Source of the DNA: Desulfovibrio sp. UCD-KL4C
GTDB lineage: Bacteria; Desulfobacterota; Desulfovibrionia; Desulfovibrionales; Desulfovibrionaceae
DNA length: 64,000 bases
Direction of reading: 5' to 3'
Assembly (NCBI RefSeq): GCF_006210265.1
Contig: NZ_VCNC01000001.1
Location: 816,843-880,842, forward strand
Below are positions 1-64,000 of the stretch, piece after piece. Made by a program: the position numbers and the translations under genes. The notes under the pieces were generated by a model, which was given only the letters and a program-made list of their open reading frames with translations, made no database searches and was not told the DNA's origin. The stretch's first letter is position 1; each line of letters begins with the position of its first letter.

Positions 1-1379
1 TTAGTTTTAGCAAGGCCTTCAGCTTTTTTGAGATGAAACAAAGCTTGTTTTTTATCTCTTCCATATAGTGCGGCGTAAGCAAGTTGCTCGTGCGCTCCAA
101 AGTAATCTCCTGATTCTCCCAGCGAGCGGCCCAGATGGTAAAGGATTTCTTGATCATGTGGGACCATTTCAGCTACTTTACGCATTGTGGGGATTGCTTG
201 TGCATAATCTTTACGCTCAGCCTGAATTCTTGCGATGAAAAATAAGGCCATCGCATCCGAAGGGTCACGTAAATAAGCTTCACGGAGTAGTGGGGATGCT
301 TTGTCCATTTTACCTATGGTGAAATAAAAGCGTCCAGTTTCTCGAAGGATCAAAGGCTCATTCGGGCATTCAGTGTTAGCTTGCAGGAACGCTGCTTCCG
401 CATCTTGGTCTTGCTTCATGCGGGAAAGAATTATGCCGAGGCCCAAATGATCAAGGCATGTTCTGTTGGCTTTTGGTATATTATTATAATGGGCCAGAGC
501 TACTTTAGGATCGGTTCTTCTCGCCCGGATAAGTGTTTGGACTTTATGAAACAGCGCATCATCATCGACTCTTTTAAAGAACTCAGGCGGCATTCTTACA
601 AAACGTTGCTTAAGATAGTCAATACGGTCGTTAAGTCCGGGGTGAGTGGAAAGATAAGTAGGGATATTGTTGTTACTTACATACCACTGACGTTGCTTCA
701 TTTCTTTAAAGCTGTTCACCATACTCGTTGGATTAAAGCCGGACGCGACTAGAAAATTCATGCCTAAATGATCAGCTTCCCTTTCATTTTGCTGAGTGTA
801 GCTTAGGTAAGCAGTTTGAGCCCCTGCCATGGAGCCCATTGATATGGCCTGTCCCAGTGAAGCTGTGTTCCCACCACCGGACATGCCAAGCATCATTCCT
901 GCTAAGGTACCTATCATACTGGCAATGTTAACCAGTTTCATCTTTTCCATACGTCTTGCCACGTGTCTTAAAGCAACGTGTCCAAGCTCATGACCTATAA
1001 CTGCAGCGAGTTCTGATTCATGTTTAAGATTGAGAATAAGGCCTGTGAAAATATAAATATAACCGCCTGGGATAGCGAAAGCATTCATTGAGTTATTATC
1101 AATGACCGCTGAGGTTATGGGAAAAGGTTGGGGCGGCATTGCGTGCGCAACTCTGGCGACAAGATTTTTAATATAGTTGTCAATCTGCGGATCGAGGACA
1201 ATAGACATTCTTTGGTGAATCATTTTGTCAAATTCTTTACCGAGTTTAATCTCATCAGACACGGTAAATTCACCGAACATGGAAGCCTCAGTAGCTTGAG
1301 GAGTCAACCACATAAACGAAAATAAAAATATCAAGATTACTGATATTCGGCGATGGAAATTTTTTCTTTTTGTACTCAT
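1..1379 (-). CDS. M48-family metalloprotease with TPR repeats (BepA-like), partial
   Basis: The frame is open from an ATG at 1379 to the window edge (459 codons), so the C-terminus is missing. A hydrophobic N-terminal segment after basic residues looks like a signal peptide, placing the protein in the periplasm. The zinc motif HELGH lies at about residues 130-134, and the third-ligand glutamate is in NEREAD near residue 201, both typical of M48 peptidases. From about residue 280 on the sequence is helical and TPR-like, as in the BepA/YfgC family, which degrades or assists folding of outer-membrane proteins such as LptD. It is transcribed toward the window start, away from the rho terminator. 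Identity as an M48-TPR protein is secure; the BepA role is inferred from domain order. Confidence 0.9.
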   Translation of the reverse strand, partial: MSTKRKNFHRRISVILIFLFSFMWLTPQATEASMFGEFTVSDEIKLGKEFDKMIHQRMSIVLDPQIDNYIKNLVARVAHAMPPQPFPITSAVIDNNSMNAFAIPGGYIYIFTGLILNLKHESELAAVIGHELGHVALRHVARRMEKMKLVNIASMIGTLAGMMLGMSGGGNTASLGQAISMGSMAGAQTAYLSYTQQNEREADHLGMNFLVASGFNPTSMVNSFKEMKQRQWYVSNNNIPTYLSTHPGLNDRIDYLKQRFVRMPPEFFKRVDDDALFHKVQTLIRARRTDPKVALAHYNNIPKANRTCLDHLGLGIILSRMKQDQDAEAAFLQANTECPNEPLILRETGRFYFTIGKMDKASPLLREAYLRDPSDAMALFFIARIQAERKDYAQAIPTMRKVAEMVPHDQEILYHLGRSLGESGDYFGAHEQLAYAALYGRDKKQALFHLKKAEGLAKT

Positions 1380-1432
1380 TGCTGGTAACAGTAAGTTTAG
1401 ATTTATGACTTGTAAAGTTTTCTGAAAATAAA

Positions 1433-1462
1433 AAGCCTCATGAGAAGTGTCTCATGAGGCTT
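1433..1462 (-). terminator. Rho-independent terminator of rho
   Basis: A perfect 13-bp stem (AAGCCTCATGAGA) closes a 4-nt loop. On the minus strand it is followed by a T-rich run, and it begins 28 bp after the rho stop codon. Confidence 0.85.
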
Positions 1463-1490
1463 AAATTTGATATTTAATGGGAGTAATAAA

Positions 1491-2771
1491 TTATTTGCCC
1501 ATCATTTCAAAGAAGTCTTCGTTCTTTTTTGTTCCCTTCATTTTATCGAGGAGAAATTCCATGGAATCAATGCTGTTCATAGGAGCAAGCAGTTTTCTGA
1601 GAATCCAGACCTTATTAAGAACTTCAGGTGAAAGAAGAAGTTCTTCTTTACGTGTTCCTGAACGGTTAATATCAATAGCAGGGAATACTCTCTTTTCTGC
1701 AAGTTTGCGGTCAAGATAGAGATCCATATTACCAGTTCCTTTGAATTCTTCAAAAATAACTTCATCCATTCTTGAGCCCGTATCTATCAAAGCTGTTGCA
1801 ATAATTGTCAGACTTCCGCCTTCTTCAATGTTACGCGCTGCTCCGAAAAATCTTTTAGGACGCTGCATTGCGTTCGCATCGAGACCACCGGAGAGGACTC
1901 TGCCGGAAGAAGGAGTTACTGCATTGTAAGCTCTGCCGAGGCGGGTGATTGAATCAAGAAGAATAACAACATCTCTCTTGCGTTCGACAAGACGTTTAGC
2001 TTTTTCGAGAACCATTTCAGTTACCTGAACATGGCGCTGTGGTGGCTCGTCAAAAGTAGAACTGACAACTTCAGCATTAACAGTTCTGGCCATATCTGTA
2101 ACTTCTTCAGGGCGCTCATCAATGAGGAGGACTATGAGGTCGACATCGGGATGATTGGCATTGATGGAGTTGGCAATATTTTGAAGCATCATTGTCTTCC
2201 CTGTGCGGGGAGGAGCAACAAGCAGGGCGCGCTGCCCGAGGCCGATTGGAGCTAAAATATCAATAACTCGTGAAGTGAAATTCTTAGGACCGTTTTCCAT
2301 GTTGAAACGGTTGTCTGGATAAACTGGAGTAAGGTTGTCGAATAGAACAAGATTTCTGGAATGTTCTGGTGGTTCTAAACCTATTTCATTGACTCGGAGT
2401 AGGGCAAAGTATCTTTCACCTTCTTTAGGAGGGCGAATCTGGCCGGAAATAATGTCACCCTTTCTTAAACCGAATCTCCTGATCTGAGATGGAGATACAT
2501 AAATATCATCCGGTCCGGGCATGTAGCTGTAAGTGGGGGATCGCAGGAAACCAAATCCATCGGGAAGGACTTCGAGAACGCCTTCACCGTAAATTTGTCC
2601 ATTTTGAGCTGCGCATCCTTGCAGCAGGCCGAATATTAATTCCTGCTTCCGCATACCGCTTGGGTTTTCAACTTTGAACTTGGTTGCCAGATCCATGAGA
2701 TCTGCCATGCTCTTTAGTTTTAATTCAGTCAGGTTCAAATTCAGATTGTTTGTTTTTTGTTCTTGGCCCAT
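1491..2771 (-). CDS. rho: Transcription termination factor Rho
   Basis: This is a 426-residue hexameric RNA-dependent ATPase that releases RNA polymerase at Rho-dependent terminators. The N-terminal SAP-like helices ([18 protein letters not shown]) and the cold-shock-like primary RNA-binding domain come first. The RecA-type core follows, with Walker A (APPRTGKT) near residue 185, Walker B ([12 protein letters not shown]) near 265, and the secondary-site loop region [15 protein letters not shown]. Length matches the E. coli protein (419 aa). The chosen ATG has no strong ribosome-binding site; an inverted repeat lies in its leader. It follows carD on the same strand across a 348-bp gap. Confidence 0.98.
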
Positions 2772-3119
2772 ATCTTGTGTTAACCGAGAGTTAGAAGTTA
2801 AAAATAAAAAAAACTTATTTAATAATTATTATCTAACGAGTGTGATACAGTTTAAAGTGTATCACGCACTCGTTAAAAAAATGCTTTTGATGATCGTAAG
2901 AACTGAGTGTATTGGATGTCCTAAAGTGAGAGGCGGCTTAAGTGCTAGTTGTTATAATTTATTAAAATATACTCAACTGACGCACGTTCCGTGCTGTGGC
3001 AACTATTTGAAGATTTGCTTAAAATAAGCGTGGTGTAAAAGCCATCAATCTTGCAAGCTGCAACTCATTAGGGCATTAACTGAAAGAAACGAATATGACA
3101 AGTCGTTTAGATTTATTTT
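2772..3119. other. carD-rho intergenic region
   Basis: This 348-bp stretch separates carD from rho. It is the rho leader on the minus strand and contains the inverted repeat at 2835-2874. No convincing gene or canonical promoter was found. A plus-strand open frame here overlaps rho and lacks a ribosome-binding site. Confidence 0.5.
2835..2874 (-). repeat. Imperfect inverted repeat in rho leader
   Basis: The arms AACGAGTG-TGATACA and TGTATCA-CG-CACTCGTT form a 15-bp stem with a 2-nt bulge and an 8-nt loop, about 64 bp upstream of the rho start. There is no proper T-tract on the minus side, so it may be an operator or leader structure rather than a simple terminator. rho is autoregulated by leader attenuation in E. 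coli, which makes such a role plausible but unproven. Confidence 0.5.
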
Positions 3120-3644
3120 TTAGGATTCATCTTCATTTTCTTCATTTTTTTCCAAAACATCGATGAATAAACTGTTGATTTCTTCTTTTACAGTCTCTTG
3201 ATCAAGTTCCAGTGCAAATGACAGTTCCATAGAAACAAGCCCCATAGCCTGTTCAAGAAGTCTGCGTTCTCCAAATGATAATTCTTTATCGCGGCCGATC
3301 AGGAATAGTTCCTTGAGAACATAGGCAACGTCTTGAAGATCTCCACTTTTGAGTTTTTCAGAGTATTCTCTGTAACGCCTGTTCCAGTTCTGTCCTGTAT
3401 ACCCGGTGAAGTCAGACCTGTCTTTAAGACATTCATATATTCCGAGGCCGTCTTCTCTACTACAGACTGATCTTAGCCCAACATTAATAGCATTAAAGAC
3501 TGGGACCATGAGAGTTACATTGTTGCTTAGAATGCGGACAATATAGAATTCGGCAGTTGATCCACTGACTTCTTGACTTTCAATACGTTCTACTTTGCCT
3601 ACTCCCTGTGAGGGATAGACAACAAGTTGATTTAACTCGAACAC
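3120..3644 (-). CDS. carD: CarD/CdnL-family transcriptional regulator
   Basis: This is a 174-residue protein with the N-terminal CarD/TRCF-type RNA-polymerase-interacting domain (LVVYPSQGVGKVERIE and a following beta strand-rich segment). The C-terminal helical region, including YREYSEKLKSGD, is that of the CarD DNA-binding part. Family members bind the RNAP beta subunit and stabilise open complexes at rRNA and other promoters. The start is a GTG preceded by AAGGAG at 6-nt spacing. It lies between pth and rho on the same strand, an arrangement common in Desulfovibrio relatives. The acidic tail (EKNEENEDES) is unremarkable. Confidence 0.93.
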   Translation of the reverse strand: MFELNQLVVYPSQGVGKVERIESQEVSGSTAEFYIVRILSNNVTLMVPVFNAINVGLRSVCSREDGLGIYECLKDRSDFTGYTGQNWNRRYREYSEKLKSGDLQDVAYVLKELFLIGRDKELSFGERRLLEQAMGLVSMELSFALELDQETVKEEINSLFIDVLEKNEENEDES

Positions 3645-3872
3645 ACATGGCTCCTTGGACTTACAAAAGAAATGGTTAGAAATGCTTATATGGTCGTCGT
3701 TTATAGTAATTCTAGATTAAAATCGGCGCTTTCAATCATTTCAGTATTGACGAATAACAGGTTTGTCGGCGTCCTTTATACATTTCTTTTGGATCCCAGA
3801 TTTTGAGGTATGCTTATCTGGGGAATGTTTTCGAAAGAATACTATAACCGAAATGAGTTAAAGAGTCTATTA

Positions 3873-4484
3873 TCAGATTGAGCTTTCATCTGGATTGAAG
3901 GTGTGCATAAATTGTGTAGCCGGACCCTGACCGCGTCTGAAAAACAAGTCCAGACCTTTAATAACTGCTTCGATCATCTGCTCAACTGTTTTAAGATCTT
4001 TTTTACTGAACTCTTCCAGTACGTAATCTTTTACTTGTGATGAAAATTCTGGTCTTCCTATTCCTATTCGTACTCTCAGGAAATCTGCTGAGTTCATCAC
4101 ATCCTGAATGGACTGAAGACCTCTGTGCCCGTTATTCCCACCACCACGTTTAAACTTCATTTTTCCTTGTGGAAGATCAAGTTCGTCGTGAATAACGATT
4201 ACATTTTTTACAGATATTGAAAATTTTCCGCAAACAGCTGCGACTGCATTTCCGCTAAGATTCATATACGTAAGCGGTTTTGTTACGAGAATATTGCTGC
4301 CGGCAATGTTTAAGCTGAAAAGCTCGAAATTGCCGGAAGACCCGATATTTTTGTATTTCATACTTTTTCTGGATGCAGCCAGCTCCGCCAGTGCGTCAGC
4401 GGTCATAAAACCTACATTGTGTCTGGTTGCGGCATACTCAGCCCCTGGATTTCCAAGCCCTGCGATAAGTGCTTTGTATTCCAT
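3873..4484 (-). CDS. pth: Peptidyl-tRNA hydrolase
   Basis: This is a 203-residue enzyme that recycles peptidyl-tRNAs released from stalled ribosomes by cleaving the ester bond. The signature GLGNPGAEYAATRHNVGF includes the catalytic histidine (about residue 22). Family segments for substrate binding follow (KPLTYMNLSG, HDELDLP and FKRGGGNNGHRGL). The ATG is preceded by AAAGGA at 9-nt spacing. It follows rplY across a strong terminator, so it probably has its own promoter between 4484 and 4542 or is reached by read-through. Confidence 0.97.
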   Translation of the reverse strand: MEYKALIAGLGNPGAEYAATRHNVGFMTADALAELAASRKSMKYKNIGSSGNFELFSLNIAGSNILVTKPLTYMNLSGNAVAAVCGKFSISVKNVIVIHDELDLPQGKMKFKRGGGNNGHRGLQSIQDVMNSADFLRVRIGIGRPEFSSQVKDYVLEEFSKKDLKTVEQMIEAVIKGLDLFFRRGQGPATQFMHTFNPDESSI

Positions 4485-4541
4485 TTGGTTTAATCCTTTA
4501 AAAAAGTAGTAACAAAAAATAGATCACTTTAAAAAAGAAAA

Positions 4542-4561
4542 GGCCCCGGAACTCCGGGGCC
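4542..4561 (-). terminator. Rho-independent terminator after rplY
   Basis: An 8-bp all-G/C stem GGCCCCGG/CCGGGGCC has a 4-nt loop. On the minus strand it is followed by TTTTCTTTTTT. It sits in the 102-bp gap between the rplY stop and the pth start. Confidence 0.88.
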
Positions 4562-4586
4562 CTCAGAAATCAACAAATATAAATGA

Positions 4587-5192
4587 CTAGCTAGCTGCAG
4601 GTTCAGCTTCAGTAGAAGCCTCATCTTCATCAGTAATTTTTCTGCCGGATGCACAACGAACAAGAGCGAAGTTGCTATCGTAATTGACGGTTGCTCCACC
4701 TTCAAGTTTAACATCTTCAACAAAAACAGTTTCGTTAACTTTCATGCCGTCAATGTTTACAACTATTTCAGCAGGAAGGTTAGCAGCTGTACATGAAACT
4801 TCAAGAACGTCGCGATATTTAGTCATAACACCACCGAGTTTTACACCGGGTGCTGTTCCTTCCATAACAACAGGGACTTTTACTTTCAAAGGTTTGTCAG
4901 CAGCGACACCTAAGAAGTCAATATGATTAATGCGAGGACGAACTGGGTCCATTTCTGCTTTCCAAATTAATGTATCGTATGATTTGCCATCAACTTCGAG
5001 ACTGAAAATACGAGTTGTGCCGATTGAACGGTACATCTTTGTGAATTCAATTTCTTTAACAGCTAAAATCATGTGCGCGCCATCCTGTGAATAAAATACA
5101 GCAGGAATCATTCCGGTGTTACGGAGCTGACGGTTAGCACATTTACCAGTTTTCTCGCGCTTTGAAGCTACGAAAGTTACTTTTTCTGACAT
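4587..5192 (-). CDS. rplY: Ribosomal protein bL25, long Ctc form
   Basis: This is a 201-residue 5S-rRNA-binding protein of the large subunit in the Ctc form. The N-terminal L25 domain (residues 1-95, with KREKTGKCANRQLRNTGMIPAVFY and NHIDFLGV) is followed by the C-terminal TL5 beta domain and an acidic tail rich in Glu and Ala. A good ribosome-binding site (AAGGAG) precedes the start. It is immediately downstream of prs, the usual prs-rplY-pth order of many bacteria, and is probably co-transcribed with prs. Confidence 0.96.
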   Translation of the reverse strand: MSEKVTFVASKREKTGKCANRQLRNTGMIPAVFYSQDGAHMILAVKEIEFTKMYRSIGTTRIFSLEVDGKSYDTLIWKAEMDPVRPRINHIDFLGVAADKPLKVKVPVVMEGTAPGVKLGGVMTKYRDVLEVSCTAANLPAEIVVNIDGMKVNETVFVEDVKLEGGATVNYDSNFALVRCASGRKITDEDEASTEAEPAAS

Positions 5193-5258
5193 TATATCTC
5201 CTTAAGGTTAACCTGCTGCCGCTCAAAAATAGACCGACAGAGGGTGGGAATAGGCTTT

Positions 5259-6197
5259 TTAAACGAAGAGAACGCTGACCGAAGATTCGGTGTGAACGTT
5301 ATGAATGCATTTGGCAAGTAGTCCTGCTACTGACAGTACTTTTATCTTACCGCATTTAAGCTTCTCTTCTGGGACAGGCAGTGTGTTAGTTACTATTACC
5401 TCGGAAAAAGGTGCAGCACAAAGTCTGTCGATTGCAGGTCCGGAAAGAACTGGATGTGTAGCGCAGGCTATTACTTCCTTAGCTCCATGTTCCATCAGTA
5501 CTTTTGCGGCCTGACATATAGTTCCTGCTGTGTCGATCATGTCATCCATAACGACGCAGGTTTTTCCTGAGACTTCTCCAATTACGTTCATTGCCTGTGC
5601 TTGGTTAGGTGCATCACGACGTTTGTCGACGATTGCAAGTCCTGCTCCGAGGCGTTTTGCGTAAGCTCTGGCACGTTCGGTTCCTCCTGCATCAGGGGAA
5701 ACCATAACCATGTCATCTTTGCGATGGCGTAATTCTTCAAGAAGAATAGGGGCAGCGTAAATATTATCAACAGGAAGGTTGAAAAATCCCTGAATCTGAC
5801 CTGCATGCAAGTCGATTGTGATCATACGCTGCATACCGGCTACAGTCAAAAAGTCTGCAACAAGTTTTGCACTGATAGGAGCACGTGGAGAAACTTTTCT
5901 ATCCTGTCTTGCATAACCGTAGTAAGGAATAACAGCAGTAATTCTGCGTGCACTTGCGCGTTTTAACGCATCAAGCATGAGGCATAATTCCATGAAATTA
6001 AAGTTGACAGGATTGCATGTGGGCTGAACAACGAAGACGTCACAACCGCGTACATTGTCCTGAATTTCAATGCGAATTTCTCCGTCGCTGAACATTTCGC
6101 GCAGGCATGGAGTAAGACGGCTGCCGAGATGGTCACAGATTGCTTCTGAAAGCGCCGGATTCGCGGAGCCGCTGATAATTTTGAGTTCACCGTTCAT
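5259..6197 (-). CDS. prs: Ribose-phosphate pyrophosphokinase
   Basis: This enzyme makes PRPP from ribose-5-phosphate and ATP for nucleotide, His and Trp synthesis. Using the ATG at 6197 (ribosome-binding site GGTGGAG just upstream) gives 312 residues, the normal class I length. The frame stays open into the tRNA gene upstream, but that extension is not coding. Motifs include the flexible loop [10 protein letters not shown], the metal-binding [11 protein letters not shown] and the PRPP loop [12 protein letters not shown]. It lies 40 bp downstream of tRNA-Gln and is probably co-transcribed with ispE and the tRNA. Confidence 0.97.
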
Positions 6198-6237
6198 GGG
6201 ATTCTCCACCTTGGCCTCTCGGGGAAGGGAGTAAATT

Positions 6238-6313
6238 TGGCTGGGATGGCAGGACTTGAACCTGCGAGTGACGGAATCAAAATCCGTTGCCTTACCAACT
6301 TGGCGACACCCCA
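6238..6313 (-). tRNA. tRNA-Gln (anticodon UUG)
   Basis: This is a 76-nt cloverleaf on the minus strand. The acceptor stem TGGGGTG pairs with CATCCCA (one G-U), the anticodon loop reads TTTTGAT with anticodon TTG, the T loop is GTTCAAGTC, and the 3' CCA is encoded. It lies 31 bp downstream of ispE and 40 bp upstream of prs on the same strand, so it may be processed from an ispE-tRNA-prs transcript. Confidence 0.95.
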
Positions 6314-6344
6314 GCACTGATTATGTAGAAATTCGGACTAGTGC

Positions 6345-7235
6345 TTAAGAAAAAGAATGAATAACAGAAGGTACATTATCAGCTTTTAGTTCGGAAGAAA
6401 CTTTTTGAGCTAACTTTTTATCTTTAAAAAAAGATATGATGCTTGCTCCACTTCCGCTCATCACTGCTCCGTTTGCTCCGCTTTTAAGCAAAAACTCCTT
6501 AGTTTTTCTTATTACAGAAAACTCAGGAAGAACAACTTGCTCAAAATCGTTAAACAAAGTTACCCTCGTTTTGGAGGACGCTTTATTATTACTACTGCCG
6601 GATGTTGTCAAGTAAAATGAATTTATTTTTTGTAAATTTTCAGTTCGAACAACAGAGCTCCAAGCTTTGTAAGCCCATGCTGTGTTTACATGTACATCCG
6701 GACAGACAAGTAATGCAGTAAGGCCTGAAATGTCAACTTCACAAGGGGTGAGAATCTCACCGATCCCTTTTGCCCATGCAGGGCCTTCCAGTAGGAAAAA
6801 AGGTACATCGGCTCCGAGACCCGCAGCAAGTTGGTTTAGTTTGTCATGGGTTAGACTCGGACTTTGCGGATGACTGTTCAGAAAACGCAGCATTGTAGCA
6901 GCATCAGAACTTCCGCCTCCAAGGCCCGCGCCTGTGGGAGTTTTTTTGGTTAATTCTATATGCAGTCCCGGTCTGAAACCAGTAGCCTCTGCATACTTAT
7001 CCCATGCTTTATATATGAGGTTGTCTTCCGCAGGAAGGTCAAAGTCTTTACAGTGAATTGAACAGCCTTCAGCCTTTTCAGTTATTGCAAGCGTATCTGC
7101 AAGTGCAGGAAAAGGAAGAAAAAGGGTATCCAGCTCATGATAGCCATCTTCTCTTTTTCCGACAATTTTGAGGTAAAGGTTCACCTTTGCTGGCGCTGTA
7201 AGAATTGTTGCTGTCTTGTTCATGGACTGCTTCAT
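6345..7235 (-). CDS. ispE: 4-diphosphocytidyl-2-C-methyl-D-erythritol kinase
   Basis: This GHMP-family kinase phosphorylates CDP-methylerythritol in the MEP isoprenoid pathway. It has 296 residues, slightly longer than typical. Seen motifs are PAKVNLYLKIVGKREDGYHE at the N-terminus, the ATP-binding PTGAGLGGGSSDAA at about residues 100-113, and a C-terminal GHMP segment MSGSGASIISFF. Two starts are possible: the ATG at 7235, or the ATG five codons later at 7220, which is better spaced from AAGGT. It heads the ispE / tRNA-Gln / prs / rplY gene string. Confidence 0.96.
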   Translation of the reverse strand: MKQSMNKTATILTAPAKVNLYLKIVGKREDGYHELDTLFLPFPALADTLAITEKAEGCSIHCKDFDLPAEDNLIYKAWDKYAEATGFRPGLHIELTKKTPTGAGLGGGSSDAATMLRFLNSHPQSPSLTHDKLNQLAAGLGADVPFFLLEGPAWAKGIGEILTPCEVDISGLTALLVCPDVHVNTAWAYKAWSSVVRTENLQKINSFYLTTSGSSNNKASSKTRVTLFNDFEQVVLPEFSVIRKTKEFLLKSGANGAVMSGSGASIISFFKDKKLAQKVSSELKADNVPSVIHSFS

Positions 7236-7334
7236 ACCTTAAACTTTTTAATGAAGGAAGTACCAAATATACTGATTTTTAAAATGAGTAACTTTAAACT
7301 TATAAAGAAATATTTTGTAGTTAAAGGAAATAAA

Positions 7335-7366
7335 AAATGGGGCACAGCTTATGCTGCGCCCCATTT
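7335..7366 (-). terminator. Rho-independent terminator of the DegP gene
   Basis: The arms AAATGGGGC and GCCCCATTT plus CAGC/GCTG enclose a TTAT loop with one internal mismatch. On the minus strand it ends in a T run. It lies 40 bp past the protease stop codon. Confidence 0.82.
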
Positions 7367-7406
7367 GGTTTAGATGATCAATTATTATAACTTGGTCTGG
7401 AGTAGT

Positions 7407-8861
7407 CTACTTTTGTTTATCAAGCTCAATAGTGCGGAATATATTACCGCCTTGTCTTTTAATCAGCAGCATAACAAGTCCGCGTTTTTTACCTTCGGTG
7501 TTTATAATCTTGCGTAGCTGGGCCAGCGTGTTTACCGGGTGCTGATTAGCTTCAAGTATAACGTCACCTACTGCAATAGCGGCGTTTTCTGCAGGAGTTC
7601 CTTGCTTAACTTCGAGTACAAGCAATCCTTTCGGCTTATCTAAGTCTAAAGTTTTTGCTTCTGCATCTCTATTAATTCTGCGGACTACAATTCCAAGTTG
7701 ATCGATTGTTTCTTCTTTTGTTTTTGGTGCAAACTTTTTAGCTGAAACAACGGTTTTTCCTTTTCTTTCACCAAGGGTGATAGTCAGATTGCGTGTAGCC
7801 CCTTTGCGCCATACTTGCGTGACAATTTTTTTGCCCGGAAGAAGAGCTGCAACGGTCCGTAGCAGGTCGTTAGTGTTATCTATTTTCGAACCGTCAATTT
7901 CAAGGATGACATCACCTACTTTCATGCCGCCTTTTGCTGCAGGATCTCCGGCAGTAACAGAGCTGACTAGCGCACCAGTCTTACCGGGAAGTCCAAGGGC
8001 TTTAGCTGTGTTTTCATCGGCATCCTGTATCGTTACGCCGAGCCAGCCTCTACTTACCTTATGATCAGTCTTAAGTTGGTTGATAACATTTTTAGCCATA
8101 TTACTTGGGATAGCAAAACCGATTCCCTGACCACTGGCAATAATAGCGGTATTGATACCGACAACCTGTCCGTTCATATCAATGAGAGGTCCGCCGCTGT
8201 TACCGGGGTTGATGCTGGCATCAGTCTGGATGAAGTTGTCAAAAGGGCCGGCTCCGATAATGCGGCCTTTAGCACTTATTATCCCTTGAGTTACAGTATG
8301 TCCAAGTCCGAATGGATTACCTATGGCAAGAACCCATTCGCCAACCTGTGAATGTTGGGAGTCACCAAATGTTAGGAATGGCAATTTTTTGCTAGGTTCA
8401 ATTTTGAGTAGAGCAAGGTCAGTTTCTTTATCAAGGCCGATCAGTTTTGCCGGGTAATCGCGACCGTCATTACGGAGTTTTACTTTGATTTCATCCGCTG
8501 AAGCAACAACATGGTTGTTTGTGACAATGTAACCGTCAGCAGAAATTATAAATCCGGAACCTAACGATCCCTGTTTTTGCTTATGTTTAGGTCCATTATT
8601 GCCTCTGAATCTTTCATCAAATTGTTTAAAAAAGTCTTCAAAAGGATTATTTCCACCTCTATTGTCCCCATGGAATTTAAATAAATCCTGCATAGAGTTT
8701 CCGTCTATTTCAACTGTTTTAACTGTGTTGATGTTAACAACAGCCGGACCACATTTTTTTGCTAGATTAACGAAAGATGGAAGCCCTTTTGCAACAGCTG
8801 ATATGGGCAACACCAGTATTGTGACAAGAGTGAAAATACCTAAAATACGCTTTGAATTCAT
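7407..8861 (-). CDS. DegP/HtrA (Do-type) periplasmic serine endoprotease
   Basis: This is a 484-residue periplasmic quality-control protease and chaperone. It has a signal peptide (residues 1-25, ending AVAKG) and a trypsin-like domain with catalytic His117 (TNNHV), Asp148 (ETDLALL) and Ser222 (NPGNSGGP). Two PDZ domains follow at about 270-365 and 385-480. The start has an AGGAGG ribosome-binding site. A promoter-like pair and a G/C-rich hairpin lie upstream. Length and domain order equal E. coli DegP/DegQ; the sequence alone does not decide which. Confidence 0.96.
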   Translation of the reverse strand: MNSKRILGIFTLVTILVLPISAVAKGLPSFVNLAKKCGPAVVNINTVKTVEIDGNSMQDLFKFHGDNRGGNNPFEDFFKQFDERFRGNNGPKHKQKQGSLGSGFIISADGYIVTNNHVVASADEIKVKLRNDGRDYPAKLIGLDKETDLALLKIEPSKKLPFLTFGDSQHSQVGEWVLAIGNPFGLGHTVTQGIISAKGRIIGAGPFDNFIQTDASINPGNSGGPLIDMNGQVVGINTAIIASGQGIGFAIPSNMAKNVINQLKTDHKVSRGWLGVTIQDADENTAKALGLPGKTGALVSSVTAGDPAAKGGMKVGDVILEIDGSKIDNTNDLLRTVAALLPGKKIVTQVWRKGATRNLTITLGERKGKTVVSAKKFAPKTKEETIDQLGIVVRRINRDAEAKTLDLDKPKGLLVLEVKQGTPAENAAIAVGDVILEANQHPVNTLAQLRKIINTEGKKRGLVMLLIKRQGGNIFRTIELDKQK

Positions 8862-8876
8862 GTAACCTCCTCTGTA

Positions 8877-8903
8877 GCCACCGGGAAAACGGGGGGCGGT
8901 GGC
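8877..8903 (-). promoter_or_regulatory. Leader hairpin upstream of the DegP ribosome-binding site
   Basis: Seven-base arms GCCACCG/CGGTGGC flank a C-rich (minus strand) loop immediately 5' of the AGGAGG of the protease gene. It could affect translation initiation; no T-tract supports termination. Confidence 0.35.
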
Positions 8904-8912
8904 AATGTAAAA

Positions 8913-8940
8913 ATTATAGGTCTATTTGAACAAAAGTAAA
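8913..8940 (-). promoter_or_regulatory. Possible sigma-70 promoter of the DegP gene
   Basis: On the minus strand TTTACT and a perfect TATAAT are separated by 16 bp. They lie about 50 bp upstream of the start codon. Confidence 0.4.
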
Positions 8941-9013
8941 TAGGTTAAGATAAATTGTCTTGCAGTTGTTTAAAAATGTTTATCTCTGTATTTAATTATG
9001 TACAGGAGAGAAG

Positions 9014-9952
9014 ATGGATAAAGAATTGATTAATAAATTTCTCGGAAAATTGGAAAAGGAAACGATTGACCAGTTTCAAGAAGTGGAAAAACTATTCTGT
9101 TCAAGGGATTTTTATCTTAAGCAAGTCGGTGATTGGTTCGCCATAAAATTTGCACCTAATCTCGGTTACATGCCTATTTGGAAATATGAACCTATGACCC
9201 GTTATTCATTTCAGCACAAAGCATGGGAATGCAAGATAGGTAAATATCGTTTTTTAACTTCTGCCTGTCCTTTTTTTGAGTTTGTATGCGAGCTTAGGGG
9301 GTACACTTTGCCTGGAACTGTCAATTCTGATTTTGTAGTTGTTGATGCAGGGCCATGGAACGCAATTTCAGGAATGTATTTTAGTGCAGCGGCGGATAAA
9401 GGAAAGGTTCTTTTTCTGGAACCGGATAAGCAAAGCGTAGATTTTATTGCTACTGATATTGATAAAAATAAGTTTACGAATTGCAAGCTGATCAGAAAAG
9501 CTATCTATAGCAAAAGTGGTGAAGTTGGATTTAAACATAAGCCCGGTGGTGCAAGCAGTATAAATGATTTTGGAGCAACAACCGTACAAGCGATTACTTT
9601 AAATGATCTAGTCGTTGGCTATGCTCCAGACGGAATTGATTTTTTTAAAATTGATATCGAAGGCGCTGAAACCGAAATAGCTGATGATATTGCTACATAT
9701 ATAAGTGAGAATCCAAGCTCATGGGCGGCGATTGCGTCATATCATCAAGTCGGAGACGTAAGAGCATCCAGTATTTTGGAAGCACGTTTTGCTAAATACC
9801 CTGATTTGGTTTTTAAGACAGCTTATCCTTATCATGAGACTACTTTTGTGGCGAATGTGAAGAATGAAGTTGTTGCAGGAAATATTAAGAAAATGACAAG
9901 TTTTGCTGTAGGCTGGAAGGCTATTGATAAGGATATGGAGCAGCGGAGTTAA
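9014..9952 (+). CDS. FkbM-family SAM-dependent methyltransferase
   Basis: This is a 312-residue protein with a strong ribosome-binding site (AGGAG). The central region has the Rossmann methyltransferase signature: VVVDAGPWNAISGMYFS (glycine motif, about residues 97-113), LFLEPDKQSVDF (acidic ribose-binding Glu) and the family hallmark FFKIDIEGAETEI near residue 213. FkbM-like enzymes O-methylate sugars or small acceptors, often in surface polysaccharide pathways. No biosynthetic neighbours are present: degP is divergent and the next gene is a pseudogene. The substrate is therefore unknown. The N-terminal 90 residues are not recognised. Confidence 0.82.
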   Translation: MDKELINKFLGKLEKETIDQFQEVEKLFCSRDFYLKQVGDWFAIKFAPNLGYMPIWKYEPMTRYSFQHKAWECKIGKYRFLTSACPFFEFVCELRGYTLPGTVNSDFVVVDAGPWNAISGMYFSAAADKGKVLFLEPDKQSVDFIATDIDKNKFTNCKLIRKAIYSKSGEVGFKHKPGGASSINDFGATTVQAITLNDLVVGYAPDGIDFFKIDIEGAETEIADDIATYISENPSSWAAIASYHQVGDVRASSILEARFAKYPDLVFKTAYPYHETTFVANVKNEVVAGNIKKMTSFAVGWKAIDKDMEQRS

Positions 9953-9960
9953 AGGGAAAA

Positions 9961-9992
9961 AAAGGCTGATTATCAAATGTTAATCAGCCTTT
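9961..9992. terminator. Bidirectional terminator
   Basis: Arms AAAGGCTGATTA and TAATCAGCCTTT with an 8-nt loop lie 9 bp after the methyltransferase stop. The T run is stronger on the minus strand (from the decayed gene downstream) than on the plus strand. Confidence 0.75.
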
Positions 9993-10031
9993 AATATGCT
10001 TATTTATTGGGCAAACGGAGTTTTAATAAAT

Positions 10032-11009
10032 TTATTTGAACCTTCTCTTTCTAGTTATCCTTCGGAAGCACATAAAGAGTATGGCCGCAATGAACATTTC
10101 TGCGAGTTCATAGCGGACATCTGAATTAGGGGGTAATACACAACCTGCCCCAGAAGTGTCTGTACCTCGTGCATCCGGGTCTGTTATCTGGCCGAGTGCA
10201 GGATTTTCATCATACTTTCCATTATCCTGCACAGCAAAATGTACGTGATAAGTATTGCCGTTGACAAGTTGATCACTAGGCAAAATATGAGTTCCGGCAA
10301 GGTCTGTCAGCCACCATGATCCATCGGAGTATATCGGACCTGTTGAAGCGTAATTACCAAAATATGCAGAGGTTCCATTCGAGTAAAGTTTGAGTAATCG
10401 GAGTGAAGTTGGTGGCCCAGATGGCAGGGTGTCAGAATTCATCACGAAAACACCATAGCCGCCGTTTGCATTAATGGAAGCGTTGAAGGAGCAGATTGTC
10501 GAATATGTAGTAAAATCTTCGACAGAATATGAGAATTAAAGTTCGCTTGATGTTATAACTTTGGAAGCAATATCCGTAACTGTAACTACAACCCCTGATT
10601 GTTGGGAAGGCCTGGAGCCGACGGTGGAATGATTTTCAGTGTCTACACCGATTTCAAGATATCCGTTTTATGGTCTATCCTGTTAAATGTGATAAGTGTT
10701 GCGCTGCCACGACCTTGCAATCCGAGCCCATAAGCTACTGTGATTCCTTTTAAACCAGCTGCGTATGTGTGGTAGTTCGTTGGATTGCCGGGTTGAGCTT
10801 TACTGTAAATATATCCTTTGCCTACAGGGGATTAGGTACACTATATGCCACACCTGAGATTTTTAGCCCTCCGAACCATTCCGCGCTTGTCAAATCTCCG
10901 ATTTGAACATTTTGTGCTGATGACGCATTAAATTTTATAGTATTTCCGGGGAAGCCCTCAGCTCAGCCCTCGGTATATCAGCACCATATATTGAAGCTGG
11001 TATAAATAA
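10032..11009 (-). pseudogene. Decayed secreted protein with choice-of-anchor-like C-terminus, 3' part
   Basis: The main body of a broken gene reads on the minus strand in successive frames. The pieces are FNASSAQNVQIGDLTSAEWF (about 10930-10870), VAYGLGLQGRGSATLITF (about 10740-10685), EIGVDTENHSTVG, and the long C-terminal frame from 10536 down to the stop at 10032. Three frame changes lie near 10960, 10830 and 10660, each equal to loss of one base or gain of two, and an in-frame TAA sits at 10537-10539. The last 60 residues contain DNGKYDENPALGQITDP, as in choice-of-anchor U-type repeats, then GAGC, a hydrophobic helix and RRITRKRRFK, a tripartite C-terminal sorting-signal layout. The 5' end lies beyond the inserted IS element. 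The native function is unknown. Confidence 0.75.
11002..11009 (+). repeat. Target-site duplication, left copy
   Basis: The 8-bp sequence ATAAATAA directly abuts the left inverted repeat of the IS element and is repeated exactly at 12313-12320. Eight base pairs is the usual ISL3 duplication length. Confidence 0.9.
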
Positions 11010-12312
11010 GGTTCATCCGGCTCAAGCGTACTTTTGACAAAATAAAGGGACATGGCGTCCAATCGATGAAAGTACCACCAATCATCGAAAGGATTAATCG
11101 CCATGTCCACGAGTTTCATCTACCACGCCTTGGATCTGTCCGGCTATGACTATGTTCGTCAGGATTTTGTTGCAGGTAACATGCTGATTTATGTCAGGCC
11201 AAAAGCAAAGCTTGTTAAGTGCTCCCGCTGAAAACACCGTCATGTGATTCATAAAGGAAGGAGCGAGCGTTGGTTGCGCACTGTTCCCATCGGTATCAAA
11301 CCGATTTGGATTGTTGTCGATGTGCCTCGTGTTCAGTGCCGGAAGTGTGGTTGTGTCAGGCGTATCAAGCTTTCCATAGCTGACCCACGCCGTTGGTATA
11401 CGCATAAATTCGAACGCTATGTCAGGTCGCTGGTCAGGATGATGACCATGCTGGATGTTTTAACTCTGCTTGGAGTTGGTTGGGATGTAGTCAAAGACAT
11501 CTTCAAGCGTGACCTGAAGCACCGATTCGGGGAGCCCAAGCTGTCTGAATTAAGATACATTGCAATCGATGAAATCAGCGTACGCAAAGGACATAAATAC
11601 CTAACGCTGGTCATGGATTTGAAGAGCGGAGCTGTCGTATTTGTCGGTAATGGCAAAGGAGCTGAAGCTTTGTTGCCCTTTTGGAAAAGATTGAAACGCA
11701 GCAAAGCCGAGATCAAGGCTGTGGCTACTGATCTTAGTGCCGCATATATAGGCGCAGTTCTGGAGAATTTATCGCGTGTTCCTCTCGTCTTTGACCATTT
11801 CCATGTGGTTAAACTCATGAACGACAAGCTCACTGAAGTTCGGCGCAAGCTTCATCGGGAAATGAAAGACGCGATGAACAAAGATGTGCTGAAAGGCACG
11901 CGCTGACTGCTTTTGAAAAATCCCGAAAATCTGAACTCGGATAAAAATGAACAGCAGCATCTGGAGGAGGCTCTGCGGCTAAACAAGCCGCTGGCGACAG
12001 CCTACTATTTGAAGGAAGACTTGCGTCAGATATGGAGTCAGCCAAACAAGAAAGATGCTGCCAAGTTCCTGGAAAGCTCGTGCGAGAGCTTCTGGCATCG
12101 CTCCGCTCGGTACGATGGCAAATACTCTGGCAACCCACAGCTTCGGGATACTCGCTTGGTACGATCATCCCATCTCGTCGGGGCCAATGGAAGGAACAAA
12201 CAACAAAATCAAAACCATGAAACGGCAGGCATATGGATACCGTGATCTGGAATTTTTCAAACTCAGGATCATGGGCATTCACGAAGCGAAGTACGCTTTA
12301 ACCGGATGAACC
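11010..12312 (+). mobile_element. ISL3-family insertion sequence (defective)
   Basis: This 1303-bp element is bounded by 21-bp inverted repeats at 11010-11030 and 12292-12312. The arms share GGTTCATCCGG at the tip and AAGCGTA inside, with two mismatches. It is flanked by the 8-bp duplication ATAAATAA. One transposase frame fills it; its stop codon lies inside the right repeat. The element interrupts the signal-peptide region of a minus-strand secreted-protein gene, whose reading frame is restored when the element and one duplication copy are removed in silico. Confidence 0.93.
11103..12309 (+). pseudogene. ISL3-family transposase, disrupted
   Basis: This is a transposase of about 400 codons starting MSTSFIYHALDLSGYDYV. 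The N-terminal zinc-binding part (KCSR...VPRVQCRKCGCVRRI) is followed by the DDE domain with IAIDEISVRKGHKYLTLVMD, VATDLSAAY and VFDHFHVVKLMN. The C-terminus ends EGTNNKIKTMKRQAYGYRD...ALTG. It is broken by an in-frame TGA at 11229-11231 (where a zinc-ligand Cys is expected), a second TGA at 11904-11906 (where Trp of GTRW is expected), and a +1 frameshift near 12085-12095. A single functional protein is therefore not encoded. Family assignment rests on these motifs and the 8-bp duplication. Confidence 0.9.
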
Positions 12313-12353
12313 ATAAATAAACACAACATCAAAGCAACACATAATGATTTCAT
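12313..12353 (-). pseudogene. 5' fragment of the IS-interrupted secreted protein (signal peptide)
   Basis: An ATG at 12353, preceded by AAGGG at about 6-nt spacing, begins MKSLCVALMLCLF and runs into the element. Joining this to 11009 and below, with one copy of the duplication, gives MKSLCVALMLCLFIPASIYG followed by ADIPRAEL, a textbook signal peptide with an A-X-A-like cleavage region. The frame then shifts about 10 codons later. This identifies the true 5' end of the decayed gene. Confidence 0.75.
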
Positions 12354-12671
12354 GTAATGCCCTTAATTAGTGAATATTAAAAAAGAGAGTATTTTGTCTT
12401 TACTATACTAATAGAGGTGGTGCTCAATCATATTTTAACATTTCTGTCGCTGATCGCATAATTAATTCTATGGAAAACGTTTTAGGTCTATTCTATTTTT
12501 GTTGTTAATAAATCGTGTGAAAATACTAATTGTGCCATTATATTTCTCTCAGATTTGTTGTTTTCAGCTGAATTTAGTTGCTCTACATCCAAACTATAGC
12601 CAAACGGACCGTTTCTCATTAAACTTAGTTTTTAAATTAACGATTACATTTATATTAATATTAGGACATCC
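12354..12671. other. Intergenic region between decayed gene and Crp/Fnr gene
   Basis: This 318-bp AT-rich stretch should carry the old promoter of the decayed secreted gene (minus) and the promoter of the regulator gene (plus). No coding frame, hairpin or clear consensus promoter was recognised. Confidence 0.4.
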
Positions 12672-13364
12672 ATGAAAGAAGAAGATATCCAGCACATGAT
12701 TGAAGCATTGCAAGCGGACGTAAATTTGAACCGCGCGGCGCCGTCAGAGATTGCAGAGTTGGCTAAAAAAGCACGACGTCTTTATTTTGATAAAGGTGAA
12801 TATATTTTTAAAACTGGTGAGGATTCTAACGATTTTCTTCTTGTTGAAAGCGGTAGGGTGATTTTATCTAAGGAAGCTCCTTCAGGGAAAGCTTTTACTT
12901 ATTTGATTGCAATGCGTGGAATGCCGCTGAATGCCATAACCTGTTTTAGGTCACGTTTACGCTTCTTTTCTGCCAAAGTTGCTGAAAAGGCTGTAATAAT
13001 TTCTATTCCCTGTCAGGATTTTAAACAGTGGGTTCTGAGTAATTCTGAGGTCGCGGCTGGTATCTTAAACGCTATGGGGGACAGGATCGATGGTGCTTAT
13101 ACCCGTATACTGGACTTGATTGATGAAAGCGCTGAAAAACGGATTTTGAATGTTTTGAGCATGCTTTCCACGCGGATAGGATTGGACCTGCCTCTTACTA
13201 ATGTTGATGTTTCTGAAATGGTCGGGTCTTCAAGGGAAACAGCGGCTCGTGTTATTTCACGCCTTCAGGAGATTGGGTTGGTGGCAAAGTCTCGCGGCAC
13301 CATAACAATCCTCAATAAAGCAGAGCTTGATGAATTGTCTTCCAGCCCTTTTTTCATTCTTTAA
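12672..13364 (+). CDS. Crp/Fnr-family transcriptional regulator
   Basis: This is a 230-residue regulator. The N-terminal cyclic-nucleotide-binding-like beta roll (about residues 30-125; GEYIFKTGEDSNDFLLVESGRV) is followed by a long dimer helix and a C-terminal winged HTH. The recognition helix lies in VDVSEMVGSSRETAARVISRLQEIGLV (about 180-206). The N-terminal FNR cysteine cluster is absent, so it is not an iron-sulfur oxygen sensor; the residues of the cAMP pocket are also not conserved. The effector is unknown. It is upstream of, and co-oriented with, the DUF190 gene. Confidence 0.9.
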   Translation: MKEEDIQHMIEALQADVNLNRAAPSEIAELAKKARRLYFDKGEYIFKTGEDSNDFLLVESGRVILSKEAPSGKAFTYLIAMRGMPLNAITCFRSRLRFFSAKVAEKAVIISIPCQDFKQWVLSNSEVAAGILNAMGDRIDGAYTRILDLIDESAEKRILNVLSMLSTRIGLDLPLTNVDVSEMVGSSRETAARVISRLQEIGLVAKSRGTITILNKAELDELSSSPFFIL

Positions 13365-13520
13365 GAGCCTATTATCTCTTTAGTGACGCAGGTCATTGTT
13401 TAACCTTCTCTCTAGGTATACTTATATTTCACTGGGGTGTTGATTTGCTAGATTTACTAGCACATAATTTCTGTATAAATATCTCAGGCAAAATAAGTTA
13501 AAACCTCATAGGAAGGACAT

Positions 13521-13838
13521 ATGAAAGGATATTTAGTTACTTTTTTTACTCAGCAGAATCGTGAACACGAGGGTATTCCTCTGGCAACTTGGATTCTGGA
13601 AAAAGCTCAAAAACTCGGTGTCGGCGGGGCTACTCTTTTTTCTGGGAAAGAAGGATTTGGTCATGACGGGCGCTTTCATTCCGAAAATCTTTTTGATCTT
13701 GAAGACATTCCTTTGCAGGTTGCTATGGCTCTTTCATCTGATGATTGCGATAAGCTCATGGGATGTATTAATAAAAATAAACTGCGTATTTTTTACACCA
13801 AGTCTGAGATTGAGTTCGGTTTTACCTCTGAAGGCTAA
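13521..13838 (+). CDS. DUF190-family PII-like small protein
   Basis: This is a 105-residue cytosolic protein with an excellent ribosome-binding site (AGGAAGGA). The DUF190 core is visible: GIPLATWILEKAQKLGVGGAT, then GKEGFGHDGRFHSENLFDLEDIPLQVAMAL. DUF190 proteins adopt a PII-like ferredoxin fold, and the gene is often beside or fused to crcB fluoride channels; no crcB is present here. It lies between a Crp/Fnr regulator and a DUF554 membrane protein on the same strand. The role is unknown. Confidence 0.78.
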   Translation: MKGYLVTFFTQQNREHEGIPLATWILEKAQKLGVGGATLFSGKEGFGHDGRFHSENLFDLEDIPLQVAMALSSDDCDKLMGCINKNKLRIFYTKSEIEFGFTSEG

Positions 13839-13980
13839 TATCTAGCGTTTCTCCCGTAAAATTTCTCGTTTCGCAATGCGATAGACTGCCTGTTTGGCAG
13901 CCTTCATCATATCGTATTGTCTATGCTTTAAAATTATTAAAAATAGAGCACGATAAACTCGTGCTGCAAAAGGAACTGAT

Positions 13981-14694
13981 ATGATAGGACCTTATGTTAA
14001 CGGAGCTGCGTTATTCGTAGGAAGTATGGCCGGAGCTTTAATCGGCCCTAAATTAAATTCTAACATCCGTCAGCGGATGCCAATGGTGTTCGGATGTGCC
14101 TCCATGGGACTTGGCGTGGCTATGATTGTTAAGGTTAAATTTCTTGCTCCTGTAACTTTAGCACTGGTTGTGGGTGCTCTTATTGGAGAAATTTTCCAGC
14201 TCGAAACACTAATTCAAAAGGGCGCAAGTAAAGCCAGAAAATGGATTGAACTTATTACACGGCCTACCGATGGACTTAGCCAAGAAGAATTTTTGGATAA
14301 ATTTGTCGCAATCCTAGTACTTTTCTGTATAAGTGGAACAGGTATTTATGGTTCAATGACCGAAGGTATGACCGGCGATTATACTTTGCTTATTGTTAAA
14401 TCTATTCTTGATATTTTTACCGCTGCAATTTTTGCTTCAAGCATGGGATACACTGTTGGAATATTGGTAATTCCTCAGTTTACAGTACAGGGTTTACTGT
14501 ATTTAGGCGCGTCATTGATTATGCCGCTGACAACTCCTGATATGCTGGCAGACTTTTCCGCATGCGGTGGGCTTATAATGCTGGCTACCGGATTTCGTAT
14601 CTGTTCCATTAAACCATTTCCAGTCGCAAATATGATTCCTGCGCTTATTATTGTAATGCCGCTGTCATGGTTATGGTCGGTTTACGTGGGTTAA
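13981..14694 (+). CDS. DUF554-family integral membrane protein
   Basis: This is a 237-residue hydrophobic protein with about seven predicted membrane segments. The N-terminal GPYVNGAALFVGSMAGALIG and the central ILVLFCISGTGIYGSMTEGM are characteristic of the DUF554 (YdfK/YqgA) family, whose transport function is unproven. A ribosome-binding site AAGGA precedes the ATG. It ends at a long inverted repeat that terminates it against the convergent repair operon. Confidence 0.88.
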   Translation: MIGPYVNGAALFVGSMAGALIGPKLNSNIRQRMPMVFGCASMGLGVAMIVKVKFLAPVTLALVVGALIGEIFQLETLIQKGASKARKWIELITRPTDGLSQEEFLDKFVAILVLFCISGTGIYGSMTEGMTGDYTLLIVKSILDIFTAAIFASSMGYTVGILVIPQFTVQGLLYLGASLIMPLTTPDMLADFSACGGLIMLATGFRICSIKPFPVANMIPALIIVMPLSWLWSVYVG

Positions 14695-14709
14695 TACAGA
14701 AAATTTATT

Positions 14710-14760
14710 CAAATAAAAATGGCCGATTAACTTTAAAAGTTAATCGGCCATTTTTATTTG
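14710..14760. terminator. Bidirectional terminator, 25-bp arms
   Basis: A perfect 25-bp inverted repeat with core GGCCGATTAACTT is framed by A-rich and T-rich arms on both sides. It serves both convergent transcripts and overlaps the stop codon of the ABM-domain gene (14754-14756). Confidence 0.9.
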
Positions 14761-15101
14761 AGAAGTTGATTATTAGAATCTTCTGGCGCATTTTCTCGAT
14801 CATCGTGTGTGTAATCTCTAACCACCTGAGCAACTCGTATACGGTATGAGTGAAATAGTTCATCCTTGCCTTTTTTCTGACCTTGTCTGTGGTTCAGCTT
14901 ATTTCGCCATTTTTCTATTGCCGCTTCACTTTCCCAAAATGAGAGACTTAAGAATTTTCCTTCTTCAGCAAGGCTCTTGAAGCGTTCGACTGAAATAAAA
15001 CCTTCTTGATCTGTAAGGAATTGTTTAAGATGTGTTGCTATTTCGAGATATTCTTCGGTGCCTTCTTCAGTCGGATGTACTTCAAATATTACAGCGTACA
15101 T
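14754..15101 (-). CDS. Antibiotic biosynthesis monooxygenase (ABM)-domain protein
   Basis: This is a 115-residue dimeric alpha/beta-barrel protein. The ABM fold is suggested by YAVIFEVHPTEEGTEEYLEIA at the N-terminus, the GFISVERF strand, and FLSLSFWESEAAIEKWRN. Members include haem-degrading and quinol monooxygenases and many of unknown role. It is the last gene of an operon with ogt and the Ada/AlkA fusion (15-bp gap to ogt), which suggests a link to alkylation or oxidative stress. The acidic C-terminal extension after residue 95 is unusual for the family. Confidence 0.82.
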   Translation of the reverse strand: MYAVIFEVHPTEEGTEEYLEIATHLKQFLTDQEGFISVERFKSLAEEGKFLSLSFWESEAAIEKWRNKLNHRQGQKKGKDELFHSYRIRVAQVVRDYTHDDRENAPEDSNNQLLK

Positions 15102-15116
15102 ATTTTACTCCATTTT

Positions 15117-15602
15117 TTATGATGCAAGTTCTTTTTCGAGGTTAAGGAGATTTTTCTTGGCATTTAATCCACTTGCGAACCCTGTCAGTTTGCCGGAGCT
15201 GCCGATCACTCTGTGACATGGCACTATGATGGGAATGGGATTTACCGAATTAGCCATTCCAACGGCTCTACAAGCTTTAGGGTTACCGATAGCTGTCGCA
15301 ATATCCTTATAAGTGCGTACTTCCCCGTAAGGGATAGCGTATAGGGCCTGCCATACTCTTTTTTGAAACTCTGTGCCTTGCGGATTTAAAAGTATATCGA
15401 ACTCTTTTCGCTTACGGTTGAAGTATTCTATTACCTGTGTCTTGATATCTTTGAAAAAAATATCATCGCGCAGCCATTCATCGTTGATTATGAATTTACG
15501 CTTTCCTTTACCTGTTTCCATATGCAGGTTGGTGAGTCCTTCTTTGTTGCCGACTAGAGTTATTTCCCAGAAAGGGGAATTGAATGTTGTATAGTAGAGC
15601 AT
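15117..15602 (-). CDS. ogt: Methylated-DNA-protein-cysteine methyltransferase
   Basis: This is a 161-residue suicide repair protein that removes O6-methyl groups from guanine. The active-site motif PCHRV has the acceptor Cys at residue 129, and the HTH region contains GEVRTYKDIATAIGNPKACRAVG. The start lies 1 nt after the stop of the upstream Ada/AlkA gene, with its ribosome-binding site (AAAGGAG) inside that gene, so translation is probably coupled. It supplies the methyltransferase domain missing from the neighbouring fusion. Confidence 0.96.
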   Translation of the reverse strand: MLYYTTFNSPFWEITLVGNKEGLTNLHMETGKGKRKFIINDEWLRDDIFFKDIKTQVIEYFNRKRKEFDILLNPQGTEFQKRVWQALYAIPYGEVRTYKDIATAIGNPKACRAVGMANSVNPIPIIVPCHRVIGSSGKLTGFASGLNAKKNLLNLEKELAS

Positions 15603-15603
15603 G

Positions 15604-17043
15604 TTAATTCTCCTTTAAAGAGTTCCACAAGCAGAGTGCAGCATACGATCTGTAGGGACGCCATTTTTCACTTCGCTTCAGGATTTCTTTAAGAGTCGGT
15701 TTTTTGTCATCTTTCATCATGGCTTTGATAATGCCTAGATCGTTGGATGGGAAGCTGTCAATCATACCAAGCCCCCGCATTCCTACGTAGTTAACGGTCC
15801 AGTCACCGATGCCTTTAAGAGCAATGAAAGATTTATGAAATGTTTCGAAACTCTGATTTGATGAAAGTGAAACTGTTTTGTCGAGAATTGCCTGTGTAGT
15901 TGTACGTATAGTTTCTTGGCGTATTTTGGTTATACCAAGGTCATTCAAATCCATTGTTATAAATTCCAGTTCATTAGGGAAGTAGTAGTTTAATCCTTCC
16001 GGAAATTCTTCGCCTGTAATAAAATTTGCTTTTTTGGCAATACGTCCAGCAAGAGTAGAGGCTGCTTTTACTGTGATTTGCTGTCCTAAAATTGCCCTGA
16101 CTACAAACTCAAATGGGTTAAATGCTATGGGGAGTCTTGGTACATGCCCGTTTTCCATCCCCTTAGAGAGCAGTTTATCTTTTACAAAACGTTTGTTGAT
16201 GAGTGTAAAATCAGTGTCGAGATCAAACATCCTCCGAACTCTGTTATGAATCTCCATGAAACACTTAATATCATCATTAACTATGGAAAGATCCAAAGCA
16301 GATTCTTTAGGATTGTCTTTAACAGTAAAATATCCATAGGCTTGTTCTGTTCTGAAAGTTCGACTGTAGAAATTATCCCCCACAACTTCAACTCCATTGA
16401 TTGCCCTAATGCGCATGAAATCTAATGTTTGTTGAAAATCAAAGGGCTTAGTATATTTAAGGAGAAGTGTGGTGCTACTGTCTTGTCTGCTTGATTGTTT
16501 TCGTATTGCTGTCGGAGTTTTACCAAAGATCTCTTTGATTGCATCATTGAACTGTCTAAGTGATCCAAAGCCGGAAGCAAAGGCTATGTCTACAATCGGT
16601 TGGCTGGATCTCATAAGCAGTTTTTTTGCAAATAACGCTTTATGATATCGAGCTATTTTTACTGGTGGAGCTCCAAGGTTCTCTACGAAAAGTTTCCGCA
16701 GGTGACGCTCTGATATATCCAGTTGATTAGCTAGTTCAGCAAGTGAATTATTATTGAGGTACCCATCATAAATGAGTTTAAGTGCCGTATTGACGATGGT
16801 AGTGCCGTTTACGTTTCCTCTATAGTAATCAACCTCCACATCCGGGCGGCAACGCAGGCAGGGGCGAAATCCTTTTTCCAGTGCCTCAAAAATTGTATCA
16901 AAGTATTCGACGTTTTCTTCTTTGGCTGTTGGAGACGGGCATGAAGGACGACAAAAAATTCCTGTGGTTTTTACCCCAAAGAAGAATTTTCCGTCGAAGT
17001 TTTTGTCTTTTTCTCGGCGTGCAAGGCTAAAATCAGTGTGCAT
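15604..17043 (-). CDS. Ada-N/AraC/AlkA fusion: alkylation regulator and 3-methyladenine glycosylase
   Basis: This is a 479-residue three-part protein. Residues 1-75 form the Ada zinc domain with all four cysteines (C31, C35, C62, C65; GIFCRPSC and PCLRC), the methyl-phosphotriester sensor. Residues 80-180 form an AraC-type HTH (NSLAELANQLDISERHLRKLF). The rest is AlkA: an N-terminal domain and the HhH-GPD fold with LKGIGDWTVNYVGMR and the catalytic-Asp region FPSNDLG. It likely senses methyl damage, activates its own operon and excises alkylated bases. Ogt and an ABM protein follow on the same transcript. Confidence 0.95.
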   Translation of the reverse strand: MHTDFSLARREKDKNFDGKFFFGVKTTGIFCRPSCPSPTAKEENVEYFDTIFEALEKGFRPCLRCRPDVEVDYYRGNVNGTTIVNTALKLIYDGYLNNNSLAELANQLDISERHLRKLFVENLGAPPVKIARYHKALFAKKLLMRSSQPIVDIAFASGFGSLRQFNDAIKEIFGKTPTAIRKQSSRQDSSTTLLLKYTKPFDFQQTLDFMRIRAINGVEVVGDNFYSRTFRTEQAYGYFTVKDNPKESALDLSIVNDDIKCFMEIHNRVRRMFDLDTDFTLINKRFVKDKLLSKGMENGHVPRLPIAFNPFEFVVRAILGQQITVKAASTLAGRIAKKANFITGEEFPEGLNYYFPNELEFITMDLNDLGITKIRQETIRTTTQAILDKTVSLSSNQSFETFHKSFIALKGIGDWTVNYVGMRGLGMIDSFPSNDLGIIKAMMKDDKKPTLKEILKRSEKWRPYRSYAALCLWNSLKEN

Positions 17044-17339
17044 TTATTATCCTGAAAGGAAATTTAATTAATTCGTGATAAAATACTTTGTCTGATTTCA
17101 GTGATGATTTCTAGCGGTTTTCGGTCCGTGCATTTTAATATATTTTTTTTGTATTTCGGAGATAAAATATAGTATAGTTTTTTATAGTGAAAGCTATGCA
17201 TACCAAGGTAATAGTTTAAATCTGTTTACTGATGAGCAATTACTATCTCAAAAAGTAGCGATGTAGGGCTAATACTCAAATGATTGTAGTTAATTGTGAT
17301 TCTCTTATTTTAATCCGCAAAAGAGGACTTTAAACTGTC

Positions 17340-19148
17340 ATGCCGATCACTCCTGAAATCGTACTTGTGCTGGGTGTATTGTTCTTTGTTATATTGTTGT
17401 TTGTTTTTGAATGGGTTCGTGTTGATGTGGTGGGAATTATCGTTATGGTTGGGTTGCCTGTTCTTGGTCTTGTCACTCCGCAGGAGGCGTTCAGCGGGCT
17501 TAGCAGTAATGCTGTTGTGGCGATAATAGCTGTTATAATTATGGGTGCTGGTCTGGATAAAACCGGAATAATGAATCGGTTGGCGAGATTAATCATAACG
17601 TTAGCAGGGAAGAGCGAGAGCCGTGTCAGTGTTATGATTTCCGGAACTGTGGCTATTATTTCAGGGTTCATGCAGAATATTGGAGCTGCGGCCTTGTTTA
17701 TGCCTGCGGCAAGCCGGATTGCGATGCAGACAGGTATTCCAGTTGCGCATATTCTGCTGCCAATGGCGTATTGCGCAATAATCGGTGGTACTTTGACATT
17801 GGTCGGCTCCAGTCCGCTTATCTTGCTTAATGATTTGCTGCTGGTTGTCGGGGGGGGGAAGTATGAGCCTTTCGGGATGTTCAGCATGAGTCCCATAGGA
17901 ATCATATTAGTTATTACTGCTCTTATTTATTTTTTAGTATTTGGAAAAAAGATTCTGCCTGTCAGTAAGAGAAGGGACGTTAGAGGTCCTCTTTCACCTC
18001 TGCTTGATATAACTTACCACAATATTGGAAATGTTTATGAAATGGTTATTCCTAAAAAGGGGATTGAAGAAAAGTCTCTGATCGATTTACAGATACGTGC
18101 TAAGTATGCCTGCACTGTAGTAGCTTCTTATAATCATATCACTCATAAGCGAAATGTCGCTCCTTTGCCAGAGGATTTGCTCAGCCCTGGTGATAGTCTG
18201 GCTGTAGTTGGTATGGATATGTACATAGAAAAATTGTCTGCTGATTTAGGTTGGATCTGCAAAGGTGAACTTAATGTTTTTGCCGATGAACTTTCCCCGA
18301 ATAACGCTGGTATTATGGAAGGTCTTGTCACTCCTCGCTCACGGCTTGTGGGAAAAACAGTGGGAGAATTTCAGTTTCGTCATAAATACGGTGTAACTCC
18401 ACTGGCATTGTTTGCTGGACGTGAAATGATCGTAAGTGATTTGTCTAATCGAGTAGTTGAAGAAGGAAATGCTCTGCTTTTACACGGAAAGTGGAGTGCA
18501 TTTCATCTGTTAAAGGATCAAAATGATCTTGTTTTTACCGAAACGATTCAAGGTGAAATTGTAAGGGAAGACAAAGCTCTGTGGGCTCTTGGATGTCTTG
18601 TAACCTCTTTGTTCATGATTTTGGTCCTTAATGTAACACTGTCATTGGCTTTGTTTGTTGGGGCATTGGGGATGATATTGGGTAAAGTTTTAACGATAGA
18701 TGAAGCTTACCAGTCTGTGGATTGGATGACTGTTTTTTTGCTTGCCGGGCTAATACCGCTTGGTATTGCTTTTGAGAATACCGGGGCTGCAAGTTTAATT
18801 GCGGAAACCTTGATGGGGATACTCGGAGTGCCTTCTCTTACGGTACTTTTGTTCAGCATTGCTGTGCTGACTTCTTTTTTTACTCTTTTCACTTCTAATG
18901 TAGGGGCGACTGTACTGCTTGTGCCGTTGGGGATGAATCTTGCTTTGGCATGCGGCTATGATCCCAGAGTCGCCGCCATGACTGTAGCTCTGGCGGCTTC
19001 AAATACTTTTGTGCTGCCAACTCATCAGGTTAATGCTCTGGTGATGCGTCCTGCAGGTCTTAAACCTGTTGATTACCTTCGGGCTGGAGCAGGAATGACT
19101 TTGCTCTATTTAATAGTGCTGGTAGCTGGTATGATATTTTTCTTTTGA
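17340..19148 (+). CDS. SLC13-family (DASS/ArsB-NhaD) permease with two TrkA-C domains
   Basis: This is a 602-residue inner-membrane anion/sodium symporter-type protein. The membrane half with the family loop GLSSNAVVAIIAVIIMGAGLDKTGIM is followed at about 215-390 by two regulatory TrkA-C (RCK-C) domains (ANNAGIMEGLVTPRSRLVGKTV-like segment). A second membrane block contains SFFTLFTSNVGATVLLVPLG. Related proteins carry sulfate, dicarboxylates or other anions; sulfate uptake would suit a sulfate reducer, but the substrate cannot be read from the sequence. No ribosome-binding site of ideal spacing is seen (GAGGA lies about 13 nt upstream). Confidence 0.88.
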   Translation: MPITPEIVLVLGVLFFVILLFVFEWVRVDVVGIIVMVGLPVLGLVTPQEAFSGLSSNAVVAIIAVIIMGAGLDKTGIMNRLARLIITLAGKSESRVSVMISGTVAIISGFMQNIGAAALFMPAASRIAMQTGIPVAHILLPMAYCAIIGGTLTLVGSSPLILLNDLLLVVGGGKYEPFGMFSMSPIGIILVITALIYFLVFGKKILPVSKRRDVRGPLSPLLDITYHNIGNVYEMVIPKKGIEEKSLIDLQIRAKYACTVVASYNHITHKRNVAPLPEDLLSPGDSLAVVGMDMYIEKLSADLGWICKGELNVFADELSPNNAGIMEGLVTPRSRLVGKTVGEFQFRHKYGVTPLALFAGREMIVSDLSNRVVEEGNALLLHGKWSAFHLLKDQNDLVFTETIQGEIVREDKALWALGCLVTSLFMILVLNVTLSLALFVGALGMILGKVLTIDEAYQSVDWMTVFLLAGLIPLGIAFENTGAASLIAETLMGILGVPSLTVLLFSIAVLTSFFTLFTSNVGATVLLVPLGMNLALACGYDPRVAAMTVALAASNTFVLPTHQVNALVMRPAGLKPVDYLRAGAGMTLLYLIVLVAGMIFFF

Positions 19149-19176
19149 CAAGAAACTTTATTGCTAAACTCTAATA

Positions 19177-19226
19177 TGCATAAAAAAATGCTGGTTATCA
19201 TATGATAACCAGCATTTTTTTATGCA
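19177..19226. terminator. Bidirectional terminator, perfect 50-nt palindrome
   Basis: Two 25-nt arms with the core ATGCTGGTTATCAT are perfectly complementary with no spacer. A7 and T7 runs give terminator function on both strands. It lies between the permease (plus) and a small membrane protein (minus). Confidence 0.9.
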
Positions 19227-19279
19227 ATAGTCTTAGGTTCGAACTTTTTTTACTTATTAATTTGAGAAGTTAATAAATC

Positions 19280-19522
19280 CTAATGTCTTCTTCCAAGTAG
19301 CAAGTGAATATCAATCACATTGATAAAAGCTAAAAAAGCTATAGTAAATAATGCAATACCGATAACTATGTAGAATATTTTGGCGCCTGTTCTGCCCAAA
19401 ACTTTAGTAACAAGTTTAGCTTTTCTGCTGTTGAAGAAGAAACCCCATTCAAAGAAAGCTCCTAGAACAGAAAAGAGACCTACGGCCATGAAAAAGATTT
19501 GTGTAAATGTTTGTTTGTCCAT
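19280..19522 (-). CDS. Small membrane protein, Imm17-like
   Basis: This is an 80-residue protein with two predicted membrane helices (about residues 8-28 and 50-70) joined by a basic loop, NSRKAKLVTKVLGRTGAKIFY. The loop and helix layout resembles the immunity 17 family, small two-helix proteins first described near polymorphic toxins. No toxin is encoded nearby, so an immunity role is not supported by context. No strong ribosome-binding site is visible. Confidence 0.6.
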   Translation of the reverse strand: MDKQTFTQIFFMAVGLFSVLGAFFEWGFFFNSRKAKLVTKVLGRTGAKIFYIVIGIALFTIAFLAFINVIDIHLLLGRRH

Positions 19523-19583
19523 AACTAAAATTATCTCTGTTTTTTATATATTACTCCCCGAATTACAAAGTTAGATTCTTTAT

Positions 19584-19814
19584 ATGGATCATCTTTACAA
19601 AGCAAGTAGAAAGTTTATTTTCTTAATAGATTACGAATTTGTAGTATTACCTATTGTCATGTGGTGCTTTGGAGATGCTTTACAAGTGTTGAAATCATGG
19701 ATTAAGCGATCTAATCGAGAGCCGCATGAAGCTTTTATCAGGCTTTTTCTGCAACCAATGGTGGAAAAACTGAATATAGCTATTACTAATGACCAAGAGA
19801 ATTCTTCAAATTAA
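19584..19814 (+). CDS. Small hypothetical protein
   Basis: This 76-codon frame encodes a product with one hydrophobic segment (about residues 13-33) and an otherwise polar, charged C-terminus. No family was recognised. There is no clear ribosome-binding site before the ATG, but it is 28 bp upstream of the TPR protein on the same strand and could be co-transcribed. It may not be a real gene. Confidence 0.35.
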   Translation: MDHLYKASRKFIFLIDYEFVVLPIVMWCFGDALQVLKSWIKRSNREPHEAFIRLFLQPMVEKLNIAITNDQENSSN

Positions 19815-19842
19815 AAAATCAAACATAAAGGTATAATAAATA

Positions 19843-20265
19843 ATGTCTACAAACAGCTCTGAGCAAAAGAATAAGTGTAATGATGCTTCTAATAAGCTTG
19901 TAGAGCGTCTTGAGGAATGCAAAAATAGTGGTGACTCAAAAGGTCGTGCTGAAGTTCTTTTTGATATGGCACATCTTAGGATTGCAGAAAATAATCAGGA
20001 AGAGGCCTTGCTCTTGATGATAGAAGCCTATTCTTTAGCTAAGGAATTTGGAGAATTGTCATGTCTTTGTCCTATAGGTGAGCTTCTTGGACAGCTTCTC
20101 TATGTCGCAGGCAGTCGCGAGGAAGGACTTAATATAGTTCGTGAATCATATGCTGGTTTTAAAGAAATTGGGGAGGACGATAAGGCGGCTAATATTGAAA
20201 ACCTGTTAGATGCAATGGACGCACATGCCCTTGCTAATCCTTTACCTGTAACGGGTGCTGAATAG
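19843..20265 (+). CDS. TPR-repeat-like protein
   Basis: This is a 140-residue cytosolic helical protein. Two or three degenerate 34-residue helix pairs (AEVLFDMAHLRIAENNQEEALLLMIEAYSLAKEFGE and GREEGLNIVRESYAGFKEIGED-like segments) fit tetratricopeptide repeats, which mediate protein contacts. AAAGG about 10 nt before the ATG is a reasonable ribosome-binding site. The specific role is unknown. Confidence 0.68.
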   Translation: MSTNSSEQKNKCNDASNKLVERLEECKNSGDSKGRAEVLFDMAHLRIAENNQEEALLLMIEAYSLAKEFGELSCLCPIGELLGQLLYVAGSREEGLNIVRESYAGFKEIGEDDKAANIENLLDAMDAHALANPLPVTGAE

Positions 20266-20294
20266 ATTTTTTCTGCATTAAATTAAAAAGACAA

Positions 20295-20328
20295 AAAAGG
20301 CTGGTTATCTCAAGATAAGCAGCCTTTT
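20295..20328. terminator. Bidirectional terminator
   Basis: Sixteen-base arms (AAAAGGCTGGTTATCT) with one mismatch and a 2-nt apex form the hairpin; A- and T-runs lie on both sides. It lies between the convergent TPR gene and chemoreceptor gene. Confidence 0.8.
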
Positions 20329-20389
20329 ACCCTATAATTAGAACTAGTATTTGTGAACTCCAAGGATAATTTTTACTGAGGTAGAGTCG

Positions 20390-21997
20390 TTATTTATCTC
20401 TAAGACTATCCGATAATTCCAGTATGGAATCAGTTGTTAATTCCTGACGAAATGTGCTTGGTTGAGTTTCAATTGAATCACCTAGCCGGAAAAAAGAAAT
20501 GATTTCCTGAAGGTGTTGTGCTTGCCCAAAAAAAGCACTCGCTGTTTTAACCATGCCTTCTGATGCTTGAGCATTACGTTGGATTATCTGGTCTAACTGT
20601 AAAGTGGCTGTATTGAGTTGTTGCGTTCCAGTATTTTGTTCTGCGCTAGCTGAAGTGATATCTTTAACTAACTTTGCTGTTTTACGTATGTCAGGTACCA
20701 TTTTATCGAGCATTTTACCTGCTTTTTCAGCCACATCAACACTGGCTGAAGATAGTTCACTGATCTCTGCTGCAGCAATTCCGCTACGCTCTGCTAACTT
20801 ACGAACTTCGGCAGCAACCACAGCAAAGCCTTTGCCATGTTCGCCAGCACGTGCCGCTTCAATAGCCGCATTCAAGGCTAGTAGGTTGGTCTGACGCGCA
20901 ATTTCCTCAATAATATTAATTTTATCTGCAATCTCGCGCATTGCATCCACTGTTTTCCGGACCGCCTGACTCCCTTCTACTGTCTGCTCTGCAGTTTGAC
21001 TTGCAATTGCTTCAGTAGCTTTTGAGTTTTCTGTATTCTGGAGGATATTACCTGCCATCTGTTCTAAAGAGGAGGACACTTCCTCTACTGAAGCCGCTTG
21101 CTCCACTGCTCCTTGTGATACAGACTTGGACATCGTGGAAAGTCGTCCGCTCCCGGTTGATACTTCTTCAGCAGCTATTTGGATATCTAAAAAAATGCTC
21201 CGGAGTTTTTCAACCATTTCTTTCATGGATGCATAAACTCCCATAACTTTTTGTCCATCGTTGGTAAAAGATAACTGGAGATCACCTTCAGCAATTTTTT
21301 CCGCAATTGATGCAATAACTCCAGGTTTATTGCCAAGCTGATTAATAATGCTGCGGCTCAAAAGCCATGCAACTAGAATTCCCAAAAGCACAGCTATAAC
21401 GGTAAAAGTCAGAATCAGAGTGACAGAATTAGTGTAGGTAGCTAAAGCTTTACTGTTGGCATTTTCGGCTTCTGACAAGGAAATAGCAGTAAGCTTATCT
21501 AGATAATCGCGCATGACCTGAAATTTATTTTGTGCTTCTCCAAGCGATAATTTCAGAGCCAATTTGCGTCCGGTAAGGGAATCTGATTTTCTACCATCCA
21601 CGACTTGCTGGGATACGGCTAGCCATGAGTCGCGGATCTGTTTGTAGTTCGCTATCAACGCGAGGGCTTCAGGATTTTGGGTTAACGCTACATAGCGGTT
21701 AATCCGTTCTTCTACTTGTTTGAGATTAACTTCATAATCCTCCACTAATTGGGAAAAAGCATCAGATTTTGTATTAGTAAAAATCATTGAACGTTCAGCA
21801 ACCAATAATTGATGTAGATCGCGATCAGCTTGAAGAAGGTTGTTCACGCTGGGCAGTGATCTTTCAAAAACATCTTTCAAATTCTTTTGAATAGTTGAAG
21901 CACTATTGTAACCGATATACCCAACGACGCCCAAAAAAACTAAGATCATAGAAAATGACAAGTATAACTTTGTGCGAACCTTGCAATTTTTAAACAT
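20390..21997 (-). CDS. Methyl-accepting chemotaxis protein with four-helix-type sensor
   Basis: This is a 535-residue chemoreceptor starting at the second ATG (21997), which is correctly spaced from AAAGG; the ATG at 22006 overlaps that site. TM1 is at about 10-30. The helical periplasmic domain (about 35-185) contains [19 protein letters not shown]2 lies at about 190-213, then HAMP. The cytoplasmic signalling domain has the hairpin tip [32 protein letters not shown]. It will bind CheA/CheW at that tip. The sensor region is clearly related to that of the receptor at 23077, which is transcribed in the opposite direction. Confidence 0.96.
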
Positions 21998-22440
21998 GGT
22001 GTCCATCCTTTAGTCTTATTTTGGATACACTAAGTATATTTCTACATCTATTTCCAGTTATCATGTTTATATGATTAGTTCTTTTTAGAATGTTTTAGAG
22101 ATATTTATAAAATGCTAGTATCTTTATAACTAATTTTTTTTAAAAAAACTACTTAGCCTTTACAAATGTTAAGAAATTATTCTTTTAAAAATTGTTACTA
22201 GCGCAGGGTGCAAATTTTTATTTAGCCCTGAAGTTGATGCATTCTTCATTGGGAGCCGTATAATCAGCCTTTCTAGTTTAAAGTTGCGATTTGTTTTTAA
22301 TACAAAATAATAAAATATTATTTCACTTTTACTCAAAGTGTGTCATGGTTAAACCCTAATACTTACCATCTTTTTTGGTGTTGGTGTCGTTCTTACAGAT
22401 TAACGAAAGCATAAATTGTCAACAGGAGAAAGGTATTGTT
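21998..22440. other. Divergent promoter region of two chemoreceptor units
   Basis: This 443-bp AT-rich gap lies between the minus-strand receptor and the plus-strand Cache protein. A perfect TATAAT is at 22259-22264, in the context GCCGTATAA, one base from the flagellar sigma-28 consensus GCCGATAA. No matching -35 element was found, so the promoter class is undecided. No coding frame was seen. Confidence 0.4.
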
Positions 22441-23001
22441 ATGAAAAAAATAATAATGTTTGTTGTTATCGGGTTGCTGCTTTTCGGGATTCAAATTGCA
22501 TCAGCCGATGAGAAGGCTCCACAGAAAGTTTATGACTTAGCTAAAAGTAAGTTAGCAAGCTATGGAACTGATGCTGTTATAGTCGCGGCTGTTAAGGATG
22601 AAAATGCTAAAGGTAAAACTTTGGATCAGATTAAAAGTTCGGATGAAAAATGGAAGAATACAGCGGGAATTGATGATAATATGAATGCAATGATGAGTAA
22701 CACGTGCGCACACGAACTCATAAAGATTGCCGATACAAGTCCTTCATTCGTAGAAATATTTGTCATGGATGATAAAGGAGCGAATGTTTGTATGACAGAT
22801 AAAACATCTGATTATTGGCAGGGAGATGAAGCTAAATTTCAAAAGTCTTTCGCGGATGGTAAGGGAGAAGTGTTTGTAGATAATGTAGAATTTGATGACA
22901 GTTCTCAGACGTATCTGGTGCAGGTTTCAGTTCCAGTCATGGACGGAGGAAAAGCCATAGGTGCAATCACTTTCGGGCTTGATATAGATAAGATTCAATA
23001 A
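22441..23001 (+). CDS. Secreted single Cache/PDC-domain sensor protein
   Basis: This 186-residue protein starts at the ATG after CAGGAGAAAGG; an upstream in-frame extension lacks a ribosome-binding site. A signal peptide (residues 1-22, ending IASADE) is followed by a PDC/Cache-like fold: an N-terminal helix, then PSFVEIFVMDDKGANVCMTDKTSDYWQGDE and YLVQVSVPVMDGGKAIGAITFGLDI. These strand patterns are normally found in the periplasmic ligand-binding domain of chemoreceptors and kinases. There is no transmembrane anchor after the domain, so it should be free in the periplasm. It precedes a chemoreceptor gene by 75 bp and is probably co-transcribed. Confidence 0.82.
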   Translation: MKKIIMFVVIGLLLFGIQIASADEKAPQKVYDLAKSKLASYGTDAVIVAAVKDENAKGKTLDQIKSSDEKWKNTAGIDDNMNAMMSNTCAHELIKIADTSPSFVEIFVMDDKGANVCMTDKTSDYWQGDEAKFQKSFADGKGEVFVDNVEFDDSSQTYLVQVSVPVMDGGKAIGAITFGLDIDKIQ

Positions 23002-23076
23002 GACCAGCAGCAAGGCTATTGATAGTGTTATATAGATGGGATGACCCTTTTTTTTACGATGAAGAAGGAGGCTGAA

Positions 23077-25107
23077 GTGGGCAAACACAAACAAATAGGT
23101 AAACGACTTGGTATGGGGTTTGGAATATTGATAGCCTTGCTGGTTGTGGCTGGAGCTACTGGTATTATTGGTGCGCAGGTTATTCAAAGCGGTGTCGAAA
23201 AACTCTTTGTTGTTAGACTTCCTGCTATTGATGCATTGATTCAGGCTGACCGTGATTTGCAGCAGTTGCTTGTAGCGGAAAGATCTATGATTTTTGCAAA
23301 TGTAAAAAGTGATAAGTTTAAGGCTCTGGTTGCTGAGTATGACAAGAATCTTGCGCAAGCTAAAAAGCGGGTAGCCACTTTTAAAAAACTTGCTGTCACG
23401 CCAGATGAGTTGGGGCTTCTTGAAGGGTATGAGAAAGCGTATGCAGAGTGGCTTGGTTTATCACAGCAAGTAGTTGAAGGCAGGAAGTCTGACACTAGGG
23501 CTGGGCGGAGAGTCGCGTTGGATTTAACTTTGGGAAAGGCCGCAGTTAAATTTGAAGGTATGCGCGATTATCTCGACAAGTTGACAGAGCTTGCTTTGCA
23601 CTCCGCCGATGAAGATCAGAAGCTTTCAGCTAAAACTTTTTTTATTACTGTTATCAGTATTTTATTGATAACCATAGCAAGTATTATTGTCGGAGTGTTT
23701 CTAGGGCGATCTTTGACTAATAGTATAACGTTGCCCTTGCGTGAAATTCTTGATGTATCTGATTCAATATCCAAAGGTGACTTGACTCGCAAGATTCTTT
23801 ACGTTTCCGAAGATGAGATTGGTAAACTTGCCGACAGTTTGCGGCGAATGCTCTCGGGAGTTATAGGAGAGGGGCAATCAATTAAGCGCGGTATTTCATT
23901 GCCGATGTTTGTAACGGATGACAAGAGCGTGGTCACTTATGTAAGTCCGGCCTTAGCTGATATGGTTAAGGCTTTGACAGGTAAAGAAGCTGATAAGATC
24001 GTTGGTAAAATTTCCATAGGGGATATGTTGCCGGCGAAAGATAATATGTCTGCTTCTGATGTTAATAAATGTCTTTCTTCTAATGCGACCATACAGAATG
24101 AGCATTTATTTGAGTTGAATGGTGAAATTCTCACTGTGCTTGCGACTGTTGCTCCCTTATATGATCTGGATGGAGAAGTTAAGGGGACAATGAGCATAGG
24201 TTTAGATATTACCGAACAAAAGAATCAGACAGAAATGATTCAGAAGCAGCAGAATAAAATATTGAAAGTTGCTGAGCAGGCAACTGAGATATCTGATATA
24301 CTTTCAGAAGCTTCACAAGAGCTTGCTTCGCAGGTTGTGCATGTGGCCAGTGGTGCTAAACAACAAAGTGGGCGTGCTACAGAAACAGCCACATCGATGG
24401 AAGAAATGAGTGTAACAATATTGGAAGTGGCCAAAAATGCCGGAGAGGCTGCAGAAAGTGCTGAAGCAGCAAAAGATAAAGCTGCAGTAGGTGAGGAAAT
24501 TGTTCGCAAAATGGTTGCATCGATTCATGAAGTTGCGTCTATGACTTCTACGATGCATCAAAGTCTGAATAAGCTAGGTTCTCAGGCTCAGGATATCGAT
24601 CACGTTATGAGCGTTATTTCAGATATTGCAGACCAAACAAATCTTCTGGCACTAAACGCTGCAATCGAAGCTGCGAGAGCTGGAGAAGCAGGACGTGGAT
24701 TTGCTGTTGTGGCCGATGAAGTTAGAAAGTTAGCAGAGAAAACCATGCAGGCTACAACTGAAGTAGGTGATGCCGTCAGTTCTATTCAAGTAGGAACTAC
24801 GGCAAGTATGTCCGATATCAGTAGGGCTTCCGAAATTGTCTCTCAAAGCACAGAATTAGCAGGAGAAGCAGGTGGAGCTTTGCATGAGATTGTAGAAATA
24901 GTTGACGCAACCAGAGATCAAATCCGTTCTATCGCTACGGCTTCTGAGGAACAATCATCTTCCAGCGAGGAAATCACTCGTGCAGTAGAAGATATTAGCC
25001 ACATATCCATCAAAACAGCAGATGGTATGGCTGAGGCTGACCAGGCTGTGGAACAACTGGCAAAGTTGGCTAATGAGCTGAAAGCTCTGATTCATAGTAT
25101 GGATTAG
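23077..25107 (+). CDS. Methyl-accepting chemotaxis protein with four-helix-type sensor and PAS domain
   Basis: The best start is the GTG at 23077, 6 nt after AAGGAGG, giving 676 residues. TM1 lies at about 14-36, then a helical periplasmic domain with [18 protein letters not shown] and [12 protein letters not shown]2 is at about 190-212, HAMP next, then a PAS domain (about 270-390; [22 protein letters not shown]). The signalling hairpin contains [39 protein letters not shown]. The PAS may sense redox or a small ligand in the cytosol. The final 20 codons and 3' flank are duplicated at 27896-28070. Confidence 0.95.
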
Positions 25108-25220
25108 CAGAAATTGGGGGAGAGTTACTAAGGCTCTTCTAAATATATTCTGGCGTGCTTAATAAAAAAAGGTCAATTAACTGTATCAGTTAATCGACCT
25201 TTTTCTTTGACTTTTTTTGG
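25048..25220 (+). repeat. Direct repeat copy 1 (chemoreceptor 3' end and terminator)
   Basis: This 173-bp segment covers the last 20 codons of the chemoreceptor, its stop and its terminator. It recurs at 27896-28070 with two substitutions and one extra base in each of two homopolymers, about 98% identity. The two copies bracket the acyltransferase gene. Confidence 0.95.
25166..25204 (+). terminator. Rho-independent terminator of the chemoreceptor
   Basis: Arms AAAAAGGTC and ATTAACTG pair with CAGTTAAT and GACCTTTTT around TAT, with one internal mismatch; a T-rich tail follows. Confidence 0.82.
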
Positions 25221-25810
25221 GTTTTACGTGGGGGCGGGGTGCGGTCAACCTTTTAACTTTAAATTGATTGTGACAATTAATATCGTGCAGAAATATGGCT
25301 AAGGAAAGAAGACGTAAGCCCTTTATTTGATTTTAATAATTAGTCATCTAGTCGAAAAAATGCACTTACCAATGATGGTTGGTAGAACAAAGTCTTTGGA
25401 GATTATTTCCTAATGCCTTTAATTCAATGTACTCTTGCGTGATGATTATTTTGGATATCTCGTTTAATTTATGTGATGATTTTGTTTATAAAGTTGTCAC
25501 AAAATATATTTATATTATTCGTTAAAAATCATAAGAAGTGAAAATACTTGAAGTTGCTTTATTATTTCTATAAAGATATTGCGAAATAATTAGTATCTAG
25601 ATATTAAATGGAAATATTTTTTTAGTGATGCTTTATTTGTTTATAGGCTATTTAATTTTTATGAGAAAATTTGTAAATATTTTAGCATATCTTACCCATT
25701 TTTCAAAACATATTATATTTTGAATAACATGCAAGGGGTTATTCGAAGAAAGTATGTTGCCTTGAAATTCCTTTTAATAAAATTTACCTTTTGAACATGT
25801 GTTGTAATTT
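25221..25810. other. AT-rich region upstream of the acyltransferase
   Basis: This 590-bp stretch is markedly richer in A/T than its surroundings, without a credible gene or repeat family. It lies inside the repeat-bounded segment and presumably holds the promoter of the acyltransferase. Confidence 0.5.
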
Positions 25811-27862
25811 ATGAATTCTATACCATACAGACGTGATATTGATGGGCTAAGAGCTATCGCTGTGGTGCTTGTTATACTTGCACATGCCCAATATCATTTT
25901 TTTGAAGGCGGTTTTATTGGGGTTGATGTTTTTTTCGTTATTTCAGGATATCTTATTACTTCAATAGTTTTATCTGAGATTGACAGGGGAATCTTCAGCT
26001 TCAAAAATTTTTATTGTCGAAGAATACGCAGAATATTACCCGCGTTCTTATTTATGCTCGTTGGTGTAGCTCTGGTCAGCTATTATATTTTATTCCCTCA
26101 AAAGTTTATAAGCTTTACAGAATCTTTATTTGCATCAATAACATCTTGGGTTAATTATTTTCTGTGCCGTTTTTTTGAGGGTTATTGGGGAGGGTACTCT
26201 AAAGAGTTCCCTTTAACTCATATTTGGTCTTTGTCTGTTGAAGAGCAATTTTATTTTTTGTGGCCATCAATTTTATTTATAGCGTATAAGTTTATACCTA
26301 AAAAAATACACGTATGGTGCTTAATTCTCGCATTATCATTCCTTATTTGTTTATCACAGCTTTTAACTTTTTCCCCCGAATTTGCTTTTTATATGATTCC
26401 AGCTCGTTCATTTGAGCTTTTTATGGGGTGCGCGGTTGCTTTAATTTTTAGAGAGCCTATTTGTATTCAAGTTTTTAAAAAGAACTTATGCCCACTGCTC
26501 TCCATAGTTGGTCTGTTGTTAATTTTTATCCCAGCCGTTGTTTACAAAGAGAATCTTTTGTATCCTGGACTAAATGCTTTATGGCCTTGTCTTGGGGCAT
26601 CGATAATTGTTTTACCTAAGGCAAATGGTTTTTGCCTAGTTAAAAAAATATTATCTTGGGATCCAATAGTTGGAATAGGTAAAATATCTTATTCTCTATA
26701 TCTTTGGCATTGGCCACCTTTAGCATTTACAATGTATGCTGGTTATTCTGTTGAAAAATATAGATTATTGTTAATCTTGTTAAGCTTTTGTTTATCTGTC
26801 TTTTCATACTTTTTTGTAGAACGTCCTTTTCGTCGTAGTGAAATGAGTTTTTTAAAATTGATTTGTTTGCTATTAATTATTCCTGCTTTAATTAGTTTTG
26901 CTTTGTTTTATTTTTCTAAAATTAATAATGGATTTATAGAACGATTCCCATTGCCATTGAGAGAGAAGATCGTAGCAGTTGAAAGTTCTTCTACTAAAAT
27001 CTTTTTAGGAGCTCAGAAAGGAAAAAACTCACCATCAGACAGCCATATAGTGAACGATAAAACAATATGGGGAAATGATCATTCTGGCGTTGTAAACGCT
27101 CTTCTTATAGGAGATTCGCATGCAATGGCTCTCCGGCCTTTTGTTGAAATTATATCGAATGGGTTAAATATCAAAGGATTACAAACGACAAAGGACAGTA
27201 CTCCTTATTTAGTTAATGTTGATTTTTATGACATAGGAGCTAATAAAAAATTTGTTTCTAGAAAAGATAAAAAAGAGATGATTAAGTATTGGAGTCATTT
27301 GATTTTAAATCCCAATATTAAGTATGTATTTATGGCAGGGTTTTACTACTCGCGAATATTTAAGGGCCCACAATCTATGAGGTATAAGGGCGCGCTGTTA
27401 AGTTCAAATATCGTTGAGCAAAACAAAAAAAGTTTTTTATTAGGACTAACAGATAGTATAGACTTTATTATTAAAAACCATAAAATACCTGTTATTTTTA
27501 AAGATATTCCTTTTACAGTAGTAGATATGTCAGCAAACGAAGTTAAAAATGAATATTTCGGGACATCTTTAAAAACTGAAATTCCGTATGCTGATGTTAT
27601 CAATCGACATGAATATGAAGATAAAGTTATAGATGAACTAGCTGTTCGTTTTCCATCTCTTATTGTAATAGACCCTAAACTCATACTTTGTCCTCCCGTA
27701 CCAGATGGGAATTTATCGACACTTTTGGATGGAATTCCTTTGTATCATGATAGCAACCATTTGAATTATTATGGCGCGATTAAATTAGCACATAAATGGA
27801 TAAAAAAATACGGTAATCCCTTAATCGCTCCTATCGCTGTTCATGGTGCGAATCGTCTCTAG
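25811..27862 (+). CDS. OafA/YrhL-type acyltransferase with SGNH domain
   Basis: This is a 683-residue membrane enzyme that acetylates surface polysaccharide, such as O-antigen. The N-terminal acyltransferase-3 domain (about residues 5-345, some ten membrane helices) opens with RRDIDGLRAIAVVLVILAHA and includes FIGVDVFFVISGYLI and HIWSLSVEEQFYFLWP. The C-terminal periplasmic SGNH hydrolase domain has GDSH at 434-437 and the Asp/His pair near the end in HDSNHLNYYG. The gene is AT-rich with a codon use unlike its neighbours, and is enclosed by a direct repeat next to a tRNA gene, pointing to horizontal acquisition. Confidence 0.93.
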   Translation: MNSIPYRRDIDGLRAIAVVLVILAHAQYHFFEGGFIGVDVFFVISGYLITSIVLSEIDRGIFSFKNFYCRRIRRILPAFLFMLVGVALVSYYILFPQKFISFTESLFASITSWVNYFLCRFFEGYWGGYSKEFPLTHIWSLSVEEQFYFLWPSILFIAYKFIPKKIHVWCLILALSFLICLSQLLTFSPEFAFYMIPARSFELFMGCAVALIFREPICIQVFKKNLCPLLSIVGLLLIFIPAVVYKENLLYPGLNALWPCLGASIIVLPKANGFCLVKKILSWDPIVGIGKISYSLYLWHWPPLAFTMYAGYSVEKYRLLLILLSFCLSVFSYFFVERPFRRSEMSFLKLICLLLIIPALISFALFYFSKINNGFIERFPLPLREKIVAVESSSTKIFLGAQKGKNSPSDSHIVNDKTIWGNDHSGVVNALLIGDSHAMALRPFVEIISNGLNIKGLQTTKDSTPYLVNVDFYDIGANKKFVSRKDKKEMIKYWSHLILNPNIKYVFMAGFYYSRIFKGPQSMRYKGALLSSNIVEQNKKSFLLGLTDSIDFIIKNHKIPVIFKDIPFTVVDMSANEVKNEYFGTSLKTEIPYADVINRHEYEDKVIDELAVRFPSLIVIDPKLILCPPVPDGNLSTLLDGIPLYHDSNHLNYYGAIKLAHKWIKKYGNPLIAPIAVHGANRL

Positions 27863-27895
27863 TTTTGTAGCTTCAGCTCAAAAGAAAACATCAAA

Positions 27896-28070
27896 GTGGA
27901 ACAACTGGCAAAGCTGGCTAATGAGCTGAAAGCTCTGATTCATAGTATGGATTAGCAGAAATTGGGGGAGAGTTACTAAGGCTCTTCTAAATATATTCTG
28001 GCGTGCTTAATAAAAAAAAGGTCAATTAACTGTATTAGTTAATCGACCTTTTTCTTTGACTTTTTTTTGG
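27896..28070 (+). repeat. Direct repeat copy 2, abutting tRNA-Val
   Basis: This 175-bp near-copy of 25048-25220 contains the last 20 chemoreceptor codons, stop and terminator (hairpin at 28015-28053). Its right end runs into the encoded CCA end of tRNA-Val (28068-28070). No receptor gene precedes it, so this copy is a non-coding remnant. Confidence 0.95.
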
Positions 28071-28142
28071 TAGGCACGAGCAGCTTTGAACTGCTGACCC
28101 CTTGCATGTCAAGCAAGTGCTCTACCCCTGAGCTACGCGCCT
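28068..28142 (-). tRNA. tRNA-Val (anticodon GAC)
   Basis: This is a 75-nt cloverleaf on the minus strand. The acceptor AGGCGCG pairs with CGTGCCT (one G-U), the anticodon arm CTTGC-TTGACAT-GCAAG carries GAC, the T loop is GTTCAAAGC, and CCA is encoded. Its 3' end is the boundary of the repeat-flanked acyltransferase segment. Confidence 0.94.
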
Positions 28143-28375
28143 ATGTTCGTCTCAACGGAGTGGATTACTACTTGAGAGGTTTGCTTCTGTCAAGCAAGAA
28201 ATTAATTTTTTTAAGAATTGTCGCCTGCTTATAAAATAAATATTTCTTTTTGCATGGTTATAGTTAGAATGTTAACATGAGTTTTACTGGTTATATGTAA
28301 ATAAAATCATATTTTGCGAAGTTAATTGCTTATTTAGCCTTTTCTAAGAGATATCTCTTTGATAGTAAGGTCCTT

Positions 28376-28789
28376 ATGAGTCGGCAAAATGAATCAAAAA
28401 TATACAAAATAGGTCAGGCGGCAAAGCTTGTCGGCTTAAAGTCTTACGTGCTGCGCTTCTGGGAAGGGGAATTCGAACAGCTTGAACCTATACGCACGCC
28501 TTCAGGCCAGCGTCTGTATAATGAAGAGCACGTTGAGCTTATCACGCGTATTAAGGAACTGTTGCATGACGAGGGGCTTACAATTGAAGGAGCTCGAAAG
28601 CGTCTGGATTCATTTGATCCGCAAAGTGAAGGTGAAAATGATGTAACTGTTGATCAGGCTGAAAGTGAACTAGTTGAACAATTACCTCTATTCAGCATTG
28701 ATAATAATTCAAGCAGCTCATGTAACTCTGTGATTCTTAAAGAAATTCACTCAGAGTTACTTGCTGTTCGAAAATTGCTAGATTCTTAA
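28376..28789 (+). CDS. MerR-family transcriptional regulator
   Basis: This 137-residue protein starts MSRQNESKIYKIGQAAKLVG. The N-terminal MerR winged helix is clear: YKIGQAAKLVGLKSYVLRFWEGEF and RLYNEEHVELITRIKELLHDEGLTIEGARKRL. The C-terminal half is acidic, low in structure and lacks metal-binding cysteines, as in the short MerR regulators of Desulfovibrio and other deltaproteobacteria. AAGGT precedes the start. The target is unknown. Confidence 0.88.
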   Translation: MSRQNESKIYKIGQAAKLVGLKSYVLRFWEGEFEQLEPIRTPSGQRLYNEEHVELITRIKELLHDEGLTIEGARKRLDSFDPQSEGENDVTVDQAESELVEQLPLFSIDNNSSSSCNSVILKEIHSELLAVRKLLDS

Positions 28790-28894
28790 ATCCCGTCCTA
28801 TATATTTAATTCTTTGCAAATCTAAGTGCATATCTAAGCATATTAGCCATTTCACTATGGATAATGTGTTCTTACTGGATGTCTGACTGTCCGC

Positions 28895-29743
28895 TTACGA
28901 ACAGCGCGGGAATTTTCTGGTATCTCTGGAATGGAGATATAAACAGAACGCTATAAATGCACCTAGAAAGCCTGGTAGAATCGGTTCCCATGGTATTTTA
29001 TAGAAGACGGGGATAACCATTGCCGCACCGTATAGGGTCGCAAAACAGGCTATAAAAGACAGATAGAAAGATCTGGATAGTGCTCCTGCCGCAGCTATTA
29101 CCATGCCTGTCCAGAATATTTTTTCCGGTAAAATATGACCATAGTATGTGTATACTTGCCATGAGATTAGCATGGATCCAGTTGCTGCAATGGCTTCTAA
29201 GATCGGCGAAAACTTATTGCCGTCCATAAGCAGCATCACGGCACGCGGAATTAAAAAGCAGGAATAGACACAAAGGCTAAGTGAAAATGGAAATATGTAG
29301 AAGAACGCCTCTGTCATGTATGGATAATCAGGGTTTGGATGCAGCATATTGGTAAGAAATCCCTGAAAATAAGCATAAAACAAGAAAGCACCGATTAAAG
29401 TAGCTATGCTAGGCCATAAAATGGCAGACGGAACTTTTCTGTGTGGTTTGAGTTCAAATTTTTTAGCGATATAAAGCGGTAAGGCTACTCCGAATACGGC
29501 CAAGTGACCAAGGCAAAAGTATAATAGTATTGGATCTTTTAATCTGGCTGCGAATCTATACCCTATCAGTATAGGCCAGTTTCCTAAAATGTGATTTAAA
29601 AATGACGGTAATTCAACCATGGTAAAAAGGTATGCCGCATACAGAATAAGTGATGTAAGGGCTAGAGCGCATTTTTTTTTCATGGGGATTAACTGCCTCA
29701 TTTGAGAAATATTGGCAATAAAAATGATCGAATTATGATTCAT
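28895..29743 (-). CDS. Polytopic membrane protein of unknown function
   Basis: This 282-residue hydrophobic protein has about eight predicted membrane helices. No family motif was recognised. The start is uncertain: ATGs at 29743 and 29683 (MKKKCALALTSLILYAAYL) both lack a strong ribosome-binding site, and the latter gives a more typical N-terminal membrane segment. It is convergent with the MerR gene and divergent from the AsmA gene. Confidence 0.7.
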   Translation of the reverse strand: MNHNSIIFIANISQMRQLIPMKKKCALALTSLILYAAYLFTMVELPSFLNHILGNWPILIGYRFAARLKDPILLYFCLGHLAVFGVALPLYIAKKFELKPHRKVPSAILWPSIATLIGAFLFYAYFQGFLTNMLHPNPDYPYMTEAFFYIFPFSLSLCVYSCFLIPRAVMLLMDGNKFSPILEAIAATGSMLISWQVYTYYGHILPEKIFWTGMVIAAAGALSRSFYLSFIACFATLYGAAMVIPVFYKIPWEPILPGFLGAFIAFCLYLHSRDTRKFPRCS

Positions 29744-29919
29744 ACTGATTTAAGAAGAGAAAAAGAGCATTATAAATTGTTATATTTATAGTTTGATTTT
29801 TTCTCCTGACAGGATATCTTCTAATTAGAATACGGCCTTAGAAAAAGAAACACAGAATTTTGTTAAGTTAAAAATAATATACTGATATCATTAATTAATT
29901 TTAAATGGAGGATGCTCCT

Positions 29920-32103
29920 ATGAGTAAGCCAGTAAAAATAATCGGGATTGTGGCAGCAAGCTTAGTTCTTGTAATTGTTGCAGCTATGGTTCTTGCTACA
30001 ATTTTGATTGATCCTAATGATTATAAAGATGAAATATCTAAAGCAGTTCATGATAAAACAGGTCGCCAGCTGACTTTTGATGGAGATATCAAGTTGTCTG
30101 TCTTTCCGTGGGTTGGAGTCACTACGGGCGGAGTTACTCTGTCTAATGCACCGGGATTTGCTGAAAAAAATATGTTCAGCCTTAAATCTGCGGATATAAG
30201 CGTTAAATTGCTTCCTCTTCTTTCGGGAGAGGTTCAGTTGCGATCAGTTGATGTTGAAAATCTCATTTTGAATCTTATGCGCAATAAGGTTGGAGTTACT
30301 AACTGGGCTGATCTTACAGGTAAAGAGACAGTAAAAAAGAGTGACGAAAAGGCATCTGAATCATCAACTGATGGCGCTAAAAGTAATTTGAAAATTACTT
30401 TGGGCGGGCTTAATATCGAGAATGCTAAAATAGTATGGGACGATCGTAAAGAGAATGTCAGACAATCCGTTGATGATTGTGATGTTAGTATTGATGGTTT
30501 TGTCCCCGGTAAGCCGTTTAATTTCAAAGTTCATGTTCTTCTTTCTTCCACAAAACCTGAGATTGTGGCGGATACCAATACATCAGGATCAGCAACGCTA
30601 TCCTCAGATTTCAAATCCTTCTCAGTTAAAGATCTTAAAGTCCTCATGGATGCCAAAGGAGCTGCTGTTCCGGGTGGAAAAGGGCAAATATCACTTACAG
30701 GGAACGCAGCTCTCAACCTAGACGCCGGAACGACTGATGTTTCAAATCTTGTTCTTGAGACCTACGGCATGAAAGCCGAAGGATCTTTTAAAGGTTCTGG
30801 CATCGGTGGTGACAAACTAAAGTTTGCCGGAGATCTTAATATCCCGGGATTCAACCTCAAAAATACTCTTGAGCAGATGGCTATGGAAGTTAAAACTTCC
30901 AGTGATCAAGCTCTAACTGATGTCGGGCTTAATTTCTCTATAGCTGGAAATGCAAAGTCCGTTTCAATTTCAAATTTATTGATCAATCTTGATGAAACAA
31001 CATTTAAAGGAGCGGCCTCATTTGCTAATCCTGATCGTCCTGATATCACGTTAGCCTTAGATGTTGATAAGCTTAATATTGATAATTATCTGCCCCCATC
31101 CGAAGCAGGTAAATCTGTAAAAGCAGAAACAAAAGAAGCAAGTGCCGTAAAGTCTAAAGGTAAAGAGGATTTATTTCCTGTTGAGTTCTTGCGTAAGCTG
31201 ACTTTGAAAGCGGATCTCAGTGTTAAACAGTTGATTGCTGGAAAGGCCAATTTAACTGATGTTATTGTTGTTGCTAGGGCCAAAGATGGAATTCTGAATA
31301 TTAAACCATTGTCACTTAATGCAGCAAAAGGAGCTTTTACCTCAACAGCCGTTTTAAGCGTTGCAGGAAAAGTTCCGACAATGACATTTGCCGGAGCTCT
31401 TACCGGACTTGATGGAGAAGCTTTATCTCAAGAAATGACAGGTAAAGACAGTTTTTCCGGTAAGATGGGTTTTAATACGAATCTTGCTAGTAAAGGAAAC
31501 GATATTAAAACCATTATTGCTAATCTTGATGGAAATATTGGATTCAAAGTTATGGACGGATATGTATCTGGATTTGATATATTATTTTTAGTAGGAGACG
31601 CATTTTCAATTCTCACAGGTGGGATAATTGGAAGTAACAACAATAACAGAACAGAATTTGGAGAAGTTACAGCGACTGCAAAGATCAATAATGGTGTTGC
31701 TGTTAATAGTGATTTGGTTCTTAAGTCACCGTTACTTCGTGGAGACGGTGCGGGTAAAATGGATTTGAATAAAATGATCTTAGATTATGCACTTGATACT
31801 AAAATTGTAGGCTCACTTGAAGGCCAGGGCGGTAAAAGCAGCAAAGATCTTATAGGGCTGACTGTTCCAATTAATATCACTGGCCCTGTAGCAGATCCTT
31901 CGATCATGGTTGATTTGCCGAAGTTTGCAATAGTTCTTGCAAAGTCAGGTTTTAGTATTGTTGGAAATGTATTGGAAGGAGTTGGCAATGCACTTAAAGG
32001 CATTGAAAAGACCTTTACCGGTAAGGGCGGTCATAAAAGTACTGCTGAGCCTGATAAAAATCCTGTAAAAGGAATTGGCAATGCAATAAAAAGCTTGTTT
32101 TAA
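29920..32103 (+). CDS. AsmA-family protein
   Basis: This 727-residue protein starts at the ATG at 29920, placed 7 nt after GGAGGA; an earlier ATG overlaps that site. One N-terminal membrane anchor (about residues 5-27) is followed by the AsmA N-terminal domain (DPNDYKDEISKAVHDKTGRQL...FPWVGVTTGGVTLSNAPGF). A long beta-rich periplasmic region with repeated strand patterns and a C-terminal AsmA-type domain come after. AsmA-like proteins bridge the periplasm and affect phospholipid transport and outer-membrane assembly. The terminator at 32180 ends the unit, so it appears monocistronic. Confidence 0.92.
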   Translation: MSKPVKIIGIVAASLVLVIVAAMVLATILIDPNDYKDEISKAVHDKTGRQLTFDGDIKLSVFPWVGVTTGGVTLSNAPGFAEKNMFSLKSADISVKLLPLLSGEVQLRSVDVENLILNLMRNKVGVTNWADLTGKETVKKSDEKASESSTDGAKSNLKITLGGLNIENAKIVWDDRKENVRQSVDDCDVSIDGFVPGKPFNFKVHVLLSSTKPEIVADTNTSGSATLSSDFKSFSVKDLKVLMDAKGAAVPGGKGQISLTGNAALNLDAGTTDVSNLVLETYGMKAEGSFKGSGIGGDKLKFAGDLNIPGFNLKNTLEQMAMEVKTSSDQALTDVGLNFSIAGNAKSVSISNLLINLDETTFKGAASFANPDRPDITLALDVDKLNIDNYLPPSEAGKSVKAETKEASAVKSKGKEDLFPVEFLRKLTLKADLSVKQLIAGKANLTDVIVVARAKDGILNIKPLSLNAAKGAFTSTAVLSVAGKVPTMTFAGALTGLDGEALSQEMTGKDSFSGKMGFNTNLASKGNDIKTIIANLDGNIGFKVMDGYVSGFDILFLVGDAFSILTGGIIGSNNNNRTEFGEVTATAKINNGVAVNSDLVLKSPLLRGDGAGKMDLNKMILDYALDTKIVGSLEGQGGKSSKDLIGLTVPINITGPVADPSIMVDLPKFAIVLAKSGFSIVGNVLEGVGNALKGIEKTFTGKGGHKSTAEPDKNPVKGIGNAIKSLF

Positions 32104-32179
32104 TTAACATTTGTATTAATTTATTATAGTTTTATTTATAAATAATTTTTTCTCTTTTAGATGTTTTAAAATAATTAAA

Positions 32180-32216
32180 TTAAGGGCTTGTCTTTATTAT
32201 AAGGATAAGCCCTTAA
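32180..32216 (+). terminator. Rho-independent terminator of the AsmA gene
   Basis: Arms TTAAGGGCTTGTC and GATAAGCCCTTAA (one G-U or mismatch) with an 11-nt loop are followed by ATTTTTAATT. Confidence 0.75.
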
Positions 32217-32306
32217 ATTTTTAATTACCTCCGACAGCATCTGGCAGTTGCTGACGGCTTGAGATTATAGTTTCACCGTTAAGCATATAAAAAACGGAGA
32301 GATGGA

Positions 32307-32576
32307 ATGAAAGAAAATTTGTTGTATGAGGCTATGGTCCGCGAGATGAATAGTGTTCAGCTTGGAAATAAAACACCGGAGAATGCGGCATTAAGTGTTC
32401 TTAGAGAGTTTGCAAATGATAGGGTATATATTTCTACTCGTTTTGCTGAACATGCCAAGCTGACCGAAAAAATTGTTCGTCTTAAAAATTATGGCGTTGA
32501 AAACGTTGATATTGCGGATCGGTTGGGGATTTCGCAGAGACACGTGAGGAGGATCTATTCGAGCATGGCCAATTAG
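32307..32576 (+). CDS. Small HTH DNA-binding protein
   Basis: This 89-residue protein has a GGAGA ribosome-binding site. The C-terminal NYGVENVDIADRLGISQRHVRRIY (about residues 62-85) is a clear helix-turn-helix of the sigma-70 region 4 or Mor type. The N-terminal 55 residues are helical and unrecognised. It is monocistronic and bounded by terminators. The target is unknown. Confidence 0.72.
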   Translation: MKENLLYEAMVREMNSVQLGNKTPENAALSVLREFANDRVYISTRFAEHAKLTEKIVRLKNYGVENVDIADRLGISQRHVRRIYSSMAN

Positions 32577-32628
32577 TTTTTGGTGGTTAAGATAAACTTA
32601 CCGCTATTATTTAAAATTTTATTTTTAA

Positions 32629-32673
32629 AAGTAAAAACCGCCCGCTGGATTATCCAGCGGGCGGTTTTTACTT
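32629..32673. terminator. Bidirectional terminator
   Basis: Perfect 22-bp arms with core CCGCCCGCTGGA, framed by AAAAA and TTTTT, lie between the HTH gene (plus) and tdh (minus). Confidence 0.9.
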
Positions 32674-32699
32674 AGAATATATTTTAAGAGAACGGTTGA

Positions 32700-33734
32700 T
32701 TAATTCCAGTCAAGAATGACTTTACCGGACTGACCTGTGCGCATTATGTCAAAACCTTCTTGGAAGTCGTCAATTTTAAAACGGTGAGTGATTACTGGAG
32801 AGATATCAAGGTTTGATTGAAGCATGGATGACATCTTGTACCATGTCTCAAACATTTCACGTCCATAAATACCTTTAAGTTTTAAGCCCTTGAAAACTAT
32901 TTTGTTCCAGTCGATTTGTGTCTCTTCAGGGAGAATGGCTAATAATGCAACGTGTCCGCCATTGTTCATTTTATCCAGCATTTCTGTGAAAGCTGCAGGA
33001 CTTCCGGACATTTCTAAGCCGACGTCAAAGCCTTCGACCATTTTAAGGTCAGCCATTACATCTTGCAACTTTTCTCTTCCAACGTTCACGGTGCGGGTAG
33101 CTCCGAGTTGACTTGCAATGTTGAGGCGATAGTCGTTGAGGTCCGTGATAACTATGTGGCGGGCTCCGGCATGGCGGGCAATTGCTGTTGCCATGATGCC
33201 GATAGGTCCGGCTCCGGTGATAAGAACATCTTCGCCTACAAGATTGAATGAAAGAGCTGTGTGGGCAGCATTTCCAAGAGGATCAAGGATAGATCCTACT
33301 TCATCAGAGATTGCATCTGTAAGTTTGAATACGTTAGAAGCAGGAACTGATACGTATTCTGCAAAACAGCCTTGGCGATTAACGCCAATTCCTACCGTGT
33401 TTCTACAAAGATGTCTTTTTCCTGCTCTGCAGTTACGGCAGTGTCCGCATGTGACATGTCCTTCAGCGGAAACTCTATCGCCTACAGCAAGTCCTTTTAC
33501 TTCGCTACCGATGACTTCAACCACACCTGCAAATTCATGTCCGACTACCATGGGAACAGGAATTGTTTGCTGAGCCCATTTGTCCCAGTTATATATATGA
33601 ATATCAGTTCCGCAGATAGCGGTCTTGCTAATTTTAATAAGAACATCATTGTGTCCGCACTCAGGTACTGGCACTTCTTCCATCCAGATGCCTTCTTGGG
33701 CTTTAGCTTTGACGAGAGCTTTCATTGTTTTCAT
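32700..33734 (-). CDS. tdh: L-threonine 3-dehydrogenase
   Basis: This is a 344-residue zinc-dependent medium-chain dehydrogenase that oxidises L-threonine to 2-amino-3-ketobutyrate with NAD+. The catalytic zinc ligands are Cys41 ([13 protein letters not shown], a Tdh signature) and His66-Glu67 (GHEFAG). The structural zinc site comprises Cys96, Cys99, Cys102 and Cys110. The NAD-binding glycine motif GAGPIG follows near residue 175. It is the second gene after kbl (14-bp gap), completing the pathway to glycine and acetyl-CoA. Confidence 0.97.
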
Positions 33735-33748
33735 CTGATGAAATCCTT

Positions 33749-34939
33749 TTATTCAATAATGTTAAGTTTACGACCGACTTTGATAAATGCATCCACAGCT
33801 TTATTAATTTGTGCAGTAGTGTGGCCTGCTGACATTTGTGTTCTAATTCTTGCTTGTCCCTTAGGAACCACTGGGAAGCTGAATCCAATTACATAAATAC
33901 CTTCTTCCAGAAGTCCTGCAGCAAGTTTTTGAGCTAGAACAGCATCACCGAGCATTACCGGAATGATAGGGTGGTGGCCCGGCACAAGAGAAAATCCTGC
34001 TTCTTCCATGCGTGAACGGAAAAGCTGACTATTTTCATTCAGCCTTGTTCTGAGTTCTGGTTGATTTTTAATTAAGTCGAGAACTGCAATTGAAGTAGAG
34101 GCTATTACCGGAGCTAGTGTATTGGAGAAAAGGTAAGGACGTGATCTTTGACGTAACCATTCAATAATTTCTTTACGTCCAGAAGTGTAACCGCCGGATG
34201 CTCCGCCGAGAGCCTTGCCCAGAGTCCCGGTTATTATATCGACTCGTCCGAGAACTCCGCAATGTTCAGGAGTCCCTTTGCCGTTTTCACCGACAAACCC
34301 AACAGCGTGTGAATCGTCAACCATAACAAGAGCATCATATTTATCTGCCAAGTCGCAAATAGATTTCAGATCAGCTATGATACCGTCCATGGAAAAAACA
34401 CCGTCAGTAACAATCAAACGATAACGGCAGTCGGCAGCATCTTTTAGTTGTTGTTCAAGATCAGCCATATCATTATTTTTGTAGCGGAATCTTTTAGCTT
34501 TGCAGAGGCGTACTCCGTCAATAATTGATGCGTGGTTTAGGGCATCACTGATGACGGCATCTTCGCTTGATAAAATAGTTTCAAATAGTCCGCCGTTTGC
34601 ATCAAAGCATGATCCGTAGAGAATTGTGTCTTCAGTTTGTAGAAATTCGCTAATTTTATGTTCAAGTTCTTTGTGGATGTTTTGAGTTCCACAGATGAAC
34701 CTTACAGATGAAAGTCCAAAGCCGTGAGTTTCAAGGGCTTTCTGAGCTGATTTTATCAGTTCAGGGTTATTGGCAAGGCCGAGATAGTTGTTTGCGCAGA
34801 AGTTGAGAACATCTTTTCCTCCGGCAACAGATATTTTAGCTTGCTGCTGGGAAGTTATGATTCTTTCATCTTTGTAAAGACCAGTCGCCTTTAACTCTTC
34901 AGTTTGCTCAGAAAGTGCTTGAAATAAATTTTTAGGCAT
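33749..34939 (-). CDS. kbl: Glycine C-acetyltransferase (2-amino-3-ketobutyrate CoA ligase)
   Basis: This 396-residue PLP enzyme of the alpha-oxoamine synthase family cleaves 2-amino-3-ketobutyrate with CoA. The PLP lysine lies in [14 protein letters not shown] near residue 244, and [16 protein letters not shown] is the family segment. Its length equals E. coli Kbl (398 aa). The start follows GGAGGATTAAAT. It is the first gene of kbl-tdh and diverges from a Lrp-type regulator that probably controls it. Confidence 0.97.
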
Positions 34940-35171
34940 ATTTAATCCTCCATGTTGGGAAAGTGCGTATTTCGTTTTAATTGAAAAACTATATGTAAAA
35001 TCTTGTCAATAGTAAAAATAAGTATATAAAATTTTAGAAAGCAAAAAAAAGTAATAACTTTATTAATTAATGGAATTTAAAGTCACAGATTGACGGAATT
35101 GTTATTTTCCCACTATGTATAATGTGTTAAAATTGAAAATTAAAAGTAAATATGAAAGTAGGAGATTTCGA

Positions 35172-35633
35172 GTGAAAGATAAAACTTTAGTACTTGATGA
35201 TATAGATCGTAAAATTATTGAAGAACTACAGGATAATGGACGTGAATCATACAAGAATATAGCGCGTAAACTTGGCGTTTCAGATGGAACTGTCAGATTA
35301 CGTACTGAGAGAATGATCAAAAATGATTATCTTAGAATTTCCGCTTCTGTAAATCCGCTTTACTTTGAGAATAGTTTGATTGCTTTGGTTGGGGTTAATC
35401 TTAACAGTCGCGCAAACCATGAGATTATGGATGAAATTGCGCATGTAAGCGGAGTGCAGTCCGTAATAAATGTTTCCGGTCGTTATGACCTGCTTGTAGA
35501 AGTTTTTGTCCCTTCACGTAATGCATTCAGGAAGTGTCTTGTGGATGACCTTTCAAATATCAGCGAAATTAAATCTACTGAAACTTTTATGTTTCTTGAT
35601 GCTGTGGGTAAATGGGCAGAGCACAAAAAGTAA
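35172..35633 (+). CDS. Lrp/AsnC-family transcriptional regulator
   Basis: The GTG at 35172, preceded by TAGGAG at normal spacing, gives 153 residues, the family length. Longer in-frame starts have no ribosome-binding site. The N-terminal HTH is seen in LDDIDRKIIEELQDNGRESYKNIARKLGVSDGTVRLRTERM. The C-terminal RAM domain contains VGVNLNSRANHEIMDEIA and GRYDLLVEV. These proteins bind amino acids. Its position, divergent from kbl-tdh across about 230 bp, suggests control of threonine/glycine metabolism. Confidence 0.9.
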   Translation: MKDKTLVLDDIDRKIIEELQDNGRESYKNIARKLGVSDGTVRLRTERMIKNDYLRISASVNPLYFENSLIALVGVNLNSRANHEIMDEIAHVSGVQSVINVSGRYDLLVEVFVPSRNAFRKCLVDDLSNISEIKSTETFMFLDAVGKWAEHKK

Positions 35634-36369
35634 GAGCAGCTAATTGTTAGTATTTATAAATTTGACATTACCCGTTTGATGAAGGTGATATTTTTAGCTG
35701 TTTAGTCTCGATCAAATTTTTATTACCGTATTTGTAGTCAGTTATTCTGTTATTTAATTGAAAAGGGCTTACATGAGCTAATTTGTAGGTCCTAGCTTTT
35801 TTGCGCTCGATCATTTGATCATATTTCCTCACCTTTCAGTCCATTGCCTGTAGCGCCTATATGAGTGAGCCATTTCTTTTTGTTTCGCAGTAATGCCCCC
35901 TTTTCATTTCTTTTTTTGATTGCAAAAATTATTTGTTGCAGTTTTTTGATCCTTTGAGATTGTTCGCAAAGTCTGTGAATTTTAAACTTTATCAGCACCA
36001 GTCGCATTCTTCTGTTTTTTTCGGAAGTAAACAGCCTGTTCTAGGATGTGCTGTTGTGTGTAAAATATATCTGCTCTGACGCAGATATTGGTAAGCAGTT
36101 AATGAGAACATTGCCCGTCAGACAAACTTACTGGCTCTGAATGCCGTAATTGAAGCTGATTTTGTTTTATTTATGGTTAAGTGCTGAAACATGTGATATT
36201 TATGTTCTAGATGTATTGTTATGGTTGGCTACAATTGTTCTCTAATATATTTCGCATATAAGTGCGATAGGGTCTATCCTAAGCATGGTAAAAATTTGAA
36301 AAGAAAATTGAATAAATTTCTATGTTTTTTATGGGGTCTTTTGTTCACCATAAATGAGGTGTGATCTTC
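35634..36369. other. 736-bp intergenic region with a chemoreceptor relic
   Basis: No intact gene is seen. The stretch is AT-rich and contains the relic at 36110-36165. A minus-strand frame of 62 codons (35819-36007) is basic and low in complexity, without a ribosome-binding site. The 3' part should contain the promoter of the histidine kinase. Confidence 0.5.
36110..36165 (+). pseudogene. Relic of a chemoreceptor signalling hairpin
   Basis: Eighteen codons read [17 protein letters not shown] in one frame, matching the near-invariant tip of MCP signalling domains. No extended frame lies on either side. The match is closest to the tip of the receptor encoded at 20390-21997. Confidence 0.7.
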
Positions 36370-38643
36370 ATGATAAATTTTTTGGGTTTTAGGAAAGGGC
36401 AGGTGCTACCATACAGGCTCCTTATTTATATTTTGATCTGTAGTTCTTTTTTTACAGTGCTTGGAACCAGTGTTCAACTGTATATGGAATATAAAAGTGA
36501 TGTTGGTGATATTGATCAAGCTTTGTCACAAATTGAAAGCAGTTATGTTGATACTATTTCTGCAAGTCTTTGGGATATTAATGTTGACCATGTTATGATC
36601 CAGCTTGAAGGAGCTAAAAAGCTTCCCGGAATACGGTATCTAGAAGTTAGTGATATGACATCAGATTCTATTGACCCTGTTGCATCTGTTGGAACAGTCC
36701 CTTCAGCGGAAAAGGTTATTGAGAGAGTCTTTGTGTTAAAGCACTTTGTAGACGGCAAGGCTATTCCTGTCGGACAATTACGAGTAGTTGCTGATCTTGA
36801 AAATGTATTTAACCGATTGCAGCACAGGGTCTTTGTTGTTTTGCTGATGCAGGGGGTTGAAACATTTTTGGTCGCACTTTGTATCTTAATTATTATTTAT
36901 TATATGGTTACCAGCCCCTTACAGGAAATGTCAGAATATGCGCAAGATATGGATATTGATAATCTTGAGCGTCCTCTTGTTTTAAAGCGCAGCAAAAAGC
37001 GCAAGAAATTTGATGAATTTGATCAGGTTGCCAAGGCTTTTAACGATATGCGTCTTAATCTGATTAAAGATATAGCTGAGCGTAAGAAAGCTGAAGAAGC
37101 TCTGAAGCAATCGAATATGATTGTGGAAAAAAGTCCGGTTGTGCTTTTTAAATGGAAAGCCGAGGAAGGATGGCCTGTTGAACTTGTTTCTCAAAATGTT
37201 ACGCAGCTTGGCTTTACCGCAGATGAATTCATGTCGGGAAATTTAAACTTTATTGATATTATTCATCCTGATGATTTGGAAAAAGTTTCGGCAGAAGTTA
37301 AGATGTATCAGGATTCAAATGTTGATCATTTTAAGCAGGAATACAGAATTGTTGATTCTGCTGGGCGAATTCTTTGGATTGATGACAGTACTGTTATTGC
37401 TCGTGATACTGAAGGCACAATCATTTATTATATGGGAATTGTCACTGATTCAACAGACCGTAAAAAATCTGAAGATGAGCTTGCCCGTTTACGTAACCTT
37501 CTTAAAAATACAATTGACTCAATGCCCACTGTACTCGTTGGAATCGATAGTAAAGGGCATATTATTCAGTGGAATAGGTCTGCAGAAGAAGAAACAGGAT
37601 TAACATGGGATGAAGTGAAAGGACTGCCTTTTATAGAAATTTTACCGCAACTTGAAAATGAACAAGAGCTGATTGCAGAAGCTATTTCTAAATTTGTAAT
37701 ACGTGAAAAACAGAAAATTCCTTTTATCAGTGATGGAAGTGTAAATTATAAGAACCTCAAAGTTTACCCCCTTCGTGATAGCGAAGAACGAGGAGGAGCT
37801 GTTTTATTGATAGATGATGTTACTATGAAATCACGTCTTGAAGAAATGATGATCCAGACGGAGAAAATGATGTCTGTCGGAGGCTTAGCCGCTGGGATGG
37901 CACATGAAATTAATAATCCTTTGGGAGCTATTTTGTCAGGTGTTCAAGGGGCGGAAAGACGCTTGTCACCGACTTTGTCTAAAAATGTTGAAGTTGCTTC
38001 TGATATAGGTGTAAACTTAAATAAGATGCAGGAATATTTAGAGAAGAGAGGTATTATAGGGTATCTGCGCGGCATCAGTGATGCCGGAAGACGAGCAGCG
38101 CAGATTGTTCGTAATATGCTTGAATTCAGTAGGAAAAGTGAATCTATACGCGGACCGATGAATGTTAAAAAAATCTTAGAGAAGTCTATCAGTCTTGCTG
38201 CCAATGATTATGATTTAAAAAAGAAGTATGACTTTAAAACAATAGATATACGAAGAGATTATGAGCAGGTTTTGCCTCAGGTTAATATTACGGAAACTGA
38301 AATTGAACAGGTATTTTTGAACATATTTAAAAATGCAGCACAGGCAATGTCTGAAAAAGATTTCAGCGATGAGCGCCCTTGCCTTACTTTGAGGACGAGA
38401 AAGGATGGAAAGTATGTTAGGATTGAGGTGGAAGATAATGGTCCGGGGATGAAGGAAGAAGTCCGCAAAAGAGTGTTTGAACCTTTTTATACAACTAAGC
38501 AGGTAGGACTTGGAACTGGTCTTGGGCTTTCTGTTTCATATTTTATTATCACACGTAATCATGAAGGAGAGTTCTTTGTTGAATCTGAGCCGAGTAAAGG
38601 AACAAAATTTATAATACGCTTACCAAGTACTGGAGTATCATAA
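36370..38643 (+). CDS. Membrane sensor histidine kinase with HAMP and two PAS domains
   Basis: The ATG at 36370, 10 nt after GAGG, gives 757 residues; a GTG at 36361 is too close to that site. TM1 is at about 12-35, the periplasmic sensor at 36-155, TM2 at about 157-180, then HAMP. PAS 1 (about 240-365, with RIVDSAGRILWIDDSTV) and PAS 2 (about 370-480, VLVGIDSKGHIIQWNRSAEEETG) follow. The HisKA helix carries the phospho-acceptor His512 (GMAHEINNPLGAI). The ATPase has N, G1 (DNGPGM) and G2 (GTGLGLSVSYFI) boxes. No response regulator is adjacent, so it is an orphan kinase. Confidence 0.94.
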   Translation: MINFLGFRKGQVLPYRLLIYILICSSFFTVLGTSVQLYMEYKSDVGDIDQALSQIESSYVDTISASLWDINVDHVMIQLEGAKKLPGIRYLEVSDMTSDSIDPVASVGTVPSAEKVIERVFVLKHFVDGKAIPVGQLRVVADLENVFNRLQHRVFVVLLMQGVETFLVALCILIIIYYMVTSPLQEMSEYAQDMDIDNLERPLVLKRSKKRKKFDEFDQVAKAFNDMRLNLIKDIAERKKAEEALKQSNMIVEKSPVVLFKWKAEEGWPVELVSQNVTQLGFTADEFMSGNLNFIDIIHPDDLEKVSAEVKMYQDSNVDHFKQEYRIVDSAGRILWIDDSTVIARDTEGTIIYYMGIVTDSTDRKKSEDELARLRNLLKNTIDSMPTVLVGIDSKGHIIQWNRSAEEETGLTWDEVKGLPFIEILPQLENEQELIAEAISKFVIREKQKIPFISDGSVNYKNLKVYPLRDSEERGGAVLLIDDVTMKSRLEEMMIQTEKMMSVGGLAAGMAHEINNPLGAILSGVQGAERRLSPTLSKNVEVASDIGVNLNKMQEYLEKRGIIGYLRGISDAGRRAAQIVRNMLEFSRKSESIRGPMNVKKILEKSISLAANDYDLKKKYDFKTIDIRRDYEQVLPQVNITETEIEQVFLNIFKNAAQAMSEKDFSDERPCLTLRTRKDGKYVRIEVEDNGPGMKEEVRKRVFEPFYTTKQVGLGTGLGLSVSYFIITRNHEGEFFVESEPSKGTKFIIRLPSTGVS

Positions 38644-38844
38644 GTGATTGAATTAAATTGTTCTTGTAATGCTATTATTTAAAATATTGTTAGATGTTTG
38701 TCACTAAATGGTTATGTATTGTGTAATTAATTGTGATAAGGTTATCTTAATATGGGGTAATGCTAGCCACTTTGCGTGTCTTGCGGATTGTGTCACACTG
38801 AGTGTTTTTTACTAATTTTATTTTATTCCTGAGGGGGAGGGCTC

Positions 38845-40938
38845 ATGATAGTAATGAATATTAAAAATAAGATAATATTACTGACTCTGACAGCAGTTCT
38901 ATTTTCAATTGGTGGGCTGTCTTCAACAGCATATTTTAAAATGACTCAAATGGCTGAAGGATTTTTCGCCAGTTCTTCTATGAACGAGTTAAAACAGATT
39001 AATAATTTTGTTTCAGATTTTATTAAAGAAACGGAGCAAAATGCAAAATTTTTAGCACTTGAAGATAATGTTCTTAATTCTATGGGAGAAAGTCCCAGCT
39101 TTGTTAAGCAGAAAGACCTTGAAAGAATTTCCCGCAGTTCAATGACTGAGCAAGGTAAAAAAACATTTGATATGTTTGGTAAAATGGTCTCCAGTCATGA
39201 TTCTTATGACTTTATATATGTTGGTCTGGAGGACGGAAGTTTTAACATGTATCCAGAAGATAGTATGCCGAAAGGGTATGACCCGCGTGCTCGGCCATGG
39301 TATCAGACAGCTGTTAAGGCTTCTAATATTTCTTCATTCAGTAAAGCCTATAAGTCGACAACCGGAAAGCCTGTAAGCTCCATCATGGCAAAAGTTATAA
39401 AAAATGATCAGGTTGTCGGAGTTGTTGGTATTGATATTAATCTGGCTACACTCACGAGTGTTATTTCCAATATTGAGGTCGGAAGGACCGGCTACATTAT
39501 GCTTATGGAAGGGGACAATACGATTCTTTCCGATCCTGCCCATAAAGATTATTTGTTTAAAAAAGCTGATGATCTTGGAATTGAAGGGTTCAATACAATC
39601 TCAAAGATTAAAAATAATGTAACCACTGTTAATATTGATGGTGTGGAAAAATTTGTCAGGGTTTATACTTCGCCGAAGCTAGGGTGGAAGCTTGCTCTGA
39701 TGATAGATAAATCAGAAATTATGGAAGATGCCTACAGTACACTTAGAAGTACTGTTTTGATTGGTGTAGGAATAGCCATTATTTTGTGTTTTCTCGGTTG
39801 GATTGTTGCGAAATCCATAGCTACTCCTATCCAGCTTCTAGTCGGAGCTGCACAGTCTGTTTCAAAAGGTGATTATAAAGCCATTCCTGATGAAAAAGAG
39901 TTCAATGGTGAATTGCTTACCTTGCAACAAGCGTTAAAGACTATGGTCGCAAGTCTAAGTGACCTTATAAAAGCAACTGAAGAAAAAAGTCTTGAAGCGG
40001 AAAATCAAACTCGCCTTGCTAAAGATGCACTTGCTGATGCTGAAGAAGCAAGGCGTGAAGCTGATAACGCAAAACGTGATGGAATGCTTCAGGCTGCAGA
40101 GCATCTTGAAAACATTGTCGTTCAAGTGACCAGTGCGTCTCAGGAGCTTTCGGCTCAGATAGAAGAGTCTCGGGTCGGTGCAGAGCAGCAGCGTGAACGT
40201 ACAACTGAAGCTGCAACAGCCATGGAAGAAATGAACGCTTCTGTTTTTGAAGTTGCGCAGAACTCTTCACAGGCGGCTGAAAGTGCTGATGATGCAAAAA
40301 AACAGGCTGAAAATGGTGGAAAAATAGTTGAAAATGTTATTCGAAGTATTGGTGAAGTTAATACTGCTGCCGGAGAGATGGCTGGAGGTCTCGAAGATTT
40401 AGGGCGTCAGGCACAGGGGATCGGGCATATTATGAATGTTATTACTGATATTGCTGACCAGACTAATCTTCTTGCACTTAATGCTGCGATTGAAGCGGCC
40501 AGAGCAGGGGAAGCCGGCCGAGGGTTTGCAGTTGTTGCGGATGAAGTCCGTAAGCTAGCCGAAAAAACCATGGATGCAACTAAAGAAGTCGGTGCAGCCG
40601 TTTCTTCAATTCAAGCTGGCACAGATAAAAGTCTTAAGGATATGGGCATGGCTTCAGAGATGGTCGGAAATAGTACTGGTTATGCGTCTGAAGCCGGTGA
40701 GTCTTTGGCTTCTATTGTCAGTATTGTTGACTCAACTTCAGATCAGGTTAGAGCCATCGCAACGGCTTCGGAAGAGCAGTCCGCTGCTTCTGAAGAAATA
40801 AACAGAAATACTGACGAAGTTAATCGTATTGCCGGTGAAACTGCGCAGACTATGGAAGAGTCGGCCAAGGCCGTTCATGATTTATCTCGTCTGTCTGAGG
40901 AATTGCAGTCTGTAATCGATACACTGAAAGATTCTTAG
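38845..40938 (+). CDS. Methyl-accepting chemotaxis protein with dCache sensor
   Basis: This 697-residue receptor has a GGGAGGG ribosome-binding site; the ATG three codons later is an alternative. TM1 is at about 10-32. A double-Cache periplasmic domain occupies about 35-295 and contains [27 protein letters not shown] and [14 protein letters not shown], the pattern of amino-acid or organic-acid binding receptors. TM2 is at about 300-322, then HAMP, a coiled coil and the signalling hairpin with [34 protein letters not shown]. It is preceded by the orphan kinase but separated by 200 bp. Confidence 0.96.
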
Positions 40939-40967
40939 AGTTAGATTTAAATATTGATATTATTGAG

Positions 40968-40997
40968 AGGGCTGCTTCCCCTAAAGGGAGCGGTCCT
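40968..40997 (+). terminator. Rho-independent terminator of the dCache receptor
   Basis: A 12-bp stem (AGGGCTGCTTCC with GGAGCGGTCCT, including G-U pairs) is followed by TTTTTATTTATT, which overlaps the 3' end of the convergent BON-domain gene. Confidence 0.72.
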
Positions 40998-40999
40998 TT

Positions 41000-41671
41000 T
41001 TATTTATTGAAAGCGATCTCTTGCTTGCGAGTCATATTGTATTTATTTTGTTTACTTGATTTAATGTAAGACTTTACTGAACTCACTCCTTCAATGCTTG
41101 CGGCAATTTTCTTGGCGTAAGTTATCTCATTTATATTTCCTACTCTGCCTAAAAGGACAACGTTGCACTGTACTGATTTGACAGCAATATTGGTTCCCCA
41201 TACAGAATCATCTTCAAGTAAAGCTTCTTTTACCTGCATTTGCAGTATATAATCTTCGGCCGCATTGCAGTATGCATTTTTTGTTTCCGGAAGCATAAAA
41301 GTTGTAAGTGAATTTATTTTTCCTGATTTTCTAACAATTTTACGGATTTTGCTCATATCTTTTTTGTCGTCATACTGGCCGACTATATAAACATTTCCAT
41401 TATATGAATATGCACTGAGTCCAAGTGCTTTAAGGTCTTTCTGGTGGAATATTTTAGATTGAATTTTTGCTTCAATCATTTCGTCTTCTACAATTGTTTG
41501 AAAACCGCGCTCATCAGCTCCAATGGCGTATGCTGTGTAAAGAGTACCAATAGCCGAGGGAACCATTGTCGGCCCGGGGAGTGGCGGAATTAAAATTGAG
41601 GCTGAGCAACCGTTGAGGCTGATTAGTGAGATCGTAATAAGGCAAAGTAATTTTATTTTCTGCATTCCCAT
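41000..41671 (-). CDS. BON-domain lipoprotein
   Basis: This 223-residue protein has a signal sequence ending in lipobox LNGC (Cys at residue 22), so it should be lipid-anchored. Two BON domains follow (about 65-125 and 135-200; SAYSYNGNVYIVGQYDD and SVQCNVVLLGRVGN are the central strands). BON proteins (OsmY/DolP-like) bind anionic phospholipid and support outer-membrane integrity. The ribosome-binding site is AAGGAA. It is 56 bp downstream of the CgeB-like gene on the same strand. Confidence 0.88.
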   Translation of the reverse strand: MGMQKIKLLCLITISLISLNGCSASILIPPLPGPTMVPSAIGTLYTAYAIGADERGFQTIVEDEMIEAKIQSKIFHQKDLKALGLSAYSYNGNVYIVGQYDDKKDMSKIRKIVRKSGKINSLTTFMLPETKNAYCNAAEDYILQMQVKEALLEDDSVWGTNIAVKSVQCNVVLLGRVGNINEITYAKKIAASIEGVSSVKSYIKSSKQNKYNMTRKQEIAFNK

Positions 41672-41727
41672 ATTTTCCTTGATAAGTGTGTTTGGGATTA
41701 TACAGCAATACTTATGCCTAAAATTTA

Positions 41728-43224
41728 TTATGTTTTTAAATCCATAAATTTAAGTATGTTGTCTATTCTGTTTTGGTAGGTATGGTTTTTAAGAATAATT
41801 TCGCGCCATTTTTTTGAAAGTTCAATTCTGAGTTGAGGATCGGCTAGGAATTTACTACAAAGCTGTGGCAATTCTGAAGGCGTTCCAAACGAGCATTCTT
41901 CTACTAACTCATCAGGGAAAATAGAAAGTCCGGGAGTCTTGTCTGTTAGTAAAAAACCTCCTGCTGCCCACACATCAAAATTTCTTTGGGTCAGCCCGTT
42001 TGGCAGTAAGGGACTGGTCATATTTAAGACTATAGCAGAGTTTGAGTAAGCAGCTGGTAAAATAGTATAATAGTCTATTGGTTTGCGTAAATCTACTTTT
42101 GGGAGCAATTCACGCCAACCTTCATCACCAAAAACAGTCAGATTGTTTCCTGCAAATTTAAGAGTTTCAGTTCGCCAGATTGTTCCTGTTTGCTCTGCTC
42201 TGAATCCTGAGTCTCGGACATTGGGTTCCGGCCATAATGAAGTGAGCTTATCTCTATTTATCCACCATTCGAAATTTGGTTTAATCCCGCTATCGATAGC
42301 GTAGATGGCATCTCTTTCATCTTCGGGTGAAAAATTACATCCAGCGAAAAAATTAACTTTTTTAGGAAAACTTGATCTTCCTGCAAAAACGATACGGTTA
42401 GCTAATCCGGGGTATGATGGAACATTAGGGTTGAATATCTCAGGATCTGTGGCAAGTGGGAGATGCTCGATTTTTGTTGCACCTAAATCTTGGAGTGGTT
42501 TAATAAACCAGTCATCAGTAACCAGCATAGGAACTTCTTTCCAATATGCTGATTTTATACCTGATATTACATGAAAAGGATTATCTACCATCCATACAAC
42601 AACTTTAACGCCTGCCTCGCGAAGCAGGAAGAATGTTTCTCCTGAATTATCAAGGCCGTTAAAGTTGATGCTGAAGACAATTGCCGGAAGTTCCTGTTTC
42701 AACAGGGATAGCATGTTTCGGCGCATTGCATCCGGAGCGATAACCCTGTATGTGAAGTCGGCACGTGCAAAGGCTTTAGATATCTCCGGCACAAGCAGAG
42801 AGTTGTCATCTCCAGGTATCCAGACGGATTTGCTTTGCTTTTTTGAATGTATTTCAGTTTTATGCAAAGTTAGTTTTGATATTATCGGCTCCCAGAATGA
42901 TGGAAACAGCCTTTTATTTGGTGTGTATAATATCAATCTAAAATTATTCTTATTAACGGTAGTTGCGTCGTTAGTCTGGAGCTTTTTAAAATTTGCAGGG
43001 AGCGTGAGCAAAGACGGGATCTGTTTTTCATACTCAGGACATTCTATATAATAATAGCATGATTCGTCTGGGAAAAATTCTGTCAGCAGATCAGGATTAG
43101 GGCCGATACCCAGAAACAGAATGTCCCCAGATCCTCCGAGCTCTTGAAAATACTCTTTCTCGTCCGGCAAGGATTGTAGTTTGCCGGATTCATTTTTAAT
43201 GCGGATTCTTTGAGGGCGTTGCAT
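41728..43224 (-). CDS. CgeB-like glycosyltransferase
   Basis: This 498-residue cytosolic protein has a central DUF3880-type segment ([37 protein letters not shown]). The C-terminal glycosyltransferase domain of the spore-maturation CgeB type contains [19 protein letters not shown] and [19 protein letters not shown]. In deltaproteobacteria such genes are often linked to flagellin or polysaccharide glycosylation. No sugar-biosynthesis genes are nearby. The ATG lacks a good ribosome-binding site, and the 5' end lies 105 bp from the divergent rlmE start. Confidence 0.82.
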
Positions 43225-43329
43225 AGTGTTAGACTTGGCTTGCGGGCCGTATTAAGTTATTTTCTGTCACCTTATACCGTAGTCCTTCGGAAAAGTCTTT
43301 TCCGTGGACAGCCAAACAAAAACGAGACG

Positions 43330-43929
43330 ATGAAACAATACCAAGACCATTACTTTAAGAAGGCAAAAAAAGAAAATTATCCGGCACGTTCAGTGTATAA
43401 ACTTAAGGAAATCGATAATCGGTTTCATATTTTTGAAAAAGGTCAAACAGTTTTGGACCTTGGAGCAGCTCCGGGATCATGGACTTTGTTTGCTTCAAAA
43501 AAAGTCGGCCCTCAAGGTTATGTTCTTGGCGTAGATATTCAAACCACCGAAACTGAATTTCCTGAGAATGTCACTTTTTTACAAGCTGACGTCTTTGAAG
43601 ACTCGCCTGAACTCATGGGGGCAATGGAAAAACACTTACCCTATGATTTGATTATCAGTGATATGGCTCCTAAAACAATAGGAGTCCGGTTTGCTGATCA
43701 GGCTAACTCTCTTGAGTTGTGCGAAAGAGCTAGAGATTTGATTCCTAGAAGACTCAAGAAGGGTGGGCATTTTGTAGTTAAGATTTTTGATAGTTCAGAT
43801 GTAAAAGGTTATACCGATTCGCTACGGAAAATGTTTGGAAAAGTTAAAAATTTCAAACCGAAAAGTTCCAGAGAAGAAAGTATTGAGCTTTTTATTGTTG
43901 CGCTTGGCTTTCATGGCGTTGAAGGGTAA
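43330..43929 (+). CDS. rlmE: 23S rRNA 2'-O-ribose U2552 methyltransferase
   Basis: The ATG at 43330 gives 199 residues, matching the family; an extension to 43210 would overlap the divergent gene and lacks homology. Seen are [27 protein letters not shown] (with the catalytic Lys), the SAM motif [16 protein letters not shown], and [10 protein letters not shown] with the catalytic Asp. The last catalytic Lys is in GGHFVVKIF. It modifies the A-loop of the large subunit. Context: upstream of yebC-ruvCAB on the same strand. Confidence 0.95.
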
Positions 43930-44059
43930 AAGTCCCACTGCATCTGATCAAATTATATAGTATAGGAACCTTTTGTGCCGGAATGAGCTTCCGTACAAAC
44001 TAAATCATAAATTACCCGTCCCGAATATCGGGCTGAGGCAGATTCTTTCAGGAGGAATA

Positions 44060-44809
44060 ATGGCTGGACATAGTAAATGGGCGAATATTCAGCATCGTAA
44101 AGGCAGACAGGACGCTAAACGCGGTAAAATTTTTACAAAGATGGCGAAAGACATAATCATTGCAGCTAAAGCCGGCGGTGGAGATGTTAATATGAACGCT
44201 TCTCTGAGACTCGCTGTTGCTAAAGCAAAAGCAGTTAATATGCCTAATGATAGAATTGATACTGCCGTTAAAAAAGGTACTGGTGAACTAGCCGGTGGCG
44301 ATATTACAGAGATGTTGTATGAAGGTTACGGACCTGGTGGAGTTGCTCTTCTAATTGAAGCTTCAACAGATAACAAAAACCGCACCGTTGCTGAAGTTCG
44401 TTATGCTCTAAGTAAATCCGGCGGATCCATGGGGGAAGCAGGAAGTGTTGCCTGGATGTTTGATAAAAAAGGCGTAATGACCTTTGATAAAGAAGTTTAT
44501 TCTGAAGATCAGCTCATGGAGATAGGTCTTGAGGGCGGAGTTGAAGATATCATTGATGAAGGTGATTCTTTTGCAGTTCACTGTGCTCCTGAAGATTTTA
44601 CCGCAGCACAAAAAGTGTTTGAAGAAGCTGAGTGTGTAAGCCAGAGCTCCGAATTATCATTTATTCCTAAAAATCTTGTGGAAGTTGATGTTCCAAGTGC
44701 CAAAAAATTGATGAATCTTATGGAAAAGCTTGAAGAGAATGAAGATGTCTCTGAAGTATATGTAAATGCAGATTTTCCTGATGAATTGATGGCTGAGATG
44801 GAAGATTAG
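44060..44809 (+). CDS. YebC/PmpR-family protein
   Basis: This 249-residue protein has an AGGAGG ribosome-binding site. The N-terminus MAGHSKWANIQHRKGRQDAKRGKIFTK is the family hallmark, and YEGYGPGGVALLIEASTDNKNRT is the central domain. YebC proteins act as regulators in some bacteria and, more recently, as factors relieving ribosome stalling at proline stretches. The stop codon is immediately followed by the ruvC start, so it belongs to the ruvCAB operon, a frequent arrangement. Confidence 0.96.
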   Translation: MAGHSKWANIQHRKGRQDAKRGKIFTKMAKDIIIAAKAGGGDVNMNASLRLAVAKAKAVNMPNDRIDTAVKKGTGELAGGDITEMLYEGYGPGGVALLIEASTDNKNRTVAEVRYALSKSGGSMGEAGSVAWMFDKKGVMTFDKEVYSEDQLMEIGLEGGVEDIIDEGDSFAVHCAPEDFTAAQKVFEEAECVSQSSELSFIPKNLVEVDVPSAKKLMNLMEKLEENEDVSEVYVNADFPDELMAEMED

Positions 44810-45316
44810 ATGGATAAATCCGGCATTGTGATAATCGGTATTGACCCGGGAACCCGTGTTACAGGATTCGGGATTGTCAGAGAAGTTTCCGGACAGGTCA
44901 TTCTGATAGAAGCCGGCACAATCAGGACAGATACAAAAAAGCCTATGTGTGCTCGCCTCGGGCAGATTTACTCCCGAATAGCTGAGCTTATAGTTAGTCA
45001 TAAACCGGATGAAGCGGCGATAGAAAATGTCTTCGTCGCTTCAAATCCGTCTTCTGCAATTAAACTTGGACAGGCCAGAGGGGCGGCTATGGCTGCATGC
45101 GCTGTTTCCGGTCTGGTCGTTTCCGGTTACGAACCAACTAAAGTTAAGCAGAATCTGGTCGGAACAGGGCGGGCTGATAAAAGTCAGGTCGCTTTTATGG
45201 TTGAGCGTATTTTGGGAGTAAAAAATACCAAGTGGGCGAATGATACCACTGATGCGCTGGCCATTGCAGTTTGTCATTTAAATGAACGCAGATTTGCAAG
45301 GATGGCTGGTAAATGA
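44810..45316 (+). CDS. ruvC: Holliday junction resolvase RuvC
   Basis: This 168-residue dimeric endonuclease resolves Holliday junctions with RuvAB. The catalytic acidic residues are Asp12 (GIDPGTRVTG), Glu72 (AAIENVF), Asp145 and Asp148 (WANDTTDALA). It starts directly after the yebC stop codon and overlaps ruvA by 4 bp (ATGA), indicating coupled translation. Confidence 0.97.
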   Translation: MDKSGIVIIGIDPGTRVTGFGIVREVSGQVILIEAGTIRTDTKKPMCARLGQIYSRIAELIVSHKPDEAAIENVFVASNPSSAIKLGQARGAAMAACAVSGLVVSGYEPTKVKQNLVGTGRADKSQVAFMVERILGVKNTKWANDTTDALAIAVCHLNERRFARMAGK

Positions 45317-45927
45317 TTGCATATATTCACGGGAAGTTGCTTGAAGCTACAGATAGGTCGTGCATTATTCTTACTCCCGGAGGTGTGGGGTATGAACTTT
45401 TTTTGACAATATCAGCTCTTTCAACCCTTCCTGCATCAGGTTCCGATGTTACTTTTTATGTGTACACCGTGGTCAGAGAAGATGCGTTGGAACTTTATGG
45501 CTTTCCATGTTTTGATGACCGTGAAGTTTTCCAGACTTTAATTTCAATTGATCGTTTAGGGCCTAAGAAAGCGTTGGCGATTCTCTCGCAGTTTGGTCCT
45601 AAGGAGTTACAGGATATTGTTTTCCGTGAAGATGTAAAAACTCTTTCCATTGTACCGGGTATCGGTCCGAAGTCTGCGCGGCAGATTTTGTGGAGTCTTA
45701 AAGATAAAATGGATAAGCTCAGTTCAGCTACTATCCGTTCCGGCTCTTGCCCTGTAGATGGCGATAGAAGTGAATTTCTTGACGCTCTTTCCGGTCTTCG
45801 CAATCTCGGCTATGCAGATGATGAGGTTAGAACGTTCCTTAAAGATATTTTTGATGAAGAACCGGACCTTGATGCAGCAGGGGCTATTCGAGTTGCTCTT
45901 AAGAAAATTTCTCAAAAAAACAAATAG
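45313..45927 (+). CDS. ruvA: Holliday junction DNA helicase subunit RuvA
   Basis: This 204-residue junction-recognition subunit has an N-terminal OB fold (residues 1-65; MIAYIHGKLLEATDR), tandem helix-hairpin-helix motifs (LISIDRLGPKKALAILSQFG and LSIVPGIGPKSARQI), and a C-terminal RuvB-binding domain (LDALSGLRNLGYADDEVR). Its start overlaps ruvC by 4 bp, and ruvB begins 9 bp after its stop. Confidence 0.97.
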   Translation: MIAYIHGKLLEATDRSCIILTPGGVGYELFLTISALSTLPASGSDVTFYVYTVVREDALELYGFPCFDDREVFQTLISIDRLGPKKALAILSQFGPKELQDIVFREDVKTLSIVPGIGPKSARQILWSLKDKMDKLSSATIRSGSCPVDGDRSEFLDALSGLRNLGYADDEVRTFLKDIFDEEPDLDAAGAIRVALKKISQKNK

Positions 45928-45936
45928 TTTAGGCTT

Positions 45937-46917
45937 ATGAACGAAAGTAATCTTCCAGACGATCATATTAGGCCGCAAAGGCTCTCAGATTTTATCGGAC
46001 AGGAAGACCTGCGCCATAATCTTGATGTTTTTATTCAGGCTGCCCGTGGACGCGGAACAGCTATGGATCATGCTCTTTTTTACGGTAATCCCGGTCTTGG
46101 TAAAACAACTTTGGCCCGTATTATTTCTTCCGAACTGGGCGTGAACCTTGTTTCCACCTCCGGTCCGGTAATCGAGAGAAGTGGTGATTTAGCCGCTATT
46201 CTTACTAATCTCTCCAGAAATGACATACTTTTTATAGATGAGATTCATCGTGTTCCTTCTTCTGTTGAAGAGGTTCTTTATCCTGCGATGGAAGATTTTA
46301 CTCTTGATCTTATCATCGGACAGGGGCCTGCTGCCCGTACAGTTAAGATTGACCTTGAACCGTTCACTCTGGTTGGAGCAACTACACGTCTCGGACTTCT
46401 CACTTCTCCCCTTCGCGATAGATTTGGGTGTATTTTCAGGTTGGAATTTTATTCTCCTGAAGAATTAGCTCAGATTGTAATTCGTGCAGCTAGAATTTTT
46501 GAACTTGAAGTTACTGACGAAGGCGCGCTTATGATCGGCAGGCGTTCACGCGGTACACCACGTATTGCGAATCGTCTTTTACGAAGGGTGCGCGATTATG
46601 CAACAGTACATGGTGATGGCATTGTTAACGCTGAAATTGCGGACATGGCTCTTGAGAGGCTGGAAGTTGATCCGTTAGGTCTTGACCAGATGGACCGCAA
46701 GATTCTTTCTGTATTAATAGATCAGTTCGGCGGTGGACCTGTCGGCGTTAAAACTATTGCGGTTGCCTGTTCTGAAGAAGTCAGAACTATCGAAGAAATT
46801 TATGAACCATACCTTATACAATGCGGCTTTTTAAAGCGTACTTCCCGTGGGCGTGTTGCCACAGCCAAGGCTTATCAGCATCTGCAAGTGAACTCAGGTT
46901 CTAATCGATTATTTTAA
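45937..46917 (+). CDS. ruvB: Holliday junction DNA helicase motor RuvB
   Basis: This 326-residue AAA+ motor drives branch migration. It has the N-terminal [15 protein letters not shown], Walker A GNPGLGKT (residues 50-57), Walker B ILFIDEIH (97-104), sensor 1 GATTR, the arginine-finger region LRDRFG, and a C-terminal winged helix ([17 protein letters not shown]). It is the last gene of yebC-ruvC-ruvA-ruvB; only a pyrimidine-rich tract, no hairpin, follows. Confidence 0.98.
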
Positions 46918-47057
46918 ATTAATATGTTGACTTATTTGGTCTTTTTTCTTTTTTAATTTTATGTAAGTTGAAATGTGTTGGCATCGCTCTTGGCTCAGGT
47001 TAATATGTACTCACTTTTTAGTTGTTTGTACTTTTTCCAGATCGAAGGAGGGTAGAT

Positions 47058-48515
47058 GTGTCTGTCAGGTTTAAATTAATCACTACACTTACGACTATTC
47101 TGGTTGTATCTTTTATTTCTGTATCTATCTTCAATTATAATGTTTCCCGCAATTCAGCTCGCAATGAAATACTAAATTCTGCCCTGCCGTTAACCCGTGA
47201 TAATATTTATTCGGAAATTCAGTCCGGCTTAATACGTCCTCTTTTTGTTTCCTCAGTTATGGCCAATGATATTTTTTTAAAAGACTGGGCAAATGCCGGA
47301 GAAAAAAATGTCATGCAGCTAATGAGATATCTTTATGAAATAAAAAACAAGTATGGCTTTTTTACTGCTTTTTTTATTTCTGCTAAGACTGGAGATTATT
47401 TTTATTACGATGGCATATTGAAAACAATTTCTCCCAAAGACAGTCATGACGTTTGGTTTTATAATTTTATTAATTCCGGCAAAGAATATGACTTTGATGT
47501 AGATACAAATGAGGCTGTAAATGACACTTTAACGATTTTTATAAATCATAGAGTTAAGGACGAAAACGGGAAGCTGATCGGAGTCACTGGTGTCGGTCTC
47601 AAAATGGATCAGGTTGCCAATCTGTTGAAAACATTTACAGTTAAATATTCTAAAGAAATTTTTTTGGTTGATCCGCAGGGTGTTATTCAAGTGCATCCTG
47701 ACAGAAAGTTGGTAGGAACTCTTAATATTAAGGATATACCGGGTTTTAAGAATATTGCTAACGATGTTCTTGGAATGGATCGGACAATACCTGCTATATT
47801 TAAATATAAAATTGATGGTGAATATGTCCATCTGACTGCGCGGTTTATTCCAGAATTCAACTGGTTTTTAATTGTTGAGCAAAAAGAAAATGCAGTCATG
47901 AAGGCAGCCCATAATAATTTCATTAGGACACTGGGCGTTGGAACACTTGTAACGCTACTGATAATAATTTTATCAATAGTCACAGTTAATTATTTTCAAA
48001 GCAGGCTCGAAGCTCAAGCAAATACAGATGAGCTTACCGGAGTAGCTAATCGCAGGTCTTTTGAAAAAAAGATTGATAGTGCCATGAATCAGCAGTTAAA
48101 GACAGGTCGTCCTTTTTCGCTTGTTCTGATGGATTTGGACGGATTTAAGGCTATTAATGATACTTGTGGTCATATTGAAGGGGACCGATTGTTAAAAGAG
48201 ATCTCAAAAGCTGTTGGCTCCAGTATTCGTGAAAGTGACTTTTGTGCCCGTTGGGGTGGTGACGAATTTATAGTTCTGGTTAACGGAGATAGTTCACAAG
48301 CTATGCTGATTGCTGAGCGCATACGCAGCGCTGTTGAACAGACTACTGTATGCGAAGATTTTACATCTTTTAGCTCGGTGGAAATGAATGTAACTGCCAG
48401 TTGCGGGGTTGCGCAGTATTTGGCAGGTGACACATTAGATTCGCTTACTTCTAGAGCTGACAAGGCTATGTATGCATCTAAGGAGCAAGGTAAGAATAAG
48501 GTCGTTGTAAACTAA
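47058..48515 (+). CDS. Cache-domain diguanylate cyclase (GGDEF)
   Basis: The GTG at 47058, 5 nt after AAGGAGGG, gives 485 residues. TM1 is at about 6-28. A dCache-like periplasmic domain (about 40-285) contains FFTAFFISAKTGDYFYYDG and GKLIGVTGVGLKMD. TM2 is at about 290-312, then the GGDEF domain with the intact active site GGDEF at 400-404 and the inhibitory RxxD site (RESD, 391-394). It should make c-di-GMP in response to a periplasmic signal and be subject to product inhibition. No c-di-GMP effector is adjacent. Confidence 0.94.
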   Translation: MSVRFKLITTLTTILVVSFISVSIFNYNVSRNSARNEILNSALPLTRDNIYSEIQSGLIRPLFVSSVMANDIFLKDWANAGEKNVMQLMRYLYEIKNKYGFFTAFFISAKTGDYFYYDGILKTISPKDSHDVWFYNFINSGKEYDFDVDTNEAVNDTLTIFINHRVKDENGKLIGVTGVGLKMDQVANLLKTFTVKYSKEIFLVDPQGVIQVHPDRKLVGTLNIKDIPGFKNIANDVLGMDRTIPAIFKYKIDGEYVHLTARFIPEFNWFLIVEQKENAVMKAAHNNFIRTLGVGTLVTLLIIILSIVTVNYFQSRLEAQANTDELTGVANRRSFEKKIDSAMNQQLKTGRPFSLVLMDLDGFKAINDTCGHIEGDRLLKEISKAVGSSIRESDFCARWGGDEFIVLVNGDSSQAMLIAERIRSAVEQTTVCEDFTSFSSVEMNVTASCGVAQYLAGDTLDSLTSRADKAMYASKEQGKNKVVVN

Positions 48516-48555
48516 AAATAGCTTAAGTTAAAAGTATCTTATAGTTTGCTATAAA

Positions 48556-48594
48556 AATAAAGGCTGCCGGAACAGAAATTAGGCGTCCTTTATT
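48556..48594 (-). terminator. Rho-independent terminator of the fdhE-moaA operon
   Basis: Arms AATAAAGG...GCC with an internal loop pair across a 13-nt loop. On the minus strand a TTTATTTTTAT tail follows. It lies 5 bp past the stop of the transposase-like gene. Confidence 0.65.
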
Positions 48595-48598
48595 GAAT

Positions 48599-49483
48599 TT
48601 AATCTACATCGGGAACTAGTTTACAGACATAGCTTACTAGAATGTCGAATATATTTTTATTGCGATTATTAAACCTGAATTCAAGTTCTTTAAGATAGAG
48701 AGGGAATCTGTGCGGAGAGATTCCTTTGTATCGTTTGAATCTATCGCGAGCGAATCCCCAAAATTCCCCACCGGATCTTTCAATTTCCGGAGTCACATCA
48801 GGGTATTTACGAATATAATCAAGTGGCAGAGAATCATCGCCGCAAAGAATGAGTGCGTTGTATTTTTGATATCTGTCTGTATGGATGATACTTCCATGAC
48901 GCACTAGTTTAAGATGGAAATTGTGGTTGAAGTGAAAAACTGACTCAGCTGTAATGTTTTGCATGAGGTCAATAAATACCCAGCCGTTTTTTTCGAGTAC
49001 TCCGAATACAGGTATTGGCCCTGAACCTGTTTTAGAGGGAACCCCTGTAAGTTTTCGATTTTTTAAATGTTTATGAAGTCCTGTTTCAGGACCGAGTAGC
49101 TGAACAGCATCAATTGCCTGCGCCAAAATTGAAAATCTAAGGGAGGACACAGCCTTGTAGGCAGCGTTATAAGAAATTTCTAGATCTTGAGAAATTGAGT
49201 GAGCTGTGTTGTCGTCTGCAAAAAGTCGGATGAGCCGTATCCATTCAGTGTAGGACAATCCTCCGTTATTAATCCATCTTCCACTGAAATCCTGAAATGT
49301 ATATTTGCATGAAGCACAGCGATAGCGGTTGCCGTTTAACACATAGAGTTTGTTTTCTCTGCAGCGTGGGCAAAAAGTTTTTCGTCCGCCAAAACAGTTC
49401 GTAATAAGAAATTTTTTAGCATCTTCTTCGGAAGAGATTAGCTTTTCAAATTGTTCAGTGCCGTCATCTAAATGTCTTCCCAT
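48599..49483 (-). CDS. ISXO2/IS1595-like transposase homologue, apparently domesticated
   Basis: The ATG at 49483 gives 294 residues and lies 5 bp after the moaA stop; a GTG at 49522 would overlap moaA by 34 bp. A zinc ribbon (FCPRCRENKLY...YRCASC) and HTH region precede an ISXO2-like DDE domain with VFGVLEKNGWVFIDLMQ, HTDRYQKYN, GGEFWGFARDRFKRYKGI and the family end LKELEFRFNNR. Where active IS1595 enzymes have V-E-x-D-E-x-Y, this protein reads VQLLGPETG, so the first catalytic Asp seems lost. It is full length, uninterrupted, and no terminal repeats flank it. It is the last gene of the fdhE-moaA operon. Function is unknown. Confidence 0.82.
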   Translation of the reverse strand: MGRHLDDGTEQFEKLISSEEDAKKFLITNCFGGRKTFCPRCRENKLYVLNGNRYRCASCKYTFQDFSGRWINNGGLSYTEWIRLIRLFADDNTAHSISQDLEISYNAAYKAVSSLRFSILAQAIDAVQLLGPETGLHKHLKNRKLTGVPSKTGSGPIPVFGVLEKNGWVFIDLMQNITAESVFHFNHNFHLKLVRHGSIIHTDRYQKYNALILCGDDSLPLDYIRKYPDVTPEIERSGGEFWGFARDRFKRYKGISPHRFPLYLKELEFRFNNRNKNIFDILVSYVCKLVPDVD

Positions 49484-49488
49484 GCCGA

Positions 49489-50484
49489 CTAACCGCCGAT
49501 GGCTGACATCTGTGTTTCGCACACGCCGTTATTTTCTCGCCTAGTTTGTAAAAGATTATATCCTAAAGGTTTATCGTGTGTTGCCGCAACAAGTACACGT
49601 TTTACAGTTTTATCGGATAATTTGGGGTTTCTAAGTATTTCGCGAAGCCTGTATGTTTTGTCGGAGAATAGGCATGTTCTGAGATGCCCGTCAGAAGTAA
49701 TGCGGAGTCTGTTGCATGTTCCGCAAAAATGAGAGCTGACTGGAGAGATGACCCCTAAGCGGCCTTTTCCATTTTGAATGGAAAAGATTTTGGCCGGACC
49801 GTGGCTTTCTGCAGTTCTTTGAACCGGACTTAAAATGACAAACTGACTTGCTTGTTGAATAATCTCTTCAGCGCTCCAGAATCGCTCGCTGGACCATCTT
49901 GTATCTTCGCCCATTGGCATGAATTCTATAAATCGCAAGTCTACTGGATTTTCTTTTGCAAATTTCAAAAAGGATTTCAGTTCGTGATCGTTAATTCCTT
50001 TCATTGCTACTGCATTTATTTTAACTCGTATTCCGGCTGAAAGGCAGGCTGAAATAGAATTCATCACAGCATTTAAATAATCATATCCTGTTATTTCTTG
50101 GAATGTTCCGCTATTAAGAGTATCTAGAGAAATATTTAATCTGCTGATACCTATTTTTTTAAGGTCGTTTATATATGGTTCAATCAGAGTACCATTGGTG
50201 GTAATACGCAGATCCATATTAGCATGATGTTGAGTAACAGCTGCAACAAAATCCATGAAACCGCGGCGGACAAACGGTTCACCGCCAGTTAGTCTTAACT
50301 TTGAAATATTAAGAGTTGCGGCTAAATTCACAAGTCTGAGCATCTCTTCATATCTAAGAATATTGGGGTGCGGGGTGAAGGTGAAGTCTTTGGTCATGCA
50401 ATATTTGCATCTTAAGTTACATCTGTCAGTTACGCTGAGTCTAAGGTAGCTGATACTTCTTCCAAGTTTATCGGTAAGTGTCAT
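49489..50484 (-). CDS. moaA: GTP 3',8-cyclase, molybdenum cofactor biosynthesis
   Basis: This 331-residue radical-SAM enzyme carries out the first step of molybdopterin synthesis. The start at 50484, 1 nt after the fdhE stop and preceded by GGGGA, is preferred over a longer start inside fdhE. The N-terminal Fe-S cysteines are 22, 26 and 29 (CNLRCKYC). The C-terminal cluster has [18 protein letters not shown]. The protein ends in Gly-Gly, as required for MoaA activity. It lies between fdhE and the transposase homologue, linking Moco supply to formate dehydrogenase assembly. Confidence 0.96.
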
Positions 50485-50485
50485 G

Positions 50486-51433
50486 TTAAAATCCCCATGC
50501 TGATAATGTTCCGCGATTGTATCCTTCTTCAACAGCTAAGAAATCAAGTGATAGTGATTCAAGATCGTCAAGTGTCGGAATAGATACTTTGTCCATTTCT
50601 CTGAAATCTATGGTTTTAATGTAATTCTTGCAATTATTGCATACTTCAACTCGATATCCTGGTTCACCTTCAACAGTGAAAAATTTAATTTCTTTAGAAT
50701 CGGCTTCGTCACAGTAGGCACAAGCCAGTCGGCGCACTCGGTACTCAGTGTGGCAAAATGAGCAGTTTGCGTACCTGAATCCCTGTTTGTGGCGCAGAGT
50801 GTGGATAAAAGGAATACTGCCGCACACAGGGCAACTCCCATGCTGTCTGGCTGGTGGAGGGCTGACTTCGATTTCGAGATCAACGCTGGTCGGTGTTTGA
50901 ACTTCAGTTTTTTCTATCTCAGGCAGATAGACGGCAATGGCCCTTGCTATAACTTTTATTGATGGAGTTATTGCTGATTGAACAAGAAAATTTAAAGTGC
51001 GCGGAGCTTCTGGAGTCTTTTCTCCCCATTTGAGAAAGAAGGCATCATCACCTTCAAGGTATGCGGAAAATACTTTTTTAAGGTCTAGTTCCCCATTTTC
51101 AATTTCGTTGGAAACTAATTTTGTTGCTTCTGAAATGGGACCTGAAAAATCTAAAAGCATGTCGGAAAATGTTGAGAATAACTTGACAGACTGTTCGTAG
51201 TCATAAGGAAAATCAGCTCTGGTTAGTAGCGGGCGTCCTTGAATATTTTCATCAGCAGGAGCCAGAGAAGTTTGGTTCGGAATACTTAGAGCAGTATGTT
51301 GCTCTGCTTCGAGTTGGATTTTTGCAACTTTTGAAATGAGTTCAACAAGTTCTGTCGGAAGAAATTTTTTTTTGCCTAACTCTTTAATCTTTTTATCTAA
51401 CTGAAGCTGTGCCTTGTTAAAATCAAAAGTCAT
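50486..51433 (-). CDS. fdhE: Formate dehydrogenase accessory protein FdhE
   Basis: This 315-residue rubredoxin-like iron-binding assembly factor for formate dehydrogenases has four zinc/iron-type cysteine pairs in its C-terminal half: [20 protein letters not shown] and CNNCKNY. The N-terminal helical domain spans about 1-170. It is the first gene of the fdhE-moaA-transposase-like operon. fdhD and the tungstate transporter lie just upstream. Confidence 0.95.
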
Positions 51434-51738
51434 AATTTTCTCCCGATCATTACTGAATTTGAAGTCATAAATTTATTTTAATTATTACGCTTGATTTTGC
51501 ACTAATGGGGTAAGCCTTCTGAAAAAAAGGTGCATGATTGTATCAATTGCTTTCGCTTTAGCACTAACGTTTAACTCTTTTGATCTCTCCGTCAACATCA
51601 ATGTCATTAAATTTGTAATAAAGAAGTTTGGTGCTTTGTTTTAGGGATAGGCTTGTAAAAAAAATAAAGCATATCAAAAGCAATTATGCCTTGAATGGCA
51701 TAATTAAATATAGATGAAAAAAATGTCAGACTAATGAG
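51434..51738. other. fdhD-fdhE intergenic region
   Basis: This 305-bp gap holds the probable fdhD terminator (51682-51705) and should contain the fdhE promoter. No coding frame or recognisable Moco riboswitch was seen. Confidence 0.45.
51682..51705 (-). terminator. Possible fdhD terminator
   Basis: A perfect inverted repeat AATTATGCC/GGCATAATT with a 6-nt loop lies 34 bp past the fdhD stop. On the minus strand it is followed by a mixed T-rich stretch rather than a clean run. Confidence 0.5.
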
Positions 51739-52527
51739 TTAAAAGCCTTCAATCCTGCCTTCATCGTTATAGACCCAGAATCCGGTATCACTGATGTTGC
51801 CTATTAATGTTATGCCGATTTTTCTTGCCAGTTCAACTGAAAAACTGGTCGCAACTGCGGTTGAGGCTAAAATAGGCACACCTATGCGAACAGCTTTAAG
51901 TAGAATCTCAGAAGCGACTCTTCCTGTGGAAACAATAATTTTACCGTTAGTAGAAACTTCTTCAAAAAAACACTGTCCGACAATCATATCAATGGCATTG
52001 TGCCTGCCGATATCTTCCCTGAAATAGAGCATTTCTGTCGGTGTACAAAGTGATGAGTTGTGACATCCTCTGGTCTCTGTGTAGAGAGTAGATTTTTCAT
52101 GCAGCATGCGTGCGTGGTTCAGGATTTGTTCTGGAGTGACTTTGAGATCGGACTGGATAGTTTTTTTTGAAATGGTGGAAACATTTCTCCCGAAATTAGT
52201 ACCTTTTCCGCATCCTGAAGTAATTGAATATTTGAGAACTCGTCCTTTCCATGGATCATTATTCGTTGTAACGTCTGCAATTATTCTGTCGTGACTCTCT
52301 TTTATTTTTATGTCTCTAACTTGATTGCGCGTTGAAATATATGCATCGGATTTCAGGAAACCTATTGCCAGATATTTTGGATACTTAGCGGTGGTAAGTA
52401 GTGTTACTACTTCTCTCCCGTTAAGGTTGATGGTCAACGGGATTTCAAGGATGCTTTTAATCTCTTTATCTTTAAATGAATTATTTGAGTATTCTTTAAT
52501 CGTAAAATCATGACTGTCTTTCACCAT
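51739..52527 (-). CDS. fdhD: Formate dehydrogenase sulfurtransferase FdhD
   Basis: This 262-residue protein transfers sulfur from IscS to the Mo/W-bisPGD of formate dehydrogenase. The start at 52527 is preceded by GGTGG; a longer start at 52575 is less well supported. Family segments are IPLTINLNGREV, AIGFLKSD, TSGCGKGT (Cys106), GCHNSSLC, FREDIGRHNAIDMIVG, STGRVASEILLKAVRIGVPI. Only one cysteine is present at the usual CxxC position. It diverges from tupABC, which supplies tungstate for the same enzymes. Confidence 0.95.
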   Translation of the reverse strand: MVKDSHDFTIKEYSNNSFKDKEIKSILEIPLTINLNGREVVTLLTTAKYPKYLAIGFLKSDAYISTRNQVRDIKIKESHDRIIADVTTNNDPWKGRVLKYSITSGCGKGTNFGRNVSTISKKTIQSDLKVTPEQILNHARMLHEKSTLYTETRGCHNSSLCTPTEMLYFREDIGRHNAIDMIVGQCFFEEVSTNGKIIVSTGRVASEILLKAVRIGVPILASTAVATSFSVELARKIGITLIGNISDTGFWVYNDEGRIEGF

Positions 52528-52809
52528 GCTTCCACCTATGTATGTTTTAGGTAATGTAGATGAAATGCCACGCACAGGGCAAGCTTATCTTTTCTGCTTC
52601 AAGTTTTGCACAGGAGTTAAGGTTTAGTATTTGTTAAATAAATAATTGAAATAAGCAGGGTCAAAATCGTAGTATAAATATGTCTAAGTTGACATGTTGC
52701 CTAGATTCTGTTCTAGCATGTTAAGAAATTTAGTTTTATTGGTAATTGTTTTTGGCGGATTTGATTGAAACTGCACACAACGACCTAAATTTTTCACTTT
52801 GGAGGGAAA

Positions 52810-53637
52810 ATGAAAAAGATTAATGTAATATTTATGACTTTTGCACTTGTTGCAATGCTGGTTTCACCAGGATTAGTAAAAGCGGAAGAAATTTTAATGA
52901 TGGCGACCACTACCAGTACCGATAATACAGGGCTCCTTGATGAGATTGCTCCTAAGTTTCAGAAAGATACCGGCATTGAACTGCGCTGGACAGCTGTTGG
53001 AACTGGTAAAGCTTTAAAAATGGGTGAGAATTGTGATGTTGATGTGCTTTTAGTTCATGCTCCTGCTGCTGAGCAGAAATATGTTGATTCAGGTGCGCTT
53101 AAAGATCGCAAAGAAGTTATGTATAATGATTTCGTAATCATTGGGCCTGCTTCTGATCCAGCAGGTGTTAAAGGAATGTCTGTTGTTGATGCTATGAAGA
53201 CTATCGCTGCTAAAAAAGCTGTCTTTGTAAGTCGCGGTGATAATTCCGGTACCAACAAAAAGGAAATTTCTCTTTGGAAAGTCGCGGGTATGACTGTTCC
53301 TGATAAAGACGCTTGGTATGTTCAGACAGGTCAGGGTATGATCAAAAGTATCAACATTGCTGAAGAACGTGATGGATATACAATGACTGACCGTGGCACT
53401 TACATTAAGTACGAAGCTAACAAGAATGGTTCTCCTGACCTGAAAGTTTTGGTTGAAGGTGATAAGACCTTATTTAATCAGTACAGTGTTCTTGCCGTAA
53501 ACCCTGAAAAATGCGAAAAAGCTAAATATAAACTTGCAACTAAATTTTCTGATTGGCTAACTTCCCCTAAAGTCCAGAAAGATATTGCAGACTTCAAACT
53601 TCTCGGTAAAAAACTATTCATTCCTAATGCAAAATAG
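52810..53637 (+). CDS. tupA: Tungstate ABC transporter substrate-binding protein
   Basis: This 275-residue periplasmic protein has a signal peptide ending LVKAEE (about residue 26). The TupA oxyanion-binding motif TTTSTDNTGLLD opens the mature protein, and TAVGTGKALKMGENCDVDVLLVHA and VSRGDNSGTNKKE are further family signatures. It binds tungstate with very high affinity. The ribosome-binding site is GGAGGG. It is the first gene of tupABC, and is probably expressed to feed W-formate dehydrogenases. Confidence 0.97.
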   Translation: MKKINVIFMTFALVAMLVSPGLVKAEEILMMATTTSTDNTGLLDEIAPKFQKDTGIELRWTAVGTGKALKMGENCDVDVLLVHAPAAEQKYVDSGALKDRKEVMYNDFVIIGPASDPAGVKGMSVVDAMKTIAAKKAVFVSRGDNSGTNKKEISLWKVAGMTVPDKDAWYVQTGQGMIKSINIAEERDGYTMTDRGTYIKYEANKNGSPDLKVLVEGDKTLFNQYSVLAVNPEKCEKAKYKLATKFSDWLTSPKVQKDIADFKLLGKKLFIPNAK

Positions 53638-53711
53638 TTTTAAGTTGTCTCTATAATGTTGAAATGGAGGGGATGCATCTGCGTCCCTTTTTTTTATACA
53701 AGGGAAAGTAT

Positions 53712-54407
53712 ATGGATTTTATCGCAACTGGCTTTTTTCAGGCATTCGTCTTGCTTTTTAGCGGTGATCCTGAGACTTATTCAGCCATATTAGCTACCAT
53801 CTCTGTCTCGACTATTTCTATTTTAGCAAGCCTGATAATCGGCGCTCCGCTTGGATTTTTGCTTGGCTATCATGATTTTTCCGGAAAGAAATTTTTACGC
53901 ACTGTAGCTGATTCACTGCTTTCTTTTCCAACTGTAGTTATAGGACTTCTGGTTTATGCTCTACTTTCTCGTAAGGGACCATTAGGAGATACTGAACTGC
54001 TTTTTACTATTCCAGGTATTGCCGTCGGTCAGGCTCTTTTAGGTATCCCCATTGTGACTGCAATGATGGCTACAGCAGTTGAAAATCTTGATCAGCGACT
54101 AAAAAATACATTGTTGACTCTTGGAGCCGGACGCAGCCAAATTTTGCGTACAACTCTGTGGGAAGCTCGCTACAGTCTAGTACTTGCCGTTGCAGCTGCA
54201 TATGGCAGAATTGTCTCTGAAATAGGTATTTCAATGATGATCGGTGGAAATATTAAATGGCATACAAGAACCATAACAACTGCAATTGCTTTAGAAACAG
54301 GCAAAGGAGAATTTGCAATGGGGATTGCGCTCGGCCTTGTCTTAATGATTATTGCCTTTGGTGTTAATTTTTCCATGTCCGGTATTAAAAAGAGGGCTGG
54401 TAAGTGA
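53712..54407 (+). CDS. tupB: Tungstate ABC transporter permease
   Basis: The ATG at 53712 follows AAGGGA and gives 231 residues, the family length. There are five or six membrane helices. The ABC-permease EAA-type loop is in NTLLTLGAGRSQILRTTLWEARYSLV, and the family segment AAAYGRIVSEIGISMMIGGNI is clear. It overlaps tupC by 4 bp (GTGA). Confidence 0.96.
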   Translation: MDFIATGFFQAFVLLFSGDPETYSAILATISVSTISILASLIIGAPLGFLLGYHDFSGKKFLRTVADSLLSFPTVVIGLLVYALLSRKGPLGDTELLFTIPGIAVGQALLGIPIVTAMMATAVENLDQRLKNTLLTLGAGRSQILRTTLWEARYSLVLAVAAAYGRIVSEIGISMMIGGNIKWHTRTITTAIALETGKGEFAMGIALGLVLMIIAFGVNFSMSGIKKRAGK

Positions 54408-55063
54408 GCAATATTTTGTACAAACTTTCTAATATAACCCAAAGTTATAGTGGTAAGACTGTTCTTGAGCTTGATGAATTTATCGTTCCCAAAGGGGCGA
54501 TAGTCGGTCTAGCAGGGCATAACGGAAGTGGCAAAAGCACCCTTATGCGAATTCTGGCATTTCTTGAAAGTCCTGTGTCGGGGGAGGTCTTTTTTGATGG
54601 TAGGAAAATTGAAACTATGGAAACCTCACTTCGCCGCGAAGTAACACTGCTTACTCAGGAGCCTTATCTCTTAAAAAGAACTGTTGCGGGTAACGTTGCC
54701 TATGGTCTTGAGCTTAGGGGAGAAAGTAATATTGATAGTAAGGTTCGCGAGTCTTTAAATCTTGTCGGTCTTGATCCTGATTCGTTTATGCCTCGTCAAT
54801 GGTTTGAACTTTCCGGCGGAGAAGCTCAACGGGTTGCTCTTGCAGCACGGCTTGCTTTTAACCCAAAGGTATTGCTACTTGATGAGCCTACAGCCAGTTT
54901 AGATCGTGAAAGTACCCTGTTGATTCATGATGCAGCTGTAAAGGTTCGTGAAAAATGCGGGGCAACACTTGTAATTGTCAGCCATGATTATCTGTGGCTT
55001 GAAGATGTTTCCGATAATATTATCAACTTCTCACAGGGACAAGTTGAATCTTATTCTAATTAA
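54404..55063 (+). CDS. tupC: Tungstate ABC transporter ATP-binding protein
   Basis: This 219-residue ATPase starts at a GTG that overlaps the tupB stop. Walker A is GHNGSGKS (residues 38-46), the Q-loop is TLLTQEPYLLK, the signature LSGGE is at 136-140, Walker B LLLDEP ends near 162, and the H-loop is VIVSHD. It powers tungstate import with TupA and TupB. Confidence 0.96.
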   Translation: MSNILYKLSNITQSYSGKTVLELDEFIVPKGAIVGLAGHNGSGKSTLMRILAFLESPVSGEVFFDGRKIETMETSLRREVTLLTQEPYLLKRTVAGNVAYGLELRGESNIDSKVRESLNLVGLDPDSFMPRQWFELSGGEAQRVALAARLAFNPKVLLLDEPTASLDRESTLLIHDAAVKVREKCGATLVIVSHDYLWLEDVSDNIINFSQGQVESYSN

Positions 55064-55093
55064 TAAGCGGAACATGTATATGTCCTGTTTATT
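55062..55093 (+). terminator. Probable terminator of tupABC
   Basis: A 14-bp stem with two G-U pairs and one mismatch (AATAAGCGGAACAT against ATGTCCTGTTTATT) has a GTAT loop. The tail AATTAATTATTTTTT follows the tupC stop. Confidence 0.55.
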
Positions 55094-55318
55094 AATTAAT
55101 TATTTTTTCTGAAGTCTAAGCTGATCACGCTTGAAAACCCCTCTTCACCAATATCCCCGTTATCTGAAATCTGTACTCCTATCTTGAAATACTTGTGTGT
55201 GAATTTAGTGATATTTTGTATGTGGTGAAATATACTTGTTATACTTTTTAAAGTGGATTTAGCATTATGAAGCTGTTAATATGATCTTATTATCCTTTAT
55301 GTATAAGTAGGAGTACTT

Positions 55319-57793
55319 ATGGCAAAATGCAAATCTTCATTACTAAAGAAGAAAAATGATCGTGAAAGCCTTAGCACCGATATCTGTGATCACATTGTTT
55401 TTTCGCTCAGCAAGGATATAGAGAAGGCTACTGAACGAGATATGGGAATGGCTCTTGCCCTGTCATTGCGTGACCGCCTTGTTGAAAGAATGCTGATGAC
55501 GCGTGACCGTTATCGCGAAACGAAGGCCAAGCGCATGTATTATTTTTCTATTGAGTATCTGCTTGGTCGATGCCTTGGTAATTCCTTATGTAATATGGAA
55601 ATGCTCTCAGAATGTGAGGATATGTTCAAGGACCTAGGATATGATCTTGATGAAGTCCGTGAGAGTGAACGTGATCCGGCTCTTGGAAATGGGGGGCTTG
55701 GTAGATTAGCTGCTTGTTTTCTGGATTCTTTAGCTACGCTTGATATGCCCGGGTGTGGTTATGGTATTCATTATGAGTATGGGCTTTTTAGGCAGGCAAT
55801 TCAGGACGGATATCAGAAAGAATTAGCAGATTACTGGATGGCTAACGGTATGCCTCTTGAGGTCGCTAGGCCTGACCAAGCTGTTATTATTCCTTTATAC
55901 GGCAGAGTGGAAAACAGTATTTTGCCAAGCGGTGAATACCTGCCCATGTGGATGGATTGGGAAGATATTATCGGTGTTCCATATGACATCCCAATAGTCG
56001 GCTACGGAGGGAAAACCGTAAATTATCTAAGATTGTTTGCTGCACGCGCTTCGCAGAACTTTGACATGGATATTTTTAATCACGGTGACTACATAAGGGC
56101 TGTTCAGCGCAAAATTGAATCAGAAATGGTTACAAAGGTTCTGTATCCCAGTGAATCAGTTTCTTTCGGTAAAGAACTACGGCTTGTTCAGGAATATTTT
56201 TTGGTTGCGTGCGGCTTAAGGGATATAACCCGTCGCTTTTCAGCTCAAAATAAGAATTTTGAAGAATTTCCGGATTATGTAGCTATTCAGCTCAACGATA
56301 CCCATCCTGCTTTAACAATTGTCGAGTTGATGCGCTTTCTTGTGGATGAAAAACGCATAGAGTGGGGAAAAGCATGGAAGATTACTCAGGCGACATGTGC
56401 ATATACAAATCACACTTTGTTACCCGAGGCTCTTGAATGCTGGCCGGTTGATCTGCTTGAAAAAGTGCTACCGCGTCATTTACAACTTATATATGAAATT
56501 AACAGCCGATTCTTGGATGGAGTTAAGAAAAAATATTCGGATGACATTGAGAAAATCAAGCGCATGTCGCTTTTTGATGAATGCGGTAAGAAAAAAGTTC
56601 GTATGGCAAATCTTGCCGTTATTGGTTCTCATTCCGTTAACGGGGTTTCAGTGCTTCATTCTGAACTCGTAAAGCGCAGACTTTTTCCAGATTTTTGTGA
56701 AATGAATCCTGAAAAATTTAATAATAAAACAAACGGTGTTACTCCAAGACGCTGGTTGCTTAAATCAAATCGTCCTCTCGCTAAGTTATTAACTGACTGT
56801 GTGGGAGATAAGTGGATTACTGATCTCAGTGAACTTAAGAAAATTGAGAAATACACAACAGATTCAAAATTCAGAGAAAAATTTATTGCAGCTAAACGTG
56901 AAAATAAAATTATTCTTTCAAATTTTATAAGAAGTACTTTGGATATCAATGTTTCGCCTGACTCTCTTTTTGATATTCATGCAAAACGTATTCATGAATA
57001 TAAGCGGCAGCTGCTGAATATTTTGCATATTATCCATATGTATCTGGAAATGGTTGATCATGGGCGGGAACCACTTTGTGCCAGAACTTTTATTTTTGCA
57101 GGAAAGGCAGCGCCAGGATACTGGGAAGCTAAACAGATAATTAAACTTATCCACAGTGTCGGCGGTGTCATAAATAACGATAAAAGGGTTAAGGGGCTGA
57201 TTAATGTTGCCTTCACTCCTGACTATCGGGTTTCTCTTGCCGAAAAAATTATTCCGGCATGTGATCTAAGTGAGCAAATTTCAACCGCAGGGACGGAAGC
57301 ATCAGGAACAGGTAATATGAAATTTGCTATAAACGGGGCCTTGACTATCGGAACTCTGGACGGGGCGAACATTGAAATGCGCGAAGAAGTCGGGGTTGAT
57401 AATTTTTATTTGTTCGGTCTGAGACAGGATGAGGTCGAAAATCTTTTAACTACCCGTTCATATCATCCGCGTGCGATTTACGAGGGTTCTGCTGAAGTAA
57501 GAGAGGTTCTTGATTCATTGCTGGCAAATAGATTCTCTCCTAATGATCCAGGCCTGTTCGACTGGATTGTTGATAAACTGCTTACTGATAATGAGCAGTA
57601 TCTGCATCTGGCAGACTTTGCTAAATACATAGAGGTTCAAAAAACAGTTGGTCTTGAGTACACTGATCCAGTGCTTTGGAATAAGAAGGCTATCCTTAAC
57701 ACTGCCCGTATGGGTAAATTCTCAACGGATAGAACAATGCGGGAATATGCTGAGGATATATGGAATATTAAAGCTCTAAAAAATTTAGAATAG
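55319..57793 (+). CDS. glgP: Glycogen/starch phosphorylase
   Basis: This 824-residue PLP enzyme releases glucose-1-phosphate from alpha-1,4-glucans. Family signatures include YYFSIEYLLGRCLGNSL, DPALGNGGLGRLAACFLDS and YGIHYEYGLF near the N-terminus, IQLNDTHPALTIVELMR in the middle, and the PLP-lysine region EASGTGNMKFAINGALTIGT near residue 670. Its length equals E. coli GlgP/MalP. No other glycogen genes are adjacent. The GGAG ribosome-binding site is close to the start. Confidence 0.97.
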   Translation: MAKCKSSLLKKKNDRESLSTDICDHIVFSLSKDIEKATERDMGMALALSLRDRLVERMLMTRDRYRETKAKRMYYFSIEYLLGRCLGNSLCNMEMLSECEDMFKDLGYDLDEVRESERDPALGNGGLGRLAACFLDSLATLDMPGCGYGIHYEYGLFRQAIQDGYQKELADYWMANGMPLEVARPDQAVIIPLYGRVENSILPSGEYLPMWMDWEDIIGVPYDIPIVGYGGKTVNYLRLFAARASQNFDMDIFNHGDYIRAVQRKIESEMVTKVLYPSESVSFGKELRLVQEYFLVACGLRDITRRFSAQNKNFEEFPDYVAIQLNDTHPALTIVELMRFLVDEKRIEWGKAWKITQATCAYTNHTLLPEALECWPVDLLEKVLPRHLQLIYEINSRFLDGVKKKYSDDIEKIKRMSLFDECGKKKVRMANLAVIGSHSVNGVSVLHSELVKRRLFPDFCEMNPEKFNNKTNGVTPRRWLLKSNRPLAKLLTDCVGDKWITDLSELKKIEKYTTDSKFREKFIAAKRENKIILSNFIRSTLDINVSPDSLFDIHAKRIHEYKRQLLNILHIIHMYLEMVDHGREPLCARTFIFAGKAAPGYWEAKQIIKLIHSVGGVINNDKRVKGLINVAFTPDYRVSLAEKIIPACDLSEQISTAGTEASGTGNMKFAINGALTIGTLDGANIEMREEVGVDNFYLFGLRQDEVENLLTTRSYHPRAIYEGSAEVREVLDSLLANRFSPNDPGLFDWIVDKLLTDNEQYLHLADFAKYIEVQKTVGLEYTDPVLWNKKAILNTARMGKFSTDRTMREYAEDIWNIKALKNLE

Positions 57794-57820
57794 AATTTTA
57801 TCTATAATGATTCATGCATA

Positions 57821-57864
57821 GCGAAGGAGTTTTGGGATGAACCTCTTTTGCGGTTATTTTTTTA
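57821..57864 (+). terminator. Possible terminator of glgP
   Basis: Arms GCGAAGGAG and CTCTTTTGC (with G-U pairs) are followed after a few bases by ATTTTTTT, 28 bp past the glgP stop codon. Confidence 0.45.
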
Positions 57865-57946
57865 GGAATGTTGCTTTGAAGATGCTTGCTTTCTAAGGCT
57901 TTGAACATATAGTATTACTACATTAATTAAAATTGGAGAATATGAA

Positions 57947-58240
57947 ATGAGTGTACTAGTTGAGCTTACCATTTTTCCGACGGATAAGGGCATTAGTGTC
58001 AGTCCATATGTAGCACGTGTTGTTGAAATACTTCGTGCAAGCGGTTTGTCTTGTAATCTAGGTCCTATGGGGACCAGCATAGAGGGAGAATGGGATGACA
58101 TTATGGCGGCTATTACCAGATGTTACCGAGCACTCGCAGAAGATTGCGACCGCATATATATAGTTATGAAGGCCGACTGCAGAAAAGGTGCTGAAAACAG
58201 AATGGAAGGTAAAATAAAATCCGTTGAAGGCAAGTTGTAG
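57947..58240 (+). CDS. MTH1187/UPF0045-family thiamine-binding-like protein
   Basis: This is a 97-residue ferredoxin-fold protein. The family pattern is clear: VELTIFPTDKGISVSPYVARVVEILRASGL, then GPMGTSIEGEWDDIMAAITRCYRAL and DRIYIVMKADCRKG. Structurally studied members form tetramers and bind a thiamine-like ligand. TGGAG at normal spacing precedes the ATG. It precedes a lipoprotein gene on the same strand. Confidence 0.9.
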   Translation: MSVLVELTIFPTDKGISVSPYVARVVEILRASGLSCNLGPMGTSIEGEWDDIMAAITRCYRALAEDCDRIYIVMKADCRKGAENRMEGKIKSVEGKL

Positions 58241-58298
58241 ATTTTAAAAATTTTAATATTGAAATGTTTGAGAGAAGTAGCTGCAACCGGAGATGGTG

Positions 58299-58793
58299 AT
58301 GCATTTAGGTATAAAAAACGTAAACGGGATTTTATTAGGCTTAGCTGTTGTAATGCTTTCCGGCTGTGTGCATCTTGATGTTTCCCATTTGAATAGAAAA
58401 CCATGGCAGCTTGAGATTTCTAAATCTGTGTCCATGGAATTTATGGATTTTGACTACCAGGTAATTCCGCGTACCGACAGTTTCGGAGTACGTGGGACGG
58501 CTTTTATCAAAAAAGAAAATGTCCCTGCATGGGCACAGTGGGTTGGCGAACTTTGGATTCAGGGATATTTAAGTGACGAGGACGGAACTGTTCTGGCGCA
58601 GGGAATGCAGGTTTTTTCCCCTGCAAAGCTTGAGGACGGTGTCGGCGTTCCTTTTGATTTTGAGCTAAAGCCTGATCAGTTGGATGTAGGTCCTCTGTTC
58701 ATTTCTTTCGGTTATAGACTGGTACTCCTTAAGGGGAAGCAGGATACCGTGAATCCGCCGTTTATGGCTATTGAAAGGGCTGTCAGCAAGTAA
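58299..58793 (+). CDS. Predicted lipoprotein
   Basis: This 164-residue protein starts at 58299, correctly spaced from CCGGAG; the ATG at 58293 overlaps that site. A hydrophobic signal ends in lipobox LSGC (about residue 25), so it is probably membrane-anchored by lipid. The rest is beta-rich without a recognised family, though FGVRGTAFIKKE and ISFGYRLVLLKG suggest a compact beta-sandwich. It is 58 bp after the UPF0045 gene. Function is unknown. Confidence 0.75.
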   Translation: MHLGIKNVNGILLGLAVVMLSGCVHLDVSHLNRKPWQLEISKSVSMEFMDFDYQVIPRTDSFGVRGTAFIKKENVPAWAQWVGELWIQGYLSDEDGTVLAQGMQVFSPAKLEDGVGVPFDFELKPDQLDVGPLFISFGYRLVLLKGKQDTVNPPFMAIERAVSK

Positions 58794-58803
58794 TAGAAAG
58801 ATT

Positions 58804-59574
58804 TTATAATGCTATAAGTTCAATATTTCCCCATGCTCCTACTTTAGAGTCGTATTGCACGAAAACTCCGTCTAAACCGTAATTTGCCCCGGATTTTGTC
58901 AAACTTTCTGACAGGGTCCGGGCTTTTTCTATAACAAGCGGAACATCTGCAGGGGACTTTAGGAAGTTGGCTAGAGCAGTTGCAGCCGCATCTGCAAGCC
59001 GCCCGTCTTGTGATCTAACAGTTACGAGATCACCGCTACCAAGACTTAAGGAATGACCTATTGTTCCGGATGATGAGCATATTGATACGGGGAATTCATT
59101 CGACTTGATGACTAAACCTATTTTTGAGCCGGATTCTGGGTCAGAAAGTAGTGCCACCTTGCGTGGAACTGTTGAGTGCATGTATATATCTCCGCCATTT
59201 TCCACCAGTATGTTTTCACTTACCGGCTTCAGGCGCGTTGCAACTTCCTGCGCGACTGCCCCTGCAACAGCGGCCATCGGGCCAACATTACAAAGTCTGG
59301 CTGCTTCGGCCATAGCAGTAATTATCGGGTCAGCATCACTCGGGACATTTACAGGTTTAAGACTTGTTCCAAACTGCGGATTCAGAAATATGTGTGCTTT
59401 GATTACAGAACGGACTTCATGGATAATTGCAGCAACTTCTGCGTGTAGATCTTTTTGAGCAGTGACAAAAAGGTCAGTCTGCTCAACAACCACCTGAAAA
59501 GAAACTTCATTTTGAGATGGAGTAATATTTTTTCTGTAATTTCTAGCGGAATCAGTGTGTTTTTTTCTGGTCAA
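58804..59574 (-). CDS. UPF0280-family (ApbE-like) protein
   Basis: This 256-residue protein starts at a TTG (59574), the best available start, with GGGA upstream. Family motifs are GPMAAVAGAVAQEVA, ILVENGGDIYM and SICSSSGTIGHSLSLG. UPF0280 is related to the ApbE flavin transferase fold and is common in methanogens and deltaproteobacteria, often near LUD-domain or cofactor genes. The reaction is unknown. It is downstream of the LUD gene on the same strand, but an inverted repeat lies between them. Confidence 0.88.
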   Translation of the reverse strand: MTRKKHTDSARNYRKNITPSQNEVSFQVVVEQTDLFVTAQKDLHAEVAAIIHEVRSVIKAHIFLNPQFGTSLKPVNVPSDADPIITAMAEAARLCNVGPMAAVAGAVAQEVATRLKPVSENILVENGGDIYMHSTVPRKVALLSDPESGSKIGLVIKSNEFPVSICSSSGTIGHSLSLGSGDLVTVRSQDGRLADAAATALANFLKSPADVPLVIEKARTLSESLTKSGANYGLDGVFVQYDSKVGAWGNIELIAL

Positions 59575-59632
59575 AATAATCCCGTAAGTTAATCAGAAAA
59601 CAGGTTACTAATGTGTCGGCAAGCTGTTGAAG

Positions 59633-59673
59633 CAGTTAAGCCGAGTTATGGTACGCACAACTCGGCTTAACTG
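59633..59673 (-). repeat. 15-bp inverted repeat between LUD and UPF0280 genes
   Basis: Arms CAGTTAAGCCGAGTT and AACTCGGCTTAACTG are perfect, with an 11-nt loop. Neither strand shows a T run directly after the stem. It could be a weak terminator, an RNA-processing site or an operator. Confidence 0.55.
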
Positions 59674-59693
59674 TAGTGCTGTTAAAAAAAAGC

Positions 59694-60344
59694 TTAGAAA
59701 CCTAGATCTTCATTTATGAGGACAACGTGAATGCGGCCTTTTGGCGAGGATTTTTCAGTGATACCCCATACTGAACAGATTCTTTCAGGGGAGCTACAGT
59801 CTGCGCATGTTCCGGTAACAGCGCATGGAGTTTTTCTTTTAAGTCTCATGGCATTAACAGGAGCTACATATTCTTTGATACGACGTGTTGCTGCTTCAAG
59901 GTCTCCGCAAATTTTATTTCTGCCGACAAGAACGATAACATTTTTCGGTCCGAAGGCCATTGCGGCAACTCTGTTGCCTGTGCCGTCAAGGTTTACTAGC
60001 TCTCCTTCATTTGTAACAGCGTTTGCGCTAGTGATAAACAGGTCGCTTAAAAGAGCCTGTCTGCGGCGAGCGATTCTTTCGTCAGGAGCTGGTTTCATGT
60101 CATAAGTATCAATTACTTTGACGTTTTTAAGCTGTTTAATCTGACCGAAAAGGCCGGAGTCAACAACAGTCATAGATCCGCCGAAACTAATAGATTTCGG
60201 TGCCAGCTGAGGAATAATTTTATCAAGAACAAGTGCTGCCGCAGAGTGGGAATTGTTTGCAACATGAGTTGTAAAACCGTTGTCATCCAGAACTTCTTTG
60301 AGTTCTCCAAGGCGTATGCTCCAAAAATTTTGTATAGGGCTCAT
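59694..60344 (-). CDS. LUD-domain protein (DUF162, LutC-like)
   Basis: This 216-residue cytosolic protein has an AAGGAGA ribosome-binding site. LUD-fold segments are seen: SISFGGSMTVVDSGLF, DLFITSANAVTNEGELVNLDGTGNR and VIVLVGRNKI. The C-terminus has a cysteine cluster (CAVTGTCADCSSPERIC) that could bind a metal. LUD proteins such as LutC belong to lactate oxidation complexes, but no lutA/lutB or lactate dehydrogenase gene is adjacent here. It may act with UPF0280. Confidence 0.88.
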   Translation of the reverse strand: MSPIQNFWSIRLGELKEVLDDNGFTTHVANNSHSAAALVLDKIIPQLAPKSISFGGSMTVVDSGLFGQIKQLKNVKVIDTYDMKPAPDERIARRRQALLSDLFITSANAVTNEGELVNLDGTGNRVAAMAFGPKNVIVLVGRNKICGDLEAATRRIKEYVAPVNAMRLKRKTPCAVTGTCADCSSPERICSVWGITEKSSPKGRIHVVLINEDLGF

Positions 60345-60657
60345 TAAATTTCTCCTTAGATTATTAAACTTTATAGATTTAACTGTGAGAGTTAGGCTTG
60401 CGGAATCATTTTTTAAATTATACTTAACAAATCTGCATAACGACTTACATAATCATTATGAAACGATTTGCCATACTCCTCAATAGATTTTCATGAAAAA
60501 TTTGATAAAAATAAATTCATGGTGTATTTGAGCAGTAATAGACTTTGACAGAATGGCAAACATCAGGGTATGCGATCTTGTTTTCACTTTGAAGATCATA
60601 GATTATTCGAAGTGATATTAAAAGGTTTTAGCGGAGAACCTGTTTTAAAAACATTTC
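60345..60657. other. LUD-rpmH intergenic region, upstream part
   Basis: This AT-rich stretch between divergent units ends just before the rpmH promoter. A 50-codon plus-strand frame (60570-60722) overlaps the promoter and is not considered a gene. No DnaA-box cluster was found. Confidence 0.45.
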
Positions 60658-60686
60658 TTGACGATGTCCCACTTTGGGGCTATATG
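60658..60686 (+). promoter_or_regulatory. Probable sigma-70 promoter of the rpmH operon
   Basis: TTGACG and TATATG are separated by exactly 17 bp. The -10 element lies 67 bp upstream of the rpmH start, giving a leader of about 60 nt. Confidence 0.6.
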
Positions 60687-60753
60687 TTCCCGTTCCTCGT
60701 GACCGGAATTATACCGGCTTAATCAAGAAAATAATTTTTGGAGAAATAGAACA

Positions 60754-60888
60754 ATGAAAAGAACTTATCAGCCTAGTAAAATCAGAAGAAAAAGAACCCA
60801 TGGTTTCCTCGTTCGTTCACGTACTAAAAGTGGTCGTGCTATGATTGCAAGACGTCGTGCTAAAGGACGCAAAAGATTATCTGCTTAA
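60754..60888 (+). CDS. rpmH: Ribosomal protein bL34
   Basis: This 44-residue, highly basic protein ([20 protein letters not shown], ending AKGRKRLSA) is the standard bL34 length and sequence pattern. A TTGGAG ribosome-binding site precedes the ATG. It is the first gene of rpmH-rnpA-yidD-yidC-khpB, and its 3' end probably overlaps rnpA. Confidence 0.98.
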
Positions 60889-61256
60889 ATTGGACTAAGG
60901 AGCATCGTCTTCTTAGGAAGTCAGATTTCGATCACTGCTATGAGCAGGGAAAGAAACACTACACGAAAAATTTTATTTTATTCGTGTTATGCCATGGTAG
61001 CGGCCCCGGCGGGGTTCGTTTGGGCCTTACCGTGAGCAGAAAAACGGGGCCTGCTGTTGTCAGGAATCGTATTAAGAGAGTGATACGTGAATTCTTCAGG
61101 CTCTATCAAAATCAAATCCAAATCCGTGCTGACATAATTTTTGTGCCTAAGCGCGCTTTGGATGGCAAGAAAATAACTCTTGGTCTTGCTGAAAAAGAGC
61201 TGATTCCGGTGATAAGCAAACTTAATAAGCTTGTTGTCACTTCGGAGCAGCAATGA
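60876..61256 (+). CDS. rnpA: Ribonuclease P protein component
   Basis: This is the protein subunit of RNase P, which processes tRNA 5' ends. The conserved frame runs from [20 protein letters not shown] through FILFVL and [25 protein letters not shown] to the stop at 61256. No ATG, GTG or TTG precedes the conserved N-terminus in frame. The best-placed codon is ATT at 60876, 8 nt after AAAGGA and inside the rpmH end, giving 126 residues. The only canonical start, GTG at 60984, would delete the first domain segment. The true start is therefore uncertain. Its stop overlaps the yidD start. Confidence 0.9.
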
Positions 61257-61528
61257 GAAATCAGGGAATGCGGACTCTGTTTCTTTATCTTATACGCTTT
61301 TATCAGAAGTTTATTTCCCCGTTGTTTCCGGGGTGTTGCCGCTTTTATCCTACCTGCTCGCAATATGCCATAGAGGCGATTTCCCTTCATGGAGTGATCA
61401 AAGGGGGGATGTATACTTTGTGGCGTCTGATGCGTTGTCATCCGCTATGCAAGGGCGGACATGATCCTGTCCCCGCCCCAAAAAATCTACCACCGCGCAG
61501 TCTCGACCTCGATTTAAAGGTCAAATGA
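61253..61528 (+). CDS. yidD: Membrane protein insertion efficiency factor YidD
   Basis: This 91-residue inner-membrane-associated protein of the YidD family starts with an ATG overlapping the rnpA stop (ATGA). The pattern [31 protein letters not shown] and [24 protein letters not shown] is diagnostic, including the conserved cysteines. It assists YidC in membrane-protein insertion. It lies in the usual rnpA-yidD-yidC position. Confidence 0.96.
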
Positions 61529-61543
61529 GTGAGAAATTAAAAA

Positions 61544-63148
61544 ATGGAAAACAAACGCGTTATCTTGGCTGTTGCCTTATCTTTTGTAGTACTTCTTGGC
61601 TGGCAATTCCTTTTCCCGACTCAGCCGCAACAACCTGTTCCTGTCCAGACACAACAATCTGTTAAAAAACAAGAGACTGTAAAAGGTCCTGTTTCAAATC
61701 AATTTCCTGATCCTATGACCACCAGTGCAATAGTTTCTGCAAAAGGAACTAAGCTGAAAGTTGAAACACCTCTCTATTCCGCTGTGATCAATTCACAGGG
61801 CGGACTTCTTGAGAATTTTAAACTCAAACTTTACAAAGAGACGATCGAAGCAAATTCACCTGATGTGGATATGGTCGGTTCTAATGCTCTTGATAAAGCT
61901 CCTATGGGACTTATCCTTAACGGTATTCCTACATGGACTCGCGGAGTCTGGGGGTACGAAGGAAAGGACTTGTCTCTTGACGGCGATAAAATCGGAACTC
62001 TTATCTTTCGCGGAGAAGTTGAAGGGTTCAGAATTGAACGTAGACTCACATTTCATGCAGATAATTATCTGATTGATGAAGATGTCCGCATCCTTAATGT
62101 TTCCAATCCAAGCGGTCAGGGCAGACTTGCCTTTACTACAGCGACTAAGAGCCTCAGTGCAGACGGTGATCGCTACAATCCGACGCGTATTTCATGGTAC
62201 GGAGCTGACGGTCTTCAGACAGAGCATGATCGTGAAGACCTTCAAAAAACTGGAATTGAAGTCACTGGAGACTTGAACTGGGGAGCTATCGATTCAAACT
62301 TTTTCATTCTTGCTCTTGTTCCTGAGTCAAAAGATGTTACTATCAAAGGTAAAGTGCAGGATGATATTTTCAGAGTAGCCGCTGAGCACACTGCTTCGTT
62401 TGATAAAGGAATTGAACGTAAACTTACTTGTTCATATTTCTTCGGTCCAATGGACCCTACTTATATGAATAAGGTTCCTGGTAACCTTGCAGCAGCAATT
62501 GATTTCGGTTGGTTTGATATTATTGCAAAACCGCTGACAATCGCGCTTGAATGGTTTAACCAATACGTACATAACTACGGTATTTCTATTATCCTGTTGA
62601 CGATTGCTATTAAGCTCCTTTTCTGGCCGCTGTCACAAAAGAGTTATAAATCAATGGAACAGATGAAGCGTTTGCAGCCGATGGTAGCAAAACTTCGTGA
62701 AAAATATGGTGACGATAAAGAAAGACTCAATAAAGAGTCTATGCAGCTCTACAAGACGTACAATGTCAATCCGGCAGGCGGGTGCCTACCGATGGTGCTG
62801 CAGATTCCTGTATTCTTCGGTTTGTATAAAGCGCTGTTGGGGACAGTTGCACTTAGACATGCCGATTTTATTACTCATTTCCCTTTTACTGATATCATTT
62901 GGCTTGCCGACCTTTCGGCTAAAGACCCACTTTACATCACTCCTATCGTGATGGGTGCTACCATGTTCCTTCAGCAGAAAATGACACCTTCAGCAGGTGA
63001 TCCTACTCAGCAGAAAATCATGATGCTTTTGCCCTTAGTGTTCACGTTTATGTTCCTCAACTTCCCAGCAGGGCTCGTTGTTTACTGGTTAGTGAATAAC
63101 GTACTTTCAATAGCTCAGCAGTGGATTATTACTCGTAAAGTAAAATAA
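61544..63148 (+). CDS. yidC: Membrane protein insertase YidC
   Basis: This is a 534-residue Gram-negative-type insertase. TM1 is at about 6-22, followed by a large periplasmic beta domain (about 60-320) that Gram-positive YidC lacks. The C-terminal insertase core contains YGISIILLTIAIKLLFWPLSQKSYKSMEQMK, a conserved cytosolic coiled loop (LREKYGDDKERLNKESMQLYK) and further membrane segments to about 530. It inserts and folds inner-membrane proteins alone or with SecYEG. It is in operon with yidD and khpB. Confidence 0.98.
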   Translation: MENKRVILAVALSFVVLLGWQFLFPTQPQQPVPVQTQQSVKKQETVKGPVSNQFPDPMTTSAIVSAKGTKLKVETPLYSAVINSQGGLLENFKLKLYKETIEANSPDVDMVGSNALDKAPMGLILNGIPTWTRGVWGYEGKDLSLDGDKIGTLIFRGEVEGFRIERRLTFHADNYLIDEDVRILNVSNPSGQGRLAFTTATKSLSADGDRYNPTRISWYGADGLQTEHDREDLQKTGIEVTGDLNWGAIDSNFFILALVPESKDVTIKGKVQDDIFRVAAEHTASFDKGIERKLTCSYFFGPMDPTYMNKVPGNLAAAIDFGWFDIIAKPLTIALEWFNQYVHNYGISIILLTIAIKLLFWPLSQKSYKSMEQMKRLQPMVAKLREKYGDDKERLNKESMQLYKTYNVNPAGGCLPMVLQIPVFFGLYKALLGTVALRHADFITHFPFTDIIWLADLSAKDPLYITPIVMGATMFLQQKMTPSAGDPTQQKIMMLLPLVFTFMFLNFPAGLVVYWLVNNVLSIAQQWIITRKVK

Positions 63149-63197
63149 AGGGCGTACGACTGAATTGTTAGAGTGATGAATACTATTAGGAGACAGA

Positions 63198-64000
63198 ATG
63201 AGCGAATTCAAAGAATTCCAAGGGAAGAATCTGGACGAGGCAATTAATACAGCCTGTGATTACTTCAATCTGAATCGCGATAAGCTTGAAATTGAAATAC
63301 TCAGTGGCGGATCTACCGGAGTTTTCGGTCTGGTAGGAAAAAAGAACGCCAAAGTTAAAGCCCGCCCAAGAGGCGGAGAAACAAGAGCATTACTTAATAA
63401 TGAGACTAGGTCAGAAACGGCTCCGTCTGCTAAATATGAAAAACCGGTTGAGCGTCCTGTAGAAAGAAAACCTGCACCGGAAGAAAAGAGAGTTCAGCAG
63501 AAAACTCCTGCTGTAAAAACAGATTCAGCAATCACTCCCCACGCAGAAGCTGAAGCTCCTGCAGTGAAAAGAGAGTCTGTTGTTGCTGTCAAAGAAAAAG
63601 CTGTTGTTCCAGCGGTTTCTGAGCCCAGAGTTAAAGCAGAAGGTAATGCTAATGACGAAGCTCTGGCTAATAACAGTGAAAACGAAAGCTTCAGAGAACG
63701 TCGCAGCATTATGGAAGCTGATCCTGAAGATATCGCAGCCGCTGTCCGAGAAGCTCTTGAAAAGATGATTGAACCTATTGTTCAGCAGCCTCCAAAGCTT
63801 GAAATTGAAGTTGGAGCCGATAGGGTTAACGTACTTGTTGACGATGAAGAAAACTCCGGTCTTATCATCGGTCGCGAAGGACAGACTCTTTCCTCATTGC
63901 AGTATCTTTGCAACAGGATGGTTTCTAAGAAGCTTCAGACCTCAGTTCGTGTTCAGATTGATACTGGTGACTATCGCGATCGTCAGGATGAAAAACTTCG
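63198..64000 (+). CDS. khpB: RNA-binding protein KhpB/Jag, partial
   Basis: The frame starts with ATG at 63198 after AGGAG and runs off the window (267 codons present). The N-terminal Jag domain (MSEFKEFQGKNLDEAINTAC...GGSTGVFGLVGKK, residues 1-52) is followed by a long Ala/Pro/Glu/Lys-rich linker (about 55-185). The KH domain comes next with LIIGREGQTLSSLQYLCNRMV (about 218-240). The R3H domain expected next is beyond the end. The linker is longer than in Firmicutes homologues. KhpB binds RNA and is linked to cell division and envelope growth. Confidence 0.94.
   Translation, partial: MSEFKEFQGKNLDEAINTACDYFNLNRDKLEIEILSGGSTGVFGLVGKKNAKVKARPRGGETRALLNNETRSETAPSAKYEKPVERPVERKPAPEEKRVQQKTPAVKTDSAITPHAEAEAPAVKRESVVAVKEKAVVPAVSEPRVKAEGNANDEALANNSENESFRERRSIMEADPEDIAAAVREALEKMIEPIVQQPPKLEIEVGADRVNVLVDDEENSGLIIGREGQTLSSLQYLCNRMVSKKLQTSVRVQIDTGDYRDRQDEKL

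Follow-up and report, generated by a model that had tools for sequence, protein, structure and literature searches.

Proteins of mobile elements that act as transcription factors are already known, i.e., TldR in bacteria and further cases in eukaryotes, and TldR descends from TnpB. TldR has been presented as a bacterial family of mobile-element proteins turned transcription factors (PMC13418256). TldR is RNA-guided, whereas the protein reported here is of the DDE type and would recognize DNA by protein-DNA contacts. TunR/TaoR share with it the theme of tungstate/molybdate gene regulation in Desulfovibrio, and their DNA-binding domains are said to resemble mobile-element proteins, either integrase-like or excisionase-like; our protein, being IS1595-type, would be set apart from them. 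ModE/LysR-type HTH proteins are comparable in that their genes share an operon with FmdE and FDH2 (FDH, formate dehydrogenase) genes, but they are of another HTH type and are possibly tied to a TTATGYY-N6-RRCATAA palindrome. There is also likeness to the IS1595 (ISXO2-like) insertion sequences, which have the same domain order, PF12760 and PF12762 with the zinc ribbon at the N terminus, and whose nearest mobile-type members are 35–43% identical to our protein; sites in FDH promoters are also related to their 24-bp ends. Unlike these elements, the gene studied here has no element ends, is a single copy, has lost the catalytic tetrad, and is fixed in operons. To our knowledge, no direct regulator is known for the metal-dependent expression of Mo/W FDHs in sulfate reducers, and no published account of an IS1595/ISXO2-type FDH regulator was found in the literature searched, which covers few subscription papers.

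Here, we report an IS1595/ISXO2-like protein encoded in a 64-kb stretch of DNA (the whole stretch analyzed, hereafter the window). It is probably a domesticated IS1595 transposase that now regulates FDH genes via operators derived from element ends, a reading in which binding is judged from sequence. If true, this would be a bacterial DDE transposase turned transcription factor for which the protein, its mobile relatives, and end-like operators are visible together, and it would name a candidate regulator for the Mo/W FDHs of sulfate reducers; such FDHs attract interest because of CO2 reduction. The genes of the locus, in window coordinates, are as follows.

48599..49483, minus strand: IS1595/ISXO2-like protein gene; intact ORF, ATG start, 294 aa, no internal stop
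49489..50484, minus strand: moaA (GTP 3',8-cyclase); TIGR02666 377 bits, cut-off 284
50486..51433, minus strand: fdhE-like FDH accessory gene; PF24859 and PF24860 above cut-off
51739..52530, minus strand: fdhD; PF02634 222 bits, TIGR00129 above cut-off
52810..55063, plus strand: tupABC-like ABC transporter genes, divergent; from the ORF list and Pfam

The order on the minus strand is fdhD, a 305-bp gap, the fdhE-like gene, moaA, and the IS1595-like gene. The fdhE-like gene is the first one downstream of the candidate operator region, and its product scores 80.5 bits against TIGR01562, under the cut-off of 187.65; the substrate of the tupABC-like transporter is presumably tungstate. moaA is immediately 5' of the IS1595-like gene in the same direction, with 5 bp between its stop (49489) and the start of the latter (49483). 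The initial annotation had described an intact ISXO2/IS1595-like reading frame at this distance from moaA, followed by a terminator and free of inverted repeats. These points hold, although its range of 48599–50484 takes in moaA together with the IS1595-like gene, which alone spans 48599–49483. A hairpin with a T-run lies 3' of the stop (folding z = -2.69); it is absent from the list of a consensus terminator scan because its loop exceeds the length that scan permits. No terminal repeats were found at the gene, the 12 best window matches of a matrix built from mobile ends (see below) all being elsewhere, and PF12762 has one match at E ≤ 0.001 in the 3.9-Mb host genome, i.e., the window gene.

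Both IS1595 families are found in the protein above their cut-offs, Zn_ribbon_IS1595 (PF12760) at 36.6 bits (cut-off 25.4) and DDE_Tnp_IS1595 (ISXO2-like, PF12762) at 73.5 bits (cut-off 27), and they are the only Pfam families at E ≤ 0.01. The NCBIfam IS1595 model reaches 42.8 bits, under its cut-off of 75. Three regions can be assigned.

Residues ~18–62: zinc ribbon (Pfam, alignment)
Residues ~77–121: HTH (alignment and structure model)
Residues ~141–272: RNase H-like domain without the catalytic tetrad (Pfam, alignment)

The four catalytic columns of the full alignment are occupied in the window protein by H137, D203, E235, and R246, i.e., the D-D-N-K tetrad is broken and the second Asp (D203) is retained. 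Mobile relatives have N and K at the positions of E235 and R246. The loss of the first catalytic Asp had been noted initially, with its site taken to be within a VQLLGPETG stretch; the loss is borne out, but the residue that aligns with this Asp is H137 (within TGLHKHL), just past that stretch. The zinc ribbon, the HTH, and the second Asp are kept as had been stated; the third motif, stated to be kept as well, is not retained as such, with E235 and R246 against the mobile N and K. D125 (in AIDA) was considered as the first catalytic Asp and ruled out; it does not vary in alignment A2, nine rows of which are mobile relatives, so its role is probably structural. Judged from these residues, the window lineage is very probably catalytically inactive. 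The ribbon cysteines (C38, C41, C56, and C59) are invariant in both the 28-row and the 52-row alignments. The structure model of the protein (pLDDT 88.5, pTM 0.88, with lower confidence at residues 141–160) contains the HTH helices. Foldseek gave no match to the model at E ≤ 0.001, and the VIA structure rows have Z ≤ 3.5, many of them being HTH parts of regulators. A PDB sequence search returned antibody and ribosomal matches (best E 4.8e-05, an antibody chain), which we judged to be chance.

The window protein falls into a distinct Desulfovibrionales family, apart from its mobile relatives. A PF12762 match at E ≤ 0.001 was found in 42 of 58 genomes of the order (the host genome included), and 40 of these genomes were judged to hold members of a non-mobile family; the match in G019 is a fragment and that in G032 a ribbon-less element, and neither was counted. 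In a quick tree of 127 rows, prepared after the removal of 11 near-identical congener rows, the non-mobile rows form one clade of 103 (SH-aLRT 99). A careful tree of 67 of the 127 rows also groups all non-mobile rows (48 rows, 89/94); here, the hcp/nrf-linked branch is placed as sister to the remaining 44 rows, which group at 99/95. The D-D-N-K tetrad is intact in none of the 103 family rows. An Asp in the first catalytic column, which the initial annotation had regarded as evidence against its reading, does occur in 24/103 of them, but not in the window protein or the five other rows from its own genus in that alignment. Acids at all three acid positions are likewise present in 24/103 rows (D-D-acid in 21, with K in 8), counts to be read with six loci present twice among the rows and with an alignment that is loose around the first catalytic position; a claim of catalytic loss for the whole family is therefore too strong. 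In L141, a family member, the frame is interrupted by an internal stop.

The mobile-type relatives are hosted by Syntrophaceae, Desulfobacterales, Zixibacteria, Fraserbacteria, Acidobacteria, and other assemblies, and their motifs are intact: (L/M/V/I)DE.YFGG, YTDKF or YTDRF/Y, and INGLEGFW...K. Across 21 mobile rows (17 mobile-type and four ribbon-less), the first column is D or E, with a D within two residues in 21/21, and the second is D (one N), followed by N and K. Where both ends are readable, the elements are 897–910 bp long, mostly 898 (L147 was mis-set by the script), and their 24-bp ends have GGTAATT at the tip and TGGCACC inside, the right end overlapping the final codons of the transposase gene. 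By script, the 8-bp target duplication is exact in five of 12 elements (L134, L146, L160, L163, and L164); by eye it is also exact in L147, and the other six differ at 3–6 positions. A contig end lies within 400 bp for 11/17 mobile-type loci, and repeats often sit near contig ends. Relatives with terminal repeats, which the initial annotation had named, in multicopy form, as possible counter-evidence, therefore do exist, some with target duplications; they are outside the operon family and their catalytic residues are intact. An ordinary insertion sequence, recent or still active in trans, is a very improbable reading of the window gene. The Pfam transposase domain and the three aligned acids in part of the family are what speak for it; the single copy, the missing ends, a dN/dS below 0.06 (see below), and the His at the first catalytic position speak against it, and the same place in 15/15 gene-bearing congeners argues against a recent insertion.

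The family is closely associated with FDH genes. FDH alpha (TIGR01553 above cut-off) is present in 49/58 genomes, of which 40 also have the family and nine do not; nine genomes have neither, and none has the family without FDH (Fisher p 4.6e-6, uncorrected for relatedness, related species not being independent). Among 16 congeners, the IS1595-like gene is found in 15, the exception (G009) being a genome that is 84% complete. moaA directly precedes it in all 15, fdhE precedes moaA in 14, and the order tupCBA, fdhD, (fdhE), moaA, gene is retained in 15/15 gene-bearing genomes, G002 being without fdhE there. For a broader view, we took the best 80 of 204 loci, from named assemblies, consisting of 62 loci of the non-mobile family and 18 others (17 with intact catalytic motifs, plus L176). 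FdhA, FdhE, FdhD, or MoaA is encoded in the flanks (≤8 kb per side) of 56/62 family loci and 0/18 other loci within these best 80. The six family loci without such a marker are L103, L104, L107, L133, L154, and L165, and three of them (L103, L104, and L133) end at contig ends. In other genera, the gene is often 5' of fdhAB; in 49 loci it lies 107–906 bp upstream of fdhA on the same strand, and in one more (L117) the distance is 4.8 kb. With its TGA read as selenocysteine, one such fdhA (L032) reaches 1420.9 bits with TIGR01553 (cut-off 814.2). Mere hitch-hiking in a conserved cluster, with no functional link to FDH, would be in keeping with the general sharing of gene order by related genomes, and kinship inflates our counts. 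However, cluster composition varies (fdhE-moaA-tnp; fdhE-tnp; tnp before fdhAB; paralogues with FDH2 and FdhE2; L117 with fdhA displaced) while the FDH link persists, and we regard hitch-hiking as highly unlikely.

The IS1595-like gene is under strong purifying selection. Its dN/dS (NG86) is 0.020–0.057 in five congener pairs with dS < 1, compared with 0.068–0.099 for moaA and 0.066–0.140 for fdhE in the same pairs; fdhD (0.027–0.084) and tupA (0.039–0.056) are similarly low. The check on dN/dS proposed initially is thus answered with values of 0.02–0.06. The strongest constraint is on residues 158–232 of the RNase H-like domain, outside the DNA-binding part.

We then turn to the DNA sites. 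Two matrices were used. The family matrix was trained on 21 fdhE-upstream sites, which makes its scores before fdhE circular; independence is provided by the mobile-end matrix, for which only ends of mobile elements were used (28 ends, 15 elements; L161 and L169 were omitted, contig ends). The latter matrix was scanned over the 350 bp preceding fdhE in 44 loci. With it, 30/44 loci have a match at p ≤ 0.02 versus shuffles, against 2/34 upstream of moaA and 3/23 upstream of tupA, the tupA matches falling in a stretch common to fdhE in divergent clusters. At a threshold of ≥8 bits, a site precedes fdhE in 26/40 distinct loci versus 0/294 other gene-upstream regions there (29/44 versus 0/325 before four contigs present twice were removed), and in 12/18 clusters at 85% protein identity. 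A wider control, upstream regions in the 62 family loci, gives 4/286. The strongest site is that of a Pseudodesulfovibrio (L111:2927). The fdhE upstream region stays below 8 bits in 14/40 distinct loci, all six Solidesulfovibrio-type loci among them. No ORF of ≥100 aa overlaps 22/29 of the fdhE-upstream sites, and six of the remaining seven overlap solely ORFs on the strand opposite fdhE. The family consensus is nGTGCCAAAnCnTGAGTAAnTnnC and the mobile-end consensus GGTGCCAAAACnTGAnTAATTACC; their correlation of 0.83 was unmatched in 10,000 column permutations, a value that is descriptive only because the sites were picked with the mobile matrix. In the window, two candidates were located.

51542..51565, minus strand: TIR-like operator candidate 1, upstream of fdhE; family matrix 20.2 bits, the best in the window
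51480..51503, minus strand: TIR-like operator candidate 2, direct repeat of candidate 1; family matrix 11.0 bits, sixth-best in the window, weak

Candidate 1 is weak with the mobile-end matrix (0.8 bits, p = 0.139). In the alignment of congeners it stands out as a conserved non-coding block, and it is the sole exact match of the genus pattern (≤3 mismatches allowed) in the host genome, where two others have 2 and 3 mismatches. A genus-pattern match before a glycerol facilitator/kinase-like pair (named by eye) in the same genome was judged to be chance.

The end-like sites in FDH promoters suggest that a tamed transposase works as their switch. Two other explanations of these sites have to be weighed. 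The domesticated protein may act on FDH maturation, as a partner of FdhE or MoaA rather than on DNA, with the sites belonging to another regulator or to chance. Its constant partner in the own genus is indeed the accessory operon and not fdhAB, paralogues adjoin a second FdhE, and residues 158–232 are the most constrained; against this stand the four invariant ribbon cysteines and the difference between fdhE-upstream regions and controls given above, and we think this explanation unlikely. The chaperone-like partner of FDH maturation suggested in the initial annotation would be a possible role, and nothing in the comparisons pointed to it directly or specifically. Somewhat less likely again, the sites may be passive relics of transposon ends from the original insertion, with no present function. 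Similar sequence does persist at the 3' end of the gene in loci such as L035, L074, and L149, in which coding sequence and old right end overlapped, whereas the fdhE sites are distant from the gene, at -76 to -257 relative to fdhE in several genera, and the window site is among the non-coding blocks that congeners conserve. Please note that end-like sequence at the 3' end of the gene is also seen in L032, L075, L142, and others; these 3'-end sites were set aside, as an old element end overlaps the coding sequence there. The reading of a co-opted, FDH-linked, and no longer mobile protein, shared with the initial annotation, is what we prefer because of the single copy, the order-wide FDH linkage, the purifying selection, the loss of the tetrad, and the end-like promoter sites, all of which are drawn from sequence comparison.

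The same promoter contains a second element.

51684..51703, no strand assigned: palindrome TTATGYY-N6-RRCATAA; sole site in the host genome, also scored as a terminator-like hairpin

In other places, the palindrome precedes genes for aldehyde oxidoreductase and for FmdE/FDH2, and it also occurs close to a TupC-like gene. It was ruled out as the operator of the window protein because of its place before the aldehyde oxidoreductase and FmdE/FDH2 genes and because G022 and G023 have it although the protein is absent from both. A general W/Mo regulator probably binds it, and with the palindrome in this promoter, metal supply would seem to be sensed there by a protein other than ours.

In the model we propose, an IS1595-type transposase would have been domesticated in an ancestor of Desulfovibrionales. 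The zinc ribbon and HTH, retained in the alignment, would still recognize end-type sequences, and the catalytic tetrad would have been given up, a loss visible in the window protein and its own genus. The operators, visible as sites, would be descended from the 24-bp transposon ends or mimic them. Through these, the protein may autoregulate its own fdhE-moaA-tnp operon and, in several genera, may control the adjoining fdhAB operon. Repression seems the likelier sign, which we say with low confidence. Co-control with the W/Mo regulator through the palindrome at 51684–51703 would be added to this.

The reach of such sites beyond fdhE was evaluated in the stretch from the gene stop to the next start in the 49 loci with the gene before fdhA (L117, at 4.8 kb, was omitted). 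The family matrix at ≥12 bits finds sites in 21/49 gaps, 15 of them clear of the palindrome, versus 6/286 controls; the mobile matrix at ≥6 bits finds 12/49 versus 6/286. L117 carries two sites, one preceding the gene and the other its distant fdhA. Where no marker gene precedes the gene itself, sites are found upstream of it in 8/37 cases. In five distinct Desulfomicrobium-type loci (L067, identical to L135; L068; L069; L137; L138), an inverted pair of sites 112–113 bp apart lies upstream of the gene, and a W/Mo-type palindrome is located between the two sites; it is exact in two of these loci (L068 and L137) and imperfect in the remaining ones. More speculatively, and at a level we would call doubtful, there may be a whole family of exapted IS1595 regulators in Desulfovibrionales, operon-specific for anaerobic metabolism (FDH; FDH2 with FmdE; hcp with nrfHA; topA neighbors). 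Their operators would come from transposon ends, some arranged as the inverted pairs as if a synapse had become a repression loop, and a second IS1595-like lineage, ribbon-less (L087 and L088), would have entered the same FDH/tungstate neighborhood independently. The matrix scans gave no convincing promoter sites at the topA-, hcp-, and FDH2-linked paralogue loci.

Some minor observations are added. Family paralogues adjoin topA, hcp/nrf, or FDH2 genes in some loci. For the unlinked fdhA in the window's own genus, 15/16 genomes showed no convincing upstream site. The sites at -464 there correspond, as we read the alignment, to the coding end of the preceding gene in 6/7 aligned congeners and were rejected; matches at -783, -817, and -824 in three others resemble this case and were not used. 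In L204, a strong site is located upstream of the unlinked fdhA, possibly within coding sequence.

A small conserved ORF sits between the domesticated IS1595/ISXO2-like transposase gene and fdhA in loci where this gene precedes fdhA. It is about 70-130 aa long as called and, recognized by the motifs LPFxGLGxDL and GYxLLVxLGREIRGR, is present in 32 of the 49 gaps between the gene's stop and the next start; in gaps of the Solidesulfovibrio type, it was not found. Three examples were compared with Pfam, and no family was matched. The loci with this ORF include:
L098:9094-9348, small ORF
L130:1286-1528, small ORF
L121:8970-9188, small ORF
In the UCD-KL4C genome (L197), the counterpart upstream of fdhA appears, by eye, to be interrupted.

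The palindrome TTATGYY-N6-RRCATAA, which looks like a W/Mo regulon motif, occurs only once in the UCD-KL4C genome. In other genomes, it lies upstream of aldehyde oxidoreductase and FmdE/FDH2 operons, and also close to a TupC-like gene. A candidate owner of the motif is a protein of L236, encoded between FmdE-like and FDH2 genes; the positions of motif and protein are:
Window 51684-51703, palindrome
L236:5769-6188, LysR/ModE-type HTH protein, 139 aa

Paralogues of the family, i.e., the non-mobile Desulfovibrionales relatives of the transposase-like protein, were seen in several other settings. Those in L045, L049, and L082 are preceded by hcp (Prismane), with nrfH-nrfA type cytochrome genes coming next in L049 and L082, and their tree neighbors are L051 and L081. 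Another branch (L038, L040, L041, L042, L173, and L175) adjoins a second FdhE and FDH, and an FmdE-MoCF_biosynth protein is also beside the paralogue in L040-L042, L173, and L175. In Desulfohalobiaceae-type genomes, a family branch (L033, L165) is placed after topA.

Two diverged IS1595-like proteins without the N-terminal zinc ribbon, for which Pfam returned HTH families only, form long branches in the tree and possibly represent an independent domestication:
L087:6244-6909, ribbon-less protein
L088:6454-7224, ribbon-less protein
They are adjoined by fdhD/FDH genes and a TupA-like gene. Some Desulfovibrionaceae genomes carry ribbon-less IS1595 proteins whose motifs are intact (L083, L084, L085, and L086); the matched stretch of L084 (the G024:C3 copy) contains two internal TAG codons.
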